Assembly (NCBI GenBank): GCA_024222295.1
Contig: JAAEPF010000033.1
Coordinates: 157,691 to 221,690, forward strand
DNA length: 64,000 nt
Direction: 5' to 3'
From: Actinomycetes bacterium
Lineage (GTDB): Bacteria > Actinomycetota > Acidimicrobiia > Acidimicrobiales > Microtrichaceae
The notes under the pieces are model-generated. The model searched no databases. It saw only the letters and a program-made list of their open reading frames with translations, and was not told the DNA's origin. The translations under genes were made by a program, and so were the position numbers. Positions 1-64,000 of the stretch are shown one piece after another (position 1 is the first letter of the stretch; every line of letters starts with the position of its first letter).

Positions 1-30
1 CTTCGGCACCCCTGTTTCGTAACCATCCCG

Positions 31-342
31 TCACACTTGCTCAGGAACCGACTCCTGCTGGGCAGCGCCGAGGGCAGCTTCCTCGCGGCGCACCGCCAGG
101 ATGTTGTCGGTGCGGAAGCTGGCCATCCGTACCGCCCAGCAGTCGACGGTCCGGCGCCCTTCGGTGCGGAAGAACGTGGTCATCGACTGCTCCTGTTGGT
201 AGGCATCGGCGCCCACGACCCGTTCCTCGACGCCGTCTCGCAGGGTGACGGTGTAGGAGATCGGCTTGTGGGTGGGGCATGTTTCGCTCATCGGGACTGT
301 GTCGCTCATCGGGGTCTCGCTCATCGCGGAGGTGCTCTGCAT
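31..342 (-). CDS. Small conserved-looking hypothetical protein
   Basis: This 103-residue protein is not recognised. The middle part (about residues 28-85) reads like a folded beta-rich domain with little low-complexity sequence; no signal peptide, membrane segment or known motif is visible. The N-terminus is odd: Met recurs at residues 1, 7, 12 and 18, the last three each followed by Ser-Glu or Ser-Asp, so several start codons in near-identical context lie in frame and the true start could be at 342, 324, 309 or 291. It is transcribed divergently from the zinc-ribbon gene that begins at 431. The coding call rests on frame length and composition only. Confidence 0.55.
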   Translation of the reverse strand: MQSTSAMSETPMSDTVPMSETCPTHKPISYTVTLRDGVEERVVGADAYQQEQSMTTFFRTEGRRTVDCWAVRMASFRTDNILAVRREEAALGAAQQESVPEQV

Positions 343-430
343 GCCCTGACCGTCGCACGGTGCGCCTGTGGGAAACCAGAGTCAAAACCCTGTCCGCGAC
401 CGGTGCACGAATTGGGGGCATGATGTGCAG

Positions 431-655
431 ATGAGCCCCGAATCTGTGGAGACGGTCGGTACGGAAGGCGAAGAGCCGCTTGGCTTCGCATGCCCGCGCT
501 GTGGACAGGGCGTCGAGCAGCACTTCTACGGTCCCTGTGGAACCTGCCGTGACGTGCTGCGGGCGACGGTCGGTGCGGATGCCCGTGAAGTGGCCGCGGC
601 GGAGTACGAGCCGAAGATGAACGTGACGCCCAACGCCGTAGCCACCAAGGACTGA
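431..655 (+). CDS. Small zinc-ribbon protein
   Basis: This 74-residue protein carries a four-cysteine zinc ribbon of the form CPRCGQ...CGTC in its middle, which should bind one Zn2+ and could mediate nucleic-acid or protein contact. The function is unknown. The start is placed at the ATG at 431 rather than the in-frame ATG at 368, because the upstream extension looks non-coding and because a purine-rich GGGGGC run lies about 9 nt before 431. The C-terminal 25 residues are acidic to neutral and lack motifs. It is a single gene lying between oppositely oriented neighbours. Confidence 0.6.
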   Translation: MSPESVETVGTEGEEPLGFACPRCGQGVEQHFYGPCGTCRDVLRATVGADAREVAAAEYEPKMNVTPNAVATKD

Positions 656-676
656 CCTCGGGGGGCACCGGAGGCG

Positions 677-1639
677 TCACATCTCGGCTATGGGCAGCGG
701 GTTGTACCTCGGTCCGCGTCTTGGCGCGGATGCCATGCCGGAGGTCTTGAGCAGCCGCGTGACGCGTCCGCGCTGCGGCCGGAAGGGCTCCAGCAGCTCG
801 AGCATGCGTTCGTCGCTGCCGCGGTGTTCGCCGGCGAGGGCAAAGCAGATGCCGTTGGGTAGGTGAAGGTCGCCGAGCAACACCACGTCGGGATCACCGA
901 GCACGGCAGCGGCGAGGGCTGTGGAGGTCCACTCACCGACTCCCGGGATTGTCTCGGCCACACGCCGGAATTCCGATGTCCGCGAGACATCCGGGGCCTG
1001 CGGCGGTCCTGCCACGCGCTCGAGGGTGTCCAGGCGCCGGATGATGCCACGCACGGCATCCGCACGGCGTCGTTCTACACCGAGGGTGTGCCAGTGGGCA
1101 TCGCCGAGGTCGAGCACGGTGCGAGGCGAAGGGGCCAGACGCACATCGTGTGGGCCCGGGGCCTGCGAGCCGTGGCCGGCCACCAGGCCTCGCCAGGATC
1201 GATGAGCCTCGGCCTTGGTGACGCGCTGGCCGAGCACGGTCGGGACCACGACGTCCCACAGGCTCAAGGACCGGGCCATCAGCACCCCGCTCTGCCCCCT
1301 GGCCGCGGAACGCACCACCGGATGCACGTCCGCTGCCGGAATGGCCGGGTCGTCGTGCAGGCCGGCCATCCAGTCGGCTCGCCCGGCCACCCAGTTCGCT
1401 CCCGGGCCGTAGGCAGTCGCCGTCAGCTCGGTGGTGGCTCCCCGCGGCCTGCGGCGGCTCCGGAACTCGACCGTTGTGGGTCCGTCTGCTGTCCACATGG
1501 CGCGCACGGCCAGGGTGGCGTCGCCGGCCTCATCCACGTGCCACGTAGGATCCGACGCACTGTCGGCCAGCGCGCGCATGGTTCCCACGAGGTCATATGG
1601 CTGCTCGAGCTCCCAGTCGCGCGAAGCGGTCTCAGTCAT
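677..1639 (-). CDS. HhH-GPD DNA glycosylase, AlkA-like (long form)
   Basis: This is a probable DNA-3-methyladenine glycosylase II-type enzyme that excises alkylated bases in base-excision repair. Residues 231-239 form the helix-hairpin-helix (IPGVGEWTS), and Asp257 in the following LLGDLHL segment sits where the catalytic Asp of the HhH-GPD superfamily lies. The N-terminal 110 residues match the extra AlkA-like N-terminal domain in length, giving 320 residues against about 280 for E. coli AlkA. The start overlaps the end of the acyl-CoA synthetase gene by 8 nt, so the two are probably cotranscribed and coupled. A second, shorter glycosylase lies just beyond that synthetase on the other strand. 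Substrate range cannot be read from sequence. Confidence 0.85.
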   Translation of the reverse strand: MTETASRDWELEQPYDLVGTMRALADSASDPTWHVDEAGDATLAVRAMWTADGPTTVEFRSRRRPRGATTELTATAYGPGANWVAGRADWMAGLHDDPAIPAADVHPVVRSAARGQSGVLMARSLSLWDVVVPTVLGQRVTKAEAHRSWRGLVAGHGSQAPGPHDVRLAPSPRTVLDLGDAHWHTLGVERRRADAVRGIIRRLDTLERVAGPPQAPDVSRTSEFRRVAETIPGVGEWTSTALAAAVLGDPDVVLLGDLHLPNGICFALAGEHRGSDERMLELLEPFRPQRGRVTRLLKTSGMASAPRRGPRYNPLPIAEM

Positions 1640-3284
1640 CTGCAGCCATCGAGGCGGCCCACCTGTAGTCGGCCTTGCCGGAAGGGGAGCGAACCATCTC
1701 GCCCACCCTCAGGATCTGCTTGGGGAGCTTGTAGTGGGCGATGTGCTCGCCCGCGGCGTCCAACAGCGAGGCGTCGTCGAGCGACTCCCCGTCGCGCAGC
1801 TCCACGATCGCCACGACCTCCTGGCCCCAGCGTTCGCTCGCCCGGCCACAGACCACAGCGTCCCAGACCGCCGGGTGGGTCTTGAGGGCGGTCTCGACCT
1901 CTTCGGCGAACACCTTCTCGCCACCGGTGTTGATGCACACCGAGTCGCGGCCATGCAGCTCGATTGCGCCGGCGGGGGTCCAGCGCGCGCGGTCACCTGC
2001 CACCGCGTACCGATTCCCCTTCACCTCGGGGAACGTTGCAGCCGTCTTGTCGGGGTCGCCGAGGTAGCCGAGTGGGACCCGGCCGCCCTGGGCCAACCAG
2101 CCGAGGTGGTCGTCTCCGGGCTCGATGCGGGTCGACAGGTCGTCGCTGAGCACCACGGAGGTTGCCGCGGGCGAGAACCCGCTGCGCGGGTCGCCGCCCG
2201 GCGCGGTGGTGGCGACACCTTGGCGGCCCGACTCGGTGGAACCGAGCACGTCAACGATGGTGACGCCCGGTATCAGTTCCTGCAGCTCGGCCTTGGACCG
2301 CGGCGAGAGCACCGCGCCGCCCGAGAGGATGTGCCTCACCGAGGAAAGGTCATGGGAGCGGGCCGCCAGCTCGTCGACCAACGGGCGGGCCATCGGATCG
2401 CCCACGATGAGCAGCGAGGTGGCTCCGTGGCGCCGGGCCGTGTCGAGCACGTCAGGGGCCCGGAAGTGCTCCGGATGGTCCTGGATGATCACGGTGCCGC
2501 CGGCGACCCAGCAGGACAGCGCGTTCCAGTGCGCAGCGCCGTGCATCAGGGGCGGAGCCGGTAGGGCCCTGACCGAGCCCCGTGCGCGGGCGACCAGCTC
2601 ATCCATCGACGCGTACTCGGAACCGTCGCGCCTGCGCACGCCCAGCGCCGCGATGAGGAAGTCCTCCTGGCGCCACATCGCACCCTTCGGCATGCCGGTG
2701 GTGCCGCCGGTGTAGCAGAGGTACAGGTCGTCGCCGGACCAGCCGGCAATCAGCTCTGCCGGGAGCTCGGGCGTGGCCGCAGCGAGCGCCGCTTCGTAGT
2801 CGACCGCGCCCGGCAGCAGGCCGGAATCCACCGGGTGCCCGGAGCCGTCGGCAACCTGCAGCACCAGAACCGGTGGTGACTCAAGGGTGGGGAGAACCGC
2901 CGCGAGCGTCGGCGCGAAGCACTCGTGCACGATCACCGCGCGTGCAGCTGAGTCATTGAGCAGGTATGTGAGCTCCTCTGCGATGTAGCGGTAGTTGACG
3001 TTGAACGGTGCACAACGCGCCTTCCATGAGCCGAGCATCCCCTCGAGGTACTCGTTGCCGTTGTGCAGGTAGAGCGCTACGTGGTCATGCACGCTTTCCC
3101 AACGGGACCTGTCTCCCAGCGTGCCCACGGGCCCCAGACCGGCTCCGTGCAGCACTGCCCCAAGGCGGCGCGTGCGGTCGTTGAGCTCGCCCCATGTGAT
3201 CCGTTTGTCACGGAACAGCAGGGCGTCGTTCTCGGGGCGAGCTGCGCCCACCGCCTCGCTGATCGCCGCCATGTTCAACTGCAC
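1632..3284 (-). CDS. Acyl-CoA synthetase (AMP-forming), FadD family
   Basis: It activates a carboxylic acid to its CoA thioester via an acyl-adenylate. The ATP/AMP-binding motif YTGGTTGMPKG is at residues 191-201, the GSTE adenine-binding motif near 348-351, and a C-terminal SPSGKADY segment supplies the catalytic lysine. The open frame extends upstream to 3671, but that part is antisense to the neighbouring glycosylase and low in family character. The GTG at 3284 gives the N-terminus MQLNMAAI, resembling the start of mycobacterial FadD19-type enzymes, and 550 residues, a normal family length. Side-chain activation in steroid or branched fatty acid catabolism is possible, but substrate is not determinable. 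Confidence 0.9.
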   Translation of the reverse strand: MQLNMAAISEAVGAARPENDALLFRDKRITWGELNDRTRRLGAVLHGAGLGPVGTLGDRSRWESVHDHVALYLHNGNEYLEGMLGSWKARCAPFNVNYRYIAEELTYLLNDSAARAVIVHECFAPTLAAVLPTLESPPVLVLQVADGSGHPVDSGLLPGAVDYEAALAAATPELPAELIAGWSGDDLYLCYTGGTTGMPKGAMWRQEDFLIAALGVRRRDGSEYASMDELVARARGSVRALPAPPLMHGAAHWNALSCWVAGGTVIIQDHPEHFRAPDVLDTARRHGATSLLIVGDPMARPLVDELAARSHDLSSVRHILSGGAVLSPRSKAELQELIPGVTIVDVLGSTESGRQGVATTAPGGDPRSGFSPAATSVVLSDDLSTRIEPGDDHLGWLAQGGRVPLGYLGDPDKTAATFPEVKGNRYAVAGDRARWTPAGAIELHGRDSVCINTGGEKVFAEEVETALKTHPAVWDAVVCGRASERWGQEVVAIVELRDGESLDDASLLDAAGEHIAHYKLPKQILRVGEMVRSPSGKADYRWAASMAADD

Positions 3285-3346
3285 GCGGCCGATACAACCA
3301 CACCCGGCGTGCGGGCACACAGCCGCCGTGGTGGCATGCTTCGGGC

Positions 3347-4003
3347 ATGGTTCGGCCCGGCAGGACACGAAGCGCGCGTGGGCCCAAGGACTGGGGGACG
3401 GCCGCCGAAGACCTGGCGTCGCGCTCCGACATTGCGGCGAAGCTGTACGCAACGCACGGACCACCCCGCGCGATTCGCCGCACCCGGCCCGCTGACCGGT
3501 TCGAGATGCTCGCGCGAGCCATCGCCTTCCAGCAGCTGAGCGGCCGGGCTGCGGGCACGATCTGGTCTCGTGTGATCGACCTGGTGGGGGAGGTGGACCC
3601 CCACGCGTTCGCAGCCACCACCCACGACGAGCTGCGCAGCGCCGGCCTGTCGAATGCAAAGGCCCGTTCACTGGCGGACCTGTCGGAGCGCACGATCGAC
3701 GGGCGGCTGGACCTGGCGGCCACCTCGCGGATGCACGACGACGCCGTGGTCGAGCACCTCACGTCAGTTCGCGGAATCGGCCCGTGGTCGGCGCAGATGT
3801 TCCTGATGTTCAGCCTGGGACGCACCGATGTCTGGCCGACCGGGGACGTGGGTGTACGCAACGGGTGGATGCGGGCCACCGGCACCTCGGTGACGCTGAC
3901 CCCGGAGGAACTGGGCCACGTCGGCGAACCGTTCCGCCCCTATCGTTCGGTGCTGGCGTGGTGGTGCTGGCAGGAAGCCGACACCCGTACCCCCGGGACC
4001 TGA
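3347..4003 (+). CDS. HhH-GPD DNA glycosylase, AlkA/MAG-like (short form)
   Basis: This is a second base-excision glycosylase, 218 residues, lacking the long N-terminal domain of the neighbour at 677-1639. FQQLSG at 61-66 is the conserved helix preceding the substrate pocket, residues 141-155 (VRGIGPWSAQMFLMF) are the helix-hairpin-helix, and Asp167 is the probable catalytic residue. It should remove 3-methyladenine or related lesions. A CATGCT element 6 nt before the ATG fits, weakly, the leaderless pattern seen elsewhere in the window. It is divergent from fadD with only 62 nt between the starts, and the aminotransferase follows 10 nt downstream. Confidence 0.88.
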   Translation: MVRPGRTRSARGPKDWGTAAEDLASRSDIAAKLYATHGPPRAIRRTRPADRFEMLARAIAFQQLSGRAAGTIWSRVIDLVGEVDPHAFAATTHDELRSAGLSNAKARSLADLSERTIDGRLDLAATSRMHDDAVVEHLTSVRGIGPWSAQMFLMFSLGRTDVWPTGDVGVRNGWMRATGTSVTLTPEELGHVGEPFRPYRSVLAWWCWQEADTRTPGT

Positions 4004-4013
4004 GGAGCAGCCC

Positions 4014-5438
4014 ATGGCAGAGATCGACCTGCAGACCCCCGAACTCGACGCCCTGAGGGCAGCGGAGTTCGCCCACCTCGACCGCGACGGCCACCGCTAC
4101 TTCGACTACACCGGCTCAGGGTTGGCACAGGAGTCGCAGCTCGTCGCATGCTTCGATCTGCTGCGCGAGACCACTCTCGGCAACCCCCACTCCCACAACC
4201 CGACCTCGACCCCTTCCACCGAACTCATGGAGGCCGCCCGCAAGCGTGTGCTCGGCTTCTTCAACGCTGCTGACCACGAGTGCGTATTCACGCCGAACGC
4301 GACCGGTGCCATCAAGCTCGTGGGCGAGGCGTTCCCGTTCGGGGGCGATAGGCCCTACGTGTGGAGCGCCGACAACCACAATTCCGTCAACGGGATCCGC
4401 GAGTACGCACGATCCGCCGGGGCTCCGATGGCTGTGGCACCCCTGCTCACCCCGGAGCTGCGCCCGGACGTGGAGGCCACCCGCGCCCTGCTCGCAAATC
4501 CGCCCGGTGACTCACCCGGGCTGTTCGCCTTCCCGGCGCAGTCCAACTACTCGGGGGTGCAGCATCCGCTCGAACTGGTCGCCGAGGCACGCGACCTCGG
4601 CTGGCGGGTGCTGCTCGACACGGCCGCGTTCGCACCTACGAACCGGCTCGACCTGTCCGAAGTGGAGGCTGACTTCGCCTGCGTCAGCTTCTACAAGATG
4701 TTCGGCTTCCCGACCGGTGTGGGTGCCTTGGTGGCGCGGCGGGACGCTCTGGCCGAACTCGAGCGCCCGGCATTCGCAGGCGGGACCATCTCGATGGTGT
4801 CGATCGCAGCGGATGCCTTCCACCTCGTCGGGGGACACGCCGGGTTCGAGGACGGCACACCCAACTTCGCGTCGATCCCGGGCATCACGATCGGTCTCGA
4901 CGCGGTCGAAGCTGCAGGAATCGAGTCCATCCACCGTCGCGTTCCCGCCGCCACCGAGACGCTGCTGGACGGCTTCAGCCAGCTGGCCCACGCCAACGGC
5001 AATCCCGTCGTCGCCCTGCTGGGCCCCGCTGATGCAACAGCGAGGGGCGGCACGATCGCATTCAACATCGTGGACCGCGACGGCACCCAGATCCACGACC
5101 GCAGGGTCCAGGAACTGGCGACTGCCGCCGGGATATCGCTGCGCTCGGGCTGCTTCTGCAACCCTGGCTGCGGTGAGGCGGCCCATGGACTCACCGAGGC
5201 CGACATGGAGCCGTTCTTCGAGCGGCCGGACCCTCCCGATTTCTGTGACCTCGACGACACGCTCTGGGAGACCCGTGGGAGTGGCGCGTCGGCGCTGCGG
5301 GCATCGGTGGGATGGGCCACGGATGCGGCGGACATCGAGGCGCTGCTGTCGTTCGTGGCCGGGTTCAGGGACCACACCGAAGCCGAGATGGGCCGCCCGT
5401 CGGCCTCGACCGAGATACGCGGGCCCGACAGCCCCTGA
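4014..5438 (+). CDS. Class V aminotransferase / cysteine desulfurase-like PLP enzyme
   Basis: This is a fold-type I PLP enzyme of 474 residues. Lys228 in SFYKMFGFPTGVG is the Schiff-base lysine, and residues 121-123 (NHN) lie in the usual cofactor-stacking region. The cysteine motif SGCFCNPGC (Cys380, Cys382, Cys386) resembles the N-terminal sulfurase domain of eukaryotic molybdenum-cofactor sulfurases more than SufS or IscS. The C-terminal part lacks the MOSC domain of MOCOS. The likely role is sulfur mobilisation from cysteine, or a related elimination, for an unidentified acceptor. A GAGGAG ribosome site precedes the ATG by 6 nt, and the gene follows the glycosylase by 10 nt. It is convergent with the ABC operon. 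Confidence 0.8.
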   Translation: MAEIDLQTPELDALRAAEFAHLDRDGHRYFDYTGSGLAQESQLVACFDLLRETTLGNPHSHNPTSTPSTELMEAARKRVLGFFNAADHECVFTPNATGAIKLVGEAFPFGGDRPYVWSADNHNSVNGIREYARSAGAPMAVAPLLTPELRPDVEATRALLANPPGDSPGLFAFPAQSNYSGVQHPLELVAEARDLGWRVLLDTAAFAPTNRLDLSEVEADFACVSFYKMFGFPTGVGALVARRDALAELERPAFAGGTISMVSIAADAFHLVGGHAGFEDGTPNFASIPGITIGLDAVEAAGIESIHRRVPAATETLLDGFSQLAHANGNPVVALLGPADATARGGTIAFNIVDRDGTQIHDRRVQELATAAGISLRSGCFCNPGCGEAAHGLTEADMEPFFERPDPPDFCDLDDTLWETRGSGASALRASVGWATDAADIEALLSFVAGFRDHTEAEMGRPSASTEIRGPDSP

Positions 5439-5450
5439 CGAAGACCCCGG

Positions 5451-6473
5451 TCAGGCTCGCGGGGCGCTGATCTCGACCGGCGTCACCAGGGGATGGTGAC
5501 AGGCCACGTGGTGGTCATCGCCGACCGGCTGCATCTGCGGCTCGACCTTGTTGCAGATGTCGGTGGCGCGGTCGCAGCGGGTGCGGAAGCGGCAGCCCGA
5601 GGGCGGATCGATGGGTGAGGGCAGGTCGCCGCCGAGATGCTCCTTGTCGTGCACGTCGGCTGCTGGGTCAGGCACCGGAATCGCGTTGAGCAACGCCTCG
5701 GTGTAGGGGTGCGCAGGCTCTTCGTAGAGGGCAGAGGGGGGCCCGATCTCGCACAGCTTGCCCAGATACATGACCGCGACCCGGTCGGACACGTTCTTCA
5801 CCACGGCGAGGTCGTGGGCCACGAAGACGAGGGTCAGGCCGTATCGGGCCTTCATGTCCTCGAGGAGGTTGAGAATCTGGGCCTGCACCGATACGTCCAG
5901 CGCCGATACCGGCTCGTCGCAGATGATCAGCTCGGGGTCGGTCACCACTGCGCGGGCAATCGAGATGCGCTGGCACTGGCCGCCCGAGAACTCGTGGGGT
6001 TTGCGTTCGGAGGCAGCGGTGGGGTCGATGCCCACGGTCGTGAGCACCTCCTGCACCTTCGCCCTGCGGGCGTCCGCGTCGCCGGTCTTCCAGATCCGCA
6101 GTGGTTCCTCGACGATGTCAGCGACCGTGCGGCGTGGATTCAGCGAGCTGATCGGGTCCTGGAAGATCATCTGCATCCGGGGCCGTGTCGCCCGAAGAGA
6201 CGCGCCCCTGAGCCGAGTCAGTTCGGTGTCGCCCAGCTGCACCGTGCCCGATGTGGGCGCGGGCAGCTGCATGATGGCCTTGCCGGTGGTGGACTTGCCG
6301 CATCCGGACTCGCCGACGAGGCCGAGCGTCTCCCCCCGCACGAGGTCGAAGCTCACATTGGACACGGCGGAGACCTTCTTGCCGCGGCCCACCGGAAACT
6401 CGACCACGAGGTTCTCCACGCTCAGCAGCGAGTCACTGTCGGGTCGCAGGTGCGACGATCCACTACCCGCCAT
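5451..6473 (-). CDS. Peptide/nickel ABC transporter ATP-binding protein (DppF/OppF type)
   Basis: This is the second ATPase of the importer encoded from 14.8 to 5.5 kb. Walker A (GESGCGKST) is at residues 54-62; the signature FSGGQ and the Walker B LIICDEP follow in the usual order, and the C-terminus has the oligopeptide-type cysteine cluster (CRFRTRC...C) typical of OppD/DppD family proteins. The frame is open to 6758, but the ATG at 6473 gives a normal 340-residue protein and overlaps the preceding ATPase gene by 11 nt, indicating coupling. It is the last gene of the operon. Confidence 0.93.
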   Translation of the reverse strand: MAGSGSSHLRPDSDSLLSVENLVVEFPVGRGKKVSAVSNVSFDLVRGETLGLVGESGCGKSTTGKAIMQLPAPTSGTVQLGDTELTRLRGASLRATRPRMQMIFQDPISSLNPRRTVADIVEEPLRIWKTGDADARRAKVQEVLTTVGIDPTAASERKPHEFSGGQCQRISIARAVVTDPELIICDEPVSALDVSVQAQILNLLEDMKARYGLTLVFVAHDLAVVKNVSDRVAVMYLGKLCEIGPPSALYEEPAHPYTEALLNAIPVPDPAADVHDKEHLGGDLPSPIDPPSGCRFRTRCDRATDICNKVEPQMQPVGDDHHVACHHPLVTPVEISAPRA

Positions 6474-7587
6474 GGCTGTCCGTCCGTGGTGATGGGCCCG
6501 AATCGGGCGGCGGGCTGGCCGCCAGCATGTCGCTGGCCGCCATGTGGTCCTTGATCTCCAACGTCTCCTGCGAGTCGACCGGATAGTGGCACGCAAAGAG
6601 GTGCGAGGGGTCACCGTCAACAGCGCGCAGCTCCGGCTTCTCGGTGTGGCACAGCTCACGCGCATACGGGCAGCGCGGCGCGAACGAACACCCCTTGGGC
6701 GGGTTGACCAGATCCGGCGGCCGGCCTCCGATGGCGGCGAGCCGCGTGTGCGGCGCATCCGTCAGCTTGGGGATCGCCGACAGCAGGGCCTCGGTGTAGG
6801 GCATCTTCATGTCCGCGAAGAGGCGCGTCGTGGGAGCGGTCTCCACTATGCGCCCGGCGTACATCACGGCAATATCGTGTGCCCGGCCCGCCACGACACC
6901 CAGGTCGTGGGTGACGAGGACCATCGCCATGAAACGCTCCCTTTGCTGTTCAGCGAGCAGGTCCAGCACCTGGGCTTGCACGGTGACATCCAGTGCTGTG
7001 GTGGGCTCGTCAGCGAAGAGGAGCTTGGGTCCACATGCGAGCGCCACGGCTATCACGACCCGCTGGCGCATGCCGCCCGACATCTCATGTGGGTAGGTGC
7101 TGAAGCGCTTCTCGGGCTCCGGGATCCTCACCGAACGGAGCAATTCGACCGCTGTCTCCCTGGCCGTCGACTTGTCCATGTCGAGATGGAAGCGGAGCGA
7201 TTCGGTGATCTGACGCCCGATCTTCATGACGGGGTTCAGCGCCGTCATCGGATCCTGGAAGATCATCGCCATCTCTATGCCCCACATGGAGCGGTACTCG
7301 TCGTCGCCCCATTGGGTGAGGTCATGGCCCTCGAAGGTGATGCGACCGGTGCGCTCCGCCGTGCTGCCCAGCAGGCCCATGATGGAGCGGGACAGAACCG
7401 ACTTGCCGGAGCCCGACTCACCGACGAGCCCGAGCGTGCGGCCGCGCTCAAGGCTGAAGCTGACGCCATCGACGGCGCGCACCTTGCCGCGAGGGCTCGA
7501 GAAAGTGGTGGCGAGGTTGTCGACCTCGAGGATGGTGCCGGTGCCGGGAACCGGTGCCGCAGCTGCCGAATCGGTGGCTGTCGTCAC
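6463..7587 (-). CDS. Peptide/nickel ABC transporter ATP-binding protein (DppD/OppD type)
   Basis: This is the first ATPase of the importer. The protein has Walker A (GESGSGKS), the signature MSGGMRQR, Walker B LLFADEP and the C-terminal Cys cluster CSFAPRCPYARELC of the oligopeptide transporter ATPases. The GTG at 7587 is chosen because it overlaps the stop of the upstream permease as GTGA, whereas the longer frame to 7740 would run back into that permease gene. The resulting length of 374 residues is slightly long because of an N-terminal Ala/Pro-rich stretch and a C-terminal tail rich in Ser, Pro and Asp. Confidence 0.93.
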   Translation of the reverse strand: MTTATDSAAAAPVPGTGTILEVDNLATTFSSPRGKVRAVDGVSFSLERGRTLGLVGESGSGKSVLSRSIMGLLGSTAERTGRITFEGHDLTQWGDDEYRSMWGIEMAMIFQDPMTALNPVMKIGRQITESLRFHLDMDKSTARETAVELLRSVRIPEPEKRFSTYPHEMSGGMRQRVVIAVALACGPKLLFADEPTTALDVTVQAQVLDLLAEQQRERFMAMVLVTHDLGVVAGRAHDIAVMYAGRIVETAPTTRLFADMKMPYTEALLSAIPKLTDAPHTRLAAIGGRPPDLVNPPKGCSFAPRCPYARELCHTEKPELRAVDGDPSHLFACHYPVDSQETLEIKDHMAASDMLAASPPPDSGPSPRTDSHGG

Positions 7588-8561
7588 AGCTGGCCCTCCC
7601 GTACCTCGAAGCGCTTGGAAATCACGTCGCCGAGGAAGTTGAGTGACAGCACCGTGAGGAACAGCACCAACGAGGTGTACAGCACGATGTGGGGTGCGGT
7701 GCGCAGCTGGCCACGCGCCTCGGCGATGATGTTGCCCCACGACGGCGTGGGGAGCTGCACGCCCACGCCGAACACGCTCAGGCCACCCTCTGCGATGATC
7801 GCGACTCCCACACCGAGCATGGCAATCGACATCATCGCCGGCACCACGTTCGGGAGCACGTCGCGGAACATGATCCGCCAGCTCCTGGCACCCATGGCCT
7901 GCGCGGCGGTCACGAACTCGCGCTCTGACCAGGCGAGCGTGTTGGCACGCGTGATGCGTCCGAGAATCGGGATCGATACGACGCCCAAGCCGATGATGAC
8001 GACGCCGATGCGCCTGGTGGAACTGACGTCGTCGCTCGAAGCCAGCACAGTCACCAGCGACAGCGCCAGCACGAACTGCGGGATGGCGAGCAGCAGGCTC
8101 ATCAGCGGAGTGATGATCGTGTCGGTGCGGCCACGGAAGAACCCGGTGATGAGACCGAGGAAGCCGCCGATCAACAATCCGACCGCCACTGCTCCCAGGC
8201 CGACCGCGAAGCTGGCTCGTCCACCCCAGATGATCCGTGACAGCAGGTCGCGTCCCAGGGCGTCGCCTCCCAGTGGGTGCCCGCTCGTGGGGCCCTTGCG
8301 GGCGATCTCCGGGAACGTCTCGGTGGGGTCTGGGATCGGCAGGATGGGAGCCAGCAGGGCCAGCAGGAACATGCCGCCCAGCCAGACGATGGCCAGCCAG
8401 GCGCCGATGCCCAGCCTCTTTCGGCCAGAAGGTGGCCCTTCCGGCGGCTCATCGCCGATTCCGACCCCGACGGCCTCCGCCTCGGCGATGAGCGAAGGGG
8501 CCAAGCCCACACCCGGCGTCTCGGCCTCCGTGTGCCCGTGCATCTCGGGATTGTCCGTCAT
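7584..8561 (-). CDS. Peptide/nickel ABC transporter permease (DppC/OppC type)
   Basis: This is an inner-membrane subunit, 325 residues, with about six transmembrane helices after a polar N-terminal segment of roughly 50 residues. The LGGDALGRDLLSRIIWGGR stretch and the cytoplasmic EREFVTAAQAMGA loop (the EAA motif that contacts the ATPases) are diagnostic of DppC. The start overlaps the DppB-type gene by 4 nt (ATGA) and the stop overlaps the DppD-type gene by 4 nt, so the transporter core is tightly coupled. Confidence 0.94.
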   Translation of the reverse strand: MTDNPEMHGHTEAETPGVGLAPSLIAEAEAVGVGIGDEPPEGPPSGRKRLGIGAWLAIVWLGGMFLLALLAPILPIPDPTETFPEIARKGPTSGHPLGGDALGRDLLSRIIWGGRASFAVGLGAVAVGLLIGGFLGLITGFFRGRTDTIITPLMSLLLAIPQFVLALSLVTVLASSDDVSSTRRIGVVIIGLGVVSIPILGRITRANTLAWSEREFVTAAQAMGARSWRIMFRDVLPNVVPAMMSIAMLGVGVAIIAEGGLSVFGVGVQLPTPSWGNIIAEARGQLRTAPHIVLYTSLVLFLTVLSLNFLGDVISKRFEVREGQL

Positions 8562-9520
8562 GATCGGGATCCCTCGTTTCGGATTCGCGGGTCGACGGCG
8601 GTGTAGAGCAGATCGACTCCGAAGTTCACAAGTACGTAGATGATGGCGACGATCGCCACGAGCGACTGGAAGGCGACGATCTGACGCTGCCCGATGGCCT
8701 CCTGCATCATGAACCCGACGCCCGGAATCTGGAACAGCACCTCCACGATCAGGGCACCGCCGATCAGGGTACCGACGTTGAGGCCGGCCACGGTCAGAAG
8801 CGTGAGCGAGCTGGGCCGCAGCGCGTGCCGAAAGAGGATCCGCTTGGGGCGCATGCCCTTGGCCTTGGCCAGCAGGATGAAGTCCTGCTGGAGTGTGGCG
8901 ATCATGTCGGAGCGCAGCAGCCGCATGTAGACGGCGATCTGCCCGACGGCGAGGGTGATGCAGGGCAACACCATCTGGCGGAAGTGCTCGACGGGGTCTT
9001 CCGATATCGGCGTGTAGCCGGAGGTGGGTAACAACTTCCAGCGCACGCCCAGGTAGTACTGCAACACGAGCGCGAGGGCAAAGTTCGGGATGGCCAGCAT
9101 CGCGAATGCGGTGGTGTTGCTCATCCTGTCGAAGAAGGTGTCCTTCTTCGCGGCAGCGAACACGCCCACGGGTATCGCGATCAGCAACGCCAGGATCTGT
9201 GAATAGACCACCAGCTGCGCAGACTTGGGGAACGCCTGTCCGAGGCGTTCGGAGACGGGCCGGCTGGAGGACACCGTGTAGTAGTTGCCGAGGTCCCCGG
9301 TCACGAAACCACCGAGCCAGGTGCTGTAGCGGGCGATGAACGGACGGTCCAGCTCGAGGTCCTCACGAACCGACTCGCGCTGCTCATCACTGCCGAAGGG
9401 CACCAGAACCTCCACGGGGTCGCCGGGGAGGAGCTCAAGGAGAAACGCGGAGAACAGGGTCACGGCCAACACCGTGACGATCAGCTGGGCGAGCTTCTTG
9501 AGCAGGGATGCCCCGCTCAC
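8558..9520 (-). CDS. Peptide/nickel ABC transporter permease (DppB/OppB type)
   Basis: This is a membrane permease of 320 residues that pairs with the DppC-type subunit. Features include the N-terminal helix followed by the LLPGDPVEVL segment, a large periplasmic loop, the coupling-loop motif LLAKAKGM and the C-terminal FGVDLLYTAVDPRIR that ends most DppB proteins. It starts with GTG at 9520, 34 nt after the stop of the nearest binding-protein gene, so it probably shares the binding-protein transcript. Confidence 0.94.
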   Translation of the reverse strand: MSGASLLKKLAQLIVTVLAVTLFSAFLLELLPGDPVEVLVPFGSDEQRESVREDLELDRPFIARYSTWLGGFVTGDLGNYYTVSSSRPVSERLGQAFPKSAQLVVYSQILALLIAIPVGVFAAAKKDTFFDRMSNTTAFAMLAIPNFALALVLQYYLGVRWKLLPTSGYTPISEDPVEHFRQMVLPCITLAVGQIAVYMRLLRSDMIATLQQDFILLAKAKGMRPKRILFRHALRPSSLTLLTVAGLNVGTLIGGALIVEVLFQIPGVGFMMQEAIGQRQIVAFQSLVAIVAIIYVLVNFGVDLLYTAVDPRIRNEGSRS

Positions 9521-9554
9521 CTGTTCGCCTCCGCTCCCGCTCCCGCCGACAGGG

Positions 9555-11219
9555 TCACTGGGTGATCCAGATACCGCTCACCGGGTGGCCTCCGCCAAGG
9601 CCCTGGAAAGGACTGGTCCCATCGGGCAGCTGTGGACCGAGTATCCCGCTGACGTCGTCGCCCGTGCCGATGGTCCATGCCGACCAATTGGTCCAGACGT
9701 TCCAGACCTGCTCGGCGAAGCGCTTGTTCAGATCCTCGTAGATGGTCTTGCGGACTGCTGGGTCGGATTCGCTGCGCCCCTGATCGAGCAGGGCATCGAT
9801 CTCAGGGTCCGAGAACTTGCCGAAGTTCACCGGTGAGCCCCCGTACCACCAGTTGTACTGGGTGTCGGGGTCACCGCCGGGGTGGTTCCGCCAGTAGATG
9901 GCCTGCCAGTCGTCCCCGAGGGCGGTGTTGATGAGCTGTGCCTGCTCGATCGGCTGCACGTTCACCTCGACGCCCACCTGATCCAAGGCCTCCTGGATGA
10001 AGCTGACTATCTGCACGGTGGTGCCACTGTTTGCCGACGTGATCGTGAACTCGAGGGGCGAACCGGTCTCCTGCTCGTAGGCGGCGACCAGTTCGGCAGC
10101 TGCCTCGGGATCGTATTGCGGGTATCCGGTGTCCTCCAGGTAGCCGAGATTGCCGGGAGCAAACGGGCCGCTGGCCATCTCCATGACATCGAGGTACAAC
10201 ACCGATCGCATCTCGTCACGGTCGAGCGCCGCCGCAACCGCCTTGCGGGCGGTGGGGTTGTCGAACGGCGGCTTCGACGCGTTCAGCATGACGTACGAGG
10301 TCTCCTCGAACATTCCGGTGTTGACGTTGCCGAGAGCGCCAGATTCAGCCTGGGCACGGATCTGATCGATAGAGCTGGCGTCGTTGGTGTGCATCGCCTG
10401 AAGAGCACCTGACTCGAGCGAGTTGAGACGTGCCGACTCTTCGACGAAGGGCCGGTACTCGATCCGGTCCAGGTAGGGGAGCTGGTTGCCCGCGTCATCG
10501 GTCTGCCAGTAGTCAGGATTCTTGGTCGCAGTGAGGCGGTCATTGACCACCCACTCCTCCAACATGAACGGCCCCGTCCCGATCAGGTTGGTGTCGCAGG
10601 TATCGGGGTCGTCGAGCTGCGCCTGGCCGACGATGCCGATCCTGCCGTTGCCGTAGAGCGAGGCAGGCAGCGCTGGCCATGGGACGGAGGTCGTCACGGT
10701 GAGCGTGAGATCGTCGACGACGTCCACTGACTCGATGTCCTCGAAGACGAACACGAACAACAACGGCGCCCGGCCCTCGTACTGGCCCCGGTATGCATCG
10801 AGGTTGTTCTTCACGACCTCGGCTGTGAGCGGCGTTCCGTCGTGGAAGGTGATTCCATCGCGCAGCTTGATGGTCCACTGGGTGAAGTCCTCGTTGGGCT
10901 CGACCGACTCAGCCAGGAACGGCACGTACTCGTCGTCCTCGTTCGGGGCCGTGAGCGTGTCATAGATCGTTCGGGCGACCTGGATGCCCGAGATCGCAAG
11001 CTGGGCCTCGGGTAGGCACCAACCGCCCGAGGTCTCGGCCTCCAGACCGTAGACGAGGTCGCCACCGGCCACCGGGGTGCCGGCGGCCGCGCCGTCTGAC
11101 CCATCGCTGTCAGTGCTTGCCTCGTCGGAGTCACCTCCTCCGCAGGCAGCACCCAGCAGCGCAACCGCCGCAAGGACCCCCACTGCCGTGATCCGACTGC
11201 GTCCAGTGATTCGTGTCAT
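9555..11219 (-). CDS. ABC transporter substrate-binding lipoprotein, family 5 (copy 1)
   Basis: This extracytoplasmic binding protein for the importer has 554 residues. It has an N-terminal signal peptide ending in a lipobox (LLGAAC) followed by a Gly/Asp/Ser-rich linker, so it should be anchored in the outer leaflet of the membrane as a lipoprotein. The SBP_bac_5 fold is clear from the LVYGLEAET, LRDGITFHDGTPLTAEVV and DEMRSVLYLD regions. The start at 11219 is preceded by GGGGAG at a good distance; the longer frame to 11264 adds a non-signal extension. It is one of three tandem paralogues and lies nearest the permease genes. Confidence 0.92.
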   Translation of the reverse strand: MTRITGRSRITAVGVLAAVALLGAACGGGDSDEASTDSDGSDGAAAGTPVAGGDLVYGLEAETSGGWCLPEAQLAISGIQVARTIYDTLTAPNEDDEYVPFLAESVEPNEDFTQWTIKLRDGITFHDGTPLTAEVVKNNLDAYRGQYEGRAPLLFVFVFEDIESVDVVDDLTLTVTTSVPWPALPASLYGNGRIGIVGQAQLDDPDTCDTNLIGTGPFMLEEWVVNDRLTATKNPDYWQTDDAGNQLPYLDRIEYRPFVEESARLNSLESGALQAMHTNDASSIDQIRAQAESGALGNVNTGMFEETSYVMLNASKPPFDNPTARKAVAAALDRDEMRSVLYLDVMEMASGPFAPGNLGYLEDTGYPQYDPEAAAELVAAYEQETGSPLEFTITSANSGTTVQIVSFIQEALDQVGVEVNVQPIEQAQLINTALGDDWQAIYWRNHPGGDPDTQYNWWYGGSPVNFGKFSDPEIDALLDQGRSESDPAVRKTIYEDLNKRFAEQVWNVWTNWSAWTIGTGDDVSGILGPQLPDGTSPFQGLGGGHPVSGIWITQ

Positions 11220-11307
11220 CGACGGTCTCCCCGCTAGGACAGGCGAACAGCCAATTCTTGCCACTCGCGAGGCGTTACATTAGTCACACTGCGGGCCCGG
11301 CGGGGGT

Positions 11308-11326
11308 AGGCCGGTGCTGCCGGCCT
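11308..11326. terminator. Intergenic stem-loop between two binding-protein genes
   Basis: The arms AGGCCGG and CCGGCCT are perfectly complementary over 7 bp with a 5-nt loop. It lies in the 213-nt gap between binding-protein copies 2 and 1. No T-run follows on the minus strand, so it may act as a partial terminator or as an mRNA-stabilising hairpin that sets relative expression of the copies. The rest of this gap contains nothing else recognisable apart from a TAATGT element on the minus strand near 11280. Confidence 0.35.
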
Positions 11327-11432
11327 TCGGGACCTACTGCTCGCCGTGGCGATGACCTCTGCGATCCAGCCACGTCCGTGAGGACCGGCGCGGCCGCGCA
11401 GACTGCCAAGGGGCCGAGGGTGCGCCAGAGAG

Positions 11433-13109
11433 TCAGCCCGCCAGCCAGGTTCCGGCCAGGCTGTGGCCGCCCGCCAGGCCCGCGAACGGAGCCGACCCGT
11501 CCGGATTGGATGGACCCGCGATGCCGTTCACATCCGGCGCCGTGGCAATCGTCCACTCAGTCCAGTTGAGCCACAGGTTGTAGAACTCCTTCGCGAACTC
11601 GCGGTTGATCTCCTCGTAGACCTCCTTGCGGCGGGCCTCGTCGGTAGTCGAGCGGCCTTCGTCGAGAAGGGCGTTGATCTCCGGATCGTTGAATTTGCCG
11701 AAGTTGGTCGGAGCACCGCCGTACCACCACACGTACTGGCTGTCGGGGTCACCCCCGGGGTGGTTGCGGAACGCGACGGCCTCGTAGTCGCCGGCGATTG
11801 CCCGGCTGATCATGGCCGCCTGCTCGACGGTCTCCACATTGATGGTCACACCTACGGCCTCGCCCTGCTCCTGGAGCAGTTGCGCGGTCTGGATGATCTC
11901 CTGGGTGTTGGGGACGGTGAGGGTGAACTCGAGAGGCTGGCCGGTCTCGGCCGCGTACTGCTCGGCGAGCTCGCGCGCCCGGTCCGCGTCGTAGGCAGGC
12001 CAGCCGGTGTCATCCAGGTAGCCGATCTCACCGGGGCCGAAGGGACCGTTGGCGATCTCGAACATGTCCAGGTTGATGATCTCGTTGACCTGCTCGCGGT
12101 TGAATGCGAGCGCCGCCGCCTCGCGGGCCAACGGGTTGTCGAACGGGGGCTTGGACGCGTTGAGCAGTCCGTATGCGACCTCCGGGTACTCACCGGAGGT
12201 GAAGAGCGACACGGCCCCTGCATCCTGTTCGGCGAGCAGTGTCTCGAGCTGGATCGCCGACGATGTGTGCAGTGCCGACGCCTGGCCCGAGAGAAGGGCG
12301 TTGGTCCGCGCCGCGCCCTCGGGGAAGGGCCGGAATGTGACCGAGTCGAGGTAGGGAAGCTGGTTGCCGTCGGCGTCAGTCGCCCAGTACTCCGGGTTGC
12401 GCGAGGCGGTGAGGAAGTCGTTCACGACCCACTCGTCGAGCATGAAGGGGCCGGTGCCGATCAGGTTCTTGTCGCAGTTGTCGGGATCGTCGAGCTGGGC
12501 CTGTGCCATGATCCCGACACGGCCGGTGTAGTAGAGCGCCGCCGGCAGCGACGGCCATGGCACCTTCGTCGTGATGGTCACGGTCGAGTCGTCGACGACC
12601 GTCACATCGGCGATGTTGTCATAGGCGAAACGGAGCAGCAGTGGAGTGCGGCCCGGGTACTCGCCGCGCCAGGAATCGATGTTGTTCTTGACGACCTCGG
12701 CGGTGAGCGGCGAGCCGTCGTGGAAGGTCACGCCGTCGCGGACCTTCACGGTCCACTGGGTCAGGTCCTCGTTGGGCTCCACCGACTCGGCGAGGAACGG
12801 GACGTAGTCACCGTTCTCGTCGGGGATCGTAAGCGTGTCATAGATGGAGCGGGCGACCTGGATGCCGGAGATGGCCAGCTGGGTCTCGGGCAGGCACCAG
12901 CCGCCGGAGCTCTCGGCCTCCAGCGCATAGACGAGCTCACCTCCGTACTGGGGTGGGCCAGCGTCGGTGCCGTCGCCGCCGGACCCGCTCGCGTCGCCGT
13001 CGCCGGCTGAGGAGCCGTCGTCGCCGCCACCGCACGCGGCTGCCCCCATGGCGACAGCCGCCGCCACCGCAAGCACCTTGATGGTGAGCTTCCGCCTGAT
13101 CATCTGCAT
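11433..13109 (-). CDS. ABC transporter substrate-binding lipoprotein, family 5 (copy 2)
   Basis: This is a 558-residue paralogue of copy 1. The signal peptide ends in the lipobox MGAAAC, followed by a long Gly/Asp/Ser linker. Conserved blocks shared with the neighbours include SGGWCLPETQLAISGIQVAR near the mature N-terminus and VWWYGGAPTNFGKFNDPEI near the C-terminus. The ATG at 13109 is preceded by a G-rich ribosome site; the open frame to 13343 upstream is not signal-like. It is 73 nt downstream of copy 3 and 213 nt upstream of copy 1, in one direction with the permeases. Confidence 0.92.
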   Translation of the reverse strand: MQMIRRKLTIKVLAVAAAVAMGAAACGGGDDGSSAGDGDASGSGGDGTDAGPPQYGGELVYALEAESSGGWCLPETQLAISGIQVARSIYDTLTIPDENGDYVPFLAESVEPNEDLTQWTVKVRDGVTFHDGSPLTAEVVKNNIDSWRGEYPGRTPLLLRFAYDNIADVTVVDDSTVTITTKVPWPSLPAALYYTGRVGIMAQAQLDDPDNCDKNLIGTGPFMLDEWVVNDFLTASRNPEYWATDADGNQLPYLDSVTFRPFPEGAARTNALLSGQASALHTSSAIQLETLLAEQDAGAVSLFTSGEYPEVAYGLLNASKPPFDNPLAREAAALAFNREQVNEIINLDMFEIANGPFGPGEIGYLDDTGWPAYDADRARELAEQYAAETGQPLEFTLTVPNTQEIIQTAQLLQEQGEAVGVTINVETVEQAAMISRAIAGDYEAVAFRNHPGGDPDSQYVWWYGGAPTNFGKFNDPEINALLDEGRSTTDEARRKEVYEEINREFAKEFYNLWLNWTEWTIATAPDVNGIAGPSNPDGSAPFAGLAGGHSLAGTWLAG

Positions 13110-13182
13110 TGGTCCCCCCGCGCGTCTGCGCCGGTCGTCTCGTTGTGGCGAACTGGTGTCGTTAAGCGAATCTGTAGCAGAG

Positions 13183-14838
13183 CTATTCGGTGTAGTGCAG
13201 TCCGACCGTCGCGTGGCCGGTCGACAGTCCCAGGCCTGGCTGCTGCCCGTCGGGCAGCGTTGGGCCGAGGATCCCGGAAATGTCGGGCTGCGAGGCGATG
13301 GTCCACTGGACCCAGTCGGTCCACAGGAAGTGGCTGCCCTCATTGAGCTTCCTGTTGACCTCCTCGTAGATCTCCAGCGCCCTTGCCTCGTCCAACTCGG
13401 AGCGGCCCTCGTTCAGCAGCGCATCGATCTCGGGGCTGTTCATGCGGGGGAAGTTGACCGGAGAGTCCGAGATCCACCACACGTAGTTTCCGTCGGGAGT
13501 GCCGGCCGGGAAGTTGCGGAACGCCATCATGTCCCACTCGGTGCCGAGGGCCTCCGATATGAGCGTCGCCTGCTCGCGGGTCTGCATGTTGACCTTCATC
13601 CCGGCCGCCTCGAACTGCTGCTGGTTGAACGACGCTGACCGGATGCTCTCCTCGTCGTTGCCGTGCAGGTAGCTGAAGTCGAGCGGCTGGCCGGTGCGGG
13701 CCTCGTAGTCCGCCACGAGTTCCTTTGCCTTCTCGAGGTCGTATTCGGGCCAGCCCGAGTCCTCGAGGTATCCCGGTGCCCCCGGCGGGAAGGGCCCGTT
13801 GGCCTGGCCGAACAGGTTGAAGGTGACCACTTCGTCGCGGGTTTCCTGGTCCATCGCCAGGATCGCCGCTTCACGGGCGCCCTGGTCGTCGAAGGGGGGG
13901 CGGGCGTGGTTGAACATGAGGTTGTTGACCTCGGCGTTGACCGTGGTCTGGTAGAGCGACACGGACCCTGCCTCGGCCTCCTCGTTGAGGTTCTCGGTGG
14001 CCGGCGCCGCAGCCGTCATGATCACGTCGTACTCGCCGGCGAGGAGCCCGTTGACACGGACCTGGCTGTCGGGCACGGGCACGAACGTCAGCGAGTCGAG
14101 GTACGGGAGCTGGTTGCCGTCATCGTCGGTGGCCCAGTAGTCCTCGTTGCGGGTGGTGACCATCTTGTCGTTGATGACCCACTCCTCGAGCTTGAACGGT
14201 CCGGTGCCGATCAGGTTCTTGTCGCAGTTGTCGGGGTCATCGAGCTGTGCCTGTCCCATGATCCCGAGTCGACTGCCGCCGTACAGGTAGGCGGGGAAGG
14301 CCGGCCACGGCACCTTCGTCGTGATCTCCACCGTGAGGTCGTCGACGATCTCCACGGTGTCGATCGGCTCGAGCACGAACACGCCGAACAGCGACGGGCG
14401 GGCAGGGTACCGGCCGAGCCAGGCGTCGATGTTGTTCTTGAGCACCGTGGAGTCGAGGTCGGTGCCGTCGTGGAACTTGACGTCTTCGCGCAGCTTCAGC
14501 GTCCAGCTGTCAGCCGTGTCGTTCGACTCCAGGGACTCCAGCAGGTAGGGAGCGAAGCCGCCCCCCTCCGCGGGAACCGTGAGCAGGTCGTAGATGGACC
14601 GGGTGACCATCATGCCCGAGATCGCCAGTTGGGAATCCGAGAAACAGAATCCGCCCGAGGTCTCGGCCTCGAGCGCGTAGACCATGTCGCCGCCGGTCTT
14701 GATGGCCCCGGAGACGTCGGTGGACTCGCCGCCGGTCTCTTCGTCGCCACCGCTGCTGCAGGCGCCGGCCACGAGCGCCAACGCGGCAACAAGTGTGGCG
14801 ACCAGCTTCAGGCTGCCGTTCGTCCGGATCGCTGACAC
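13183..14838 (-). CDS. ABC transporter substrate-binding lipoprotein, family 5 (copy 3)
   Basis: This is a 551-residue paralogue and probably the first gene of the transporter operon. The signal peptide ends in ALVAGAC, a lipobox, followed by a Ser/Gly/Glu linker. It is the most diverged copy: the conserved block reads SGGFCFSDSQLAISGMMVTR, and the ligand-region block reads VWWISDSPVNFPRMNSPEI. The GTG at 14838 is chosen because AGGGGG lies about 10 nt upstream; the ATG at 14877 would include that site in coding sequence. Divergence in the binding lobes suggests a ligand different from copies 1 and 2. Confidence 0.92.
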   Translation of the reverse strand: MSAIRTNGSLKLVATLVAALALVAGACSSGGDEETGGESTDVSGAIKTGGDMVYALEAETSGGFCFSDSQLAISGMMVTRSIYDLLTVPAEGGGFAPYLLESLESNDTADSWTLKLREDVKFHDGTDLDSTVLKNNIDAWLGRYPARPSLFGVFVLEPIDTVEIVDDLTVEITTKVPWPAFPAYLYGGSRLGIMGQAQLDDPDNCDKNLIGTGPFKLEEWVINDKMVTTRNEDYWATDDDGNQLPYLDSLTFVPVPDSQVRVNGLLAGEYDVIMTAAAPATENLNEEAEAGSVSLYQTTVNAEVNNLMFNHARPPFDDQGAREAAILAMDQETRDEVVTFNLFGQANGPFPPGAPGYLEDSGWPEYDLEKAKELVADYEARTGQPLDFSYLHGNDEESIRSASFNQQQFEAAGMKVNMQTREQATLISEALGTEWDMMAFRNFPAGTPDGNYVWWISDSPVNFPRMNSPEIDALLNEGRSELDEARALEIYEEVNRKLNEGSHFLWTDWVQWTIASQPDISGILGPTLPDGQQPGLGLSTGHATVGLHYTE

Positions 14839-14917
14839 GTTGCATCCACCCCCTGTGGTTGCCCGGTCGCGCCGCAATTCAGCCGCCCGGTAGGTGGCGA
14901 CTGTAGACCGCCGTGAC

Positions 14918-15748
14918 CTACCAGGTGCCCCGAGACTCCAACACGCTTCTCAGGACACTCGGTCGGTCGGTCATGATGCCGTCCACCCCGAGGTCGAGCA
15001 GGCGGTGCATCTCCGCGGGGTCGTCGATGGTCCAGACGTGCACCTGCGCGCCACGCGCATGCGCGGCGCCGATGAAACGGCGGGTCACCACCTCGACTCC
15101 CTTGTGGCGCACCGGCACCTGCACGCATTGATATGGCGGAGTCGACCGCGGACGCCTGTCAGGTCCCCCGGGCAGCCTGGACGCCGCGACGAGCCTCCCT
15201 GTTTCGCGGGGGCTCGCCGAAGTGCAGACATGGGGCCCCAGCGCCTCGCGTATGCGAATCAGTCGGTCCTCGGAGAAGGCGCCGATGCAAACGCGCTCGA
15301 GGGCGTCATGGCGCACGAGGACCCGCATGAGCGAGTCCACCACGGCATCGGACTTGGGGTCGATGTTGACCTTGCGGTCCGGGAACGCCTCCAGCAGTTC
15401 CTCGAAGGTGGGAATCGGCTCGGTGCCTCCCAGGCGTGCTGCGCGGATCTCGGGCCAGGTCATCTCGGCGATCAGTCCGTCGACATCGGCCACACGGCCC
15501 AACGACTCGTCGTGGGTAGCCACGACGACCCCATCCGCGCTCAGGTGCACGTCGGTTTCGAGGTAGACGAAGCCCACCTCCACCGCCGCCGCGAAGGCGG
15601 CCAGGCTGTTCTCGGGCGCAGACTCCGTACCGCCCCGGTGGGCGAAGGGGAGCGGCGCATGGTGTTCGAGGAAGGGGTGGCGGGCCGGTCGCCCGGCGAG
15701 TCGACTGTGTGCGATCCGGCGATGGTACCGATCCGCGGCCGCCGCCAC
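14918..15748 (-). CDS. Glycerophosphodiester phosphodiesterase family protein
   Basis: It hydrolyses glycerophosphodiesters to glycerol-3-phosphate and an alcohol. HRGG followed by PENSLAAF, the YLETDVHLSADGV stretch and THDESLGR form the N-terminal metal and catalytic region of the GDPD TIM barrel, and HVWTIDDPAEMHRLLDLGVDGIMTDRP is the classic C-terminal block. No signal peptide is evident, so a cytoplasmic location is likely. The start is uncertain: the GTG at 15748 is the only ATG or GTG near the domain and gives 276 residues; the open frame to 15934 runs antisense through the divergent dehydrogenase. A TetR-type palindrome lies 5 nt upstream. Confidence 0.85.
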   Translation of the reverse strand: MAAAADRYHRRIAHSRLAGRPARHPFLEHHAPLPFAHRGGTESAPENSLAAFAAAVEVGFVYLETDVHLSADGVVVATHDESLGRVADVDGLIAEMTWPEIRAARLGGTEPIPTFEELLEAFPDRKVNIDPKSDAVVDSLMRVLVRHDALERVCIGAFSEDRLIRIREALGPHVCTSASPRETGRLVAASRLPGGPDRRPRSTPPYQCVQVPVRHKGVEVVTRRFIGAAHARGAQVHVWTIDDPAEMHRLLDLGVDGIMTDRPSVLRSVLESRGTW

Positions 15749-15752
15749 TTGT

Positions 15753-15770
15753 CTTGACCGGTCGGTCAAG
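15753..15770. promoter_or_regulatory. TetR-type operator palindrome
   Basis: The 18-nt sequence CTTGACCGGTCGGTCAAG is an inverted repeat with 8-bp perfect arms around a central GT. Such GACCGGTCGGTC cores are typical of actinobacterial TetR/AcrR operators. It lies between the divergent phosphodiesterase and acyl-CoA dehydrogenase genes, immediately before a TACGGT box at 15771-15776 that could be the -10 of the dehydrogenase, so a bound repressor would block that promoter. No TetR gene is in the window. Confidence 0.6.
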
Positions 15771-15799
15771 TACGGTCGGGGAGAACGAAGGGGGCTGCG

Positions 15800-16984
15800 A
15801 TGACCGATACGACGGCCGACGAGCAGATGGTGGCAGAGGCCACCGCGGAACTGATCGCGAAACACGACCCGAAGGCGACACCTGAACAGGCCTTCCTGGA
15901 GGCGCAGTACGACGCCGGGCTCGCCTGGGTGCACTTTCCGGTCGGCGAGGGTGGCCTCGACGTGTCACCGAAGCTGCAGCGAAACGTGTTGCGGTCGATC
16001 TCGTCGGCGGGCGGACCCATCGGTGGCATGGCCAACCCAATCGGTTACGGCATGTGCGGCCCCGCGGTGCAGGTGCATGGCAGCGCCGAGCAGAAGCAGA
16101 TGCTGCGGCCGCTGTTCTCCAACGAGCACATCTGGTGCCAGCTCTTCTCGGAGCCCGGCGCCGGCTCGGACGTGGCTTCACTGGCGTGCAAGGCCGAGCG
16201 CGACGGCGACGAGTGGATCATCAACGGCCAGAAGGTCTGGACCACGCTTGCGCACATCTCGAGCTACGGCCTGCTGATCGCCCGAACCGACCCCGACGTG
16301 CCAAAGCACCGCGGAATCACGGCCTTCATCGTCGACATGCACGCAGACGGCGTCGAGACCCGGCCCCTGCGGCAGATGACAGGTGACGCCGAATTCAACG
16401 AGGTCTACTTCACCGACGCACGTGTCCCCGACAGCATGCGCCTCGACGACACGGGTCGCGGCTGGGCGGTGTCCATCACCACGCTGATGAACGAGCGCGT
16501 GTCGATCGGTGGCGGCACCCCACCGCGCGGCTCGGGACCCATCGCTGATCTCGTCGACGCCTGGCAGACCTGCGGATCATCGGATCCCGTCAGCCGCGAC
16601 AAGGTCATGCGGCTGTGGGTCGACGCCGAGGTGAGTCGTCTCACCAACCTGCGCGCCGCCGCCAACCGTCGCTCCGGCACTCCCGGGCCCGAGGGGTCGG
16701 TCGCGAAACTGGCGATGGCCGAACTCAACAAGTCGATCTACGAGGCGGTCGTGGACCTGATGGGTCCTGCCGGCATGACATACGCCTCCTATGAGGACCA
16801 CCCGACCAAGGGCGGCCTGTTCGGCGAGGACCAGCAGGAGAACTTCCTGCGTGCCCGTGCCAACTCCATCGAGGGCGGCACCTCGGAGGTGCTCAAGAAC
16901 ATCCTCGGCGAGCGCGTGCTGGGCCTGCCCGGTGACGTGCGTGTCGACAAGGAGCTTCCCTGGGCCGAGGTGCCGCGCAGCTGA
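15800..16984 (+). CDS. Acyl-CoA dehydrogenase
   Basis: This is a FAD-dependent alpha,beta-dehydrogenase of acyl-CoA thioesters, 394 residues, full length for the family. The flavin-binding LFSEPGAGSD and KVWTT segments in the middle domain are diagnostic, and the C-terminal IEGGTSEVLKNILGERVLGLP block is typical. A GAAGGGGG ribosome site precedes the ATG. Its promoter region carries the palindrome at 15753-15770, so substrate-induced derepression is likely. Chain-length preference cannot be read; with the FadD gene at 1.6 kb it may serve fatty acid, steroid or branched-acid catabolism. Confidence 0.92.
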   Translation: MTDTTADEQMVAEATAELIAKHDPKATPEQAFLEAQYDAGLAWVHFPVGEGGLDVSPKLQRNVLRSISSAGGPIGGMANPIGYGMCGPAVQVHGSAEQKQMLRPLFSNEHIWCQLFSEPGAGSDVASLACKAERDGDEWIINGQKVWTTLAHISSYGLLIARTDPDVPKHRGITAFIVDMHADGVETRPLRQMTGDAEFNEVYFTDARVPDSMRLDDTGRGWAVSITTLMNERVSIGGGTPPRGSGPIADLVDAWQTCGSSDPVSRDKVMRLWVDAEVSRLTNLRAAANRRSGTPGPEGSVAKLAMAELNKSIYEAVVDLMGPAGMTYASYEDHPTKGGLFGEDQQENFLRARANSIEGGTSEVLKNILGERVLGLPGDVRVDKELPWAEVPRS

Positions 16985-17068
16985 TCGGCGGGCCTGCCAC
17001 GTCCGCGGCATGAGCAGCCGGCCGGCTCGGCCCCAGGGGGGCTGTACGGCTTGAGCGGCTCCAGCCAA

Positions 17069-17074
17069 TACCGT
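17069..17074 (+). promoter_or_regulatory. Putative -10 box of pyk, leaderless
   Basis: TACCGT lies 7 nt before the ATG at 17082. This spacing would start transcription at or next to the start codon, and it favours 17082 over the GTG at 17073. Confidence 0.45.
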
Positions 17075-17081
17075 GGAGGCC

Positions 17082-18506
17082 ATGAGCCGACGCACCAAGA
17101 TCGTCGCGACCATCGGTCCGACTTCTGATGACCGCAGCACCCTGGCGGCGTTGATGGAGGCCGGGATGGACGTGGCGCGTCTCGGTCTGGCCCACAACTC
17201 CCTGGACGAGGTGATGGAGCGCTACCGCCGGGTGCGAAGCGTCGCGGCCGAGCACGGTCGCAACGTGGGTGTCCTCGTCGATCTGCCCGGACCGAAGGTG
17301 AGGCTCGCCAACTTCGGCGATGTCCCACAACATCTGGCGACCGGGCACCGGTTCACTGTCGTGCCGGGCCGCAGCGAGTCTGACCTGGATGTGGTTGGTG
17401 TCGACTACGGGAACCTGCTGCGCGACATCCAACCCGGTGACTCCATGGCCGTCGGCGATGGAAGTGTCGTTCTGCGTATCGAGTCGATTGACGGCGACAG
17501 CGCCAAGGCTATGGTCGCCAACGGCGGCCCGATCCAGGGACGCCCCGGGCTCCACATACCGTCAGACCGCCTCAGCATTTCGTCGCCCACTGCTGAGGAC
17601 CTGCGGATGCTCGATGCGTTCGTGGACGCCGGGGTCGACATGGTTGCGCTCTCGTTCGTGCGTTCGGCACACGACATCCGGCGGGTCGGCACCGCGCCCT
17701 ACCCGCGCGGCCCGCTGCTGGGGGCGAAGAGCGAGACTGGCGCCGCGGGCGAGAACCGCGAAGGGACCATCGAGGCGGCCGGTGCGATCATGATCGCCCG
17801 CGGCGACCTCGGCTCGGAACTCGGCATCGAGGAGCTCCCACACATCCAGAAGCAGATCACGCGGGACTGCATCTCCGGGGGCAAACCGGTCATCACCGCC
17901 ACCCAGATGTTCGAATCGATGATCACTGCGCCCGCGCCGACGCGTGCGGAGGTCAGCGACGTTGCCAACGCCATCTTCGACGGGTCCTCGGCCGTGATGC
18001 TGTCGGCAGAGACAGCCGTCGGCCACGACCCCGTGGCATCGGTGGCCACGATGTCGCGCGTGGCGGAGCGTGCCGACGCCGAGTTCGACTACGAGATGTG
18101 GGCCCGACAGATCCGCGAGCTGCGTGCCGAGGTGCTGCCGGACGGCGGCGACAGGATCACAGATGCCATGACCGCAGCCACCTGGCGCGCCGCAACAGAG
18201 ATGGGCGTATCGGCGATCCTGTGCATCAGCGACTCCGGCTTCACGGTGCGCTCGATCGCCAGGTTCAGGCCCCGGATGCCGATCATCGGGTTCAGCCCCA
18301 ACGAGCGGACCGTGCGCCAGCTCACGCTGAGCTGGGGCACCGTGCCCGTGCTCGCGTCCGGCCACGTGGACAACGTCGAGACAATGGAGGAGATGATCGT
18401 GGCTGCCCGCGAAGGCGGCCACATCCGCTCCGGCGACATCGTGGCCGTGCTCGCGGGAACCGGCGGCCGCTCCACCGACATGCTGCGACTCGCCCAGGTG
18501 CCCTGA
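17082..18506 (+). CDS. pyk: Pyruvate kinase, divergent and probably K+-independent
   Basis: It transfers phosphate from phosphoenolpyruvate to ADP in glycolysis. The Mg2+ ligands survive in AKSE and ARGDLGSELG, and the TQMFESMI...PTRAEVSDVANAIFDG block is intact; length is normal at 474 residues. The usual RLNFSHG is changed to RLGLAHN (Gly34, Ala36) and DTKGPEIR to DLPGPKVR. In the family, Lys at the position here numbered 72, with Leu68 and Leu75 around it, marks potassium-independent enzymes, while the Asn, Ser and Thr lost here normally bind K+. The ATG at 17082 matches family N-termini; a GTG at 17073 is possible. It is likely active but without a potassium requirement. Confidence 0.88.
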   Translation: MSRRTKIVATIGPTSDDRSTLAALMEAGMDVARLGLAHNSLDEVMERYRRVRSVAAEHGRNVGVLVDLPGPKVRLANFGDVPQHLATGHRFTVVPGRSESDLDVVGVDYGNLLRDIQPGDSMAVGDGSVVLRIESIDGDSAKAMVANGGPIQGRPGLHIPSDRLSISSPTAEDLRMLDAFVDAGVDMVALSFVRSAHDIRRVGTAPYPRGPLLGAKSETGAAGENREGTIEAAGAIMIARGDLGSELGIEELPHIQKQITRDCISGGKPVITATQMFESMITAPAPTRAEVSDVANAIFDGSSAVMLSAETAVGHDPVASVATMSRVAERADAEFDYEMWARQIRELRAEVLPDGGDRITDAMTAATWRAATEMGVSAILCISDSGFTVRSIARFRPRMPIIGFSPNERTVRQLTLSWGTVPVLASGHVDNVETMEEMIVAAREGGHIRSGDIVAVLAGTGGRSTDMLRLAQVP

Positions 18507-18511
18507 GCGAA

Positions 18512-19303
18512 ATGAGCGCGCCCCCAGCGCCGCGTAGCCAGCACATGGTGTCCGGGCTTGCGGTGACGCGTCGGCGCCCCGACAACCCCCGGGCGACCGT
18601 GCTGCTGGTACACGGAGCCATGGATCGCGCCGCCAGCTTCGGGCGCACGATGCGCCGCCTGGGCCACCACGACGTAATCGCGTACGACCGTCGCGGGTAT
18701 GCGGGATCAATCGGTGCCGGCGTCGCCCGCGACCTCCGGGCCCACGTGGAGGATCTGTGCGAGGTCGCCCACTGGGCCGAACCGGAGAACCTGGTCGTGG
18801 TCGGCCACAGCCTCGGCGGACTGCTAGCCCTGAACGCGGGAGCGGGCCCCCTCGACGGGCTGCCCCTCAAGGCACTGGGAGCCTTCGAGGCGCCGATGCC
18901 ATGGCTCGAGTCCGACGACGAGGGATCCGGCGAGGTGACGCTCGCGGTGGCAAGGCGGGAGGGACCGGCCGCGGCGGCACAGTTCTTCTACCGGGCCATG
19001 GTGGGTGACGCGGTGTGGCAACGATTGCGCGACGCAGACAGGCACGATCGCCTCGCCGAGGGGCCGGCCCTGGTGGGCGAGCTGGCGGCCGCGCGCCAAG
19101 CCGACGCCGCTGTGGACTTCGCAGCGTTGCGGGCGGCGGCCCATGTGGCGCGCGGCGAGCTCAGCTCGTGGCGGCTGAGGGCGGCGGCCGCTGCGATGGC
19201 CGAGATGGCGGGCAGCCCGATCGAGGAGGTCGCGGGCGCCGGCCACGGAGCGCACCTCTCGCACCCCGACGAGTTCTCCCGCTGGGTCAGCGGGCTCAGC
19301 TGA
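18512..19303 (+). CDS. Alpha/beta hydrolase
   Basis: This is a 263-residue alpha/beta-fold hydrolase of unknown substrate. The oxyanion-hole HGAMD, the nucleophile elbow GHSLGG and a C-terminal GAGHGAHLSHP with the catalytic His are visible; an acidic residue between them completes the triad. The lid region is rich in Ala and charged residues. It begins 6 nt after pyk and may be cotranscribed with it. Esterase, lipase or haloperoxidase-like activity are all possible. Confidence 0.85.
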   Translation: MSAPPAPRSQHMVSGLAVTRRRPDNPRATVLLVHGAMDRAASFGRTMRRLGHHDVIAYDRRGYAGSIGAGVARDLRAHVEDLCEVAHWAEPENLVVVGHSLGGLLALNAGAGPLDGLPLKALGAFEAPMPWLESDDEGSGEVTLAVARREGPAAAAQFFYRAMVGDAVWQRLRDADRHDRLAEGPALVGELAAARQADAAVDFAALRAAAHVARGELSSWRLRAAAAAMAEMAGSPIEEVAGAGHGAHLSHPDEFSRWVSGLS

Positions 19304-19312
19304 GCTGCTGTG

Positions 19313-20374
19313 ATGGCCTTGCGGCGACGCTCCGAGCGAACCGCATTCGTGCTCTCCGGCGGAGGCAACCTCGGCGCGCTGCAGGTCGGGATGCTCCAGG
19401 CCCTCGCCGAGCACGCCATCGTGCCGGACCTGGTCCTCGGCTGCTCGGTCGGCGCCCTCAACGGCGCCACCTATGCCCGCGCCCCGACCCAGGCCGGGGT
19501 TGCCCGGATGGCCGAGAACTGGATGTCGATCGATTCGCCGACACTGATGCCGTCGTCGCGTTTGCCCTCGGCGCTCCAGTTGCTGCGCAAGGGCGCCTCC
19601 CTTCACGACAACGGCGGTCTGCGCGAAAGCGTGGAGACGATGCTGGGCGACCAGCGGCGCTTCGACGAGCTGCTCCTGCCGTTCGAATGCGTTGCCACCA
19701 CCGTCGACACCGCAATGGCCCACTGGTTCACAGCGGGTGACCTCGTGGAGCCCATCATGGCGTCCGCTGCCCTGCCCGCGGTCTACCCACCGGTCACGAT
19801 CGACGGGGTGCGGTACGTCGACGGCGGTGTGGTCGACAACGTGCCGATCGCACGGGCGGTGGAACTGGGTTGCACGCGCCTGTTCGTGATCCAGGTAGGG
19901 CCCCACGGCCGGCCTGACGCCGACATCCGCCGTCCCCTCGACGGCGCGCTCCTGGCTTACTGGCTTGCGCGCAACAGCCGCTTCGCGCGCGACCTCGCGG
20001 CCCTACCCGAAGGCGTGGAGGCCATCGTCTTGCCGCCAGGGGAGAGGCCCGAGCTCAAGTACCACGACTTCAGCGAGACAGCGGCGCTCATTGACCAGGG
20101 CTACTCGACGACTTGGGCCTTCCTGGATTCGAGGGCGGGCGAGATCAAGGCGCGGCGCAGCGCAGCCTCGTGGCGATCCAGGCTTGGACGACTGCGCCTG
20201 CCTACTGGACGGGGACGCACCGACGCTGCTGAAGCCGCGGCGGTCGATCCCGCAGGAGCGATCGTGCTGGGCGACGAGATGCCGGAACAGGACTCTGCCC
20301 CAGGGGAGCCGGGCGTCGGGGAGGACGAGCACGCCACGGGTGGCGACGACACGACCCGGGAGGACCACCGGTAG
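19313..20374 (+). CDS. Patatin-like phospholipase
   Basis: This is a cytosolic or peripheral lipid acyl hydrolase using a Ser-Asp dyad. The oxyanion loop SGGGNLG is near the N-terminus, Ser45 lies in GCSVG, and Asp170 lies in the VDGGVVDN motif. The N-terminal two thirds form the patatin domain; the last 100 residues are a charged, Ala/Gly/Asp-rich tail likely to be disordered. It could start at GTG 19310 instead. It follows the hydrolase gene by 9 nt, and its stop codon overlaps the -10 box of the next gene. Confidence 0.9.
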   Translation: MALRRRSERTAFVLSGGGNLGALQVGMLQALAEHAIVPDLVLGCSVGALNGATYARAPTQAGVARMAENWMSIDSPTLMPSSRLPSALQLLRKGASLHDNGGLRESVETMLGDQRRFDELLLPFECVATTVDTAMAHWFTAGDLVEPIMASAALPAVYPPVTIDGVRYVDGGVVDNVPIARAVELGCTRLFVIQVGPHGRPDADIRRPLDGALLAYWLARNSRFARDLAALPEGVEAIVLPPGERPELKYHDFSETAALIDQGYSTTWAFLDSRAGEIKARRSAASWRSRLGRLRLPTGRGRTDAAEAAAVDPAGAIVLGDEMPEQDSAPGEPGVGEDEHATGGDDTTREDHR

Positions 20375-20377
20375 TGT
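20372..20377 (+). promoter_or_regulatory. Putative -10 box of DUF3151 gene, leaderless
   Basis: TAGTGT begins at the stop codon of the patatin gene and lies 7 nt before the ATG at 20385. Confidence 0.45.
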
Positions 20378-20384
20378 TCCGCCA

Positions 20385-20825
20385 ATGAGCGATGCGCCCG
20401 TGAACCTCAGCCGATCAGGCCCACCGGAGACCGAGCTGCCAGAGCCTGACCCGGCCAGCGCCAGAGCGCTCGCCGATGCGGTTGCGCTACCCGCAGACCA
20501 GCGGCGTGATGCCGTGGCCGCAGTTGCCGCACGTTGGCCGCGCTACCAGGCAGCGTGGGCCCAACTCGGGGTGCTGGGTCGCGACGACATCGAGTCCTAC
20601 GCCGCCTATCGGGTCGGCTACCACCGCGGTCTGGACTCCCTGCGGGGAGCGGGCTGGCGGGGCAGCGGCTATGTGCGCTGGGCCCACGAACCCAACCAGG
20701 GGTTCCTGTCGTGCCTGCAGGGACTGCAGCGGTGCGCGGCCGCGATCGGCGAGACCGATGAGGAGCAACGTTGCGCGCAGTTCCTCAACCAGCTCGACCC
20801 CGCCGAGTTCCCGCCACCAGCCTGA
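20385..20825 (+). CDS. DUF3151 family protein
   Basis: This is a 146-residue cytosolic protein of the actinobacterial DUF3151 family, whose function is unknown. Recognisable are the N-terminal NLSRSGPPET segment, the central helix-rich ARWPRYQAAWAQLG and the strongly conserved GYHRGLDSLRGAGWRGSGYVRW followed by PNQGFL. Mostly helical content is predicted. It sits between the patatin and MobA-like genes and may start its own transcript from the leaderless promoter at 20372. Confidence 0.85.
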   Translation: MSDAPVNLSRSGPPETELPEPDPASARALADAVALPADQRRDAVAAVAARWPRYQAAWAQLGVLGRDDIESYAAYRVGYHRGLDSLRGAGWRGSGYVRWAHEPNQGFLSCLQGLQRCAAAIGETDEEQRCAQFLNQLDPAEFPPPA

Positions 20826-20836
20826 TCCCGTCCGCC

Positions 20837-21409
20837 ATGGGCAGCGACTCCCTCGAGTGGTCCGGACTCGTTCTCTGCGGTGGCGAGTCCAGGCGGATGG
20901 GCACAGACAAGGCCACGATGGGCGAGCCGCCGTGGGCCACGCGGGTGGCGCGTGCCCTGGCCGGGGCGGGGTGTGAACCAGTGACGCTCGTGGGCGGGGG
21001 CGCCGATGTGGCCGCTCTCGGCTGGGATCACGTCGCAGACACCCGGCCGGGTGCCGGCCCGGCGAGCGCGCTCGCCGACCGGGCAGCCGCGATGGCCGCG
21101 GGAGCTGCCGGCCGTGGCCTCATGGTGGCAGCGTGCGATCTCCCCGGCCTGCAGCACAGCGATGTCCGGGCTCTCATGCGGGAGGTGGCCAACGGCAGCC
21201 CGGTCGCGGCCTACACGGTTGAGGACCGACCCCAATGGTCACTGGTGGCCATGGGCCCCCATGGCGTGGCCGAGATCGCAGCAGCCGACACGGCCGCCGG
21301 CGCGTCCATGCACGCCTTGTTGGGCCACCTGCTGCACCCGGTCACCCCCGAGGTGCCCGAGCGCGTCCGCGACATCGATTCGCCTTTCGACGGCCCCCCA
21401 ACTCCGTAG
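20837..21409 (+). CDS. MobA-like NTP transferase
   Basis: This 190-residue nucleotidyltransferase resembles molybdenum cofactor guanylyltransferase. The N-terminal LVLCGGESRRMGTDKA motif binds the nucleotide triphosphate, the DTRPGAGPASAL region follows, and ACDLPGL supplies the metal-binding Asp. It may attach GMP to molybdopterin, or it may serve another cofactor such as the F420 pathway nucleotidyl step, though CofC-type features are not evident. It starts 11 nt after the DUF3151 gene. Confidence 0.8.
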   Translation: MGSDSLEWSGLVLCGGESRRMGTDKATMGEPPWATRVARALAGAGCEPVTLVGGGADVAALGWDHVADTRPGAGPASALADRAAAMAAGAAGRGLMVAACDLPGLQHSDVRALMREVANGSPVAAYTVEDRPQWSLVAMGPHGVAEIAAADTAAGASMHALLGHLLHPVTPEVPERVRDIDSPFDGPPTP

Positions 21410-21468
21410 GCACGTCCCTGTGCCGGTAGCCTTGACGAACCGACCCCCAATGCGGAGACAAGCAGTCC

Positions 21469-21777
21469 ATGGAGCAGATATCCGTCGATGACCTGGCCCC
21501 TCGCCTCGAAGCGGGCGCAGTCCTGCTCGACGTTCGCGAGCCCAAGGAGTTGACCGAGGTGCGCGTGCCCGGCGTGGTCGCCATTCCCCTCGGTGAGGTC
21601 GCTGAGCGCCTGGCCGACATTCCCGACGGCGACGAGCTCTACGTGATCTGCCGAAGCGGAGGCCGTAGCGCCAAGGCGTGCGAGATCATCCAGGCCGCCG
21701 GCCGCAGCGCCGTCAACGTCGCCGGCGGCACCATTGCATGGGTCGGCAGCGGTCGTCCCACGGAGTCCGGTGGCTGA
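21469..21777 (+). CDS. Rhodanese-domain protein
   Basis: This is a single rhodanese domain of 102 residues. The active-site loop CRSGGRS near residue 64 carries the persulfide-forming Cys, and LLDVREPKEL is the usual N-terminal CH2A-like motif. It probably acts as a small sulfur carrier or transferase. Its end overlaps the start of the RNase D gene by 8 nt, so the two are likely coupled, though no functional link is known. Confidence 0.9.
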   Translation: MEQISVDDLAPRLEAGAVLLDVREPKELTEVRVPGVVAIPLGEVAERLADIPDGDELYVICRSGGRSAKACEIIQAAGRSAVNVAGGTIAWVGSGRPTESGG

Positions 21778-22924
21778 CGACTACGACCTGATCGAGAGCG
21801 ACCGCGCCTTCGGTGAGCTCGTAGCGAGGCTCGCCGACGCGCCCCGGTACGCAATCGACACGGAGTTCCACCGCGAACGCACGTACTTCCCGCACGTCGC
21901 GGTCGTGCAGATAGCCGACGAGCACGGTGTCAGCCTCGTCGACGCCCTCGAGGTCGACCTCGCACCGTTTGCCGGTGTCCTCGAGGGACCGGGCCTCGCC
22001 GTCATGCACGCTGCGCGCCAGGACATGGAAGTGCTCGAGCAGGCATGTGGCACGATCCCGGCACGACTGCTCGACACGCAGCTTGCGGCGGGATTCCTGG
22101 GCTACACGTCACCGTCGCTGTCGACCCTGCTCGACCGCGAACTCGGTGTTCGCACGGGCAAGGCGGACCGGCTCACGGATTGGCTGAAGCGACCCCTCAC
22201 CGAGCGCCAGTTGGCCTACGCCGCCGACGACGTGGCATACCTGCTCGCACTTCACGACCGGCTCACCGGGCAGCTCGAGGAGCGTGGACGCACGGTCTGG
22301 GCGGAGGAGATGTGCGAGGACCTGCGCACCGACCCCCGAGGCCCGCGTGACCCCGAGGAGGCATGGAGGCGCATCAAGGAGGTGCGTCACCTGAAGGGGT
22401 CCCGCCTGGCGCTTGCCCAGAGGGTGGCTGCCTGGCGCGAGCGCAAGGCAGCCGAGACCGACGTGACTCCCCGGTTCGTGCTCTCGGACCTCGGGGTGGT
22501 GTCGGTCGCATCATCGGCGCCCTCGACCATCGAGGAGCTGCGCGGCCTTCGTGGCGTCGACGGGCGGGTGCTCAAGGGCGGCGGTGGCGATGATCTGCTC
22601 GAGATCGTCCAGAGCTCCAAGGGTGCCCGGCCGAGCGGCAAGAGTCGTCGTCCGGCGGGGGAGCTGTCCTCGGAACTGCGCCCGGTGGTGCCCCTGATCT
22701 CCGCCTGGGTCAACCAGCGGGCCAAGGACCTCGACATCGAGACGGCACTGCTGGCCACCCGCAACGACCTCGAGGAGTTGCTTCGCGGCGGCCCCGATGC
22801 GCGGCTGTCAAAGGGCTGGCGCGCCGAGATTGTGGGGGAGCCGATCCGTCGGCTCGTCTCGGGCGAGGCCGCCCTGGCGTTCGAGCAGGGCACGGGCCTG
22901 GTGCTCGTGGACCGCCAGGACTGA
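21770..22924 (+). CDS. rnd: Ribonuclease D with HRDC region
   Basis: This is a 3'-5' exoribonuclease of the DEDD superfamily involved in tRNA or stable RNA 3' maturation. The exonuclease motifs are Asp30/Glu32 in AIDTEFHRE, Asp85 in AARQDMEVL, and YAADDVAYL. An HRDC-like helical region follows (about 190-290) with WRRIKEVRHLKG, and a second helical region occupies the C-terminus. The GTG at 21770 begins the domain properly and overlaps the rhodanese stop; the frame continues upstream but only antisense to rhodanese coding. Length is 384 residues, normal for RNase D. Confidence 0.9.
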   Translation: MADDYDLIESDRAFGELVARLADAPRYAIDTEFHRERTYFPHVAVVQIADEHGVSLVDALEVDLAPFAGVLEGPGLAVMHAARQDMEVLEQACGTIPARLLDTQLAAGFLGYTSPSLSTLLDRELGVRTGKADRLTDWLKRPLTERQLAYAADDVAYLLALHDRLTGQLEERGRTVWAEEMCEDLRTDPRGPRDPEEAWRRIKEVRHLKGSRLALAQRVAAWRERKAAETDVTPRFVLSDLGVVSVASSAPSTIEELRGLRGVDGRVLKGGGGDDLLEIVQSSKGARPSGKSRRPAGELSSELRPVVPLISAWVNQRAKDLDIETALLATRNDLEELLRGGPDARLSKGWRAEIVGEPIRRLVSGEAALAFEQGTGLVLVDRQD

Positions 22925-22939
22925 CCCGCGGCAGGCCTG

Positions 22940-23224
22940 TCAGCGGCTGAGCAGATAGCCGACCAACGGCACACACAGCACCGCCACGCCGACCATGGCG
23001 TACCTGGTGTCTCCGCGCCTGAACCAGCGGCCGACGAACCATGCGACGCGCACCAGCGGCAACCCGACGAGCAGCACGACCATCACGACGGCCACACCCT
23101 CGCCCCGGTCCTCGCCCAGTAACAGGGCGACCACGCCGAGTAGGCCGACTCCGATGATCCCGGCCATGAGCAGCCGCACGAGAGGGCGATAGCGCTCCTC
23201 GCGTGGATCCGGTGGCGCGCTCAC
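22940..23224 (-). CDS. DUF1634-like small membrane protein
   Basis: This 94-residue protein has three predicted membrane segments (about 18-37, 44-63 and 73-92). It matches the layout of DUF1634 proteins, which are commonly encoded beside TauE/SafE permeases, and its start overlaps the stop of such a permease here (GTGA). It is probably an accessory subunit of that exporter. Confidence 0.7.
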   Translation of the reverse strand: MSAPPDPREERYRPLVRLLMAGIIGVGLLGVVALLLGEDRGEGVAVVMVVLLVGLPLVRVAWFVGRWFRRGDTRYAMVGVAVLCVPLVGYLLSR

Positions 23225-24045
23225 AGCGACCGTCCGATCACCACGAATCCCACCACGGCGAGCAGGCCTCCGGTGACGAGCCGAGCGTTGGTCGCGGGCA
23301 ACGAGGTCTGCACGCGGGCGCCGGCTCCGGCACCGGCGAGCGCCCCCAGGACCACTGCGACCCCTGGGATCATCTCCACCCTGCCCTGGCCCGCGAACAC
23401 GATCAGGCCGGCCGCAGCGGTGATACCCATGGTGAAGGTGGAGGTGGCTGCCGCCACCTTCACCGGGATCTGCATGACCTCACTCATGGCCGGTGTCTTG
23501 AGGAAGCCTCCGCCCACCCCCGCCATGCCCGAGATGGCCCCAGCGACGGCCGCAACCGACAGGCCGGCCGGAACGCGCCTGGCCTGGTACGGCACCGCTG
23601 CGCCCCCGTGGTGGTACGTGCCGCCGAGGGTGCCGGGCCATTCGCCGGGAGAGTCGTCTGCGAAGGCGTCCTGGGGCAGGTTGCGCACCCCGCGACGAGC
23701 CAGGGTCGCCGCGGCGCCGGCGAGGGCACCGAGGCCCAGTATCCGCGCCAGCCAGACGTCGGGCACCGAAGCGGCCACGAGTGCTCCTGCCACAGCAGTG
23801 GCAGAGGCCACCGACTCGACGGTCAGACCCAGCCGGTGGTGCACCAGTCCGTCCTCTAGCTGACGCACCGAGGCCGCCAGGGAGGTGGCCGCCACAGCCA
23901 GCAATCCGAGTGGCGCCGCTTCGAACACATCCATCCCATAGACGAGCAGCACCGGAACCAGGAGGGTGGCCCCGCCGATTCCACCGACGGCCCCGAGGAA
24001 CGCCGTGGCGAGCCCGAGGAGCAGAAGCGCCGGTGCCGGGGGCAT
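23221..24045 (-). CDS. TauE/SafE (TSUP) family permease
   Basis: This membrane transporter of 274 residues has about eight hydrophobic segments. Two related halves each carry a glycine-rich GGIGGATLLVP or GMAGVGGGFLKTPAM signature of TSUP proteins, which export sulfite, sulfoacetate or other organosulfur anions. It starts at the stop codon of the glycosidase gene (TGATG) and overlaps the DUF1634-like gene, so the three are one operon. Substrate is unknown. Confidence 0.88.
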   Translation of the reverse strand: MPPAPALLLLGLATAFLGAVGGIGGATLLVPVLLVYGMDVFEAAPLGLLAVAATSLAASVRQLEDGLVHHRLGLTVESVASATAVAGALVAASVPDVWLARILGLGALAGAAATLARRGVRNLPQDAFADDSPGEWPGTLGGTYHHGGAAVPYQARRVPAGLSVAAVAGAISGMAGVGGGFLKTPAMSEVMQIPVKVAAATSTFTMGITAAAGLIVFAGQGRVEMIPGVAVVLGALAGAGAGARVQTSLPATNARLVTGGLLAVVGFVVIGRSL

Positions 24046-25679
24046 CAGGCGCCGCTCCGCAGGCCGTCCACTTCGACGACGCGCGCCTCGTCGGCCCCCA
24101 GGGTCGTGGTGGCGGGACCTGCGGATTCCCCGATCGAGGTCGCGAGTGTCCGCCCGGGCGACACGGCGTTGTCAACGGGGCCATCGGTGAAGTTGATCGC
24201 CACCTCCACGTCGGTGGGGCCGTTGACGGCCCCACCGATGCTGCGGCGGTATCGAAGGGTCCCCGTCGGGGAGTCGAGCAGCTCGATGGTGCCACGCCTC
24301 AGCACGTCACAACGTCGCCGCAGCTCCAGCAGGCTGCGGTAGTGCTCCAGCATCGAGGACCCGTCACCGCTCTGGGCCGCAACGCTGAGCTCCGCGGCAT
24401 TCGGCGGAGGCGGCAACCACGACTGCGGGCCCCACCCACCGGTTTCGTCCCTGGTCCAGGGCACGGGTGCCCGGCAACCGTCGCGACCGCCCGGATCGAG
24501 CACCCGGTCGGGCGGCACCACGGCGTCGCTGAGCCCCAGCTCCTCGCCCTGGTAGAGAAACGGCGTGCCGCGCAACGTGAGCAACAGCACCGCCGCGGCG
24601 CGCGCCCGCGCATCGCTTCCGTAGCGGGACCGGTGGCGCGGCACGTCGTGGTTGGACAGCACCCAGGTGGGCCATGCTCCGATCGCGTCGTGGCCCTCGT
24701 AGGCCGCATCCAGTTCTGCTCGCCAGCGATCGGCCTCCCAGGCCGTGTGCAGAGCCAGGAAGTTGAACCCGAGGTGGAGTTCGTCGCCGCGACCGAGGTA
24801 GCTCAGCTGCTGGCCTCGATCGAACACGGCGGTCTCGCCCAGCAGCAGGTGGACGCCGGGCTCGTCGCCATCGACCACCCGTCGCAGCAGCCTGATCGCA
24901 TCGTGGGTGCCCGGGCCCTGGTCGAAGATGCACGCCGGCAGGCCTGCCAGGTCCTCGGATGCGTCCGGCAGGTCCTGGCCCTTGCCGATCGCGTGTACCA
25001 CGTCCGCCCGGAATCCGTCGACGCCCAGGTCCATCCAGAACCGCAGCACATCGGCCATCGCCTCGCGGACCGCTGGGTTCTCCCAGTTGAGGTCGGGCTG
25101 CTCCGAGAGGAACAGGTGTAGGTAGTACTGGCCGCTGCGGTCGTCGAGTGTCCACGCCGGGGAGTCCGAGAACGCGGCGCGCCAGTTGTTCGGAGGACCT
25201 CCATCGGGGCCGGGGTCGCGCCACACGTACCAGTCCCTCTTCGGGTCCTCGGGCCCGGACCTGGCCGCTGTGAACCACGGGTGCTGATCCGAGGTGTGGT
25301 TGGGGACGTAGTCCATCACGAGGCGCATCCCGGCCTCATGGGTGGCTGCGACGAGACGCTCGAACCCGTCGAGGGTGCCGAACACGGGGTCGATGCCGCA
25401 GTAGTCGGCTACGTCATAGCCGAAGTCGGCCATCGGGGACGGTTGGGTGGGTGACAGCCAGATGGCGTCCACACCGAGGTCGGAGAGGTAGGGAAGGGCA
25501 CCCACGATCCCCTCGAGGTCCCCGGTTCCATCATCATCGGAGTCGGCAAAGCTGCGCGGGTAGATCTGGTAGATGACTGCCTCGTTCCACCATCCACCTG
25601 GCTGATCGTCGTGTTCCAACTCGATGTCCTCCGGCCCGGATCCGGACCACTGTGGGGCTGCTGTGCGGACAAATGTCAC
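24045..25679 (-). CDS. GH13 alpha-glucosidase / alpha-amylase family
   Basis: It hydrolyses or transfers alpha-glucosides. The TIM barrel begins with AVIYQIYPRSFAD; the nucleophile Asp is in GFRADVVH, the acid Glu in LLLGETAVF and the transition-state Asp in LSNHDVPR. The overall pattern is that of oligo-1,6-glucosidase or alpha-glucosidase subfamilies rather than large amylases. No signal peptide is seen, so it should be cytosolic. The start is uncertain; the GTG at 25679 gives 544 residues, but a later non-ATG start is possible because the barrel begins about 30 residues in. It heads the operon with the TauE-type permease and DUF1634-like gene. Confidence 0.9.
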   Translation of the reverse strand: MTFVRTAAPQWSGSGPEDIELEHDDQPGGWWNEAVIYQIYPRSFADSDDDGTGDLEGIVGALPYLSDLGVDAIWLSPTQPSPMADFGYDVADYCGIDPVFGTLDGFERLVAATHEAGMRLVMDYVPNHTSDQHPWFTAARSGPEDPKRDWYVWRDPGPDGGPPNNWRAAFSDSPAWTLDDRSGQYYLHLFLSEQPDLNWENPAVREAMADVLRFWMDLGVDGFRADVVHAIGKGQDLPDASEDLAGLPACIFDQGPGTHDAIRLLRRVVDGDEPGVHLLLGETAVFDRGQQLSYLGRGDELHLGFNFLALHTAWEADRWRAELDAAYEGHDAIGAWPTWVLSNHDVPRHRSRYGSDARARAAAVLLLTLRGTPFLYQGEELGLSDAVVPPDRVLDPGGRDGCRAPVPWTRDETGGWGPQSWLPPPPNAAELSVAAQSGDGSSMLEHYRSLLELRRRCDVLRRGTIELLDSPTGTLRYRRSIGGAVNGPTDVEVAINFTDGPVDNAVSPGRTLATSIGESAGPATTTLGADEARVVEVDGLRSGA

Positions 25680-25875
25680 ACCCTGAGCGGTGCGACGGTG
25701 ACAATGACCATTCGCCCACCCCGCGCTACACTCTTGCATTCGGTCGCCCCCGGTCCGGACATGCGGTCCAGGCGGCCCCTACAGATCGTGGCCGTTTCCC
25801 GAACACAGCCGGGAAACCGACAAGCAACCGTTTGGCAGAAGTGCGCGCCGCACGGGTTCAGGAACGGGAGAAACC

Positions 25876-26070
25876 GTGAAGAAGGGTCGGCATCGTCGGT
25901 ACGAGGAAGCCCGTGCGCTCAAGCGCGGCGGCGACCTCGACATCGAGAGCATCTTCGACGACATCTCTGGCGACTCGGTCGAGCCCGCTGCCGACGACGG
26001 CGACAGCTCGGGCGACACCGAAGACGAATACGGCGACTACGACCGCTACGCCGACGACGACCAGAGCTGA
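25876..26070 (+). CDS. DUF3073-like small acidic protein
   Basis: This 64-residue protein has a basic N-terminal helix (KKGRHRRYEEARALKR) and an acidic tail ending in a DEYGDYDRYADDD repeat. This layout strongly resembles DUF3073 proteins, small actinobacterial proteins of unknown function, although it is diverged. A GGGAGA ribosome site lies just upstream of the GTG. It is divergent from the glucosidase gene with 196 nt between the starts, and that gap contains a TACACT element at 25727 but no other recognisable feature. Confidence 0.7.
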   Translation: MKKGRHRRYEEARALKRGGDLDIESIFDDISGDSVEPAADDGDSSGDTEDEYGDYDRYADDDQS

Positions 26071-26100
26071 ACGCGGCCCCGGCTCGCCCAGCCCGCAGAT

Positions 26101-26976
26101 TCAGCCGGTCGCGGCCCGCGCCAGTTCGATGGCCTGATCCAGGTCGTCCACGAGGACTCCCTGCACACTCAGGCCAGCCGGCGCGCTGGACGACGCGGAT
26201 GGATGCCTGAAGGACACCGGCCCGCATCGCAGGGCACCGTTGGCGAAACCGACGACCATCTCGGTGCCGAGCGCTTCTGCCACCTGTTCGAAGATCTCGA
26301 GCACGCCAACGTGCAGCGCCGTGGTCGCCTGGTCTGTCAGGTCCTCTATGTCAGAGGCGACAAAGGGCTGCACGAGCCGGCGTCGGCCGGTCAGCAGCGG
26401 TTCGACCTGGTCTGCGTGACGGCCGGCACGCATGTGCGAGATCTCGCGTGCACTCGGTCGGTTCGGTGACACGCCTGCGAGGCGAGGAGACAGCCGCCAC
26501 TTGCGTGCCGTGATGGCGATCTCCTCGATGCGGCGGCAGTCGCCCGCGCTCATGAACTCGCCCAACGGGCCCCTCACGGCCCGGAATGCATGTGCGGCTT
26601 CGCTCAGAAGCCACACGAGCAGCCGGTTCTCGGCGCCGTCGTAACCCTTGCGTACCGTGTTGCACACGAACACGTCCTCGTCGCCGAAGGCGTTGGCGCG
26701 CGCAGTGATCGTCTCTGACCACATGACCGGGCCGCGCACCTCGTGCACGCAACGTTCCAGCTCGGTGCCGAGCTCCATGGGCAGCGCACGCACCCGGGTG
26801 TCCATGCCCGACAGGATCGACTCGCACTCCACCGATGCCGCAAACGACACCTTGGCCGCATCTCGCAGCACTGCTCCCTTGACACCAGTCAGGGCAGCGG
26901 CCGCGGCGACAGCCGGAACCCTGCGGTCGCGCCGGTCCCAGAGTTGCGCAGTCGCAGAGGCGGCCGCTGTGCTCAC
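26101..26976 (-). CDS. Partner of McrB-like ATPase, possibly DUF2357-like
   Basis: This is a 291-residue unrecognised protein coupled to the AAA+ gene by a GTGA overlap. The segment VRGPVMWSETITARANAF followed by YDGAENRLLVWLL resembles the DUF2357/McrC-like block that usually reads W..T...R and YDTPENR, but no PD-(D/E)xK nuclease motif is evident. The N-terminal 30 residues are Ala-rich. I infer a role as the protein effector or adaptor for the ATPase. Conservation of this pair could not be checked here. Confidence 0.6.
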   Translation of the reverse strand: MSTAAASATAQLWDRRDRRVPAVAAAAALTGVKGAVLRDAAKVSFAASVECESILSGMDTRVRALPMELGTELERCVHEVRGPVMWSETITARANAFGDEDVFVCNTVRKGYDGAENRLLVWLLSEAAHAFRAVRGPLGEFMSAGDCRRIEEIAITARKWRLSPRLAGVSPNRPSAREISHMRAGRHADQVEPLLTGRRRLVQPFVASDIEDLTDQATTALHVGVLEIFEQVAEALGTEMVVGFANGALRCGPVSFRHPSASSSAPAGLSVQGVLVDDLDQAIELARAATG

Positions 26977-27908
26977 ACCATGAGCTCCTCACCGAGCAGC
27001 TCCTCGATCACCCGACGCGTCTCCGCCTGCTCGGCAGCCTCCATGCGCGGTGCGACCTCGTTGAACAGCTCGACGGCCTGGTACTCGTCGATGCCCTCGA
27101 ACTGTGGCAGGAAGAACCCGTAGAACACCTCGTAGAGCAGGCGAGAGGGCTCCACCTCGTCCTTGACCCTGCGTTCCACGTAGCGCCGCGCATCGACGTA
27201 GATGGCAGGGCCGAGGTTGTTCAGTCGCCGCAGCGGCAGCAGTTCGCGGAGGATCTCACCGCCGCCCTCGAGCAGCTTCTCGTAGGCCGAGTCCGGAGGC
27301 GGGCTCACCTCGATGAATGCGAAGCGACGCATGAGTGCGTAGGACATGTCGAACAGCAGGTTCTTGTCGACTGCGTTCATGGTGCCGATGATCCGCCAGG
27401 AAGAAGGAACCCGGATCGGGTCGGTCCCTTCCGGCACATCCACGCCGTGGGGCACGATGGACACGGGCATCACCTGGCCCGACCTGCGGTAGGGCAGCAC
27501 GACTGCGGAACCGGACAGCACGGTGAACAACTGGCCGAACGCGCGGTCGAAGTTCGACCGGTTCATCTCGTCGACCACGAGCCACTTGCCGCTCTGGATC
27601 GCCTCCACGAACAGCCCGGGGCGGAAGATGAGCCCCTCCGGAGTCGGCTGGAGGCCGCCGATCGTCTCGAAGGTGGTCCACTCCGAGGTGGCGGTTGTCG
27701 GCTGGTAGCCGGTGCAGAGCATGGCGTGGCGACCGAGTTCGGCCGCCAGGTAGGCCAGCGTTGTCTTGCCGGTGCCCGGGGGACCGGTGAGGATGACGTG
27801 CTTGCCGGCCTCGAGAGCGGCGACCAGCTGGTCGACCACATGATCGGGGAAGATGAGGCCCCGGTCTTCACTGAGGCGTGACAGGTCTGGCGCGGTAAAG
27901 GAAGTCAC
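26973..27908 (-). CDS. McrB-like AAA+ ATPase
   Basis: This is a single AAA+ module of 311 residues. Walker A is GPPGTGKTT (about 41-49), Walker B is WLVVDEMNR followed by the McrB/MoxR-like FDRAFGQLFTVLSG, and sensor 1 is IIGTMNAVDKNLL with the downstream ALMRRFAFIEV arginine region. This GTMN...RRFAF arrangement matches the McrB clade. It has no N-terminal DNA-recognition domain of McrB, so target recognition must come from elsewhere. It begins with GTG at 27908 and is followed by its coupled partner. A restriction role is possible but not shown. Confidence 0.85.
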   Translation of the reverse strand: MTSFTAPDLSRLSEDRGLIFPDHVVDQLVAALEAGKHVILTGPPGTGKTTLAYLAAELGRHAMLCTGYQPTTATSEWTTFETIGGLQPTPEGLIFRPGLFVEAIQSGKWLVVDEMNRSNFDRAFGQLFTVLSGSAVVLPYRRSGQVMPVSIVPHGVDVPEGTDPIRVPSSWRIIGTMNAVDKNLLFDMSYALMRRFAFIEVSPPPDSAYEKLLEGGGEILRELLPLRRLNNLGPAIYVDARRYVERRVKDEVEPSRLLYEVFYGFFLPQFEGIDEYQAVELFNEVAPRMEAAEQAETRRVIEELLGEELMV

Positions 27909-27974
27909 TCAAGTCCAATCGGCACCGGCGGCCGAATACTGAAGCAACCCGTTGCGACGCAGCCGTAGGGAGCT

Positions 27975-28700
27975 TCAGCGGCGCACGGCCGGATGCGGCA
28001 CCCAGGTGCCCGATTGCTCGCGGAGGGCGACCTCCGCGACGAGCTTGTCGTAGACGTCATCACCGATCATCTCGCGGATCTCCTCGGCCATGGTCTCGAG
28101 CACCGTCCGGTCGCCGACGAAGGCCTCAGGGCTGTCGGTGCACCACCAGTGGAACTCGTCACCGCCGTCACCCCAGTCGCGGCGCTTCCACTCGCGCAGC
28201 GTCTGGGTGGAGTGCTCCACTTCATCGACGTGGTGGGTTAGCCGCAGTGGCAACTGCCAGCAGACCTCGGGCTTCCAGTCGAGCGGGCGCTCGTCGTGGT
28301 CCAACGCAGCGATGTGCAGCGCACATCCGACGCCGCGCTCGAAGTCGTCACGGTTCAGCATGATGCAGGCGCCGTCGTGGGTGTGGGTGACCCATTCGCC
28401 GTCGTCGTTGCGGAACACCGCCCCGCCCAGTTCCGTGGCTTCGCGACGGAACTGCCACTGCGAATCATCGAGTCTCTCGATGAGTCCCTTGATGCGCTTG
28501 CGGTCCGCCTTGTCGGCGAAGTGCGCACCGTGCGAGCAGCAGCCATGCCCGAGGTGTTCGGTGTCCTCCTCGTGCACGCCCTTGCAGCCCTCTCCGAAGA
28601 TGCACCGGTAGTTGCTCAGCAGGAAGGTGAGGTCGAACATCCATGTGTCGCCGTCGTGTTCGAACGAAAGCCAGTCCGCCCGTGTCTGGTCGCCTGTCAC
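27975..28700 (-). CDS. Conserved cysteine-rich protein, putative metal-binding
   Basis: This 241-residue protein is rich in conserved Cys, His and Trp. It has CIFGEGC, a GHGCCSHGAHF cluster resembling the CxxCC of YkgJ-type zinc/iron-chelating proteins, then DGACIML and VGCALH, and a C-terminal EFHWWCTDSPEAF. I infer metal binding, but the metal and function are unknown. It starts with GTG, preceded 6 nt upstream by a TAGTCT -10-like box. It is divergent from glcD, whose -10 box lies about 35 nt away. Confidence 0.75.
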   Translation of the reverse strand: MTGDQTRADWLSFEHDGDTWMFDLTFLLSNYRCIFGEGCKGVHEEDTEHLGHGCCSHGAHFADKADRKRIKGLIERLDDSQWQFRREATELGGAVFRNDDGEWVTHTHDGACIMLNRDDFERGVGCALHIAALDHDERPLDWKPEVCWQLPLRLTHHVDEVEHSTQTLREWKRRDWGDGGDEFHWWCTDSPEAFVGDRTVLETMAEEIREMIGDDVYDKLVAEVALREQSGTWVPHPAVRR

Positions 28701-28706
28701 CGCCGA

Positions 28707-28712
28707 AGACTA
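28707..28712 (-). promoter_or_regulatory. Putative -10 box, leaderless, Cys-rich gene
   Basis: On the minus strand this reads TAGTCT and ends 6 nt before the GTG at 28700. Confidence 0.45.
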
Positions 28713-28746
28713 CCGAGCGGTGCGGACCACGCAGGCCACACGCCGG

Positions 28747-28752
28747 TACTGT
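28747..28752 (+). promoter_or_regulatory. Putative -10 box of glcD, leaderless
   Basis: TACTGT lies 6 nt before the ATG at 28759, with no ribosome site between them. Confidence 0.45.
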
Positions 28753-28758
28753 GCGGCG

Positions 28759-30273
28759 ATGCGCCCGATGGCAAAGCAACTGGCCCGCGTCGGGCGCGCC
28801 CTTCGTCGCTCCGCTGGGCCGCCTGCACCCGCCGACCCGCTGGTCGCGGAACTGATCGGCCTGCTCGGCGCTGAGCGCGTGCTCACCGACACCGCTGCCC
28901 TTCGTCCTTACGGCCACGACGCGTCGCTGATGCGCGGGGAGCCACCCGTCGCGGTCTGTCTGCCTGCGTCGACCGGCCAAGTGGCCAAATGTGTGCGCGC
29001 GGCGGTGAGTCACGACAGGCCGTTCGTGCCCCGCGGCGCGGGCACCGGACTGGCCGGTGGTGCGGTGCCGCTCGATGCACCAGTGGTCATCTCGACCATG
29101 CGCATGAACGAGGTTCTGGGTATCGACCCCGTGAACCGCACTGCGATGGTCCAACCCGGGGTGCTCAACCTCGACCTCGAGCGGCTGCTCGCGCCTCACG
29201 GGTTGCGTTTCGCACCCGACCCGTCCAGTCAGCAGGCATGCACGATCGGCGGCAACGTGGCCAACAACTCAGGCGGTCCACACTGCCTGAGCCTGGGGGT
29301 CACGAGTGCTCACGTTCTCGGGCTCCAGGTGGTGCTTGCCGACGGCGAGGTGGTGGAGCTCGGCGGGCCCGAGCCGGACTCCCTCGGCTATGACCTGCGA
29401 GGAGCTTTCGTGGGCAGCGAGGGCACACTCGGTCTGGCCACCGCTGCCCTGCTGCGACTGGTGCCGTTGCCGGCGTCTCTCTCCACCCTGCTGTGCACCT
29501 TCGACGACCTCGATGAGGCGGCGGGCTGCGTGTCCGATGTGATCGCGGCCGGGATCGTGCCGGGAGCGCTCGAGATGATGGACGGACCGCTTGCCGCAGC
29601 TGTCGAGGACTTCTGCGGTGCGGGCTACCCGAGGGATGCGGCATCGGTGCTCCTGGTGGAACTGGAAGGCCAGCCGGCAGCCGTGGCGGCGGACTCGCAA
29701 GCCGTGCGCACCCTTGCCGCAGACCGCGGCGCCCGCGAGGTTCGCGAGGCCGCTGATGCCGCTGAGCGCGACGCCCTGTGGAAGGGCCGCAAGAGCGCCT
29801 TCGGTGCGGTGGCCAGGATCGCTCCCGACTACTACCTGCACGACACTGTGGTGCCCCGCACCAAACTCGTGGAGGTCCTCGCCCAGGTGCGTGAAGTGGC
29901 CGCAGCGGAGGACCTGACCGTGCTCAACGTGTTCCACGCCGGCGACGGCAACCTGCATCCGTTGCTCGTGTTCGACGCCCGCGAGCCGGGCGTACTCGAG
30001 CGCGTCGAGCGCGCCGGCCGGGGGATCGTGGAGGTGTCCCTGGCCGCGGGAGGAGTGCTGTCCGGCGAACACGGGATCGGCCTGGAGAAGCGCGAGCACA
30101 TGTCGGCCATGTTCGGCCCCGAAGATCTCCGGGCGCAGGCGCGCCTGCGGTGCGCATTCGACCCTCTGGGTCATGCCAACCCGGCGAAGGTCCTGCCCGA
30201 GGGCGTCGGGTGCGGGGAGCTCGGTGCAATCAGGAGCTCTGCGCACAGTGCGGAGGCGGGCCTGTGGGTGTGA
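28759..30273 (+). CDS. glcD: Glycolate oxidase subunit GlcD (FAD-linked)
   Basis: This is the catalytic FAD-binding subunit for oxidation of glycolate or a related D-2-hydroxyacid to the 2-oxoacid. The PCMH-type FAD domain shows PRGAGTGLAGG and GGNVANNSGG; the C-terminal domain has the NVFHAGDGNLHP metal/substrate motif and GVLSGEHGIGLEKR. Length is 504 residues, with the start chosen at the ATG at 28759, next to a -10-like box; an N-terminal segment of about 20 residues precedes the domain. It overlaps glcE by GTGA. Electrons probably pass to GlcF and then to the quinone pool. Confidence 0.93.
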   Translation: MRPMAKQLARVGRALRRSAGPPAPADPLVAELIGLLGAERVLTDTAALRPYGHDASLMRGEPPVAVCLPASTGQVAKCVRAAVSHDRPFVPRGAGTGLAGGAVPLDAPVVISTMRMNEVLGIDPVNRTAMVQPGVLNLDLERLLAPHGLRFAPDPSSQQACTIGGNVANNSGGPHCLSLGVTSAHVLGLQVVLADGEVVELGGPEPDSLGYDLRGAFVGSEGTLGLATAALLRLVPLPASLSTLLCTFDDLDEAAGCVSDVIAAGIVPGALEMMDGPLAAAVEDFCGAGYPRDAASVLLVELEGQPAAVAADSQAVRTLAADRGAREVREAADAAERDALWKGRKSAFGAVARIAPDYYLHDTVVPRTKLVEVLAQVREVAAAEDLTVLNVFHAGDGNLHPLLVFDAREPGVLERVERAGRGIVEVSLAAGGVLSGEHGIGLEKREHMSAMFGPEDLRAQARLRCAFDPLGHANPAKVLPEGVGCGELGAIRSSAHSAEAGLWV

Positions 30274-31229
30274 GCGCGGACAACGTCCTCGAGCGGTTTG
30301 CAGCCGAGGTGGGCAACGAAGGTCCGGTGTCGGTCCGCGGTGGCGCCACCATGGGTGACTTCGGCGGCCGGCTGAATCCCGGAACCCGGCTGTTGGACGC
30401 GCCCACCGGGGTGCTGCAGCACCACATCACCGAGCTAACGGTGACCGTTTCGGCCGGCATGCCGGTCGCTGAGCTGGAGGAGCACCTCGCGGCCTCCGGG
30501 CAAACGACGCTGCTGCCGGTTCGCCCCGGCGGTACGGTCGGCGGGGCCGTCGCGGTCGGTCACAGCGGGCTGCACTCGCGAGCCGTGGGCCCGATGCGTG
30601 ACAGCGTGCTCGGGATCCGTGCCGTGGACAGCTCCGGTCGACCCGTGCGGGCCGGGGGTGCCACCGTGAAGAACGTGTCTGGATTCGACCTGTGCCGCCT
30701 GTTCACCGGATCACTCGGCACGCTGGCCCTGCTGGCCGAGGTCACGCTACGGACGCGGCCCCGCTGGCCCGCCGAGGCATGGCTGCGCGGCGGGTGCGAT
30801 GCCCAGGTGGCCGCGGCTGTCGCAGCCAACGCAACGGCTGTGCTGACCGATGGGCAGTCGAGCTGGGTGCATCTGGCCGGCCATCACGACGACGTGGCGG
30901 CGCAACGCCGTGACCTCGAGCGTGCAGGGTGTGGCGAGCACGTCGGGGGCCCCCCGGAGCTGCCTCCACACCGCTGGAGTGTCGACCCCGCATCACTGGT
31001 GCAGCCGGCCTCTGCCATGGAGGCGGCCGCGGTCGGTAGCTGGGTGGCGGAGATCGGCGTCGGTGTCGTGCATTGCGCTGTGCCCCAGCAGCGCGGCCCG
31101 CTGCCAGAACGCGTCCTCGATCTGCACCGCGAGGTGAAGGCGCGCTTCGATCCAGATGGTCGCCTCAACCCCGGCCGGTCGCCCCTTGGCGCGGACTTGG
31201 ATGCCCGCAGCGGCGGAGTGGCACCGTGA
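30270..31229 (+). CDS. glcE: Glycolate oxidase subunit GlcE
   Basis: This is the second FAD-binding-domain subunit of the complex, 319 residues. PVRPGGTVGGAVAVGHSGLHSRAVGPMRDSVLG and VKNVSGFDLCRLFTGSLGTLALLAEVT match GlcE. It begins with GTG overlapping the glcD stop, rather than at the ATG of the longer frame at 30150, and ends overlapping glcF as GTGA. It is required for activity in the known complexes, but lacks the substrate domain of GlcD. Confidence 0.9.
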   Translation: MSADNVLERFAAEVGNEGPVSVRGGATMGDFGGRLNPGTRLLDAPTGVLQHHITELTVTVSAGMPVAELEEHLAASGQTTLLPVRPGGTVGGAVAVGHSGLHSRAVGPMRDSVLGIRAVDSSGRPVRAGGATVKNVSGFDLCRLFTGSLGTLALLAEVTLRTRPRWPAEAWLRGGCDAQVAAAVAANATAVLTDGQSSWVHLAGHHDDVAAQRRDLERAGCGEHVGGPPELPPHRWSVDPASLVQPASAMEAAAVGSWVAEIGVGVVHCAVPQQRGPLPERVLDLHREVKARFDPDGRLNPGRSPLGADLDARSGGVAP

Positions 31230-32413
31230 GCGGGCCTCTCGGCATAGATGCCGACAAGCTTGCCTCCTGCGTGCAGTGTGGGCTCTGCCTGCCCCACTGC
31301 CCGACCTGGCGGGCCACCGGCGAGGAGGCGCGCTCGCCGAGGGGACGCATCGACGCGATGCGCGATGTCGAAAGCGGTGCGGCCCGCATCGACGGCGGAT
31401 TCGTGGAGTCGATCGACTCGTGCGTCGGTTGCCTCGGCTGTGAGACCGCGTGCCCATCAGGGGTCGAGTACGGCGAACTACTGGCGCCTGTTGCTCAGAC
31501 GCTTGCCGAGATGCGCGGCCCGGGCAGGGTTCCGTGGTGGCAACGAGCCGCGCTGTCACGGCTGGACCGGCCGCGCCTCTTGCGCCTGGCAGTGGTCGCC
31601 GCAGCGGTCGGGCAACGCCTGCGACTCCCCATTGCGGCGCTCACCCACATGGCCCCGCTTCCGCTCCGCCAGAGCCGGTTGGCCGGTACCGGAAGCGACG
31701 TCGTGCTCCTGACCGGGTGCGTGATGGACGCATCCCAACGCCGCGTGCATGCTGCTGTGGTCGAGGTGCTGGCGTCGGCCGGTCTCGGCGTGGCCCTGCA
31801 GCCGACCGCAGGCTGTTGTGGCGCGTTGGCAGCCCACCGCGGTCTGCATGAGCTCTCTGATCGCCAGCTCGAGGCTCTTGCGGGTTCGCTGCCCCCGGAG
31901 GTGCCCGTGCTGTCCGACTCAGCAGGTTGCACGGCTGCAATCCTGGAGGCGGCACGCCACGAGGATGCCCCGGGGGCAGTGCGGTCACTCGGAGAACGCA
32001 TCGTCGACGTCAACGAGTTCCTGTGGCGTCATCGCGACGCGCTGCCGCCCCCGCCCGTGTCTGCGGCGCCTGTCGTGGCGCTCCAGGTGCCGTGCCACAT
32101 GCGCAACGTCGCCGGACCGCCCACCGTCGAGGCCATGGAGTCGCTTCTCGACCGATACGCGGACGTGCGCCGTGTCGCTGACGACGACATCTGTTGCGGT
32201 GCCGGGGGGTCCCACTCGGTGCTCCGACCGGCCGAGGCAGCGGTCATGGGAGAATCGAAGGCACAAGCGGTGCGCGCCACCGGAGCCGCGCTGGTCGCCG
32301 CCGCCAACCCCGGTTGCGCCATGCACCTGCAGGCCTGCGGCCTGACGGTGGCACACCCGGTGGAGATCATCGCCCAGCGGATTGCGGGCGGGCGACACGA
32401 AGCGAGGACGTGA
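31226..32413 (+). CDS. glcF: Glycolate oxidase iron-sulfur subunit GlcF
   Basis: This 395-residue electron-transfer subunit has two [4Fe-4S] motifs near the N-terminus (CVQCGLCLPHCP and CVGCLGCETACP) and two cysteine-rich CCG domains (GCCGALAAHRG and CCGAGGSH) that bind or contact further redox centres. It accepts electrons from GlcD/GlcE. It begins with GTG overlapping glcE, and its TGA overlaps the ATG of the following 67-residue gene. The pair of CCG domains is complete. Confidence 0.93.
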   Translation: MSGPLGIDADKLASCVQCGLCLPHCPTWRATGEEARSPRGRIDAMRDVESGAARIDGGFVESIDSCVGCLGCETACPSGVEYGELLAPVAQTLAEMRGPGRVPWWQRAALSRLDRPRLLRLAVVAAAVGQRLRLPIAALTHMAPLPLRQSRLAGTGSDVVLLTGCVMDASQRRVHAAVVEVLASAGLGVALQPTAGCCGALAAHRGLHELSDRQLEALAGSLPPEVPVLSDSAGCTAAILEAARHEDAPGAVRSLGERIVDVNEFLWRHRDALPPPPVSAAPVVALQVPCHMRNVAGPPTVEAMESLLDRYADVRRVADDDICCGAGGSHSVLRPAEAAVMGESKAQAVRATGAALVAAANPGCAMHLQACGLTVAHPVEIIAQRIAGGRHEART

Positions 32414-32616
32414 TGGCAGGGGAGTTCGACGACATACGCGCGAGGCTGGAGGCGATCGGGGAGGAACTGGCAGACCTGGCGATCATGCGCCTTCGCGAGT
32501 CGATAGATGCCGGCGGCCACGAGCTGCCCATCGACGAGAAGCGGCTGACGCGTGCGCGGCGTGCGGTGGAAAAGGCGGCCAACCTGCTCGCTGAACCCGA
32601 CGACACCTTCGACTGA
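32413..32616 (+). CDS. Small helical protein coupled to glcF
   Basis: This is a 67-residue, charged, probably all-helical protein of unknown function. It starts on the last base of the glcF stop (TGATG), so translation should be coupled. Composition (Glu, Arg, Leu, Ala with heptad-like spacing) suggests a short helical bundle or coiled coil. A helper role with GlcDEF is possible but unsupported beyond position. Confidence 0.6.
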   Translation: MAGEFDDIRARLEAIGEELADLAIMRLRESIDAGGHELPIDEKRLTRARRAVEKAANLLAEPDDTFD

Positions 32617-32621
32617 TCGGC

Positions 32622-33647
32622 TCAGTCCGCGTTGTTGATGTCGCGGATCATCGCGTGCAGGCGCGCAAAGCGGGAGTCCACGAACCGGAACCTGATCCTT
32701 GGCAACTCGGCAGCGTCATCATCGTCGACCTCGACGCGACTGGCCTCGCACCGCTTGATCTCACCGGCTGCGATCAGGTCGGCGTACTGGGCGTTGAGGT
32801 GCGCCAGCAGGTCGTCTGACACCGGTGTGTTGAGCCGGAGCACCAGGTACCCGCCCACGTATCGCATCGAGTGGTAACGGCGGTAGAAGAGCTCGAGTAC
32901 CTCGACAACCTCATCCACGTCGGACGTAATGGTGAACAGGTCGAGGTCCTCGGGGAGCACCAGCGCCTCATCGGCCAGTTCCACGTCGAGAAAGTGCCGG
33001 AACGACCGCCAGTAGGCATCACCCTCGGGTTCGAACAGCACCACGGGCGCTGGCATCTCTCGGCCGGTCTGCAGCAGTGTCAGCAGCTCGAACGCCTCGT
33101 CGAGGGTGCCGAAGCCACCCGGAAGAAGCACGTAGCCCGACGACTCCTTCATGAAGGTGAGTTTGCGGTTGAAGAAGTAGCGGAAGTTGACCGACCTGCC
33201 GGGCGGCAGGGTCGAGGCGACTTCGTCCTTCTCGAAGGGCAACTGGATGCTCACCGCGAAGCTGTTGTCGCCGCCCGCGCCCTCCACGGCGGCGGTCATG
33301 ATCCCGGGTCCGCCCCCGGTCACGACCGACCATCCCACGTCCGCGAGCGCCGAACCGATGGCGATGGCCGATTCGTAGGCCGGGTCGCCCGGCTGTGTGC
33401 GCGCTGAGCCGAACACGGCTGCCTTGCGGATGTGCCGGTAAGGCGCGAACACCTCGAAGGAGTACCGCAGTTCCTTCAGCGTGGTGGAGACGATCTTGAG
33501 GTCCAGCCGGTCAGCATTCTCCCTGCCCATGCGGAGCACGGAGATCGTCATCTCGAACAGCTGCCGGTCGTCGGGGTCCAACCCCGCCTCGGTCAACAGA
33601 GCCCTCGCTGCGTTGTCCAGGGCCTCGTCGCCTGTGCTGTATGCCAT
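32622..33647 (-). CDS. LOG-family (TIGR00730-like) Rossmann protein
   Basis: This 341-residue protein contains the LOG/lysine-decarboxylase-like motifs GGGPGIM and PGGFGTLDE, which bind the nucleotide monophosphate in cytokinin-activating phosphoribohydrolases. The core is in the first 200 residues; the remaining 130 residues extend it with a charged segment. It may hydrolyse nucleoside monophosphates. A TAGCCT box on the minus strand ends 6 nt before the ATG, consistent with leaderless transcription. Confidence 0.88.
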   Translation of the reverse strand: MAYSTGDEALDNAARALLTEAGLDPDDRQLFEMTISVLRMGRENADRLDLKIVSTTLKELRYSFEVFAPYRHIRKAAVFGSARTQPGDPAYESAIAIGSALADVGWSVVTGGGPGIMTAAVEGAGGDNSFAVSIQLPFEKDEVASTLPPGRSVNFRYFFNRKLTFMKESSGYVLLPGGFGTLDEAFELLTLLQTGREMPAPVVLFEPEGDAYWRSFRHFLDVELADEALVLPEDLDLFTITSDVDEVVEVLELFYRRYHSMRYVGGYLVLRLNTPVSDDLLAHLNAQYADLIAAGEIKRCEASRVEVDDDDAAELPRIRFRFVDSRFARLHAMIRDINNAD

Positions 33648-33653
33648 GGCGTC

Positions 33654-33659
33654 AGGCTA
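33654..33659 (-). promoter_or_regulatory. Putative -10 box of LOG-family gene, leaderless
   Basis: On the minus strand this reads TAGCCT, ending 6 nt before the ATG at 33647. Confidence 0.5.
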
Positions 33660-33785
33660 TGACGCCGTGCGGATGTTGCGGGGACCGGACCGCGGACCGC
33701 TAGGAGAGATCCCGCGGCCTCGGTGGCGGCCGGCCCGCTGGAGCATTGATCGCCCCCCATGGTGGGAATCCGGGCACTGCGCGGC

Positions 33786-33791
33786 GATAAT
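33786..33791 (+). promoter_or_regulatory. Putative -10 box, near-consensus
   Basis: GATAAT lies 8 nt before the ATG of the sigma-like gene at 33800. It is the most consensus-like -10 box seen in the window. Confidence 0.5.
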
Positions 33792-33799
33792 GGGTCGCC

Positions 33800-34549
33800 A
33801 TGGCAGAGGCCCGTGACTCCATCGAGGTCTCGGGGGCGGGCGGACAGGCCTTCATGCCCCCCGCAGACTTCGACGCGCCCCTGGCGGCGCGGCCCGACAT
33901 GCCCACAGCAGCGCCGATCGACGGTGTTCTGGCCGGGGATGGCGCCCAGCATGACATCGACCTCGTCGCGCCGTTGCCGCCTGCCGATGCCAGCCCGCTG
34001 CGCGGCACGGACAAGCGTCGCGCGGCGGTCGACGCGATGGTCGAGCGCTGCCTGGACCCGGCCATGGGTCTCGCATGTCGCACGCTCGCCCCTGCAGGCA
34101 CCGACCCGGAGGGCCGGGAGGAAGCCCGCAAGCTGGTGATGCGCGCCCTCGCCGACTGCGCCCGCAAACGCATCTCCGATGACGACGAGTCGGCCCGGGC
34201 CGTGATGCGAAGGGTCGCCGAGTTCACGATGGATGCGCTCGTGGCCCACCCCGGCTCGGCTTCCCCTGCCGAAGGAGTCGACCTCGAATCCATACTGGGT
34301 CCCGATGGCGATCCCGAGGCGCTGGCGCCGATGGGCCTCGTACCGCACGCAGTGCTGCAGGACAGTCTGGCGGCTTCCCGCGCCACCGACCGCCAGGTCG
34401 GCTACGCCGTGCTGGCGGCGTCGGTCACCACGGAGGATGCCAGTTCGCTGCTCGGAATCGATCCCGACGAGCTGCAGTCGTCGCTGTCGCGAATCGGTCG
34501 TCGGCTCGCCGAGAGCCAGGGGCGCCCGAGTCCGGGGCAGGTCGCCTGA
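33800..34549 (+). CDS. Divergent sigma-factor-like protein (hypothetical)
   Basis: This 249-residue protein is not firmly recognised. The C-terminal segment from about residue 195 (ATDRQVGYAVLAASVTTEDASSLLGIDPDELQSSLSRI, in pieces) has the rhythm of the sigma-70 region 4 helix-turn-helix, in which a conserved helix follows a short linker. The middle has charged helices, and the N-terminal 60 residues are Pro/Ala-rich and disordered. A following gene encodes a membrane protein of anti-sigma architecture. I infer an extracytoplasmic-function-like regulator, but sequence similarity is weak. Confidence 0.5.
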   Translation: MAEARDSIEVSGAGGQAFMPPADFDAPLAARPDMPTAAPIDGVLAGDGAQHDIDLVAPLPPADASPLRGTDKRRAAVDAMVERCLDPAMGLACRTLAPAGTDPEGREEARKLVMRALADCARKRISDDDESARAVMRRVAEFTMDALVAHPGSASPAEGVDLESILGPDGDPEALAPMGLVPHAVLQDSLAASRATDRQVGYAVLAASVTTEDASSLLGIDPDELQSSLSRIGRRLAESQGRPSPGQVA

Positions 34550-35661
34550 TGGACCGGTTCGGCACCCGCACCCTCGACGATGTGCTGAGCGGAATCGCCG
34601 TGCCCGGCACCGATGCCCGGGGTGTCAGCGAGTACGTGGTCGGTGTGCTGGCGGCCCGCACGCGCCGCGTGCGCTGGCTCGGTGCCGCCGCAGTTGCGCT
34701 GGTGGTCGCGGCGGGAGGAACCGCCCTTGCACTCACCGGCTCCGAGGATCCCCAGGAGGTCGTCTCCAGTGCAGAGGAATCCGACGACGAGGAGTCGTCC
34801 GACTCCGACGCTGACAGCGCCGAAACCGCAGCTCCCGGCTCTGGAACGGTGCTGACGGCCGTGCCCGCACCCACGACCATCCCGGTGACCACGGTGCCGA
34901 CCATTGCCGGCGTCACCACCCCGGCGCCGAGCTTCTCCGGCGGCTCCGGCAGGACGCCGGTACTGCCACCCGCCGCCGGGCCTGCGGCCCCGCCGTTGTC
35001 ACCCAGTACCCCTCCCACCACCGCAACTCCCGATCTACCCCTCACCGTTGACGCGATCGTGGTCAGCAGCGCGCCCGCCGGATCCGTGAGCATGGTCTCG
35101 GTCAACTGGGCCGACCCCGACCTGCCGGAAGGCACCGTGGCCACGGCCAGGATCCAAGTCGACGGGATCGGCGGTCCCACGGCCGCCACAGACTGGGCAG
35201 TGGACGGGCCCTGCACCGGTGGAACCGGGGCTACCGGAACCGTCTCCGGCGCGCTGCGCTTCGCAGCATCGGGCCCACAGAGAGTGACCGTCGAGATCTC
35301 GACCTGCGGCGGGGAGGTCAACACCTTCACCGCAGACGTCGAGGTTCCAGAACCACCGGGAACACCCGTGCTGGCCACGCTGGCGGACGGAGAGCCGGAG
35401 GCCGGCACTTGGAGTTTCGATCCCGACGGCGACGCTCCGGCGGAAGCTGTGCGCATCGACCCCCCGGATCCGGACAATCCGGACCCAGTGCTTCACAACA
35501 ACCGCTCGATCGTGCAGTTCCTGGACGACACGCCGGCCACAGTGTTAATCCTGCCCTCCACTGCCGGCGTGCTGCAGCACGACGACCTTGCGGGCTGTGT
35601 GAGAACGGCGGGACCGCCCGCAGCGGGTGGGCCCTGGGTGATGGGCGACTGCGCTGCCTGA
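34549..35661 (+). CDS. Single-pass membrane protein, anti-sigma-like architecture
   Basis: This 370-residue protein has a 43-residue cytoplasmic N-terminus, one membrane segment at about 44-64 and a long exterior of acidic Glu/Asp/Ser stretch, Thr/Pro/Ser-rich linker and a beta-rich domain. It starts at the TGATG junction with the sigma-like gene. The layout is typical of membrane-bound anti-sigma factors that hold a sigma factor inside and sense the exterior. No anti-sigma zinc motif (HxxxCxxC) is seen. Its exterior has a Fn3-like or immunoglobulin-like rhythm. Confidence 0.55.
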   Translation: MDRFGTRTLDDVLSGIAVPGTDARGVSEYVVGVLAARTRRVRWLGAAAVALVVAAGGTALALTGSEDPQEVVSSAEESDDEESSDSDADSAETAAPGSGTVLTAVPAPTTIPVTTVPTIAGVTTPAPSFSGGSGRTPVLPPAAGPAAPPLSPSTPPTTATPDLPLTVDAIVVSSAPAGSVSMVSVNWADPDLPEGTVATARIQVDGIGGPTAATDWAVDGPCTGGTGATGTVSGALRFAASGPQRVTVEISTCGGEVNTFTADVEVPEPPGTPVLATLADGEPEAGTWSFDPDGDAPAEAVRIDPPDPDNPDPVLHNNRSIVQFLDDTPATVLILPSTAGVLQHDDLAGCVRTAGPPAAGGPWVMGDCAA

Positions 35662-35678
35662 GCGACGCTGCAGGCAGC
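35653..35678. terminator. Probable bidirectional terminator stem-loop
   Basis: The arms GCTGCCTG and CAGGCAGC pair perfectly over 8 bp with a 10-nt loop between convergent genes. It overlaps the stop codon of the upstream gene; a second, overlapping hairpin (GGCAGCC/GGCTGCC) runs to 35695. No T-run is present. Confidence 0.4.
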
Positions 35679-35684
35679 CGCTGA

Positions 35685-38126
35685 TCAGGGCTGCCCATAC
35701 AGTGTGGTGCGCCGGCGCAGTGTGCGGCCGAGCGGTTGCACCAGTGCCCTGAAGTCCGGCTCGCCGACCTCCGTGCCGTGCTCGGCTCCAGCTGCACGCG
35801 AGATGTTCTCGTCCATCAGGGTGCCGCCAAGGTCGTTGGCGCCGGCGAGCAGCAGCTGGCGCATGCCGTCCATGCCGAGTTTCACCCATGACCCCTGGAT
35901 GTGGTCGATGTCACCCGCATACGCGATGCGGGCCACCGCGTGCATCAGGAGTACTTCGCGGAACGTCGGTCCGCGACGGGCCTTGCGCTGCAGGTAGATC
36001 GGCGATGCCATGTGCACGAACGGCAGGCCCACGAACTCGGTGAAGCCGCCGGTCTCGCGCTGCAGGTCGCGGGTGACCAGCAGGTGGCGCGCCCAGCTGC
36101 GGGGTTGTTCGATGGATCCGAACATGATCGTGACGTTGGAGCGAAGCCCCACGGAGTGCGCGGTGCGGTGGGCGTCGAGCCACTCTGCGGTGTCGACCTT
36201 GTCGGGGCAGAGCACCGCGCGCACCTCGTCGTCGAGGATCTCGGCAGCCGTGCCGGGAAGCGACCGCAGCCCGGCATCCATGAGCCTGCGCAGATAGTCG
36301 CCAAGCGGCTCGCCAAGGCGTTTGGCGCCCTCGGTGACCTCCAGGGCGGTGAACCCGTGGATGTGGATCCCCGGTGCCGCCTCCGACACGGCTCTCGTGA
36401 CGTCCACGTAGTAGTCACCGTCGAAATCGGGATGGATCCCGCCTTGCAGGCATACCTCTGTGGCTCCCGCATCCTGTGCCTCTGCGGCCCTGCCGGCGAT
36501 GTCGTCGAGGGTGAGGAGGTAGGGGTTGCCGCGCAGGTTGAGGCTCAGCGGCCCCTTTGAGAAACCGCAGAACCTGCACTTGAAGGTGCACACGTTGGTG
36601 TAGTTGATGTTGCGGTTGGCCACCCATGTGACCTCGTCGCCCACGATGCGCCGGCGCAGGTCGTCGGCCAGCGCGGCCACCTCGGCGACTTCGCGCCCCC
36701 GGGCGGTGAAGAGCGTCACGAGCTCCTCCTCACCGGGTTCCTGGCCCATTGCGACACCCTCGAGAACATCCATCACCGGGCCGCGCAGCGTCGGGCGGGC
36801 CTCGACCACGCTCAGCGCCGCCTTCCGCGGTTTCACCAGTTCGATCGGAGCCGTGGTCGCCCCGGAATACCACTGCGTCGAGCGGTCACCGATGATCACG
36901 CCCTCGGCGCCGTCGCCCACCTTGGCCTTCGCAGCCTCGGCGGTCTTCTCGGGGAACACCGAACCGGGATCGTCGCGCGCGAGGCCCTCGGCGTCGCTGC
37001 GGTCCATGACGGCGAAGCGGAGGTCGTCATCCAGCCATCGCGCGGGGTCGAGTGCGTGCTCCGGGTAGATGGTGAGCCTCGGGGCCAGCGTGTGCCCACC
37101 GGTCTCGGTGGCCGCTCGAAGTGCCTCGAGCGCCGGCCAGGGCCGCTCCGGGTTCACGTGGTCGGCGGTCACGGGCGACACACCGCCCCAGTCGTCGATG
37201 CCGCCGAGCAACAGCGGTGACAGGTCCTCGCTCAGGTTGGGGGGTGCCTGGAGGTGCACGTCGGTGGGCAGCAGCACCCGGGCCAGGGCGATCGCATCAT
37301 GGAACTCGTCGTCGGGGCACGGCGGGTGGTCGCTCATGGCTGTACCCGGCTTCGGCAGGAAGTTCTGCACGATCACTTCCTGCACGTGGCCGTGGCGGAG
37401 GTGCGAATCGGCGATGGCCGCCAACGCTTCGGCGCGGTCACGACGGCCTTCACCGATGCCGACGAGGATGCCGGTGGTGAAGGCGATGCCGAGCTCGCCG
37501 GCGGCCTCGAGCGTCTCGAGTCGTCGCTGCGGGGACTTGTCGGGTGCGCCGCGGTGGCATGCGAGGTCGTCACGCAGCGTCTCGAGCATCATGCCCTGCG
37601 ACGGAGCGACCGAGCGCAGCCTCGACAGCTCGGACGAGCCAAGTGCCCCCGGGTTGGCATGTGGGAGCAGCCCCGTTTCGCGCAGGACGCGACCGGCGAT
37701 GTCGACCAGGTAGTCGACGGTGGAGGAGTAGCCGTGACTCTCCAGCCAGGATGCTGCCACCGGGTAGCGCTGCTCGGGTGCCTCGCCGAGGGTGAACAGT
37801 GCTTCGTGACAGCCCGCCCGCGCCCCGCGGCGCGCGATGGCCAGCACCTCGTCGGGCTCGAGGAACGGCGCATCGAGCCGTGCCGGCGGCTGCGCGAACG
37901 TGCAGTAGCCACAACGGTCGCGGCACAGCATCGTGAGGGGGATGAACACCTTCGGAGAGAACGTGATCCGGGTTCCGAACCGGGCATCGCGGACCTCGCG
38001 CGCCACGGCTGCGAGTTCTGCCTGGTCACAGGAGAGCGCCTCTTCGACGCTCATGGCCGCACCGGCGACGCCGCTCGGGCGAGCGGGCGGTGCGGAGGTG
38101 AGCGCGGCTGGCGGGGGAGTGTTCAT
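35685..38126 (-). CDS. fbiC: FO synthase, fused CofG/CofH (7,8-didemethyl-8-hydroxy-5-deazariboflavin synthase)
   Basis: This radical-SAM bifunctional enzyme makes the F420 chromophore from tyrosine and the pyrimidine precursor of riboflavin. The CofG half has the [4Fe-4S] motif CRDRCGYC at residues 68-75; the CofH half carries CTFKCRFC in the second domain. At 813 residues it is full-length for the fused actinobacterial form. The start overlaps the HxlR gene by 4 nt (ATGA), so regulator and enzyme share a transcript. Presence of F420 chemistry in this organism is therefore supported. Confidence 0.95.
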   Translation of the reverse strand: MNTPPPAALTSAPPARPSGVAGAAMSVEEALSCDQAELAAVAREVRDARFGTRITFSPKVFIPLTMLCRDRCGYCTFAQPPARLDAPFLEPDEVLAIARRGARAGCHEALFTLGEAPEQRYPVAASWLESHGYSSTVDYLVDIAGRVLRETGLLPHANPGALGSSELSRLRSVAPSQGMMLETLRDDLACHRGAPDKSPQRRLETLEAAGELGIAFTTGILVGIGEGRRDRAEALAAIADSHLRHGHVQEVIVQNFLPKPGTAMSDHPPCPDDEFHDAIALARVLLPTDVHLQAPPNLSEDLSPLLLGGIDDWGGVSPVTADHVNPERPWPALEALRAATETGGHTLAPRLTIYPEHALDPARWLDDDLRFAVMDRSDAEGLARDDPGSVFPEKTAEAAKAKVGDGAEGVIIGDRSTQWYSGATTAPIELVKPRKAALSVVEARPTLRGPVMDVLEGVAMGQEPGEEELVTLFTARGREVAEVAALADDLRRRIVGDEVTWVANRNINYTNVCTFKCRFCGFSKGPLSLNLRGNPYLLTLDDIAGRAAEAQDAGATEVCLQGGIHPDFDGDYYVDVTRAVSEAAPGIHIHGFTALEVTEGAKRLGEPLGDYLRRLMDAGLRSLPGTAAEILDDEVRAVLCPDKVDTAEWLDAHRTAHSVGLRSNVTIMFGSIEQPRSWARHLLVTRDLQRETGGFTEFVGLPFVHMASPIYLQRKARRGPTFREVLLMHAVARIAYAGDIDHIQGSWVKLGMDGMRQLLLAGANDLGGTLMDENISRAAGAEHGTEVGEPDFRALVQPLGRTLRRRTTLYGQP

Positions 38127-38629
38127 GGGGCAGTCCCTTGGGCCACGCCGACCTCGACGCGATCGGGCGACGCTCCCGGGCCGGGGTGTCCGGCGATCTC
38201 GGTGGGTCCGAACTCGCGGTCACAGCACTCGCAGTGGAAGCCGAGGTCGACCTCGGTGCCGCAGGGTTCGTGGACCAGCACCGTGGGGGGCCCACCCTCG
38301 CTCAGCCAACGGTCTCCCCACTGCATCAGCCCGACCAGCACGGGGGAGAGTTGACGGCCCATCTCGGTGAGCCGGTACTCATAACGGGGCGGATGCTCCA
38401 TGTAGCGGCGCTTCTCCAGCACGCCCTCGCCCACGAGACTGTGCAGTCGCTCCGACAGCACGGCGCGCGGGATGTGCAGGTCCCGGCGGATCTCCTCGAA
38501 GCGGCGGATTCCGCGAAATGTGTCCCGCAGGATCAGGATCGACCAGCGGTCGCCGATCACGTCGAGGGAGCGAGCGATCGAGCAGGCCGGTTCAGACGTG
38601 TCGGAATCGGGTATCGGGTTGGCAGCCAC
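38123..38629 (-). CDS. HxlR-family transcriptional regulator
   Basis: This 168-residue winged-helix regulator has the family signature SILILRDTFRGIRRFEEIRRDLHIPRAVLSERLHSL and the wing YRLTEMGRQLSPVL. The C-terminal extension is unusual for the family: a Cys-rich segment (CGTEV...HCECCDREF) that could bind zinc, suggesting redox or metal sensing. It is coupled to fbiC. Two 15-nt sites upstream and a leaderless-type -10 box suggest autoregulation. Confidence 0.88.
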   Translation of the reverse strand: MAANPIPDSDTSEPACSIARSLDVIGDRWSILILRDTFRGIRRFEEIRRDLHIPRAVLSERLHSLVGEGVLEKRRYMEHPPRYEYRLTEMGRQLSPVLVGLMQWGDRWLSEGGPPTVLVHEPCGTEVDLGFHCECCDREFGPTEIAGHPGPGASPDRVEVGVAQGTAP

Positions 38630-38635
38630 GGCGGC

Positions 38636-38641
38636 ACCCTA
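38636..38641 (-). promoter_or_regulatory. Putative -10 box of hxlR gene, leaderless
   Basis: On the minus strand this reads TAGGGT, ending 6 nt before the GTG at 38629. Confidence 0.45.
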
Positions 38642-38646
38642 ACAAG

Positions 38647-38661
38647 GTTCGGATTCCGAAC
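38647..38661. promoter_or_regulatory. Candidate HxlR operator 1 (perfect palindrome)
   Basis: GTTCGGATTCCGAAC is a perfect inverted repeat of 7 + 1 + 7 nt. It lies immediately upstream of the -10 box of the HxlR gene, where binding would occlude the promoter. Confidence 0.6.
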
Positions 38662-38668
38662 TCAGTCA

Positions 38669-38683
38669 GTTCACTATCCGAAC
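38669..38683. promoter_or_regulatory. Candidate HxlR operator 2 (imperfect copy)
   Basis: GTTCACTATCCGAAC matches operator 1 at the outer bases and its 3' half, and its centre is 22 nt from that of operator 1, about two helical turns. This spacing suits cooperative binding of two dimers on one face. Confidence 0.5.
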
Positions 38684-38711
38684 CACCTGGTCATGCCCGT
38701 GAGGCTTGCCC

Positions 38712-40691
38712 TCAGGCCAGCAGGCCGCGAGCAGCCGCCGACACCGCGTCGGCCGTGATTCCCAGCTCGGCCAGCACCCGGGAGCCGGGTGCCGACGCTC
38801 CGAAGCGGTCGATTCCAATGCTCGCCTGGGCCCACCGCTGCCAACCGGTGGTCACGCCCGCTTCGACCGACACCGTAGGCACGCCGGCCGGCAGCACGCT
38901 TTCGCGGTAGTCCGCGCTCTGGGCGTCGAACAGTTCCCATGAAGGCATCGACACCACCCGCACCGCGAGGCCGTCAGAGCGCAGTTGGTCGGCCGCCTCG
39001 GCGGCCACGGCAACCTCGGTGCCGGTTCCGACGAGCACCACCTCCGGTCCGGGGTCACCCTGCAGCACGTAGGCACCATTTGCCACCCCCTCGCGGGCGA
39101 ACTCGGCCGAGCCGGTGAGGGTGGGCGTCGCCTGGCGGCTGGTGATCATCGCCACCGGGCCGTTGCCCTCGACGGCGGCCTTCCATGCGCCGGCCACCTC
39201 GTTGCCGTCGGCCGGACGTATCACGGTGAGGTCCGGAATCAGCCGCAGGGACATCACCTGCTCGATCGGTTGGTGGGTGGGCCCGTCCTCGCCGACCCCA
39301 ACCGAGTCGTGGCTCCAGACGAAGATGCACTTGGCCTTGGACAGCGCAGCGACGCGCACCGCGCCACGCATGTAGTCCGAGAACACGAGGAAGGTGCCCG
39401 AGATGGGCAGCACACCGCCGTGCTTGGCCGCGCCCACGATGGCGGAACCCATCGCGTGCTCACGGATGCCGTAGTGCACCTGGCGGCCACTGCGGGTCTC
39501 CGGCTCCAGTGCATCGGCATCGGGAAGCTTCGTGCCCGTGTTGCCCGTGAGGTCAGCGGAGCCACCGAGAACGCCGGGCACGTGGCGGTCGACCACTGCC
39601 AGCACCTTCTGGTTGGCGGCCCGTGTCGCCGGGGAATCCTCGGGGCCGAAGGTGGGCAGGTCCGAATCCCAGTCCGCGCCGACCGGGCGGGCGGCCATTG
39701 TGGCGTCCCATTCGGCCTCCCGGCCCTCGAGGGCGACCGCGCTGCGCTGCTCCCAGTCGGTGCGCGCAACCGAGCCCCGGCGGCCGGCCTCGCGGTAGTA
39801 GTCGAGCACCTCGTCGGGCACCCAGAAGGGCTCGTCGGGAATGCCCATGACAGCCTTTGTTTCGGCGATGTCCTCCTCGCTGAACGCGAGGCCGTGAGCT
39901 GCGGGGTCATCGGTGTGGGTGGGCGACGGATAACCGATGTGGCTGCGCATGATCACGAGGCTCGGGCGCTCCTGCTCATCCATTCCCGCTCGGATCGCGC
40001 CCTCGAGGGCGTCGAGGTCCTCGGAAGCCTCACCGAGGTCCTGCACGTGCCAGCCATAGGCCTCGAAACGCTTCACCGGGTCGTCGGTGAGGGCTATCTC
40101 GGTGGGCCCGTCGATCGACACATGGTTGTCGTCATAGACGTACACCATCCGGCCGAGACGCAGGTGGCCCGCGAGCGACGCCGCTTCGTGGGACACACCT
40201 TCCTCGAGGTCGCCATCGGAGACGATTGCGTGGATGTGGTGGTCGGACACCTCTGTGCCGAAGCGCTCGCGCAGTGACTGCTCGGCCATCGCCATGCCGA
40301 CGCCGTTCGCGAAGCCCTGCCCCAGCGGTCCGGTGGTCACCTCGACTCCGGCGGTGTGCCCGGCCTCCGGGTGGCCAGGTGTGGCGGATCCCCACTGGCG
40401 GAACTGGCGGAGGTCTTCGAGCGTGAGTCCGTAGCCGGTCAGGTGGAGCATCGAGTAGAGCAGGATCGACGCGTGGCCGGGGCTGAGGATGAAACGGTCG
40501 CGGTCGGCCCAGTGGGGCGCCGATGCGTCGTAACGCAGAATCCTCGTGAACAGCACATGTGCCAGCGGGGCGAGCGCCATGGCGGTTCCCTGGTGGCCCG
40601 AGTTGGCAGCCCGCGGGCCATCCATCGCGAGCCCGCGGATGACGTTGATCCCGAGCGCCTCGATGTCGGTCTCGCCCTGCGCTGAAGCCAT
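38712..40691 (-). CDS. tkt: Transketolase
   Basis: This is a thiamine diphosphate-dependent enzyme of the pentose phosphate pathway, 659 residues. The thiamine motif begins VSDGDLEEGVSHEAASLAGHL, GHQGTAMALAPLAHVL is the N-terminal signature, and the pyrimidine domain contains GIREHAMGSAIVGAAKHGG and HDSVGVGEDGPTHQPIE. A GGAG site lies 6 nt before the ATG. It is in the same direction as the HxlR and fbiC genes, but 80 nt with the HxlR operators separates them. Confidence 0.96.
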   Translation of the reverse strand: MASAQGETDIEALGINVIRGLAMDGPRAANSGHQGTAMALAPLAHVLFTRILRYDASAPHWADRDRFILSPGHASILLYSMLHLTGYGLTLEDLRQFRQWGSATPGHPEAGHTAGVEVTTGPLGQGFANGVGMAMAEQSLRERFGTEVSDHHIHAIVSDGDLEEGVSHEAASLAGHLRLGRMVYVYDDNHVSIDGPTEIALTDDPVKRFEAYGWHVQDLGEASEDLDALEGAIRAGMDEQERPSLVIMRSHIGYPSPTHTDDPAAHGLAFSEEDIAETKAVMGIPDEPFWVPDEVLDYYREAGRRGSVARTDWEQRSAVALEGREAEWDATMAARPVGADWDSDLPTFGPEDSPATRAANQKVLAVVDRHVPGVLGGSADLTGNTGTKLPDADALEPETRSGRQVHYGIREHAMGSAIVGAAKHGGVLPISGTFLVFSDYMRGAVRVAALSKAKCIFVWSHDSVGVGEDGPTHQPIEQVMSLRLIPDLTVIRPADGNEVAGAWKAAVEGNGPVAMITSRQATPTLTGSAEFAREGVANGAYVLQGDPGPEVVLVGTGTEVAVAAEAADQLRSDGLAVRVVSMPSWELFDAQSADYRESVLPAGVPTVSVEAGVTTGWQRWAQASIGIDRFGASAPGSRVLAELGITADAVSAAARGLLA

Positions 40692-40801
40692 CAGTTCTCC
40701 ACTCTCTGTGCGGTGGTCGGCCCGGCAGGTCCGACCTTGGGCATGCTAACGACCGCCGAGGTGGCCGCCACGCCAACCGTCGCGCATGGGTCGCGCGCGG
40801 C

Positions 40802-41905
40802 TCAGGCCGAGATGCAGAGCATCGCTGCGGCCCCCCGGCCGGCGAGCGACGCCTGCGGGTCACCCCGGCCGGCATGGCCTTCCAGGTGAACGACGGCGCC
40901 GCACGCGAGTCCGATGTCGTCGCCCAGGCTGGCCTCGGCCAGAAGCGCTGCCTCCGCGTGTGGATCCACGCCACGCGGCCGCGCCGGATCCCACAGGGTG
41001 AGAATCGCCTCGTGTGTGCCGGCGTCGCCGAGCAACTCCGGGAGCTCACGTTGCGCCGCTGCTGCGGAGCGCACCACGGGCTGCACGACCGCGCCCACCT
41101 CGAAGTCGACGGCCGGCTGCAGACCCGAGGTTGTACGCCGCACGGGAACCATCGGCGCTGTTGCACCGCCCCGCGGGTCACAGCGACGCAGGCCCAGCTC
41201 GACCGCGCCGTCCACGAGTCCGGTATCGGCGGATCCTGCAGCCGCTTCCAGCCACTCGGCGGCGGGCATGTCTCCGAGCGCGGTGATGCTGGTGCCACTC
41301 ACGGCCGTCACAGCGATCGGGGCAGCCATGGGCGTGCAACCGTCGGAAACCACCACCGCGTCCCCACGGTGGCCGATGGCCAGCACAGCAGCCCCGTCGC
41401 GGTTCTCGACGCCGTTGACGACGAGCCGGTTCCCACCGGCGGTGCTGGAGGCCGCCAGCGCTCCGCCGACCACGGAACCCTGCAGACCACAACCCGCCAC
41501 CACGTCCTCGGACGCGGAGAAGGGATCCCAGAGAACCACTGCTGTGGCGGTCGCGTCAGCACCGACGTAGGAGGAGCTCTCGCCGAGGCTGGCCACGCGG
41601 GCGTCGGCGTCCCTCACCGCCAGCACGCCGAGCGCAGGCGTGCCCTCGGCCAGGCGTCCGCCCAGCACGACCGACTCGCCGACCACCCCGAGGTGTTGGC
41701 CACAGCCCAGCACCTCGGCCAGCGTCGTGGTGATCTCGCACATTGCACCCGCGAACGGAGGACTACAGATCACCAGCAGCGCGTCGGCGCAGGACATCCC
41801 GCGCTCGATCAGGGCACCGGCGCACTCTGCCACCGCATGGGCGGGCACGGGATGCACGGAGCCGGCCACCGCCGCCCGAGGACCCGGCTGCGGAGGTGGA
41901 GCCAC
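40802..41905 (-). CDS. FIST domain protein
   Basis: This is a 367-residue FIST N plus FIST_C-type protein, the presumed small-molecule sensory domain usually linked to signalling. The N-terminal domain shows ADALLVICSPPFAG and HLGVVGESVVLGG, and the C-terminal portion has the LLGD...ILTLWDP and GRGAAAMLCISA segments. No kinase, cyclase or receiver domain is fused, so it probably acts as a free-standing domain. It begins one nucleotide after the stop of the upstream gene, so it is coupled to that gene. Confidence 0.75.
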   Translation of the reverse strand: MAPPPQPGPRAAVAGSVHPVPAHAVAECAGALIERGMSCADALLVICSPPFAGAMCEITTTLAEVLGCGQHLGVVGESVVLGGRLAEGTPALGVLAVRDADARVASLGESSSYVGADATATAVVLWDPFSASEDVVAGCGLQGSVVGGALAASSTAGGNRLVVNGVENRDGAAVLAIGHRGDAVVVSDGCTPMAAPIAVTAVSGTSITALGDMPAAEWLEAAAGSADTGLVDGAVELGLRRCDPRGGATAPMVPVRRTTSGLQPAVDFEVGAVVQPVVRSAAAAQRELPELLGDAGTHEAILTLWDPARPRGVDPHAEAALLAEASLGDDIGLACGAVVHLEGHAGRGDPQASLAGRGAAAMLCISA

Positions 41906-41906
41906 C

Positions 41907-42284
41907 TCAGGCGGCCTCGATGAGCGAGAAGGGCACGATCACGGGTTCACCCCGGTCGATCGAGCAATGGGCTTCGACCGTGCCCGGGCCGTCGAAGTCG
42001 AGCTCGGCCCGTACGAGCCGGTAGGCGAACCTGGTTGGTTCGACCTGCAGCGGCTGCACATTGCGTGCAACCTGCTCGTCGCCCCGCATGAACTTCACCT
42101 CCAGCACCGCATCGGATGACTCACCCGCGGCGCAGCGAACGATCACGAAGAGGTGCGGCTCGACGGTGGCGGGGAACTCCGCGACCTCGGAGAACTTGAT
42201 CCCGCCGATATCGAGGCGCGTCGAGGGCCCATCCACCTGGCGAACCTCGAGGTCCTCGGCGAACAAGGCTGCGACGATCTGCAT
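41907..42284 (-). CDS. DUF6941-like small protein
   Basis: This 125-residue beta-rich protein starts MQIVAALFAEDLEVRQ and resembles the DUF6941-type proteins in which a short N-terminal strand precedes a beta sandwich. Function is unknown. It lies one nucleotide before the FIST gene and is probably cotranscribed; an ACGAGG ribosome-site-like sequence precedes the ATG. Confidence 0.6.
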   Translation of the reverse strand: MQIVAALFAEDLEVRQVDGPSTRLDIGGIKFSEVAEFPATVEPHLFVIVRCAAGESSDAVLEVKFMRGDEQVARNVQPLQVEPTRFAYRLVRAELDFDGPGTVEAHCSIDRGEPVIVPFSLIEAA

Positions 42285-42390
42285 CCTCGTTGTCTACCCC
42301 AGGGCGCCACGCGACCGCACGACGGCCCGGCCGGCCCCCGGGCATGCACACGGCACTTGATTCCGATGCGACGGTGCCGACAGGAGACGG

Positions 42391-42783
42391 ATGGACACGC
42401 CAACGGTCCGCAGCACGCGCGATGTCCGCACGGCACCCGATCCATTCGATGCCGCGGACGAGCTGGTCAACCTGTGTCCGCACGAGATCTGCCTCATCCT
42501 CGAGGAGACCGAGCACGTGATCCCATCGACCGGCGTCGCACGCTGCGCCGAAGTCCGCGACGTGATCAGGGACATGCGCCTGGCAGGAGGCGAAGTGCCG
42601 CTGGTGCACACCGAGTACGGCGAGGTGAAGGGCCTGCCCGAGCCGACCGCCGGCAAGCTGTTCATCGTGAGCCACCTGGTGGCCCAGCAGTGCCCGCACC
42701 GGCTCGACCTGGTCGTGCCCGATCGCCTGGTCCGAAACCACGACGGCGTAGTGATCGCGGCCCGCGCCCTCGCCCGGGTCTGA
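42391..42783 (+). CDS. Small protein of the phage-associated N-L-x-P-H family
   Basis: This 130-residue protein has LVNLCPHEICLILE, TEYGEVKGLPEP, KLFIVSHLVAQ and LDLVVPDR blocks. These match a family of unknown function (the N-L-T-P-H type) often seen in actinobacteriophages and their hosts. An AGGAGA site precedes the ATG. It is isolated, divergent from the DUF6941-like gene and convergent with the glycosidase gene, and may be a remnant of horizontal transfer. Confidence 0.6.
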   Translation: MDTPTVRSTRDVRTAPDPFDAADELVNLCPHEICLILEETEHVIPSTGVARCAEVRDVIRDMRLAGGEVPLVHTEYGEVKGLPEPTAGKLFIVSHLVAQQCPHRLDLVVPDRLVRNHDGVVIAARALARV

Positions 42784-42858
42784 CCGCCATCGCCGCGGAA
42801 TCGCCCTGTCGACGGTTGACCGTCCGGCGGGACCTTCCCCGGAGAGGACCGCGCAGCC

Positions 42859-44109
42859 TCAGGGGAGGACCGCGAACGCGGCCTCGACGAGGCGGTCCAC
42901 CACGTTTCGCGGCGGTGTCAGGCAGTCACCGGTGGGCACCCACTCGCTTCGTTCGTCCTGGCCCATGACCGGACGCACACCACCTCGTCCCCCGAATACC
43001 GAGACCTTGGCCCTGCGCAGCGGTGGCCACATCATCAGCAGCACCAGGGCGGCCTGGCCGGCACGCTTGGAGGCGGGGTCCGCGAGCACTGTGAGCGCGA
43101 GCTGCGCGACCCCGGCCTCGGCGCGGACCTGGTCGACCCACGGCCGGACGTCGTCGCCGAGTCCGGAGTCGCCACAGGACACGGCGTCGGCGAAGAAGCT
43201 CGTCAACTCTGAAATGGCTCCGGCATCTGCGCCGACCGCTCGGTCCGCCAGGGCATCCAGGCGGCGGGGGTGCACGCATTCGGCCAACAGCGCCGCCTCA
43301 CCGAGGCTCGCGTCGAACGCGGCGGCCGGGTCCTCGCCCCGCAGCCACGCGGCGGCCGCAACGAGCGACGGCAGCGAAGCACGGGCCTGGACCATGGGGT
43401 TGGCCAGGTAGCCACCCAGCACATCGGGGAGGTCGTGATCACGCCCGGAGAGCGGCGCCATGAACAGCCGGTCCGACATGAGGGCGTCGTTGACGGGCGT
43501 GTTGTCCCACAGGATCGGCTTGCGGCCACCCATCGCCCTGCTCCACGCCAGCGCGTCGGCGGTGCTGATGGTGTCGTTGACGACGTGACAGCCCGTCCAG
43601 GCGACCGGCACCTCCGCGGGGAGCGTGCGGTGCAGCTGCGCCAGGTATGGCACGGAGCTGGTACCCGTGTAGTGCAGGGGTGCCATGAACAGCGCTATGT
43701 CGGCGTCGAGGTGCTCGCGCACCCATGCGGTCACGCGGCCGTGGGCCAGTCCGAGTCCGTCGACGGGCGCAATATCGTCGAAGAACACGCCCATGGTGCG
43801 CACCCCGGCCGCCTGCACCGATTCGAGCTTGGCCAGCAGTGCCCGGCGGTCCGAATCGGAGTCGGGATCCAGCGAGAGACCGGGCGACACGGCGAAGCCG
43901 ACGGTCATCGGCTGCGAGTCGACCATCCCCGACAGGTCCGCCAGGAAGTCATCGCCGTACGGCTCGCGCCAACGGTCGCGGTGCAGCGGGTCATCCTTTG
44001 GCGCGTAGATCCAGGTGTCCATGCCGTGGCCCGCGAGGTGCCGGCACACCTCGGCGCGCACTTCCCAGGTCCACGGAGTTCCGTAGAACCCCTCGATGAC
44101 CCCCCACAT
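42859..44109 (-). CDS. GH84 (NAGidase / O-GlcNAcase type) glycosidase
   Basis: This enzyme would remove beta-linked N-acetylglucosamine using substrate-assisted catalysis. The N-terminal GVIEGFYGTPW is diagnostic of GH84, and FFDDIAP carries the catalytic Asp-Asp pair. An AYAPKDD-type segment (here YAPKDD) forms the active-site loop. It has 416 residues with no signal peptide, so it would act in the cytosol on amino sugars or modified proteins. An AAGGAAG site precedes the ATG at 44109. Confidence 0.9.
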   Translation of the reverse strand: MWGVIEGFYGTPWTWEVRAEVCRHLAGHGMDTWIYAPKDDPLHRDRWREPYGDDFLADLSGMVDSQPMTVGFAVSPGLSLDPDSDSDRRALLAKLESVQAAGVRTMGVFFDDIAPVDGLGLAHGRVTAWVREHLDADIALFMAPLHYTGTSSVPYLAQLHRTLPAEVPVAWTGCHVVNDTISTADALAWSRAMGGRKPILWDNTPVNDALMSDRLFMAPLSGRDHDLPDVLGGYLANPMVQARASLPSLVAAAAWLRGEDPAAAFDASLGEAALLAECVHPRRLDALADRAVGADAGAISELTSFFADAVSCGDSGLGDDVRPWVDQVRAEAGVAQLALTVLADPASKRAGQAALVLLMMWPPLRRAKVSVFGGRGGVRPVMGQDERSEWVPTGDCLTPPRNVVDRLVEAAFAVLP

Positions 44110-44186
44110 CGGACTTCCTTTCGCGATTCCGCACGAACCGTACAGGTTGCACAGATGTGGTGTTCCGCCGGGGATTCGCCGGCTCG

Positions 44187-44192
44187 TAGCAT
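44187..44192 (+). promoter_or_regulatory. Putative -10 box, leaderless
   Basis: TAGCAT lies 6 nt before the ATG of the ATP-grasp gene at 44199. Confidence 0.45.
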
Positions 44193-44198
44193 GCATGG

Positions 44199-44864
44199 AT
44201 GCCAAGAACGCTGTCCGAAGCGGAATCGAAGTCGCTGCTGGCCCCACTCGGAATCCCGTTCGCGCCCGAGGAGGTGGTCACCGATCCCGATGCGGCGGTC
44301 GACGCAGCCAACCGGCTCGGGATGCCGGTGGCGGCGAAGCTGTGCGGCGACAACATCGCCCACAAGACCGAGCGCGGTCTCGTGCGCCTCGGGCTGTCCA
44401 ACGCCGACGACGTGGCCGCAGCTGCCGCAGACCTGCTCGCCGCCGCCCGGGACGAGGACAACGCCACCGGCGTCCTCATCGCCCCGATGGTTGGCGGTGA
44501 CCGCGAACTGATCGCCGGCGCCTCCACCGACGAGCAGTTCGGGCCCACCGTGCTCCTGGGCGTCGGAGGCGTCCTGGCCGAAGCGGTGGCCGACGTGTCA
44601 GTGCGCCTGGCGCCGATCACCGACGTCGACGCAAACGAGATGATCGAGGACCTGCAGTCCCAGGCGATCCTAGGGGAGTTCCGGGGCCAGCCGGCTGTTG
44701 ACCGTGAAGCCCTCGTCGCGGTGCTGGCCGGCCTGTCCGAGGCGATATCAGCGCCCGCCTCGAACGGCGCCACGATCCTGTCGGTGGATCTCAACCCGCT
44801 GATCATCAGTGACGGGCGGCCGGTGGCGGTCGACGCCCTCGTGGAACTCGAGGAGGCGTCGTGA
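44199..44864 (+). CDS. NDP-forming acyl-CoA synthetase, ATP-grasp (beta) subunit
   Basis: This 221-residue ATP-grasp_5 protein is the nucleotide-binding half of an NDP-forming acetate-CoA ligase type enzyme. PVAAKLCGDNIAHKTERGLVRLGL, MVGGDRELIAGASTDEQFGPTVLLGVGG and the LNPLII metal-binding segment are characteristic. It starts at a leaderless-like ATG and overlaps the CoA-binding subunit gene by GTGA, so both subunits should be made together. The acid substrate (acetate, or an organic acid from catabolism) is unknown. Confidence 0.85.
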   Translation: MPRTLSEAESKSLLAPLGIPFAPEEVVTDPDAAVDAANRLGMPVAAKLCGDNIAHKTERGLVRLGLSNADDVAAAAADLLAAARDEDNATGVLIAPMVGGDRELIAGASTDEQFGPTVLLGVGGVLAEAVADVSVRLAPITDVDANEMIEDLQSQAILGEFRGQPAVDREALVAVLAGLSEAISAPASNGATILSVDLNPLIISDGRPVAVDALVELEEAS

Positions 44865-46357
44865 ACGACTCCGTGCACACACCGCAGCACTTCGCAGCCC
44901 TTTTCGAACCGCGCGGCGTGGTGGTGGCGGGCGCCTCCACCCACCCCGGGAAGTTCGGATTCGTGAGCCTGCACAACATCCTGGCGAGCGGCTACGCGGG
45001 GAAGGTCTACGCCACCAACCGCGACGGCGCGAGCGTCCTCGGCATCGAATGCCTCACGTCCATCGACGACCTGCCCGACGGCGATGTCGACCTGATGTTC
45101 GTGTGCACCCCGGCCGCAGCCAATCCAGGCCTGCTGCGATCCGCAGCCGCCAAGGGAGTGAAAGCGGCGTTCCTCACAACGGCCGGGTACGGCGAGGCAG
45201 GCGACGAGGGCCGCAAGGCCGAACAGGAACTGGTGGCGCTCTGCGAAGAGCTCGGCATCCTGCTGGTCGGACCCAACGGACAGGGCGTGGTTAGCACCCC
45301 CGCACGGCTGTGCGCCCAGATCGTCGCCCCATACCCACCTGCTGGCGGGATCGGGGTTGCCAGTCAGTCGGGCAACTTCGTGTCGAGCTTCCTCAACTGG
45401 TCGTGTGCGACCGGCGTCGGGATCTCTCGGGCGGTTTCCGCCGGCAACGCATCGGCCACCACCGTCGCCGACCTTCTCGACTTCTACAGCCACGATCCGG
45501 CCACCACCGTCGCCCTTGCCTACATGGAAGGCATCGAGGACGGTCGCTCGGTGGCGCAGACCCTTGGCCGGGTTGCAGCCGAGATGCCCACGGTCATCAT
45601 GAAGGGAGGCGCCACGGCGGGCGGCGCCAGGGCCGCGGCCAGCCACACGGGGTCACTGGCCACCGATGACCGCACATTCGAGGGCATGTGCCGCCAGAGC
45701 GGAGTCACCCGGGCCGGCACCGTCGAGGAGGCCTTCGAGGCTGCCGCCACGTTCGCCACGCAGCCGTCACCGCGGGGCAACCGCGTGGTGGTGATGACCA
45801 CCGCCGGCGGCTGGGGAGTGGTCACCGCGGACGCGATCACGCGCCACCGCGACCTCGCGCTGGTGGACCTGCCCGATGACCTGCGCGCCGAGATCGACAA
45901 GCTGCTGCCTCCACGCTGGAGCCGCAGCAACCCGGTCGACCTCGCAGGGGGCGAGACCCGTGACACGATCCCCGAGGTGCTGGGCTTGATCGCAGCGCAC
46001 GACGGGGTGGACGCAATCATCCACCTGGGCCTGGGCATCCAGTCCAACCAGGCGCGCATGCTGCGCGAGGGTGGCTACCACGGCCCGGAGGGCGACGACA
46101 CCTGGGGCATCCAGCGGATCGTGGCGTACCACGAACGCCAGGATGCCCGGTTCGCCTCGGCGGCCGCGGAGATCTCCGACGCCACCGGCAAGCCGATCCT
46201 CACAGCAACCGAACTCGCGGTGGCCTTCCCCGACAATGCGGGCCCCGCCGCAGTGCGCTCGGCCGGGCGCCTTTGCTACCCATCGGCCGACCGGGCGGTG
46301 ACGGCACTCGGACACCTCGTGAAGCGCTCGCGTTTCCTGCAGCGGCGCGCCCCTTGA
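44861..46357 (+). CDS. NDP-forming acyl-CoA synthetase, CoA-binding (alpha) subunit
   Basis: This 498-residue subunit is the CoA-ligase half. The N-terminal Rossmann CoA-binding domain begins GVVVAGASTHPGKFG, and a flavodoxin-like succinyl-CoA ligase region carries SQSGNFV and the catalytic ASHTGS histidine, which becomes phosphorylated. It can produce NTP from acyl-CoA, or the reverse. The stop overlaps the start region of the next gene. Separate subunits, rather than a fusion, are noteworthy only as an arrangement. Confidence 0.88.
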   Translation: MNDSVHTPQHFAALFEPRGVVVAGASTHPGKFGFVSLHNILASGYAGKVYATNRDGASVLGIECLTSIDDLPDGDVDLMFVCTPAAANPGLLRSAAAKGVKAAFLTTAGYGEAGDEGRKAEQELVALCEELGILLVGPNGQGVVSTPARLCAQIVAPYPPAGGIGVASQSGNFVSSFLNWSCATGVGISRAVSAGNASATTVADLLDFYSHDPATTVALAYMEGIEDGRSVAQTLGRVAAEMPTVIMKGGATAGGARAAASHTGSLATDDRTFEGMCRQSGVTRAGTVEEAFEAAATFATQPSPRGNRVVVMTTAGGWGVVTADAITRHRDLALVDLPDDLRAEIDKLLPPRWSRSNPVDLAGGETRDTIPEVLGLIAAHDGVDAIIHLGLGIQSNQARMLREGGYHGPEGDDTWGIQRIVAYHERQDARFASAAAEISDATGKPILTATELAVAFPDNAGPAAVRSAGRLCYPSADRAVTALGHLVKRSRFLQRRAP

Positions 46358-47853
46358 GCTCCGACGCAACCCCTGCGGGCAAACCGACTGAGGTGAAGCG
46401 GCCTGCCCGTGCTGCAGGAGGCCGCGGAAGGGGAGCGGCCCTCGCTGCGGTGGTGGCGCTGCTGGCTGCGGTGGGAGCGGGGACCGCTGCGTACATCATC
46501 GACACCACGGCGGCCGTCGACCCACCCGAACCCAGTCAGGCGTCGGCGACGCCGGGGACCCCGGTGCTGTCAGCGCGCAGGGTGCCGCAGTGGACCACCG
46601 AACTGATGGCCAATCGGTCACTGGTGGCAGCGGTCGAGCCGGTGGTGGCGACCGCCCCGCCCGGTACGTGCGTGGAGGTCGGCAACGGCACCGAGACCCT
46701 GTACGTGGTCAACGGCGAGCTGCCGCTCGTGCCCGCGTCGAACCAGAAGCTGCTCACCGCAGTCGCCGCTGCGGAGATCCTCGGCGATGACACCGTGCTG
46801 AGCACGGAATTCCGCGCGGCGGCACCGCCGGTCAACGGCGTGCTCGAAGGCAACCTGTGGATGGTGGGCGGGGGAGACCCACTCATCACCTCCGATGCCG
46901 GACAAGGGCGCAAGCGCGGCGGCCCCCAACCCGAGACCAACCTCGAGGCCATGGCCGATCAGGTCGTGGCAGCCGGGATCACAGCCGTCACCGGAGCCCT
47001 GATAGGCGACGACTCGCGCTACGACACACAGCGCTCGCTGCCGGGCTGGCCTGAGCGATGGCTGGCGGGCGGCACCGTGGCTCCCTTGTCGGCGCTGCTC
47101 GTCAACGACGGGTGGCAGGTGGACCCGATCACCGGCGAGGGTCCGGGTGGCCCTGCGCCCGACCCCGCCGCCAACGCCGCGGCTGCGCTGGCCACCCTGT
47201 TGAGCGAACGGGGCGTCACCTTCGGGGCGTTTCCCGCATCGGGCGTGGCACCGGCTGACGCACAGACCTTGCTCTCGGTGCCATCCCTGCCGGTGTCGGC
47301 CCTGGCGGGCCAGATCCTGCGCTACTCGGACAACACGACTGCGGAGTTGCTGCTGAAGGAGATCGGGCTGGAGGTGTCCGCCGAGGGGTCCACGGCTGCC
47401 GGTGCCGCCGCGGTCGCCGACTGGGCGGCTGCAGAGGGCCTGGCGGTTTCAGGTGCCAACGTCACCGATGGCTCGGGGCTGTCATCCACCAACCTGGTCA
47501 CCTGCGAGCTCCTGGCATCGGTGCTGCGTTCCCAAGGCCCCGACGGTGGGTTCGCCGCCGGGCTGGCCGTCCCGGGCCAACCGGGCACACTCGCTGACCG
47601 CTTCCCCGGCGACGAGTGGGCCGAGCGCCTTCGCGCCAAGACCGGCACCCTCAATGAGGTCACGGCCCTGTCGGGCTGGCTGGTCACGAGGCCCGGCGCC
47701 ACGCTGGACTTCGAGATCGTGACCAACACCTCTGACCGGCGCGTCAACGCCGACGACATCGCGCTGCAGTCACGCGTCCTCACAGCCCTGCTGGACCAGC
47801 CGGTGGCCCCACCCCTCGAACAGGCCGGCCCCTTGCCACCCGAGGGCGCCTGA
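46354..47853 (+). CDS. dacB: D-alanyl-D-alanine carboxypeptidase, PBP4 (DacB) family
   Basis: This is a cell-wall D,D-carboxypeptidase/endopeptidase of peptidase family S13. The active-site motifs are SNQK (SxxK), YSDN (SxN) and KTGT (KTG). An N-terminal Arg/Ala/Gly-rich stretch precedes one hydrophobic segment (about 24-45), so it is membrane-anchored or secreted. The start is uncertain: a TTG at 46354 would overlap the preceding stop (TTGA), as in many neighbours, but GTG at 46393 also fits and begins VKRPARAAGG; 499 or 486 residues result. It overlaps the Lon-N gene by a TGATG junction. Confidence 0.85.
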   Translation: MSSDATPAGKPTEVKRPARAAGGRGRGAALAAVVALLAAVGAGTAAYIIDTTAAVDPPEPSQASATPGTPVLSARRVPQWTTELMANRSLVAAVEPVVATAPPGTCVEVGNGTETLYVVNGELPLVPASNQKLLTAVAAAEILGDDTVLSTEFRAAAPPVNGVLEGNLWMVGGGDPLITSDAGQGRKRGGPQPETNLEAMADQVVAAGITAVTGALIGDDSRYDTQRSLPGWPERWLAGGTVAPLSALLVNDGWQVDPITGEGPGGPAPDPAANAAAALATLLSERGVTFGAFPASGVAPADAQTLLSVPSLPVSALAGQILRYSDNTTAELLLKEIGLEVSAEGSTAAGAAAVADWAAAEGLAVSGANVTDGSGLSSTNLVTCELLASVLRSQGPDGGFAAGLAVPGQPGTLADRFPGDEWAERLRAKTGTLNEVTALSGWLVTRPGATLDFEIVTNTSDRRVNADDIALQSRVLTALLDQPVAPPLEQAGPLPPEGA

Positions 47854-48491
47854 TGGTCGAGCGGGTCGAGATGGCGGCGTTTCCGCTCGGTACCGTGCTG
47901 CTGCCCGGCCAGCTGATGCCGTTGCAGGTGTTCGAGCCCCGCTACAGGGTGATGCTGTTCGACCTGCGCGAGGAAAGCCCCGCCGAATTCGTGGTGGCCA
48001 TGATCGAGCGGGGCAGCGAGGTGGGCGGCGGCGACGTCCGTTCCACCGTCGGGTGTGTGGCGCGGATCGTCAGCCAGGCCGACACCGATGACGGTCGCAG
48101 CCTGATCGCCGTGATCGGGGTGCGGAGGGTACGCGTGGTCGACTGGCTGGCCGAGGATCCGTACCCCCGAGCGGTAGTCGAGCCGGCGCCGGCCATCGCC
48201 TGGAGCGGCGACGAGGATCCCCGGAATCGGGCCGAGGCCGTGACCACGGCGGCGCGGGAGGTCGGCGGCCTGGCGGCCCGTGCGGGCGCCCAGCCGTGGC
48301 CTGTCGAACTCGAGCTGGCGGCTGACCCCGAGGAGCGGCTCTGGCAACTGGCCCTGCTCGCACCCTTGGCCACGCTCGACCGTCAACGGCTTCTCGGCGA
48401 GGACGATCCCTCGAATCGCTGCTCGTTGCTCGAATCCTTCCTGGAGGAGCAACGGGAGCTGATCGCCGGGCGGCTGGACTGGAACGACTGA
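47853..48491 (+). CDS. Lon substrate-binding domain protein
   Basis: This is a 212-residue stand-alone LON-N (PUA-like) domain without protease. AAFPLGTVLLPGQLMPLQVFEPRYRVML is the hallmark of the domain, and helical segments follow. It starts one nucleotide into the dacB stop (TGATG). Such proteins have unknown partners; protein-quality control is a guess. Confidence 0.88.
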   Translation: MVERVEMAAFPLGTVLLPGQLMPLQVFEPRYRVMLFDLREESPAEFVVAMIERGSEVGGGDVRSTVGCVARIVSQADTDDGRSLIAVIGVRRVRVVDWLAEDPYPRAVVEPAPAIAWSGDEDPRNRAEAVTTAAREVGGLAARAGAQPWPVELELAADPEERLWQLALLAPLATLDRQRLLGEDDPSNRCSLLESFLEEQRELIAGRLDWND

Positions 48492-48558
48492 GGGTGGACC
48501 CGATGACGGAATCGTGCCGCCTCCGGCATGCTACAAAGGGACTCCTACAGGAGGCCCC

Positions 48559-48942
48559 GTGAGCGACGCAGAGACCACAACACGCAGGCCGTGGACGCCA
48601 CCGCCCGAGCCGTCGGGCCCGGGTACACAGCTCAACGAGTTCAAGGACATGGTTGTCGCCTACACGCGACAGGAAACCGTCGATCCGCTCAAGACGCTCG
48701 GCAGGCACCTCGGTTTCGGCATAGGCGGAGCACTCCTGATCGGGGCCGGGTGGATCTTCGGACTGCTTGCGCTGCTGCGCGGGCTGCAGCGGATCAATTT
48801 CTTCAATCAGGCCGGCGAGGTCGGTGGCGGCCCGTGGGGATGGCTGCCGTACCTGATCGTGACCGTGGTCGGCATCGCGGTGGCTGGCATGTACGGGCGG
48901 CTGGTGATGCTGCGCATGAACGAGAACGGAGTCGGCAAATGA
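48559..48942 (+). CDS. Small membrane protein, holin-like (phage holin family III type)
   Basis: This 127-residue protein has a charged N-terminus with a Pro/Thr-rich stretch and two membrane segments (about 54-75 and 94-113), as in actinobacterial proteins of the Phage_holin_3_6 type. A strong AGGAGG site lies 5 nt before the GTG. It overlaps the next gene by ATGA. The function is unknown; there is no lysin gene nearby to support a lytic role. Confidence 0.65.
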   Translation: MSDAETTTRRPWTPPPEPSGPGTQLNEFKDMVVAYTRQETVDPLKTLGRHLGFGIGGALLIGAGWIFGLLALLRGLQRINFFNQAGEVGGGPWGWLPYLIVTVVGIAVAGMYGRLVMLRMNENGVGK

Positions 48943-49148
48943 GCACAGAGGCACAGATCACACCAGGTGACCTGAAGGGCAAGCTCGAGGAGATCCAGGG
49001 CGAGGCAACCCAGCAGGTCGAGAGCGCCAAGAACCAGATCCTGGCCGCCGGCGTTCTGATCGGCCTGCTGTTGTTGATCACCGCGTTCCTCCTCGGCCGC
49101 AGGGGAGGCAAGCGTGCCTCGGCTGTGATCGAGGTACGCCGCGGCTGA
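48939..49148 (+). CDS. Small single-pass membrane protein
   Basis: This 69-residue protein has a soluble helical N-terminus (about 30 residues, Glu/Gln/Lys-rich) followed by one membrane helix (about 34-55) and a basic tail. It is coupled to the upstream holin-like gene (ATGA) and to the next gene (TGATG). Function is unknown; it may form a complex with its neighbours. Confidence 0.65.
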   Translation: MSTEAQITPGDLKGKLEEIQGEATQQVESAKNQILAAGVLIGLLLLITAFLLGRRGGKRASAVIEVRRG

Positions 49149-49681
49149 TGCTGCGCACCGTTCGCGACTGGGCTGTCCGCTACGTATTCGGTGGCGGGTT
49201 CGGCGCGACCCTGGCCGACCGGGGGATCGACTGGCTGGCTGACGAGGGCCGCAAGGCGGTCTCACGCGACGACATCGACCTCACGCGCGCGAAGCTGCGG
49301 CCCGGTGAGACCTACACCGTGATCGCCAGGCCGCCCGCCACGCGCGCCGAGCGCAGGCTCGCCCGGACGTCTGCGGGCCTCGCACAGTCCGAGGAGAAGC
49401 TGAGTGTCACCACCAGACGCCAGCGCAACGCCGCGCGCCGCCTTCGGCGCAGCCAGCGGAGGCTCGACCGCACCCGCACCGGCACGCGCCGACACCTGAA
49501 GGCCGCCGCGGCCGAGAAGGTCGCCGCCAAACGCTTCGACGGCGTCATGGCACCGTCGAAGAAGCTCACGAAGGTTCGCATCGCCAAGGCACGGGTCGAC
49601 GAGGAACTCGACCTGCGTCGCACGGCGAGCTTTGCGGCGGTGCAATCGCGCGGCAAACCAAGAGTGACCGTCTACGACTGA
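49148..49681 (+). CDS. Basic, coiled-coil-prone hypothetical protein
   Basis: This 177-residue protein is highly basic, with Arg/Lys/Ala-rich helices from about 65 to 145 that could form a coiled coil or bind nucleic acid or membrane. The first 40 residues look like an amphipathic, membrane-associated region with a Gly-rich kink. It is the third gene of a coupled trio with the two small membrane proteins, and it lies 56 nt before the sulfur-carrier gene. No family is recognised. Confidence 0.6.
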   Translation: MLRTVRDWAVRYVFGGGFGATLADRGIDWLADEGRKAVSRDDIDLTRAKLRPGETYTVIARPPATRAERRLARTSAGLAQSEEKLSVTTRRQRNAARRLRRSQRRLDRTRTGTRRHLKAAAAEKVAAKRFDGVMAPSKKLTKVRIAKARVDEELDLRRTASFAAVQSRGKPRVTVYD

Positions 49682-49737
49682 GGATCGCCTCGCCAAGCCG
49701 TGCTGTGTGGATTCAGGAAGGCGGCCACAATGGTCCG

Positions 49738-49938
49738 GTGCTGGTGCGCCTCCGGAACCCAACCCGCGAGATCGAATTGCAGGGTCCCCGACGCGTGAGC
49801 GAACTGCTCGCGGAGCTCGGGCTCAACCGGGAGTCGGTGCTGGTGGTGTGCAACGGAGAGCTGGTGCCTGGCGACTACCGACTGTCGGCCGAGGACGAGG
49901 TTGAGGTACGTCCAGTGATCTCCGGGGGCGCGCAGTGA
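49738..49938 (+). CDS. Beta-grasp sulfur carrier, ThiS/MoaD/TtuB-like, C-terminus GGAQ
   Basis: This 66-residue ubiquitin-fold protein matches ThiS, MoaD and TtuB in length and in the VRLRNPTREIELQG...VLVVCNGELVPGDYRL...DEVEVRPVISGG pattern. Gly63-Gly64 is followed by Ala65-Gln66, so it does not end in the exposed Gly-Gly that is activated in known carriers; either the tail is trimmed or it is used as is. The GTG at 49738 is chosen for length; the GTG at 49705 adds 11 odd residues. Its stop overlaps the TtuA-like gene as GTGA, so it is probably that enzyme's sulfur donor. Confidence 0.8.
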   Translation: MLVRLRNPTREIELQGPRRVSELLAELGLNRESVLVVCNGELVPGDYRLSAEDEVEVRPVISGGAQ

Positions 49939-50855
49939 AGTGCCGGGTCTGCCGCGGCCCCGCCGTCATCGACCTGCCGCGCCACAACGCCAACTTCTGC
50001 GGGGAACACCTCGTGGAGTTCTGCCATCGCCAGGTGGAAAAGGCGATCGCCCATCACGACATGTTCGAACCGGGGGACCGACTGTTGCTGGCGGTGTCCG
50101 GCGGCAAGGACTCCCTCGCCCTGTGGGCGATGCTGAGGGAACTCGGATACGACGTCGACGGTCTCTACGTCGGTCTCGGAATCGGCGACTACAGCGACAC
50201 ATCGGGGCGCCATGCCAGGGAGTTTGCGCAGCAGCGGGGCCTCGTGCTGCGCGAAGTCGACCTCCGCGACAGCTACGGGTACGACATTGCCACGGCCGCC
50301 GAGCAGACGTCCCGCAAGCCCTGCTCGGCGTGTGGGCTGTCCAAGCGCCACGTGTTCGACTCAGAGGCCGTCGCCGGCGGCTACGACGCCCTGGTCACCG
50401 GCCACAACCTCGATGACGAGGCCGCGGTGCTGTTCGGCAACATGATGCGCTGGAACGTCGACTACCTGGGGCGCCAGAGCCCGGTGCTGGAGGCCCACGG
50501 GGGGCGTCCACGCAAGGTGAAGCCCCTGGTGCGCCTGTCCGAGCGCGAGACCGCTGCGTACTGCCTCGTGGCCGGCATCGACTACGTGGTGCAGGAATGC
50601 CCAATGGCGGAGGGCAACCGCCACCTCTCGTACAAGGCAACCCTCAACGACCTGGAGGTCGAGTCCCCGGGGATCAAGGCCAACTTCTACCTGTCGTTCC
50701 TCGCGCGCGGGCTGCCCCTGTTCGAACCCGCGGCGCACACCGAGCGCGCCGCGTTGGCGCGCTGTTCCACCTGTGGTGCAGCCTCACCCTCATCCACCTG
50801 CGCTTTCTGCCGACTGGTGGAGCGCCTGCAACAGACCCCCGAGGAAACCCCATGA
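49935..50855 (+). CDS. TtuA/Ncs6-type tRNA 2-thiolation enzyme
   Basis: This PP-loop adenylating enzyme thiolates a tRNA uridine. An N-terminal zinc motif (Cys3, Cys6, His17, Cys22) and a C-terminal zinc motif (CSTCG...CAFC) flank the PP-loop SGGKDS at residues 55-60. Cys130, Cys133 (CSAC) and Cys222 (QECP) correspond to the residues that bind the [4Fe-4S] cluster of Thermus TtuA. The likely target is U54 of the T-loop. It is coupled on one side to a ThiS/TtuB-like carrier and on the other to trmI, which acts on A58 of the same loop. Confidence 0.9.
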   Translation: MKCRVCRGPAVIDLPRHNANFCGEHLVEFCHRQVEKAIAHHDMFEPGDRLLLAVSGGKDSLALWAMLRELGYDVDGLYVGLGIGDYSDTSGRHAREFAQQRGLVLREVDLRDSYGYDIATAAEQTSRKPCSACGLSKRHVFDSEAVAGGYDALVTGHNLDDEAAVLFGNMMRWNVDYLGRQSPVLEAHGGRPRKVKPLVRLSERETAAYCLVAGIDYVVQECPMAEGNRHLSYKATLNDLEVESPGIKANFYLSFLARGLPLFEPAAHTERAALARCSTCGAASPSSTCAFCRLVERLQQTPEETP

Positions 50856-51637
50856 ACCAGGAACTGGCAGAGGGCGACCTCGTACAGCTCATCGACAACA
50901 AGGGCCGCCGGTACCAGGGTGAGCTGACAGCGGGCAAGGAGTTCCACTTCCACTCCGGGATCATCGGCCACGACGAACTGATCGGTCTGCCCGAGGGCAG
51001 CGTGGTGCGCTCGTCGCGAAGCCAGGTCTTCACCGTCCTGAGGCCTTCACTGTCGGAGTTCATCCTCAAGATGCCCCGCGGCGCCCAGGTCATCTACCCG
51101 AAGGACCTCGGTCCGATCCTCATGCTGGCCGACATCGGTCCGGGCATGCGCGTACTCGAGAGCGGTGTCGGCTCCGGTGCGCTGTCGATGGCGATGCTGC
51201 GCTGCGGTGTGGAGATCACCGGCTACGAGATCCGTGAGGACTTCGCGAACAGGGCGACGGCCAACGTGGAGCGTTTCCTGGGCGCGGAGGCGCTCGCACG
51301 CTACGACGTGCAGCTACGTGACTGCTACGAAGGAATCGATCCAGCCGATGACGCTCGTCCTTTCGACAGGGTCGTGCTCGACCTGCCCGAGCCCTGGCGA
51401 GTGGTCCCGCACGCTGCCGAGGCGATGCGCTCGGGCGGCATCTTCTGCGCCTACACGCCGAGCATCGTGCAGGTGACCCAGCTGCGCGATGCTCTCGACG
51501 CCCACGGGTTCTTCGCCTCTGAGTCCCTCGAGGTGATGAACCGCGGATGGCACATAGAAGGCAAGGCGGTGCGACCCGACCACCGGATGGTCGCACACAC
51601 GGGCTTTCTGACCCACGCCAGGCTCGGAGCCGGCTGA
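50852..51637 (+). CDS. trmI: tRNA (adenine-N1)-methyltransferase, m1A58
   Basis: This SAM-dependent methyltransferase modifies A58 in the T-loop of tRNA. An N-terminal beta-rich domain with YPKDLGPILMLADIGPGMRVLESGVGSG leads into motif I, and LDLPEPW is the catalytic-region motif of TrmI. It has 261 residues, with an ATG overlapping the TtuA-like stop (ATGA). The longer frame is rejected because the overlap and family N-terminus both fit. The gene also sits upstream of the proteasome genes in other actinobacteria, so the locus is conserved. Confidence 0.93.
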   Translation: MNQELAEGDLVQLIDNKGRRYQGELTAGKEFHFHSGIIGHDELIGLPEGSVVRSSRSQVFTVLRPSLSEFILKMPRGAQVIYPKDLGPILMLADIGPGMRVLESGVGSGALSMAMLRCGVEITGYEIREDFANRATANVERFLGAEALARYDVQLRDCYEGIDPADDARPFDRVVLDLPEPWRVVPHAAEAMRSGGIFCAYTPSIVQVTQLRDALDAHGFFASESLEVMNRGWHIEGKAVRPDHRMVAHTGFLTHARLGAG

Positions 51638-51644
51638 GCAGACC

Positions 51645-52802
51645 ATGAACCTGTTCGACGCCGCAGTTGTGATCGCTGTCGCCCTGGCGGTGGTCGGAGG
51701 CTGGCGTCTCGGGCTGATCACCCGGGGGCTCGGCTGGGTGGGCGCATTGCTCGGAGTGACGTTCGCGATCGCCATCGTGCCCGTGCTCAGCCGGTGGCTG
51801 AACCCACCATCGGATGCCGGGGTGCTGCTCCTGACCGCCGGTAGCTTCATCCTGCTGCTCACCATGGGGCAGGCCATCGGCGTGGCAATCGGTTCCCGCC
51901 TGCGGCCCCACCCTGCGGATGAGAACCTGCGGCGCATCGACTCGCTCGGCGGGTCGATGCTCGGAATCGTCGGCGTGGGAGTCATCCTCTGGCTGCTCGT
52001 GCCGTTGATGGCCAACACCCAGGGATGGGTGGCATCCACGACCCGCACGTCGGCCTTCGCCCGCGCCGTGACCGACCACCTGCCGGATCCGCCACCGCAG
52101 CTCCGCGACCTCGAACGCGGCCTGGCCAACGGCAGCTTTCCCCAGCTGTTCGCCAGCCTCCGACCCGCGCCGGAGCTGCCCCCTCCGCCGGAAGGTAGCC
52201 CGGTCGACCAGGAGGTGGTACGTGCTGTGGCGGCCAGCACGGCCCGGGTCCAGGGCGAGGCCTGTGGCCTGGTGCAGTCAGGCAGCTCCTTCTCGGTGGC
52301 CGACGGGCTCTGGCTCACCAACGCCCACGTCGTGGCCGGCACCACATCGAGCCGGCTCACCACGGCCGATGGCGCCACCGACACCGGCACGGTGGTGGCG
52401 TTCGATCCCCAGTTGGACCTCGCTCTCATCGCGTCGGACCTCACTCGCCCCGCGCTGCAGTTCGCCACGCCGAGCGAGTCCGCTTCCGGGCTGGTGCTCG
52501 GATTCCCCGGCGGGGGCGCGTTCGAGCCGTCGCCCTTCCTGGTGGGGGAACTGCTCACAGCGACCGGCTACGACATCTACGACTCCGCCCTGGTGCGCCG
52601 CCCCCTGCTGGTTCTGGCGAGCGACCTCGAGCCCGGAGACTCCGGCAGCGCCCTGATCGACGCAGAGGGCCGGGTCCTGGGCGCCGCCGTGGCGGTGGCG
52701 CCGGACCGTGAGGGCGTTGCCTACGCCCTTCAGGGGAACGCAGTGGCAGCCATCCTGGCGAGCGCGGGCGAAGCCGTGAGCACCGGTGACTGCATCGGCT
52801 GA
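51645..52802 (+). CDS. MarP-like membrane serine protease (CvpA plus trypsin fold)
   Basis: This membrane protease has four hydrophobic segments at the N-terminus (CvpA-like, about 1-125) followed by a periplasmic chymotrypsin-fold domain. Catalytic residues are His in TNAHVVAG, Asp in FDPQLDLALI and Ser in EPGDSGSAL. Cys residues near the domain start (GEACG) and its end (TGDCIG) could form a disulfide, as in M. tuberculosis MarP, which cleaves peptidoglycan hydrolases under acid stress. It starts 7 nt after trmI and ends just before a strong terminator. Confidence 0.85.
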   Translation: MNLFDAAVVIAVALAVVGGWRLGLITRGLGWVGALLGVTFAIAIVPVLSRWLNPPSDAGVLLLTAGSFILLLTMGQAIGVAIGSRLRPHPADENLRRIDSLGGSMLGIVGVGVILWLLVPLMANTQGWVASTTRTSAFARAVTDHLPDPPPQLRDLERGLANGSFPQLFASLRPAPELPPPPEGSPVDQEVVRAVAASTARVQGEACGLVQSGSSFSVADGLWLTNAHVVAGTTSSRLTTADGATDTGTVVAFDPQLDLALIASDLTRPALQFATPSESASGLVLGFPGGGAFEPSPFLVGELLTATGYDIYDSALVRRPLLVLASDLEPGDSGSALIDAEGRVLGAAVAVAPDREGVAYALQGNAVAAILASAGEAVSTGDCIG

Positions 52803-52816
52803 ACCCAGACGCGAAA

Positions 52817-52838
52817 GACGGGAGCCGAAGCTCCCGTC
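52817..52838. terminator. Strong bidirectional terminator
   Basis: GACGGGAGC and GCTCCCGTC form a perfect 9-bp stem with a CGAA tetraloop. It lies 14 nt after the MarP-like stop and 25 nt before the ferredoxin stop, so it serves both convergent transcripts. Confidence 0.75.
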
Positions 52839-52863
52839 ACTTCAAGCCCGCAGGGGCGGGGCG

Positions 52864-53106
52864 TCACTCGGCTTCGATGAAGATGCACTCTCCGGGGCAC
52901 TCCTCGGCCGACTCGATGACTCCGTCGAGTTCGCCGTCGGGGATGACCGCGAGGCCCTCGGGGCCACCAGGATCGCTGAAGATCTTGTCGCCTTCCTTCA
53001 CGTATGCGAGACCGTCGTCCAGGAGTGCGAACACGGCGGGGGAGATCTCCTCACAGAGACCGTCACCGGTGCACAGGTCCTGGTCGATCCACACCTTCAT
53101 CGCCAT
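52864..53106 (-). CDS. Ferredoxin, [3Fe-4S] type
   Basis: This 80-residue ferredoxin has the C-x5-C spacing in DLCTGDGLC and a C-x3-C in ECPGEC, as in [3Fe-4S] ferredoxins that feed cytochromes P450 or other oxygenases. An acidic loop (GGPEG...PDGELD) lies between. The redox partner is not in the window. A ferredoxin gene at this place, between trmI and arc, is common in actinobacteria. The 258-nt gap to arc holds the arc ribosome site and no clear promoter. Confidence 0.88.
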   Translation of the reverse strand: MAMKVWIDQDLCTGDGLCEEISPAVFALLDDGLAYVKEGDKIFSDPGGPEGLAVIPDGELDGVIESAEECPGECIFIEAE

Positions 53107-53364
53107 CTTGTTGGCCTTTCGTCTGGCCCGCTCGGGCCGTGGAGGGTTTCCGCTTCGGATCTGTGGCCGTCACCCTGACCGCCACAGCCGCCATGACGGT
53201 AGCCACTGCGACCGCCTGACGCACACAAGGGTAGCGCCCGCGGCATTTGCACGGTATTCAACGGGTAAACAAACCCTGTGAAGCCCCGCTGAATCAGCCC
53301 GGGGTTCCGCCCGCTGCAGCGCCGATGGCGCTAGAACGGACGGTGAGGACACACGGAGGTGCCC

Positions 53365-55155
53365 GTGGCAGCCGAGGACGAACACGACCCAGGGTCGGCT
53401 CACGTCGAGCAAGGAGTCGATCAGACGGCTTCCGACGAGGCCGAGGCCCTGCGCGGCCAGGTAAGCGAGCTCGAGGACGAGATCGCTTCGCTCGTGCGGC
53501 GCCTGCAGGACGCACCCAAGAGGGTGCGCACCCTCGAGGAACGTCTGCTGGAGACCAAGGGCCAGCTGGCACAGGCGGTGAGCCAGAACGAGAAGCTCTC
53601 CTACACGTTGCGAGAGGCGCGCGACCACATCGCGGCGCTTCGCGAGGAAGTGGAGAAGCTCACCCAACCACCCTCGGCCTATGCCACCTTCCTCGGCGAG
53701 AACGATGACGGCACGGTCGACGTGCAGGCAGCCGGCCGCAAGATGCGCGTGGAGGTTTCGCCCGACATCGAAACCGATGAGCTGGTGCGTGGCGCCGAGG
53801 TGGTCCTCAACGAGTCCTACAACGTGATCATGGCCCGCAGCCACGAAGCGTCAGGCGAGATCGTGACCCTCAAGGAACTGCTCGAGGACAAGAAGCGGGC
53901 GCTCGTCGTGGGACGTGCCGATGAGGAGCGCGTGGCCGAACTCGGCGAGACGCTCGACACCTCCGTGCTCAAGTCCGGCGACAACGTGTTGATGGACTCG
54001 CGGTCCGGGATCCTGCTCGAGCGCCTCCCGCGCCCGGAGGTCGAGGAGCTCGTGCTCGAGGAAGTGCCCGACATCGCCTACTCCGACATCGGTGGACTCG
54101 ATGACCAGATCGAGATGATCACCGACGCCGTGGAACTGCCCTTCGTTCACCAGGATCTGTTCGCCACCTACGACCTGCCGGCGCCGAAGGGCATCCTGCT
54201 GTACGGCCCTCCGGGCTGCGGCAAGACCCTCATCGCCAAGGCAGTCGCCAACAGCCTGGCACGCAAGGTGACGGAGGTGACCGGCCGCGAGGCGCGCAGC
54301 TTCTTCCTCAACATCAAGGGCCCCGAGCTGCTCAACAAGTACGTCGGGGAGACCGAACGCCACATCCGCCTCGTGTTCCAGCGCGCCCGGGAAAAGGCAG
54401 CCGACGGCACGCCGGTCATCGTGTTCTTCGACGAGATGGAATCGCTGTTCCGCACCCGCGGATCAGGCATCTCCTCGGACATGGAAGCCACGATCGTCCC
54501 TCAGCTGCTCGCCGAGATCGACGGCGTGGAGACGCTGCGAAACGTCATCGTCATCGGCGCCTCCAACCGCGAGGACCTGATCGACCCGGCCATCCTGCGT
54601 CCTGGTCGCCTGGACGTGAAGATCAAGATCAACCGGCCCGACGAGGAGTCGGCCCAGCAGATCTTCTCCCAGTACCTCACCACCACGCTGCCGCTCGACG
54701 CAGCCGAGGTCGCCAGCCTCGGTGGCGGCGACCGGGCGAAGGCGACCGCAGCAATGATCGAGCGCACCGTCGCCGAGATGTACCGCACCGACGAAGCCAA
54801 CCAGTTCCTCGAGGTCACCTATGCCAACGGCGACAAGGAGGTCATGTACTTCAAGGACTTCTCCTCCGGAGCGATGATCGAGAACATCGTGCGCAGGGCC
54901 AAGAAGCTGGCGATCAAGCGCGAACTGGCCGATGGAGCTGCCGGCATCTGCGTTGCCGACCTCATCGACTCGATCCACCAGGAGTACAAGGAGCACGAAG
55001 ACCTGCCCAACACCACCAACCCCGACGATTGGGCGAAGATCTCGGGCAAGAAGGGCGAGCGGATCACCTACGTGCGCACACTCGTGCACGAACACGACGA
55101 CAATCCCACCGGCGGCCGCTCCATCGAGCGAGTCGCAACCGGCCAGTACCTGTAG
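53365..55155 (+). CDS. arc: Proteasome-associated AAA+ ATPase ARC (Mpa)
   Basis: This is the hexameric unfoldase that recognises Pup and feeds pupylated proteins into the 20S core. An N-terminal coiled coil spans about residues 20-100, followed by OB folds, then the AAA+ domain with Walker A GPPGCGKT at 281-288 and Walker [11 protein letters not shown]. The C-terminus ends in Gln-Tyr-Leu, matching the HbYX-like motif (GQYL in Mpa) that docks on the core. The GTG at 53365 is 5 nt after GGAGG; GTG 53359 overlaps the ribosome site. Length is 596 residues. Confidence 0.95.
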
Positions 55156-55169
55156 CCCCGGTCCGCTGT

Positions 55170-56234
55170 TCAGGGGCGCATGAGACCGCGGCCTGACACC
55201 AGTGGCAGGTCGTGCACCGACAACAACCCGGGATCGGCCGCCACGACGGCAGGAATGGCGTTGACGATGCGCCCCGCCGTGCCGGCGAGGCCAGCGGTGT
55301 TGTGGTCACCGTCGTCGCCCATCATCTGCAGGTCGAGGGTGTAGTTGGGATTGCCCTCCACGATCACCCGGTACCCGGAATGGCCGCTCGGCTGTGGCCA
55401 GTCGGGCGCCAGTGAGTCATCCAGGCGGGTCACGTGCTCGAGCACGATCCGCGGCTCGCCGCCAACGATTCCGCGCACCTCGAAACGAATGCCGGCGGTG
55501 GTGCCGGCCTCGACCACACCGAAACCGAGGTCGATTCGCTCCGCAGCCGGCACGCGCTCATGCACTTCCTCCAGCTCCTCGATGTCCACCCCGAGGCCGG
55601 CGGCGATGGAGCGCACGACTCCGCCCCAGGCGAATGCGAGCACACCGGGCACAAGCAGCATCGGGGTGGCATCCAGCGGCTGACCGAAACCCATCGTGTC
55701 GAAAAGAACCTGCGGTTGCGCGTAGGTCGCGTAGTTGACGATCTCCATCACACGCACCCGGTCCACGTACTCGCACGTACCCGTGAGCACTGCGGGGAGG
55801 AGGTCGTTGGCCCACCCGGGGTCGATACCCGAGGTGAACGCGGACGTGCCGCCGACTTCACACGCATCCTCGATCGGCTTGCGCATGTCAGCGGCAACGT
55901 GCGGCGGATAGATCAGCGGCACGACCGAACTCGACACGACATTCGCCCCGGCCGTCAGCATCGCTGCCATGTCGGCGATCGCGGCGTCGGGTCGCATGTC
56001 TGCGGTGGCTGTGTAGCAGATGCAGTCGGCCCCGAGACCGAGCAGGTACTCAGAGTCGTTGGTGGCGGCAACCCCCAGCTCGGCGAGCCCGGCCAGCTCG
56101 CCGGCATCGCGGCCCACCTTGTCGTCGCTGTGCACCCACAGCCCGACCAGTTCGAGGTCGGGATGCCTTGCGATCTGGCGCAGTGCGTGGTGCCCGACGT
56201 TGCCGGTGGACCACTGGATCACCCTCAGGCTCAT
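55170..56234 (-). CDS. Dihydrodipicolinate reductase-like NAD(P)-dependent oxidoreductase
   Basis: This 354-residue Rossmann protein belongs to the actinobacterial dihydrodipicolinate reductase-like group. The cofactor motif GNVGHHALRQIA is at the N-terminus and a GIDPGWANDLLPAVL block is in the middle domain; no lysine-pathway gene is nearby. Related proteins act as amine or diaminopentanoate dehydrogenases. An AGGAGC site precedes the ATG. It lies opposite in direction between arc and dop, breaking the proteasome gene order. Confidence 0.85.
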   Translation of the reverse strand: MSLRVIQWSTGNVGHHALRQIARHPDLELVGLWVHSDDKVGRDAGELAGLAELGVAATNDSEYLLGLGADCICYTATADMRPDAAIADMAAMLTAGANVVSSSVVPLIYPPHVAADMRKPIEDACEVGGTSAFTSGIDPGWANDLLPAVLTGTCEYVDRVRVMEIVNYATYAQPQVLFDTMGFGQPLDATPMLLVPGVLAFAWGGVVRSIAAGLGVDIEELEEVHERVPAAERIDLGFGVVEAGTTAGIRFEVRGIVGGEPRIVLEHVTRLDDSLAPDWPQPSGHSGYRVIVEGNPNYTLDLQMMGDDGDHNTAGLAGTAGRIVNAIPAVVAADPGLLSVHDLPLVSGRGLMRP

Positions 56235-56413
56235 GCTTGCTCCTATGTGGCTGGCTCAGCCCGCAGTCTGTCCGCGTCGCCGCCCGGGCGCCACCTGCTG
56301 AGTGGCCACGCCACGGAGCTGTCGCCGCCATCCGTTGCGCGGGCCCTGCTCAGGCGTCACCGGCAGACTGGCGCGAGTGCGTATGGTGGCGGCCAGATGT
56401 CGATCGGAAACAC

Positions 56414-57925
56414 ATGGCGATAGAGAAGATCCTCGGTATCGAGACCGAGTACGGGATCGTGGTGCGCGGCACCGACGAGGCCAACCCGATCTCGGCCTCG
56501 TCCATGCTCATCAACGCCTATCTGGGTTCGCTCGACACCTCGGTCGGCGCGCCAGGGCCCAGCGTCGGTTGGGACTTCGAGGACGAGATGCCCGGCAACG
56601 ACGCTCGCGAAGAGGCGCTGCGGCTTTCGCTCGCACCAGAGGTGGAAACCCACCTGGTCAACGCGGTGCTCACCAACGGGGCGCGCTACTACGTGGACCA
56701 CGCCCACCCCGAGTACTCGGCACCGGAGTGCGCCGACGCGATCACCGCACTCGTGCACGACCGCGCGGGCGAGGAGATCCTGCGGCTCTCGATGGCTGCC
56801 GCCGACGACCTGATGGGCGACGGCCAGGAGATCGTCGTCTACAAGAACAACTCCGACGGCAAGGGCAACAGCTACGGCTGCCACGAGAACTACCTGATGA
56901 GCCGCTCGGTGCCCTTCGGCCTCATCGTTGCCCACGCGACCACCCACTTCGTGACCCGACAGATCTTCACCGGTTCCGGCAAGGTCGGCTCTGAGGCCCC
57001 AGGCAGCCGTACCGATGAGGTGCCATTTCAGATCACCCAGCGCGCCGACTTCTTCGAAGAGGAGGTCGGCCTCGAGACGACGCTCAAGCGCCCGATCGTC
57101 AACACCCGCGACGAGCCGCACGCCGACTCACAGAAGTACCGGCGTCTGCACGTGATCGCCGGCGACGCCAACATGGCCGAGGTCGCGACCTTCCTCAAGC
57201 TCGGCACGACCGCTGTGGTGCTCTCGATGGTCGAGGACGGAGATGCGGGCGAGCCCCTCTCGTTTGCCCTGCCAGTGCCGGCGATGCACACGGTCTCGCG
57301 AGACCTCACGCTCGGCCAGCCCATCCAGATGTCCGCCGGGGGCACGATGACCGCCCTCGAGGTGCAGTGGGAGTTGCTGCGGCGCGCCCGCGACTGGGCT
57401 GAGATGCGCGGCCTCGACTCCGTGGGCGGCGAAGAGGTTGGCAACATGATCCTCGAGCGGTGGGAAGCCGTGCTCGACGGACTCGAGGGCGACCCGATGT
57501 CGCTGCAGGGCCAGCTTGACTGGGTGGCCAAGTACCGGCTGTTCGACGCATACCGCGAGCGTCATGGAGTTCAGTGGAACGACGCGCGGATACGCGCGAT
57601 GGACCTGCAATACCACGACCTCCGCGCGGCGTCCTCGCTCGCGACGAGGCTCGGCCTCGAGGCGCTCGCCGATCCCGAAGCGGTGCGAGAGGCTGTCACA
57701 CAGCCACCGCAGGACACCCGCGCCTACTTCCGCGGCCGATGCCTCGAGTTGTTCGGCAGCGAGATCGTGGCCGCCAACTGGGACTCGATCGTGTTCGACG
57801 TCGGCGGCTCGTCGTTGCAGAGGGTTCCGATGATGGAGCCCGGGCGGGGCAGTGCCGAGCACGTGGCCGACCTGATCGACAACGTCGACAGCGCCTCTGA
57901 CCTGCTGGAGCGACTCGGGCGCTGA
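56414..57925 (+). CDS. dop: Depupylase / deamidase Dop
   Basis: Dop removes Pup from substrates and, where Pup ends in Gln, deamidates it. The glutamine-synthetase-like fold shows ETEYG near the N-terminus, Asp95 in YYVDHAHPEYSAPEC (the catalytic Asp), [17 protein letters not shown] and [14 protein letters not shown] long insert at about 37-75 is the Dop-specific loop. Because Pup here ends in Glu, the deamidase step should be unnecessary, leaving depupylation. At 503 residues it is full-length. The pup gene is 1.8 kb away because of an IS remnant and a lipoprotein gene. Confidence 0.95.
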   Translation: MAIEKILGIETEYGIVVRGTDEANPISASSMLINAYLGSLDTSVGAPGPSVGWDFEDEMPGNDAREEALRLSLAPEVETHLVNAVLTNGARYYVDHAHPEYSAPECADAITALVHDRAGEEILRLSMAAADDLMGDGQEIVVYKNNSDGKGNSYGCHENYLMSRSVPFGLIVAHATTHFVTRQIFTGSGKVGSEAPGSRTDEVPFQITQRADFFEEEVGLETTLKRPIVNTRDEPHADSQKYRRLHVIAGDANMAEVATFLKLGTTAVVLSMVEDGDAGEPLSFALPVPAMHTVSRDLTLGQPIQMSAGGTMTALEVQWELLRRARDWAEMRGLDSVGGEEVGNMILERWEAVLDGLEGDPMSLQGQLDWVAKYRLFDAYRERHGVQWNDARIRAMDLQYHDLRAASSLATRLGLEALADPEAVREAVTQPPQDTRAYFRGRCLELFGSEIVAANWDSIVFDVGGSSLQRVPMMEPGRGSAEHVADLIDNVDSASDLLERLGR

Positions 57926-58004
57926 CCGGGTGTGTCCCTATTCCGGTGTGCGTTGGTTGCGCGGCAGGCGCGCACGGCCACGATGCGGTCATGGCCTACG
58001 GACT

Positions 58005-58073
58005 GACCTTGATGACGACCAGTGGAAGCGGGTGTGGGAGCTGTTGTGCTAGCAGCCCAAGCGTGGGCGGCGC
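58005..58073 (+). pseudogene. Transposase fragment, IS5-like, with internal stop
   Basis: In this frame the sequence reads DLDDDQWKRVWELLC, then a TAG stop at 58050-58052, then QPKRGRR. The pattern matches the D-L-T-D-E-Q-W...L-L-P...RRGRR start of IS5-family transposases. The rest of the enzyme and its DDE residues are not recognisable. Confidence 0.55.
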
Positions 58074-58420
58074 TATCCGGCTGTTGTGCGCGTGCCAGTC
58101 ATGGGGGTGCGACGTTTCACAGTCGTGGTGGACCCTATGGGCGCACCAACGGTAGTGGTGCAGTTCATTCCCAGTCAGCGCGTTCCCTGCGAGCGGACCG
58201 TGACAGCTGATGGTGCGGCACACCCCGACCCCTGTAGGTAAGGCGCGTCGAGCAGCGGCGCAACCAGCGGGCCAGCCACGACCACAACCCTCGCTCAGGT
58301 TCGGGTCTTGCTGTCATGGGATGGCCCTACCGATCATCACTGCTGGATGCGCTCGTTCACGTGCAGTGCAGCCGGGCTGACGTGCGGCGCAGCGGGCAGT
58401 CCTTCATCGCCGGGCGTGAC

Positions 58421-58458
58421 ACCGCATTGCTCTGGAGATACCGCATTGCTCTGGAGAT
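58421..58458. repeat. Tandem 19-nt direct repeat
   Basis: ACCGCATTGCTCTGGAGAT occurs twice head to tail, the second copy overlapping the start of the right inverted repeat of the IS remnant at 58457. It looks like a slippage or insertion scar. Confidence 0.8.
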
Positions 58459-58573
58459 AGGGACACACCCAGTGAGACCCCCAGGGGCAAACCGCGGGTC
58501 AAGATGGGCTGCGGAGAAGCCGATCGACAGGGGTGGCCGGCATGACAGCGTGCCGCGCACGGAGGATGGGGCA

Positions 58574-59593
58574 GTGGCCAGAGCAAGTGAACACCGCAGG
58601 GGTCGAAGGGCGTTGCGCACGTCGATGCTCGCGTTGGGCGTCGCAGCCCTCGCCTTGGTGCTCGGGGGTTGCCTCGGGCCGACGACCAGGCTGGCCCTCG
58701 TCGAGGCGGTGAGGTTCCCCGAGACCTCCGACCCATCCGTGGTGCGGGTCGGCGACACGTACTACATCTACGGATCCAACAACCACCTGCGAGCGCCGGT
58801 GTTCGTGACCAAGGATGTGAGCCGTCCGTACACGCTGGGCGAGAAGAATGCGATGACCCACGAGGGAATGCCCATGAAGCCGCCGTGGGCCGTGTCCGCC
58901 ACCCAGCTCTGGGCGCCCACCGTCGGTCAGTACGCAGGGCGCTGGGTGATGTTCTTCTCGGCAGACCGCGTCAACCCACCCCAGCCCCACAACGCGCAGT
59001 GCATCGGACGGGCATGGGCCGACAGCCCGGCGGGTCCGTTCGTGGCTGAGCCGGCACCGTTTCACTGTGGTCTCGGCGGCGTGGGCGGAGCCCTCGACCC
59101 AGAGCTCTACACAGACGTCGGCGGGCGGCACTTCCTGCTCGCCGCCTTCGGCGACACCGAGACACCCATCCGGTCCATCCCCCTCGACGCCAACGCCAAT
59201 GCGATCGGCGAGCCGATACCGCTGCTCGCGCGCCAGCACCCCTGGGAGTACCACTTCATCGAACAACCGGCGATGGTGTGGGACCCGGTGGGCAACAGCT
59301 ACATCCTCACCTACTCGGCAGGTCGGTGGTTCGAGCCCGGCTACTCGATCGGCATCGCGAGGTGCCTCGACGCCATCGGCCCGTGCTTCTCTGACCCCGC
59401 AGGCCCCTGGGTCGCCTCATCCAACGGCCGTACCGGCCCCGGCGCCCTGAGCTTCTTCCAGGACGAAGAAGGTGCGCAGCGGGCCATTTTCGCCTCCTTC
59501 GAGGCTGGCCAGGAGTCCACCAACGGCGGACGTTCCGCCTCTGTGTACTACGTGAAGTTCGACCCCAATCCGACCCTCACGGTCGTGAAGTGA
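58574..59593 (+). CDS. GH43-like five-bladed propeller lipoprotein
   Basis: This 339-residue protein should be an extracytoplasmic glycosidase-like protein. A signal peptide (h-region LALGVAALALVL) ends in the lipobox LVLGGC. The first blade motif DPSVVRVGDTYYIYGS with the catalytic-type Asp, the ALDPELYTD block and the FIEQPAMVW segment with Glu fit GH43-type furanosidase/xylosidase propellers. GGAGGA lies 7 nt before the GTG, which fixes the start; the longer frame to 58316 runs into the IS remnant. It is inserted between dop and pup, so it was probably acquired or moved there. Confidence 0.8.
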   Translation: MARASEHRRGRRALRTSMLALGVAALALVLGGCLGPTTRLALVEAVRFPETSDPSVVRVGDTYYIYGSNNHLRAPVFVTKDVSRPYTLGEKNAMTHEGMPMKPPWAVSATQLWAPTVGQYAGRWVMFFSADRVNPPQPHNAQCIGRAWADSPAGPFVAEPAPFHCGLGGVGGALDPELYTDVGGRHFLLAAFGDTETPIRSIPLDANANAIGEPIPLLARQHPWEYHFIEQPAMVWDPVGNSYILTYSAGRWFEPGYSIGIARCLDAIGPCFSDPAGPWVASSNGRTGPGALSFFQDEEGAQRAIFASFEAGQESTNGGRSASVYYVKFDPNPTLTVVK

Positions 59594-59651
59594 GCTGGGA
59601 ATTCCGCCAGCAGTACCGAGACCTTGCCACCTGATGCCCAGCCGATCGGGG

Positions 59652-59657
59652 TAGGTT
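59652..59657 (+). promoter_or_regulatory. Putative -10 box of pup
   Basis: TAGGTT lies 40 nt before the pup ATG and is followed by GAC. The same TAGGTTGAC string precedes pafA. A TTGCCA element 22 nt upstream is a weak -35 candidate. Confidence 0.4.
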
Positions 59658-59697
59658 GACGTCTCGAAGGCCGCGTGCGGCCTCGGAGGTACCTCAC

Positions 59698-59892
59698 ATG
59701 GCAGAACGAGAGCGGAAGAAGAAGCCGGCACCCCAGCGACGGGAAGAGTCCGTCGAGGAGGAGCCCGCGGCGAGCGAAGCCGGCGACAAGCTCAAGGCGG
59801 AGATGGACGACCTGCTCGACGAGATCGACGAGGTCCTGGAAACCAACGCCGAGGACTTCGTGAAGTCCTACATCCAGAAAGGCGGCGAGTAG
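59698..59892 (+). CDS. pup: Prokaryotic ubiquitin-like protein Pup
   Basis: This 64-residue disordered protein is conjugated through its C-terminal Glu to lysines of target proteins by PafA. The coiled-coil region [19 protein letters not shown] binds ARC, and the C-terminus is Gly62-Gly63-Glu64, so the protein is ligation-competent without deamidation. GGAGGT lies 7 nt before the ATG. It is encoded just before the core subunits, as in other actinobacteria, but separated from dop by foreign DNA. Confidence 0.96.
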
Positions 59893-59955
59893 CCGTCAAG
59901 CGACGGCACAGTCGCCATGACCACACAGGCGCGCAGCAACGCCAGCGCGGCCCGG

Positions 59956-59961
59956 TAGCCT
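59956..59961 (+). promoter_or_regulatory. Putative -10 box of prcB, leaderless
   Basis: TAGCCT lies 7 nt before the GTG at 59969, indicating a promoter internal to the pup-prcBA cluster. Confidence 0.45.
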
Positions 59962-59968
59962 CCCTGCG

Positions 59969-60766
59969 GTGAACCTCCCGCTGTACACGCCCCAGGACGA
60001 TCCAGGCCCGGACTTCGCCGCCCTAGCGCGGCGGACCGGTGCGATCCCGGACCTCAGTGTCGACGGCCTCGACGGACGCCTCGACATCCCCCACGGCACC
60101 ACGTGCGTCGCGATCCGCTGCAACACAGGCGTGGTGATGGCCGGCGACCGGCGTGCCACGGCGGGGAACTTCATCTCGCACCGCACGATCGAGAAGGTGT
60201 TCCCGGCGGACCGCCACAGCGGTGTGGCCATCGCCGGCGCCGCCGGACCGGCGGTGCAGATGGTGGAGCTCTTCCAGTTGCAGCTCGAGCACTACGAGAA
60301 GGTCGAAGGTGCACCCGTCAGCCTCGAGGGCAAGGCCAACCAGCTCTCGCAGATGGTGCGCAACCATCTGCCCGCAGCCATGTCGGGACTCGCTGTCGTG
60401 CCGATCTTTGCCGGGTTCGACACCGGCCGCAGCTCTGGGCGGATCTTCCAGTACGACGTGACCGGGGGGCGCTACGAGGAGCACGACCACGCCGCGACCG
60501 GCTCCGGTTCGATGCAGGCGACCACCGTCATCAAGCTCGGTTGGACCCCTTCACTGTCCGAGCCCGACGCGATCGACCTGGCGCTGCGGGCCCTGCTCGA
60601 GGCGGCCGACGAAGACTCCGCCACTGGTGGCCCCGACCTGGTGCGCGGTATCTACCCCGTCGTTGCCACGATCACCGCACAGGGCTTCGAGCGGGTCGAG
60701 GACGACGACCTGGCTGGACGGTTCCGGGTGCTGCTCGAGGCAATCACCGCGGAGCGCAACCCATGA
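59969..60766 (+). CDS. prcB: 20S proteasome beta subunit
   Basis: This 265-residue beta subunit has a propeptide that is removed before Thr44 in PHGTTCVAIR, so Thr44 becomes the N-terminal nucleophile. The body has GVVMAGDRRATAGNFISHRTIEKVFP and SGSMQATTVIKL of active beta subunits. It forms the inner rings of the 20S core. It begins with GTG with no ribosome site and is probably leaderless; it lies 76 nt after pup. Confidence 0.96.
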   Translation: MNLPLYTPQDDPGPDFAALARRTGAIPDLSVDGLDGRLDIPHGTTCVAIRCNTGVVMAGDRRATAGNFISHRTIEKVFPADRHSGVAIAGAAGPAVQMVELFQLQLEHYEKVEGAPVSLEGKANQLSQMVRNHLPAAMSGLAVVPIFAGFDTGRSSGRIFQYDVTGGRYEEHDHAATGSGSMQATTVIKLGWTPSLSEPDAIDLALRALLEAADEDSATGGPDLVRGIYPVVATITAQGFERVEDDDLAGRFRVLLEAITAERNP

Positions 60767-60797
60767 ACGCACCAGACACCACCCGGGAGGTGACCTC

Positions 60798-61475
60798 ATG
60801 ACGATGCCCTTCTATGTGGCGCCCGAGCAGATGATGAAGGACCGGGCCGATTACGCCCGCAAGGGCATCGCCCGGGGTCGGGCGCTGGCGGCCTGCATCT
60901 CCACCGACGGGATAGTGCTGTGCGCCGAGAACCCGTCGCGGATGCTGCACAAGGTCTCGGAGATCTATGACCGAATCGCCTTCGCGGGGGTCGGCAAGTA
61001 CAACGAGTTCGACCAGCTGCGCATTGCCGGCATTCGCCATGCCGACCTGAAGGGCTTCTCGTTCTCGCGCGAGGACGTCGACGCCCGCAGCCTCGCCAAC
61101 CAGTACGCGCAGATCCTCGGCAACGTGTTCACCCACGAGATGAAGCCGATGGAGGTCGAGATCCTCGTGTGCGAGGTCGGCGACGATCCGGCCGACGACC
61201 AGCTGTTCCACATCCTCTACGACGGCACCCTCGTGGACGAGAGCAGCTTCAGCGTGCTCGGTGGGGAAGCGGAAGCCATCTCCGAGCGCCTGCAGGGCGC
61301 GTGGGAGGAAGGCCTCGACCTGCCGGGCGCGCTCCGCGCCACGGTGTCGGCACTGGCAGGCGATGACCGCACGCTCGAGGCGGCCGAGCTCGAAGTGGCC
61401 GTTCTCGGACGCGAGGCCACGAGACGCTGCTTCCGCCGCCTCGAGGACGACGAGGTCACCGAAGCCATCTCCTGA
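60798..61475 (+). CDS. prcA: 20S proteasome alpha subunit
   Basis: This 225-residue alpha subunit forms the outer rings and gate of the 20S core. Its N-terminus [28 protein letters not shown] is the typical gate and alpha-helix H0 region, and [25 protein letters not shown] follows. A GGAGG site lies 7 nt before the ATG. It is 31 nt after prcB and probably cotranscribed. Confidence 0.96.
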
Positions 61476-61482
61476 CCCGAGC

Positions 61483-61510
61483 GCCCCCGGCCCGGCGCCG
61501 GGCCGGGGGC
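61483..61510. terminator. Perfect 28-nt palindrome after prcA
   Basis: The 14-nt arms starting GCCCCCGGCC and ending GGCCGGGGGC are perfectly complementary without a loop. It begins 7 nt after the prcA stop and would form a very stable hairpin in the RNA. No T-run follows, so it may stop or slow readthrough into pafA. Confidence 0.65.
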
Positions 61511-61554
61511 CGGCAGCGAACGCCCTTTGACGTTGCTGGGCCCACGCGCACAGA

Positions 61555-61560
61555 TAGGTT
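61555..61560 (+). promoter_or_regulatory. Putative -10 box of pafA, leaderless
   Basis: TAGGTT lies 7 nt before the GTG at 61568; TTGCTG 16 nt upstream of it is a plausible -35. Confidence 0.5.
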
Positions 61561-61567
61561 GACCTCC

Positions 61568-62926
61568 GTGGAGCGACGCATTTACGGACTCGAGAATGAG
61601 TACGGGGTCACCTGTACCTTGCGCGGCCAGCGTCGGCTGAGCCCCGACGAAGTGGCCCGCTACCTGTTCCGCCGTGTCGTGTCGTGGGGCCGCTCCTCCA
61701 ACGTGTTCCTCGCCAACGGCGCCCGCCTCTACCTCGATGTCGGCTCGCACCCCGAGTACGCGACGCCCGAGTGCGACTCGCTGCATGACCTGGTTGCCCA
61801 CGACAAGGCGGGGGAGTGGATCCTCGGCCAGTTGCTCGAGTCGGCCGAACAGCGGCTGTCCGAGGAGGGAATCCGGGGCGACATCTACCTGTTCCGCAAC
61901 AACACCGACTCCGCGGGCAACAGCTACGGCTGCCACGAGAACTACCTGACCAGCCGCACCGACGAACTGGTGCGCTACTCCGAGGTGCTGATCCCGTTCC
62001 TCGTGACCCGACAGGTCTACGCAGGTGCGGGCAAGGTGCTGCACACCGCCCGCGGCGCGCAGTTCTCGGTGTCCCAGCGCGCCGAGCACATCTGGGAGGG
62101 CGTCTCCTCGGCCACCACCCGCTCCAGGCCGATCATCAACACCCGCGACGAACCCCACGCCGACTCCGATCGCTACCGGCGCCTGCACGTGATCGTCGGC
62201 GACTCCAACATGAGCGAGTACGCCACCTTCTTGAAGGTCGGCGCCGCGTCGCTGGTGTTGCGCATGCTCGAGGACCCGGGCGTCGTGATGCGCGACATGA
62301 CCCTCGAAAACCCGATCCGCGCGATCCGCGAGATCAGCCACGACCTCACCCTGCAGCGCCCTGTGCGGCTCGCCAACGGGCGGGAGCTCACTGCCATGCA
62401 GATCCAGTCGGAGTACCTGGAGCGTGCAATCCGCTACGGCCAGACCCACGAGCTGTCCCCCGAGGAGAAACAGGCGCTCGACATGTGGGAGCACGTCATG
62501 GTCGGGCTGGCCGACGACCCCTTCAGACTCGACCGCGAGGTCGACTGGGTCACCAAGCACAACCTGATCGAGTCGTACATGGCCCGACATGACCTCGAAC
62601 TCGGCGATCCACGAGTTGCCCTGCTCGACCTGCAGTATCACGACATCCGACGCGACCGCTCGGTGTTCTACAAGCTCCAGGCCGCTGACCGTGTGGAGCG
62701 CATCGTGACCGATGCCGACATCGCCGAGGCGATGGACGTGCCACCCCAGAGCACTCGCGCACGGTTGCGCGGCGAGTTCATCCGCCGGGCCAAGGAACGC
62801 AAGCGTGACTACACCGTCGACTGGGTCCACCTGAAGCTCAACGACCAGGCGCAGCGCACGGTGTTGTGCAAGGACCCGTTCCGCTCCCACGACGAGCGCG
62901 TCCAGCGGCTGATCGACGCCCTCTGA
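61568..62926 (+). CDS. pafA: Pup ligase PafA
   Basis: PafA joins the gamma-carboxyl of the Pup C-terminal Glu to substrate lysines, using ATP. The glutamine-synthetase-like fold has LENEYG at the start, Asp57 in [32 protein letters not shown] and [13 protein letters not shown]; it lacks the Dop-specific loop. Length is 452 residues. The GTG at 61568 matches the start of M. tuberculosis PafA and sits at leaderless distance from a -10 box; the TTG at 61559 is rejected. Confidence 0.95.
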
Positions 62927-62938
62927 GCCGCCTGCAAC

Positions 62939-63967
62939 GTGCCGACCTTCCACAGTGCGACCGTCACCGAGATCCTCGCCGAACGTGAGGGCCTGCAGCG
63001 CCTGGCGGTCCGCATGCAGGACGGGAGCGATGCCCGGGCCTACTGCCTGACCGAGCTCACCGGCGACGCTGCGCCGGGTGATCGCGTCGTGTGCAACACC
63101 ACTGCGGTGGAGCTCGGCCTCGGCACCGGCGGTTGGCATGTCGTGCACTGGAACCTGGAGCGCAGCGACCTCGTGGCGCCCGGGCCCGACCACGTCATGA
63201 AGCTCCGTTACACCAGCCTGCAGGCCGACGTGGGAACGAGCGAACTGGCGCATCCGGAACAGGCCGATCGGCGCCTGGGGGGCACCCCGGTCGTGGTGTG
63301 CACGCTTCACAGCCAGATGGCGGTTGTGGCTGCCGCGTTCTCGGACGCGTCCAGGGGCCGGCGCCTCGCCTACGTGATGACCGACGGCGCCGCACTGCCG
63401 ATCGCGATGTCGGACCTCGTAGCTGCACTGCGTGACCGCGACCTGCTGGTGGGGACGGTGACAGCCGGACACGCGTTCGGCGGCGACCTGGAGGCGGTTT
63501 CACCCGCATCCGCACTGACCCTCGCCACACACGTGCTGGAGGCCGACGCGGTGGTCGTGGCGATGGGGCCGGGCGTCGTGGGCACTTCGAGCGCCCTCGG
63601 CACCACCTCGGTGGAGGCGGCAGGCCTACTCGACACCGTCCAACGACTGGGGGGTCGCCCGGTGCTGTGCGTGCGGTGCTCCGAGGCCGACGAGCGCGAG
63701 CGTCACCGGGGGGTGTCACACCACGTGCACACCGCCCTCTCGCTGACCCACTGCCGCCCAGTGGTCGCAGACGTCGCGGGCACCCTCGACGCCGGGGTGC
63801 GAGCCGCCTGCGAACCGTTGGTCCCGGCCACGACGCCGGCAGCCGCCGAGATCCTTGGCCGGCACTCGCTTGCGGTGACCACGATGGGCCGCGGACCCGC
63901 AGAGGACCCTCCATTCTTCGATGCAGCGGTCGGCGCAGGGGTGCTCGCGGCGCAGCTGACCGACTGA
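62939..63967 (+). CDS. DUF3866 family protein
   Basis: This 342-residue actinobacterial protein has unknown function. DUF3866 genes often lie beside pafA. Recognisable blocks include GDRVVCNTTAVELGLGTGGWHVVHWNL, MKLRYTSLQADVGTSE, MTDGAALPIAMSDLV and MGPGVVGTSSALGTTSVEAA. It starts 12 nt after pafA with a GTG and no separate promoter, so it is read from the pafA transcript. A role in the proteasome pathway is only positional. Confidence 0.85.
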   Translation: MPTFHSATVTEILAEREGLQRLAVRMQDGSDARAYCLTELTGDAAPGDRVVCNTTAVELGLGTGGWHVVHWNLERSDLVAPGPDHVMKLRYTSLQADVGTSELAHPEQADRRLGGTPVVVCTLHSQMAVVAAAFSDASRGRRLAYVMTDGAALPIAMSDLVAALRDRDLLVGTVTAGHAFGGDLEAVSPASALTLATHVLEADAVVVAMGPGVVGTSSALGTTSVEAAGLLDTVQRLGGRPVLCVRCSEADERERHRGVSHHVHTALSLTHCRPVVADVAGTLDAGVRAACEPLVPATTPAAAEILGRHSLAVTTMGRGPAEDPPFFDAAVGAGVLAAQLTD

Positions 63968-64000
63968 GTGCACGTCCCGCGCCGCCCGCACCCCTAGTCT

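Follow-up and report, generated by a model that had tools for sequence, protein, structure and literature searches.

The window, by which we mean the whole 64-kb stretch of DNA that was analyzed, contains a gene for an HxlR-family regulator followed by fbiC, the gene of FO synthase (Table 1). The regulator scores 91.4 bits against the HxlR domain model (Pfam PF01638, cut-off 20.8). FbiC passes both equivalog domains, TIGR03550 with 446.6 bits (cut-off 213.35) and TIGR03551 with 501.8 (cut-off 374.1), and reaches 1010.9 with the two-domain fused model PRK09234, just under its cut-off of 1018. The overlap of the two genes had been located and described correctly in the original prediction; in 17 of 30 related loci, too, HxlR and fbiC share an in-frame NTGA. 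The HxlR protein consists of a winged helix-turn-helix domain, in which residue 56 opens the predicted recognition helix, a cysteine near the N-terminus (Cys16), and a tail with the motif H120-x2-C123-x9-C133-x2-C136. Of 30 related loci, 19 have a transketolase gene ahead of hxlR and running the same way, 9 of them within 300 nt, and read-through from it into hxlR-fbiC is possible.

Table 1. Genes and predicted regulatory elements at the hxlR-fbiC locus (positions in the window)
Feature	Position	Strand	Remarks
fbiC (FO synthase, CofG + CofH domains)	35685-38126	minus	813 aa; presumed second operon gene
ATGA overlap	38126-38123		HxlR gene end / fbiC start
HxlR-family regulator gene	38123-38629	minus	GTG start, 168 aa; Pfam HxlR match
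Presumed -10 box TAGGGT	38636-38641	minus	5 nt below the palindrome, 6 nt before GTG
Proximal operator (predicted) GTTCGGAATCCGAAC	38647-38661	minus	perfect 15-nt odd palindrome; between the -35 and -10 positions
Presumed weak -35 TGAGTT	38659-38664	minus	17-nt spacing
Distal operator copy (predicted) GTTCGGATAGTGAAC	38669-38683	minus	22 nt upstream of the proximal site, start to start
Transketolase	38712-40691	minus	ends 28 nt above the distal operator copy

A perfect palindrome and an imperfect copy, 22 nt apart and upstream of TAGGGT, had been noted, and all of these elements were found as placed. On the minus strand, the left half of the distal copy (GTTCGGA) is identical to that of the proximal site, whereas its right half (AGTGAAC) differs. 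The pattern GTTC-N7-GAAC has two matches in the 64-kb window, both at the HxlR promoter, against 0.47 expected; two matches anywhere in the window were obtained in 9 of 100 shuffles. Within the 3.76-Mb genome, GTTCGGANTCCGAAC occurs once when no mismatch is allowed, and the tandem array with at most one mismatch also occurs once, its backwards control giving none; one-mismatch single sites were found at two other places (C51 and C95). Two other F420 genes, cofD and cofC, were considered as targets and rejected, as GTTC-N7-GAAC is absent from the cofD locus (C25) and the cofC locus (C2) of this genome, as fetched; the looser GTT-N9-AAC has one match in the region of the cofD locus, far from cofD.

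The association between the two genes was surveyed in 61 genomes, comprising the source genome and its relatives, with an HxlR match in 52 and fbiC in 56. By coordinates, HxlR is the gene immediately ahead of fbiC in 33 of the 56 genomes with fbiC, co-directional in 32 and divergent in one; in the remaining 23, fbiC has no adjoining HxlR. By group, the linkage holds in 25 of 29 genomes of the window's family and in 8 of 27 from other families of the order, and one of the four exceptions within the family (G029) has just 142 nt of contig upstream. In a sample of 80 named fbiC loci, which partly overlaps the 56 genomes, HxlR adjoins fbiC in 28 (23 co-directional and 5 divergent), with three loci too short to tell. 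Across the phylum, a strong HxlR match was found in 35 of 246 genomes. Among 29 HxlR loci of this sample, fbiC lies within 1.5 kb in five, all from the same order; it was found at that distance in none of 22 loci from other classes, three of which have cut flanks. The flanks of L171, an HxlR locus of the phylum sample, are cut as well. In an HxlR tree of 81 rows (60 linked, including near-copies, and 21 unlinked), the linked label requires three changes versus 18.8 in shuffles, and one change for the fbiC-linked group is found in 34% of the bootstrap trees; a single origin of the linkage is conceivable.

The linkage was also kept through an inversion of orientation. In one branch (L075, L096, L105, L121, L124, L139, L174, L181 and L183), HxlR is divergent from fbiC and the N-terminal Cys is lost; three of these nine loci have no dyad by the rule defined below. 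Two further fbiC genes, L060 and L071, come from bins labelled Acidobacteria and Thermoanaerobacterales, and their products are 70-74% identical to the FbiC of the window, which may reflect either wrong bin labels or transfer.

The regions upstream of linked HxlR genes were taken from two collections, and the merging of near-identical ones reduced them from 68 to 57 distinct regions. A dyad was defined as GTT-N9-AAC with at least 2 of the 4 inner pairs. By this rule, a dyad precedes 41 of the 57 linked HxlR genes (0.66 expected) and none of the 54 fbiC genes without HxlR (0.36 expected), and the strict GTTC-N7-GAAC is present in 29 of the 57 linked regions (0.32 expected) versus none of the same 54. 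A test blind to the letters gave a mild signal, with 11 perfect dyads in the 57 regions versus 1.0 expected and 3 in the 54 controls versus 1.5. A conserved HxlR-fbiC pair without palindromes, which would have spoken against the original prediction, was looked for and is not the rule, though 16 of the 57 regions have no dyad as defined; some of these show degenerate repeats by eye, which were not counted.

In the window's family, none of the 26 regions lacks a strict site: 17 carry a strict tandem, two a tandem with a mismatch, and seven a single site. Four of the 17 tandems (L017, L019, L021 and L022) contain three operators at exact 22-nt steps, and the spacing of neighbouring strict sites is 22 nt in all but one of 21 cases, the exception being 23 nt (a third match in L020, inside the coding part, was excluded from the counts). 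The two operator copies named in the original prediction are present in the window, but as a rule for the family they do not hold, given the seven regions with one site and the four with three. A search for the tandem GTTC-N7-GAAC-N7-GTTC-N7-GAAC, with at most one mismatch, found it in 19 of 33 family genomes, always at the HxlR promoter; a single genome has a further copy at another place, with one mismatch (G030:C155), and the backwards control gave none. In the other families of the order with a linked HxlR, the half-site is mostly GTTG or GTTT.

The position of the dyads relative to the promoter varies little. A scan for consensus sigma-70 promoters found none at the window locus, so that the promoter proposed there is assigned by position and conservation only; many relatives have TTGGTT at the presumed -35 place. 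Of the 51 linked regions that have a site, 47 show a TAnnnT box starting 0-10 nt below the operator (at 5 nt in 18 regions, at 7-10 nt in 21, at 0 nt in 5, and at 4 or 6 nt in 3); in one more the box starts at 13 nt, and in three a search over 20 nt found none. A start codon follows the box by at most 12 nt in 45 of the 51, the reading frame having been checked in the window only, and hxlR would accordingly have a leaderless start. Given its place between the -35 and -10 positions, a protein bound to the dyad should obstruct the polymerase, which fits steric repression.

This geometry bears on two other readings of the palindromes. In the first, they would form the transketolase terminator or an RNA hairpin, in keeping with the fact that this gene, which shares the strand, ends 28 nt above the distal site. 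However, no terminator-like site and no T-run were found at the palindromes, the dyad would sit above the inferred transcription start, and transketolase is within 300 nt in only the 9 of 30 loci mentioned above, yet the strict dyad is kept in every region of the family. This explanation is almost certainly wrong and was rejected. In the second, HxlR would be an activator of fbiC, its bound dimers raising promoter activity upon a signal, much as B. subtilis HxlR activates hxlAB in its formaldehyde-bound form, according to a passage of PMC7835342. The additional distal site that relatives often have, 22 bp away and above the -35, would suit such a role, but the proximal site occupies the -35/-10 spacer wherever the box is recognizable, where it should obstruct the polymerase, and the seven family regions with one site have the proximal one alone, which makes activation improbable.

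Another question is whether the protein that reads the dyads is the adjoining HxlR. They could belong to a different regulator, next to which the HxlR gene is incidental, since dyads of a like style are also found before HxlR genes unlinked to fbiC. These unlinked HxlRs come from the same order and from other actinobacterial classes (L150-L169 and L172-L198), and GTT-N9-AAC precedes their own gene in 8 of 15 scored within L150-L169 and in 14 of 22 scored from the other classes, some of them in tandem; many combine GTTGC-type half-sites with Asn56. However, dyads in front of unlinked HxlR genes point to HxlR itself, no dyad occurs at any of the 54 fbiC loci without HxlR, and the fourth base of the half-site tracks residue 56 of the adjoining HxlR. 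A different regulator is therefore very improbable. Because unlinked HxlRs often carry like dyads, autoregulation by means of them looks like a trait of this HxlR branch.

In the predicted model of the protein (pLDDT 86.8, pTM 0.70), residue 56 starts helix 55-67, which by its order would be the counterpart of helix 4 of B. subtilis HxlR, described as DNA-binding in a passage of PMC7835342. The covariation was counted in dyad-bearing HxlRs, both linked and unlinked, using one dyad per locus, the one with the most pairs, picked regardless of residue 56; 23 rows that lacked a GTT-N9-AAC site, 14 of which were Asn-type, and five with the helix off pattern were not scored. With Ala56, base 4 is C in 42 of 42 half-sites, with Pro56 in 30 of 32, and with Lys or Ser at this position in 6 of 6, whereas the 70 half-sites associated with Asn56 divide into 42 with G, 19 with T and 9 with C. 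The relation holds in 72 of the 75 unambiguous rows and fails in 3; counter to it are three Asn56 rows with C/C sites. On a tree built without residue 56, the residue changes five times and the operator six times, and because only two independent pairs are supported, the covariation cannot reach significance. Since base 4 covaries with residue 56, each HxlR probably reads the site before its own gene, for which the relation is a strong hint and not proof. GTTC dyads are also found together with Pro, Lys or Ser at position 56 in L187, L189, L190, L195 and L197, from other actinobacterial classes, and the relation may therefore reach beyond the order, providing a simple recognition rule for a large and little-studied HxlR branch.

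The reading that we favour, and hold to be quite likely, is that hxlR and fbiC form an autoregulated operon, in which HxlR serves as a local autorepressor of FO synthesis and holds down both genes. HxlR, presumably as a dimer, would attach to its own leaderless promoter at the 15-bp GTT-N9-AAC dyad in the -35/-10 spacer and, at loci that have them, to one or two more sites spaced by 22 bp, two helical turns away and on the same face of the DNA. The bound protein would exclude RNA polymerase, lowering the expression of hxlR and fbiC together. The regulator would in this way determine how much is made of FO synthase, the first enzyme specific to F420 synthesis, with a signal that would relieve or strengthen the binding of HxlR. 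Binding, dimer formation, repression and the co-transcription of hxlR-fbiC are what we infer from the sequences. The comparison itself shows, besides the linkage, the conserved dyads with their placing and the covariation, that the dyads are close to unique in the genome. Autoregulation tied to fbiC had been part of the original prediction, and the comparison of sequences supports it strongly, through the gene linkage, the contrast in dyads between linked and HxlR-free loci, their placing over the promoter, and the covariation.

The pair is of interest because little is known about the regulation of F420, and how bacteria set the amount of this cofactor seems largely open. Literature searches among open-licence papers found no report of HxlR-fbiC coupling: none of these papers names HxlR together with fbiC, and of two that have HxlR together with F420, PMC3403918 is unrelated. 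In the long 2021 F420 review covered by a term search (PMC8498797), neither HxlR nor any of the regulation terms searched for appears. Most likely, the locus encodes a local autorepressor that acts on the first step specific to F420 and is conserved within one actinobacterial order. Since both regulator and operator have been kept next to fbiC, the control of F420 becomes testable with one purified protein, 60-bp DNA and a few ligands.

By sequence and predicted fold, the regulator shares its winged-helix domain with PA1374 (4gcv), PA1607 (2f2e), HypR/YybR (4a5m, 4a5n), YodB (5hs7), B. subtilis HxlR (7bzd-7bzg) and QsrR (4hqe); the best Foldseek matches of the model were 4gcv, 2f2e, HypR, YodB and HxlR, with E values from 6e-10 to 5e-5. 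No HxlR/DUF24 regulator of solved structure is known to act on F420 synthesis. The HxlR of the window resembles the DUF24 regulators in having a Cys at the N-terminal position, and differs from the closest structure, PA1374, which has no tail Cys in the alignment. The pair that handles formaldehyde in B. subtilis HxlR, a Cys-x-Lys in helix 1 (Cys11-Lys13), is absent here, the corresponding residues of the window protein being Cys16 and Ile18. Lys at position 18, two residues after Cys16, was found in none of 50 orthologues (L027, with a broken frame, was excluded from the protein alignments), and a formaldehyde-type HxlR was rejected on the grounds that all 50 lack Cys-x-Lys.

The original prediction had called the tail Cys-rich, but rather than a loose cluster of Cys it is an invariant motif, since His120, Cys123, Cys133 and Cys136 are conserved in 50 of 50 orthologues, and position 135 is Cys in three of the 50. 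The spacing H-x2-C-x9-C-x2-C resembles two zinc knuckles, with a four-ligand pattern, and the same motif, with small length changes, occurs in 16 of the 21 unlinked HxlRs tested. Because the motif is invariant and so common among unlinked HxlRs, the tail is most simply read as a structural zinc site, which is likelier than a sensor. Sensing of metal or redox state through the tail or Cys16, which would be compatible with repression, seems unlikely. It would draw on the four tail Cys of the window protein, on the redox nature of the F420 cofactor itself, and on Cys16, which matches the N-terminal sensing Cys of DUF24 regulators as described in a passage of PMC7835342 and is retained in 43 of 50 orthologues, the others having a gap (6) or Ala (1) there. 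Beside the zinc-like motif, what speaks against it is that Cys16 is missing in all nine HxlRs divergent from fbiC, six of which keep the dyad.

An attractive guess, which we put forward tentatively and as rather doubtful, is a dedicated feedback on F420 synthesis, in which HxlR would bind FO or F420, or sense their redox state, and close the hxlR-fbiC promoter when deazaflavin is plentiful. Such a regulator would have become associated with fbiC a single time, in Acidimicrobiia-like actinobacteria, after which the letters of its operator would have been retuned through residue 56. The special feature of this locus is the conserved coupling of one HxlR group to fbiC; the operator style and the tail are shared by unlinked HxlRs. 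In two genomes, an HxlR gene that lies away from fbiC has GTTC-type dyads (L150, at G056:C19, and L154, at G037:C31), and L150 has a pair of sites spaced by 22 nt, like those of the window.
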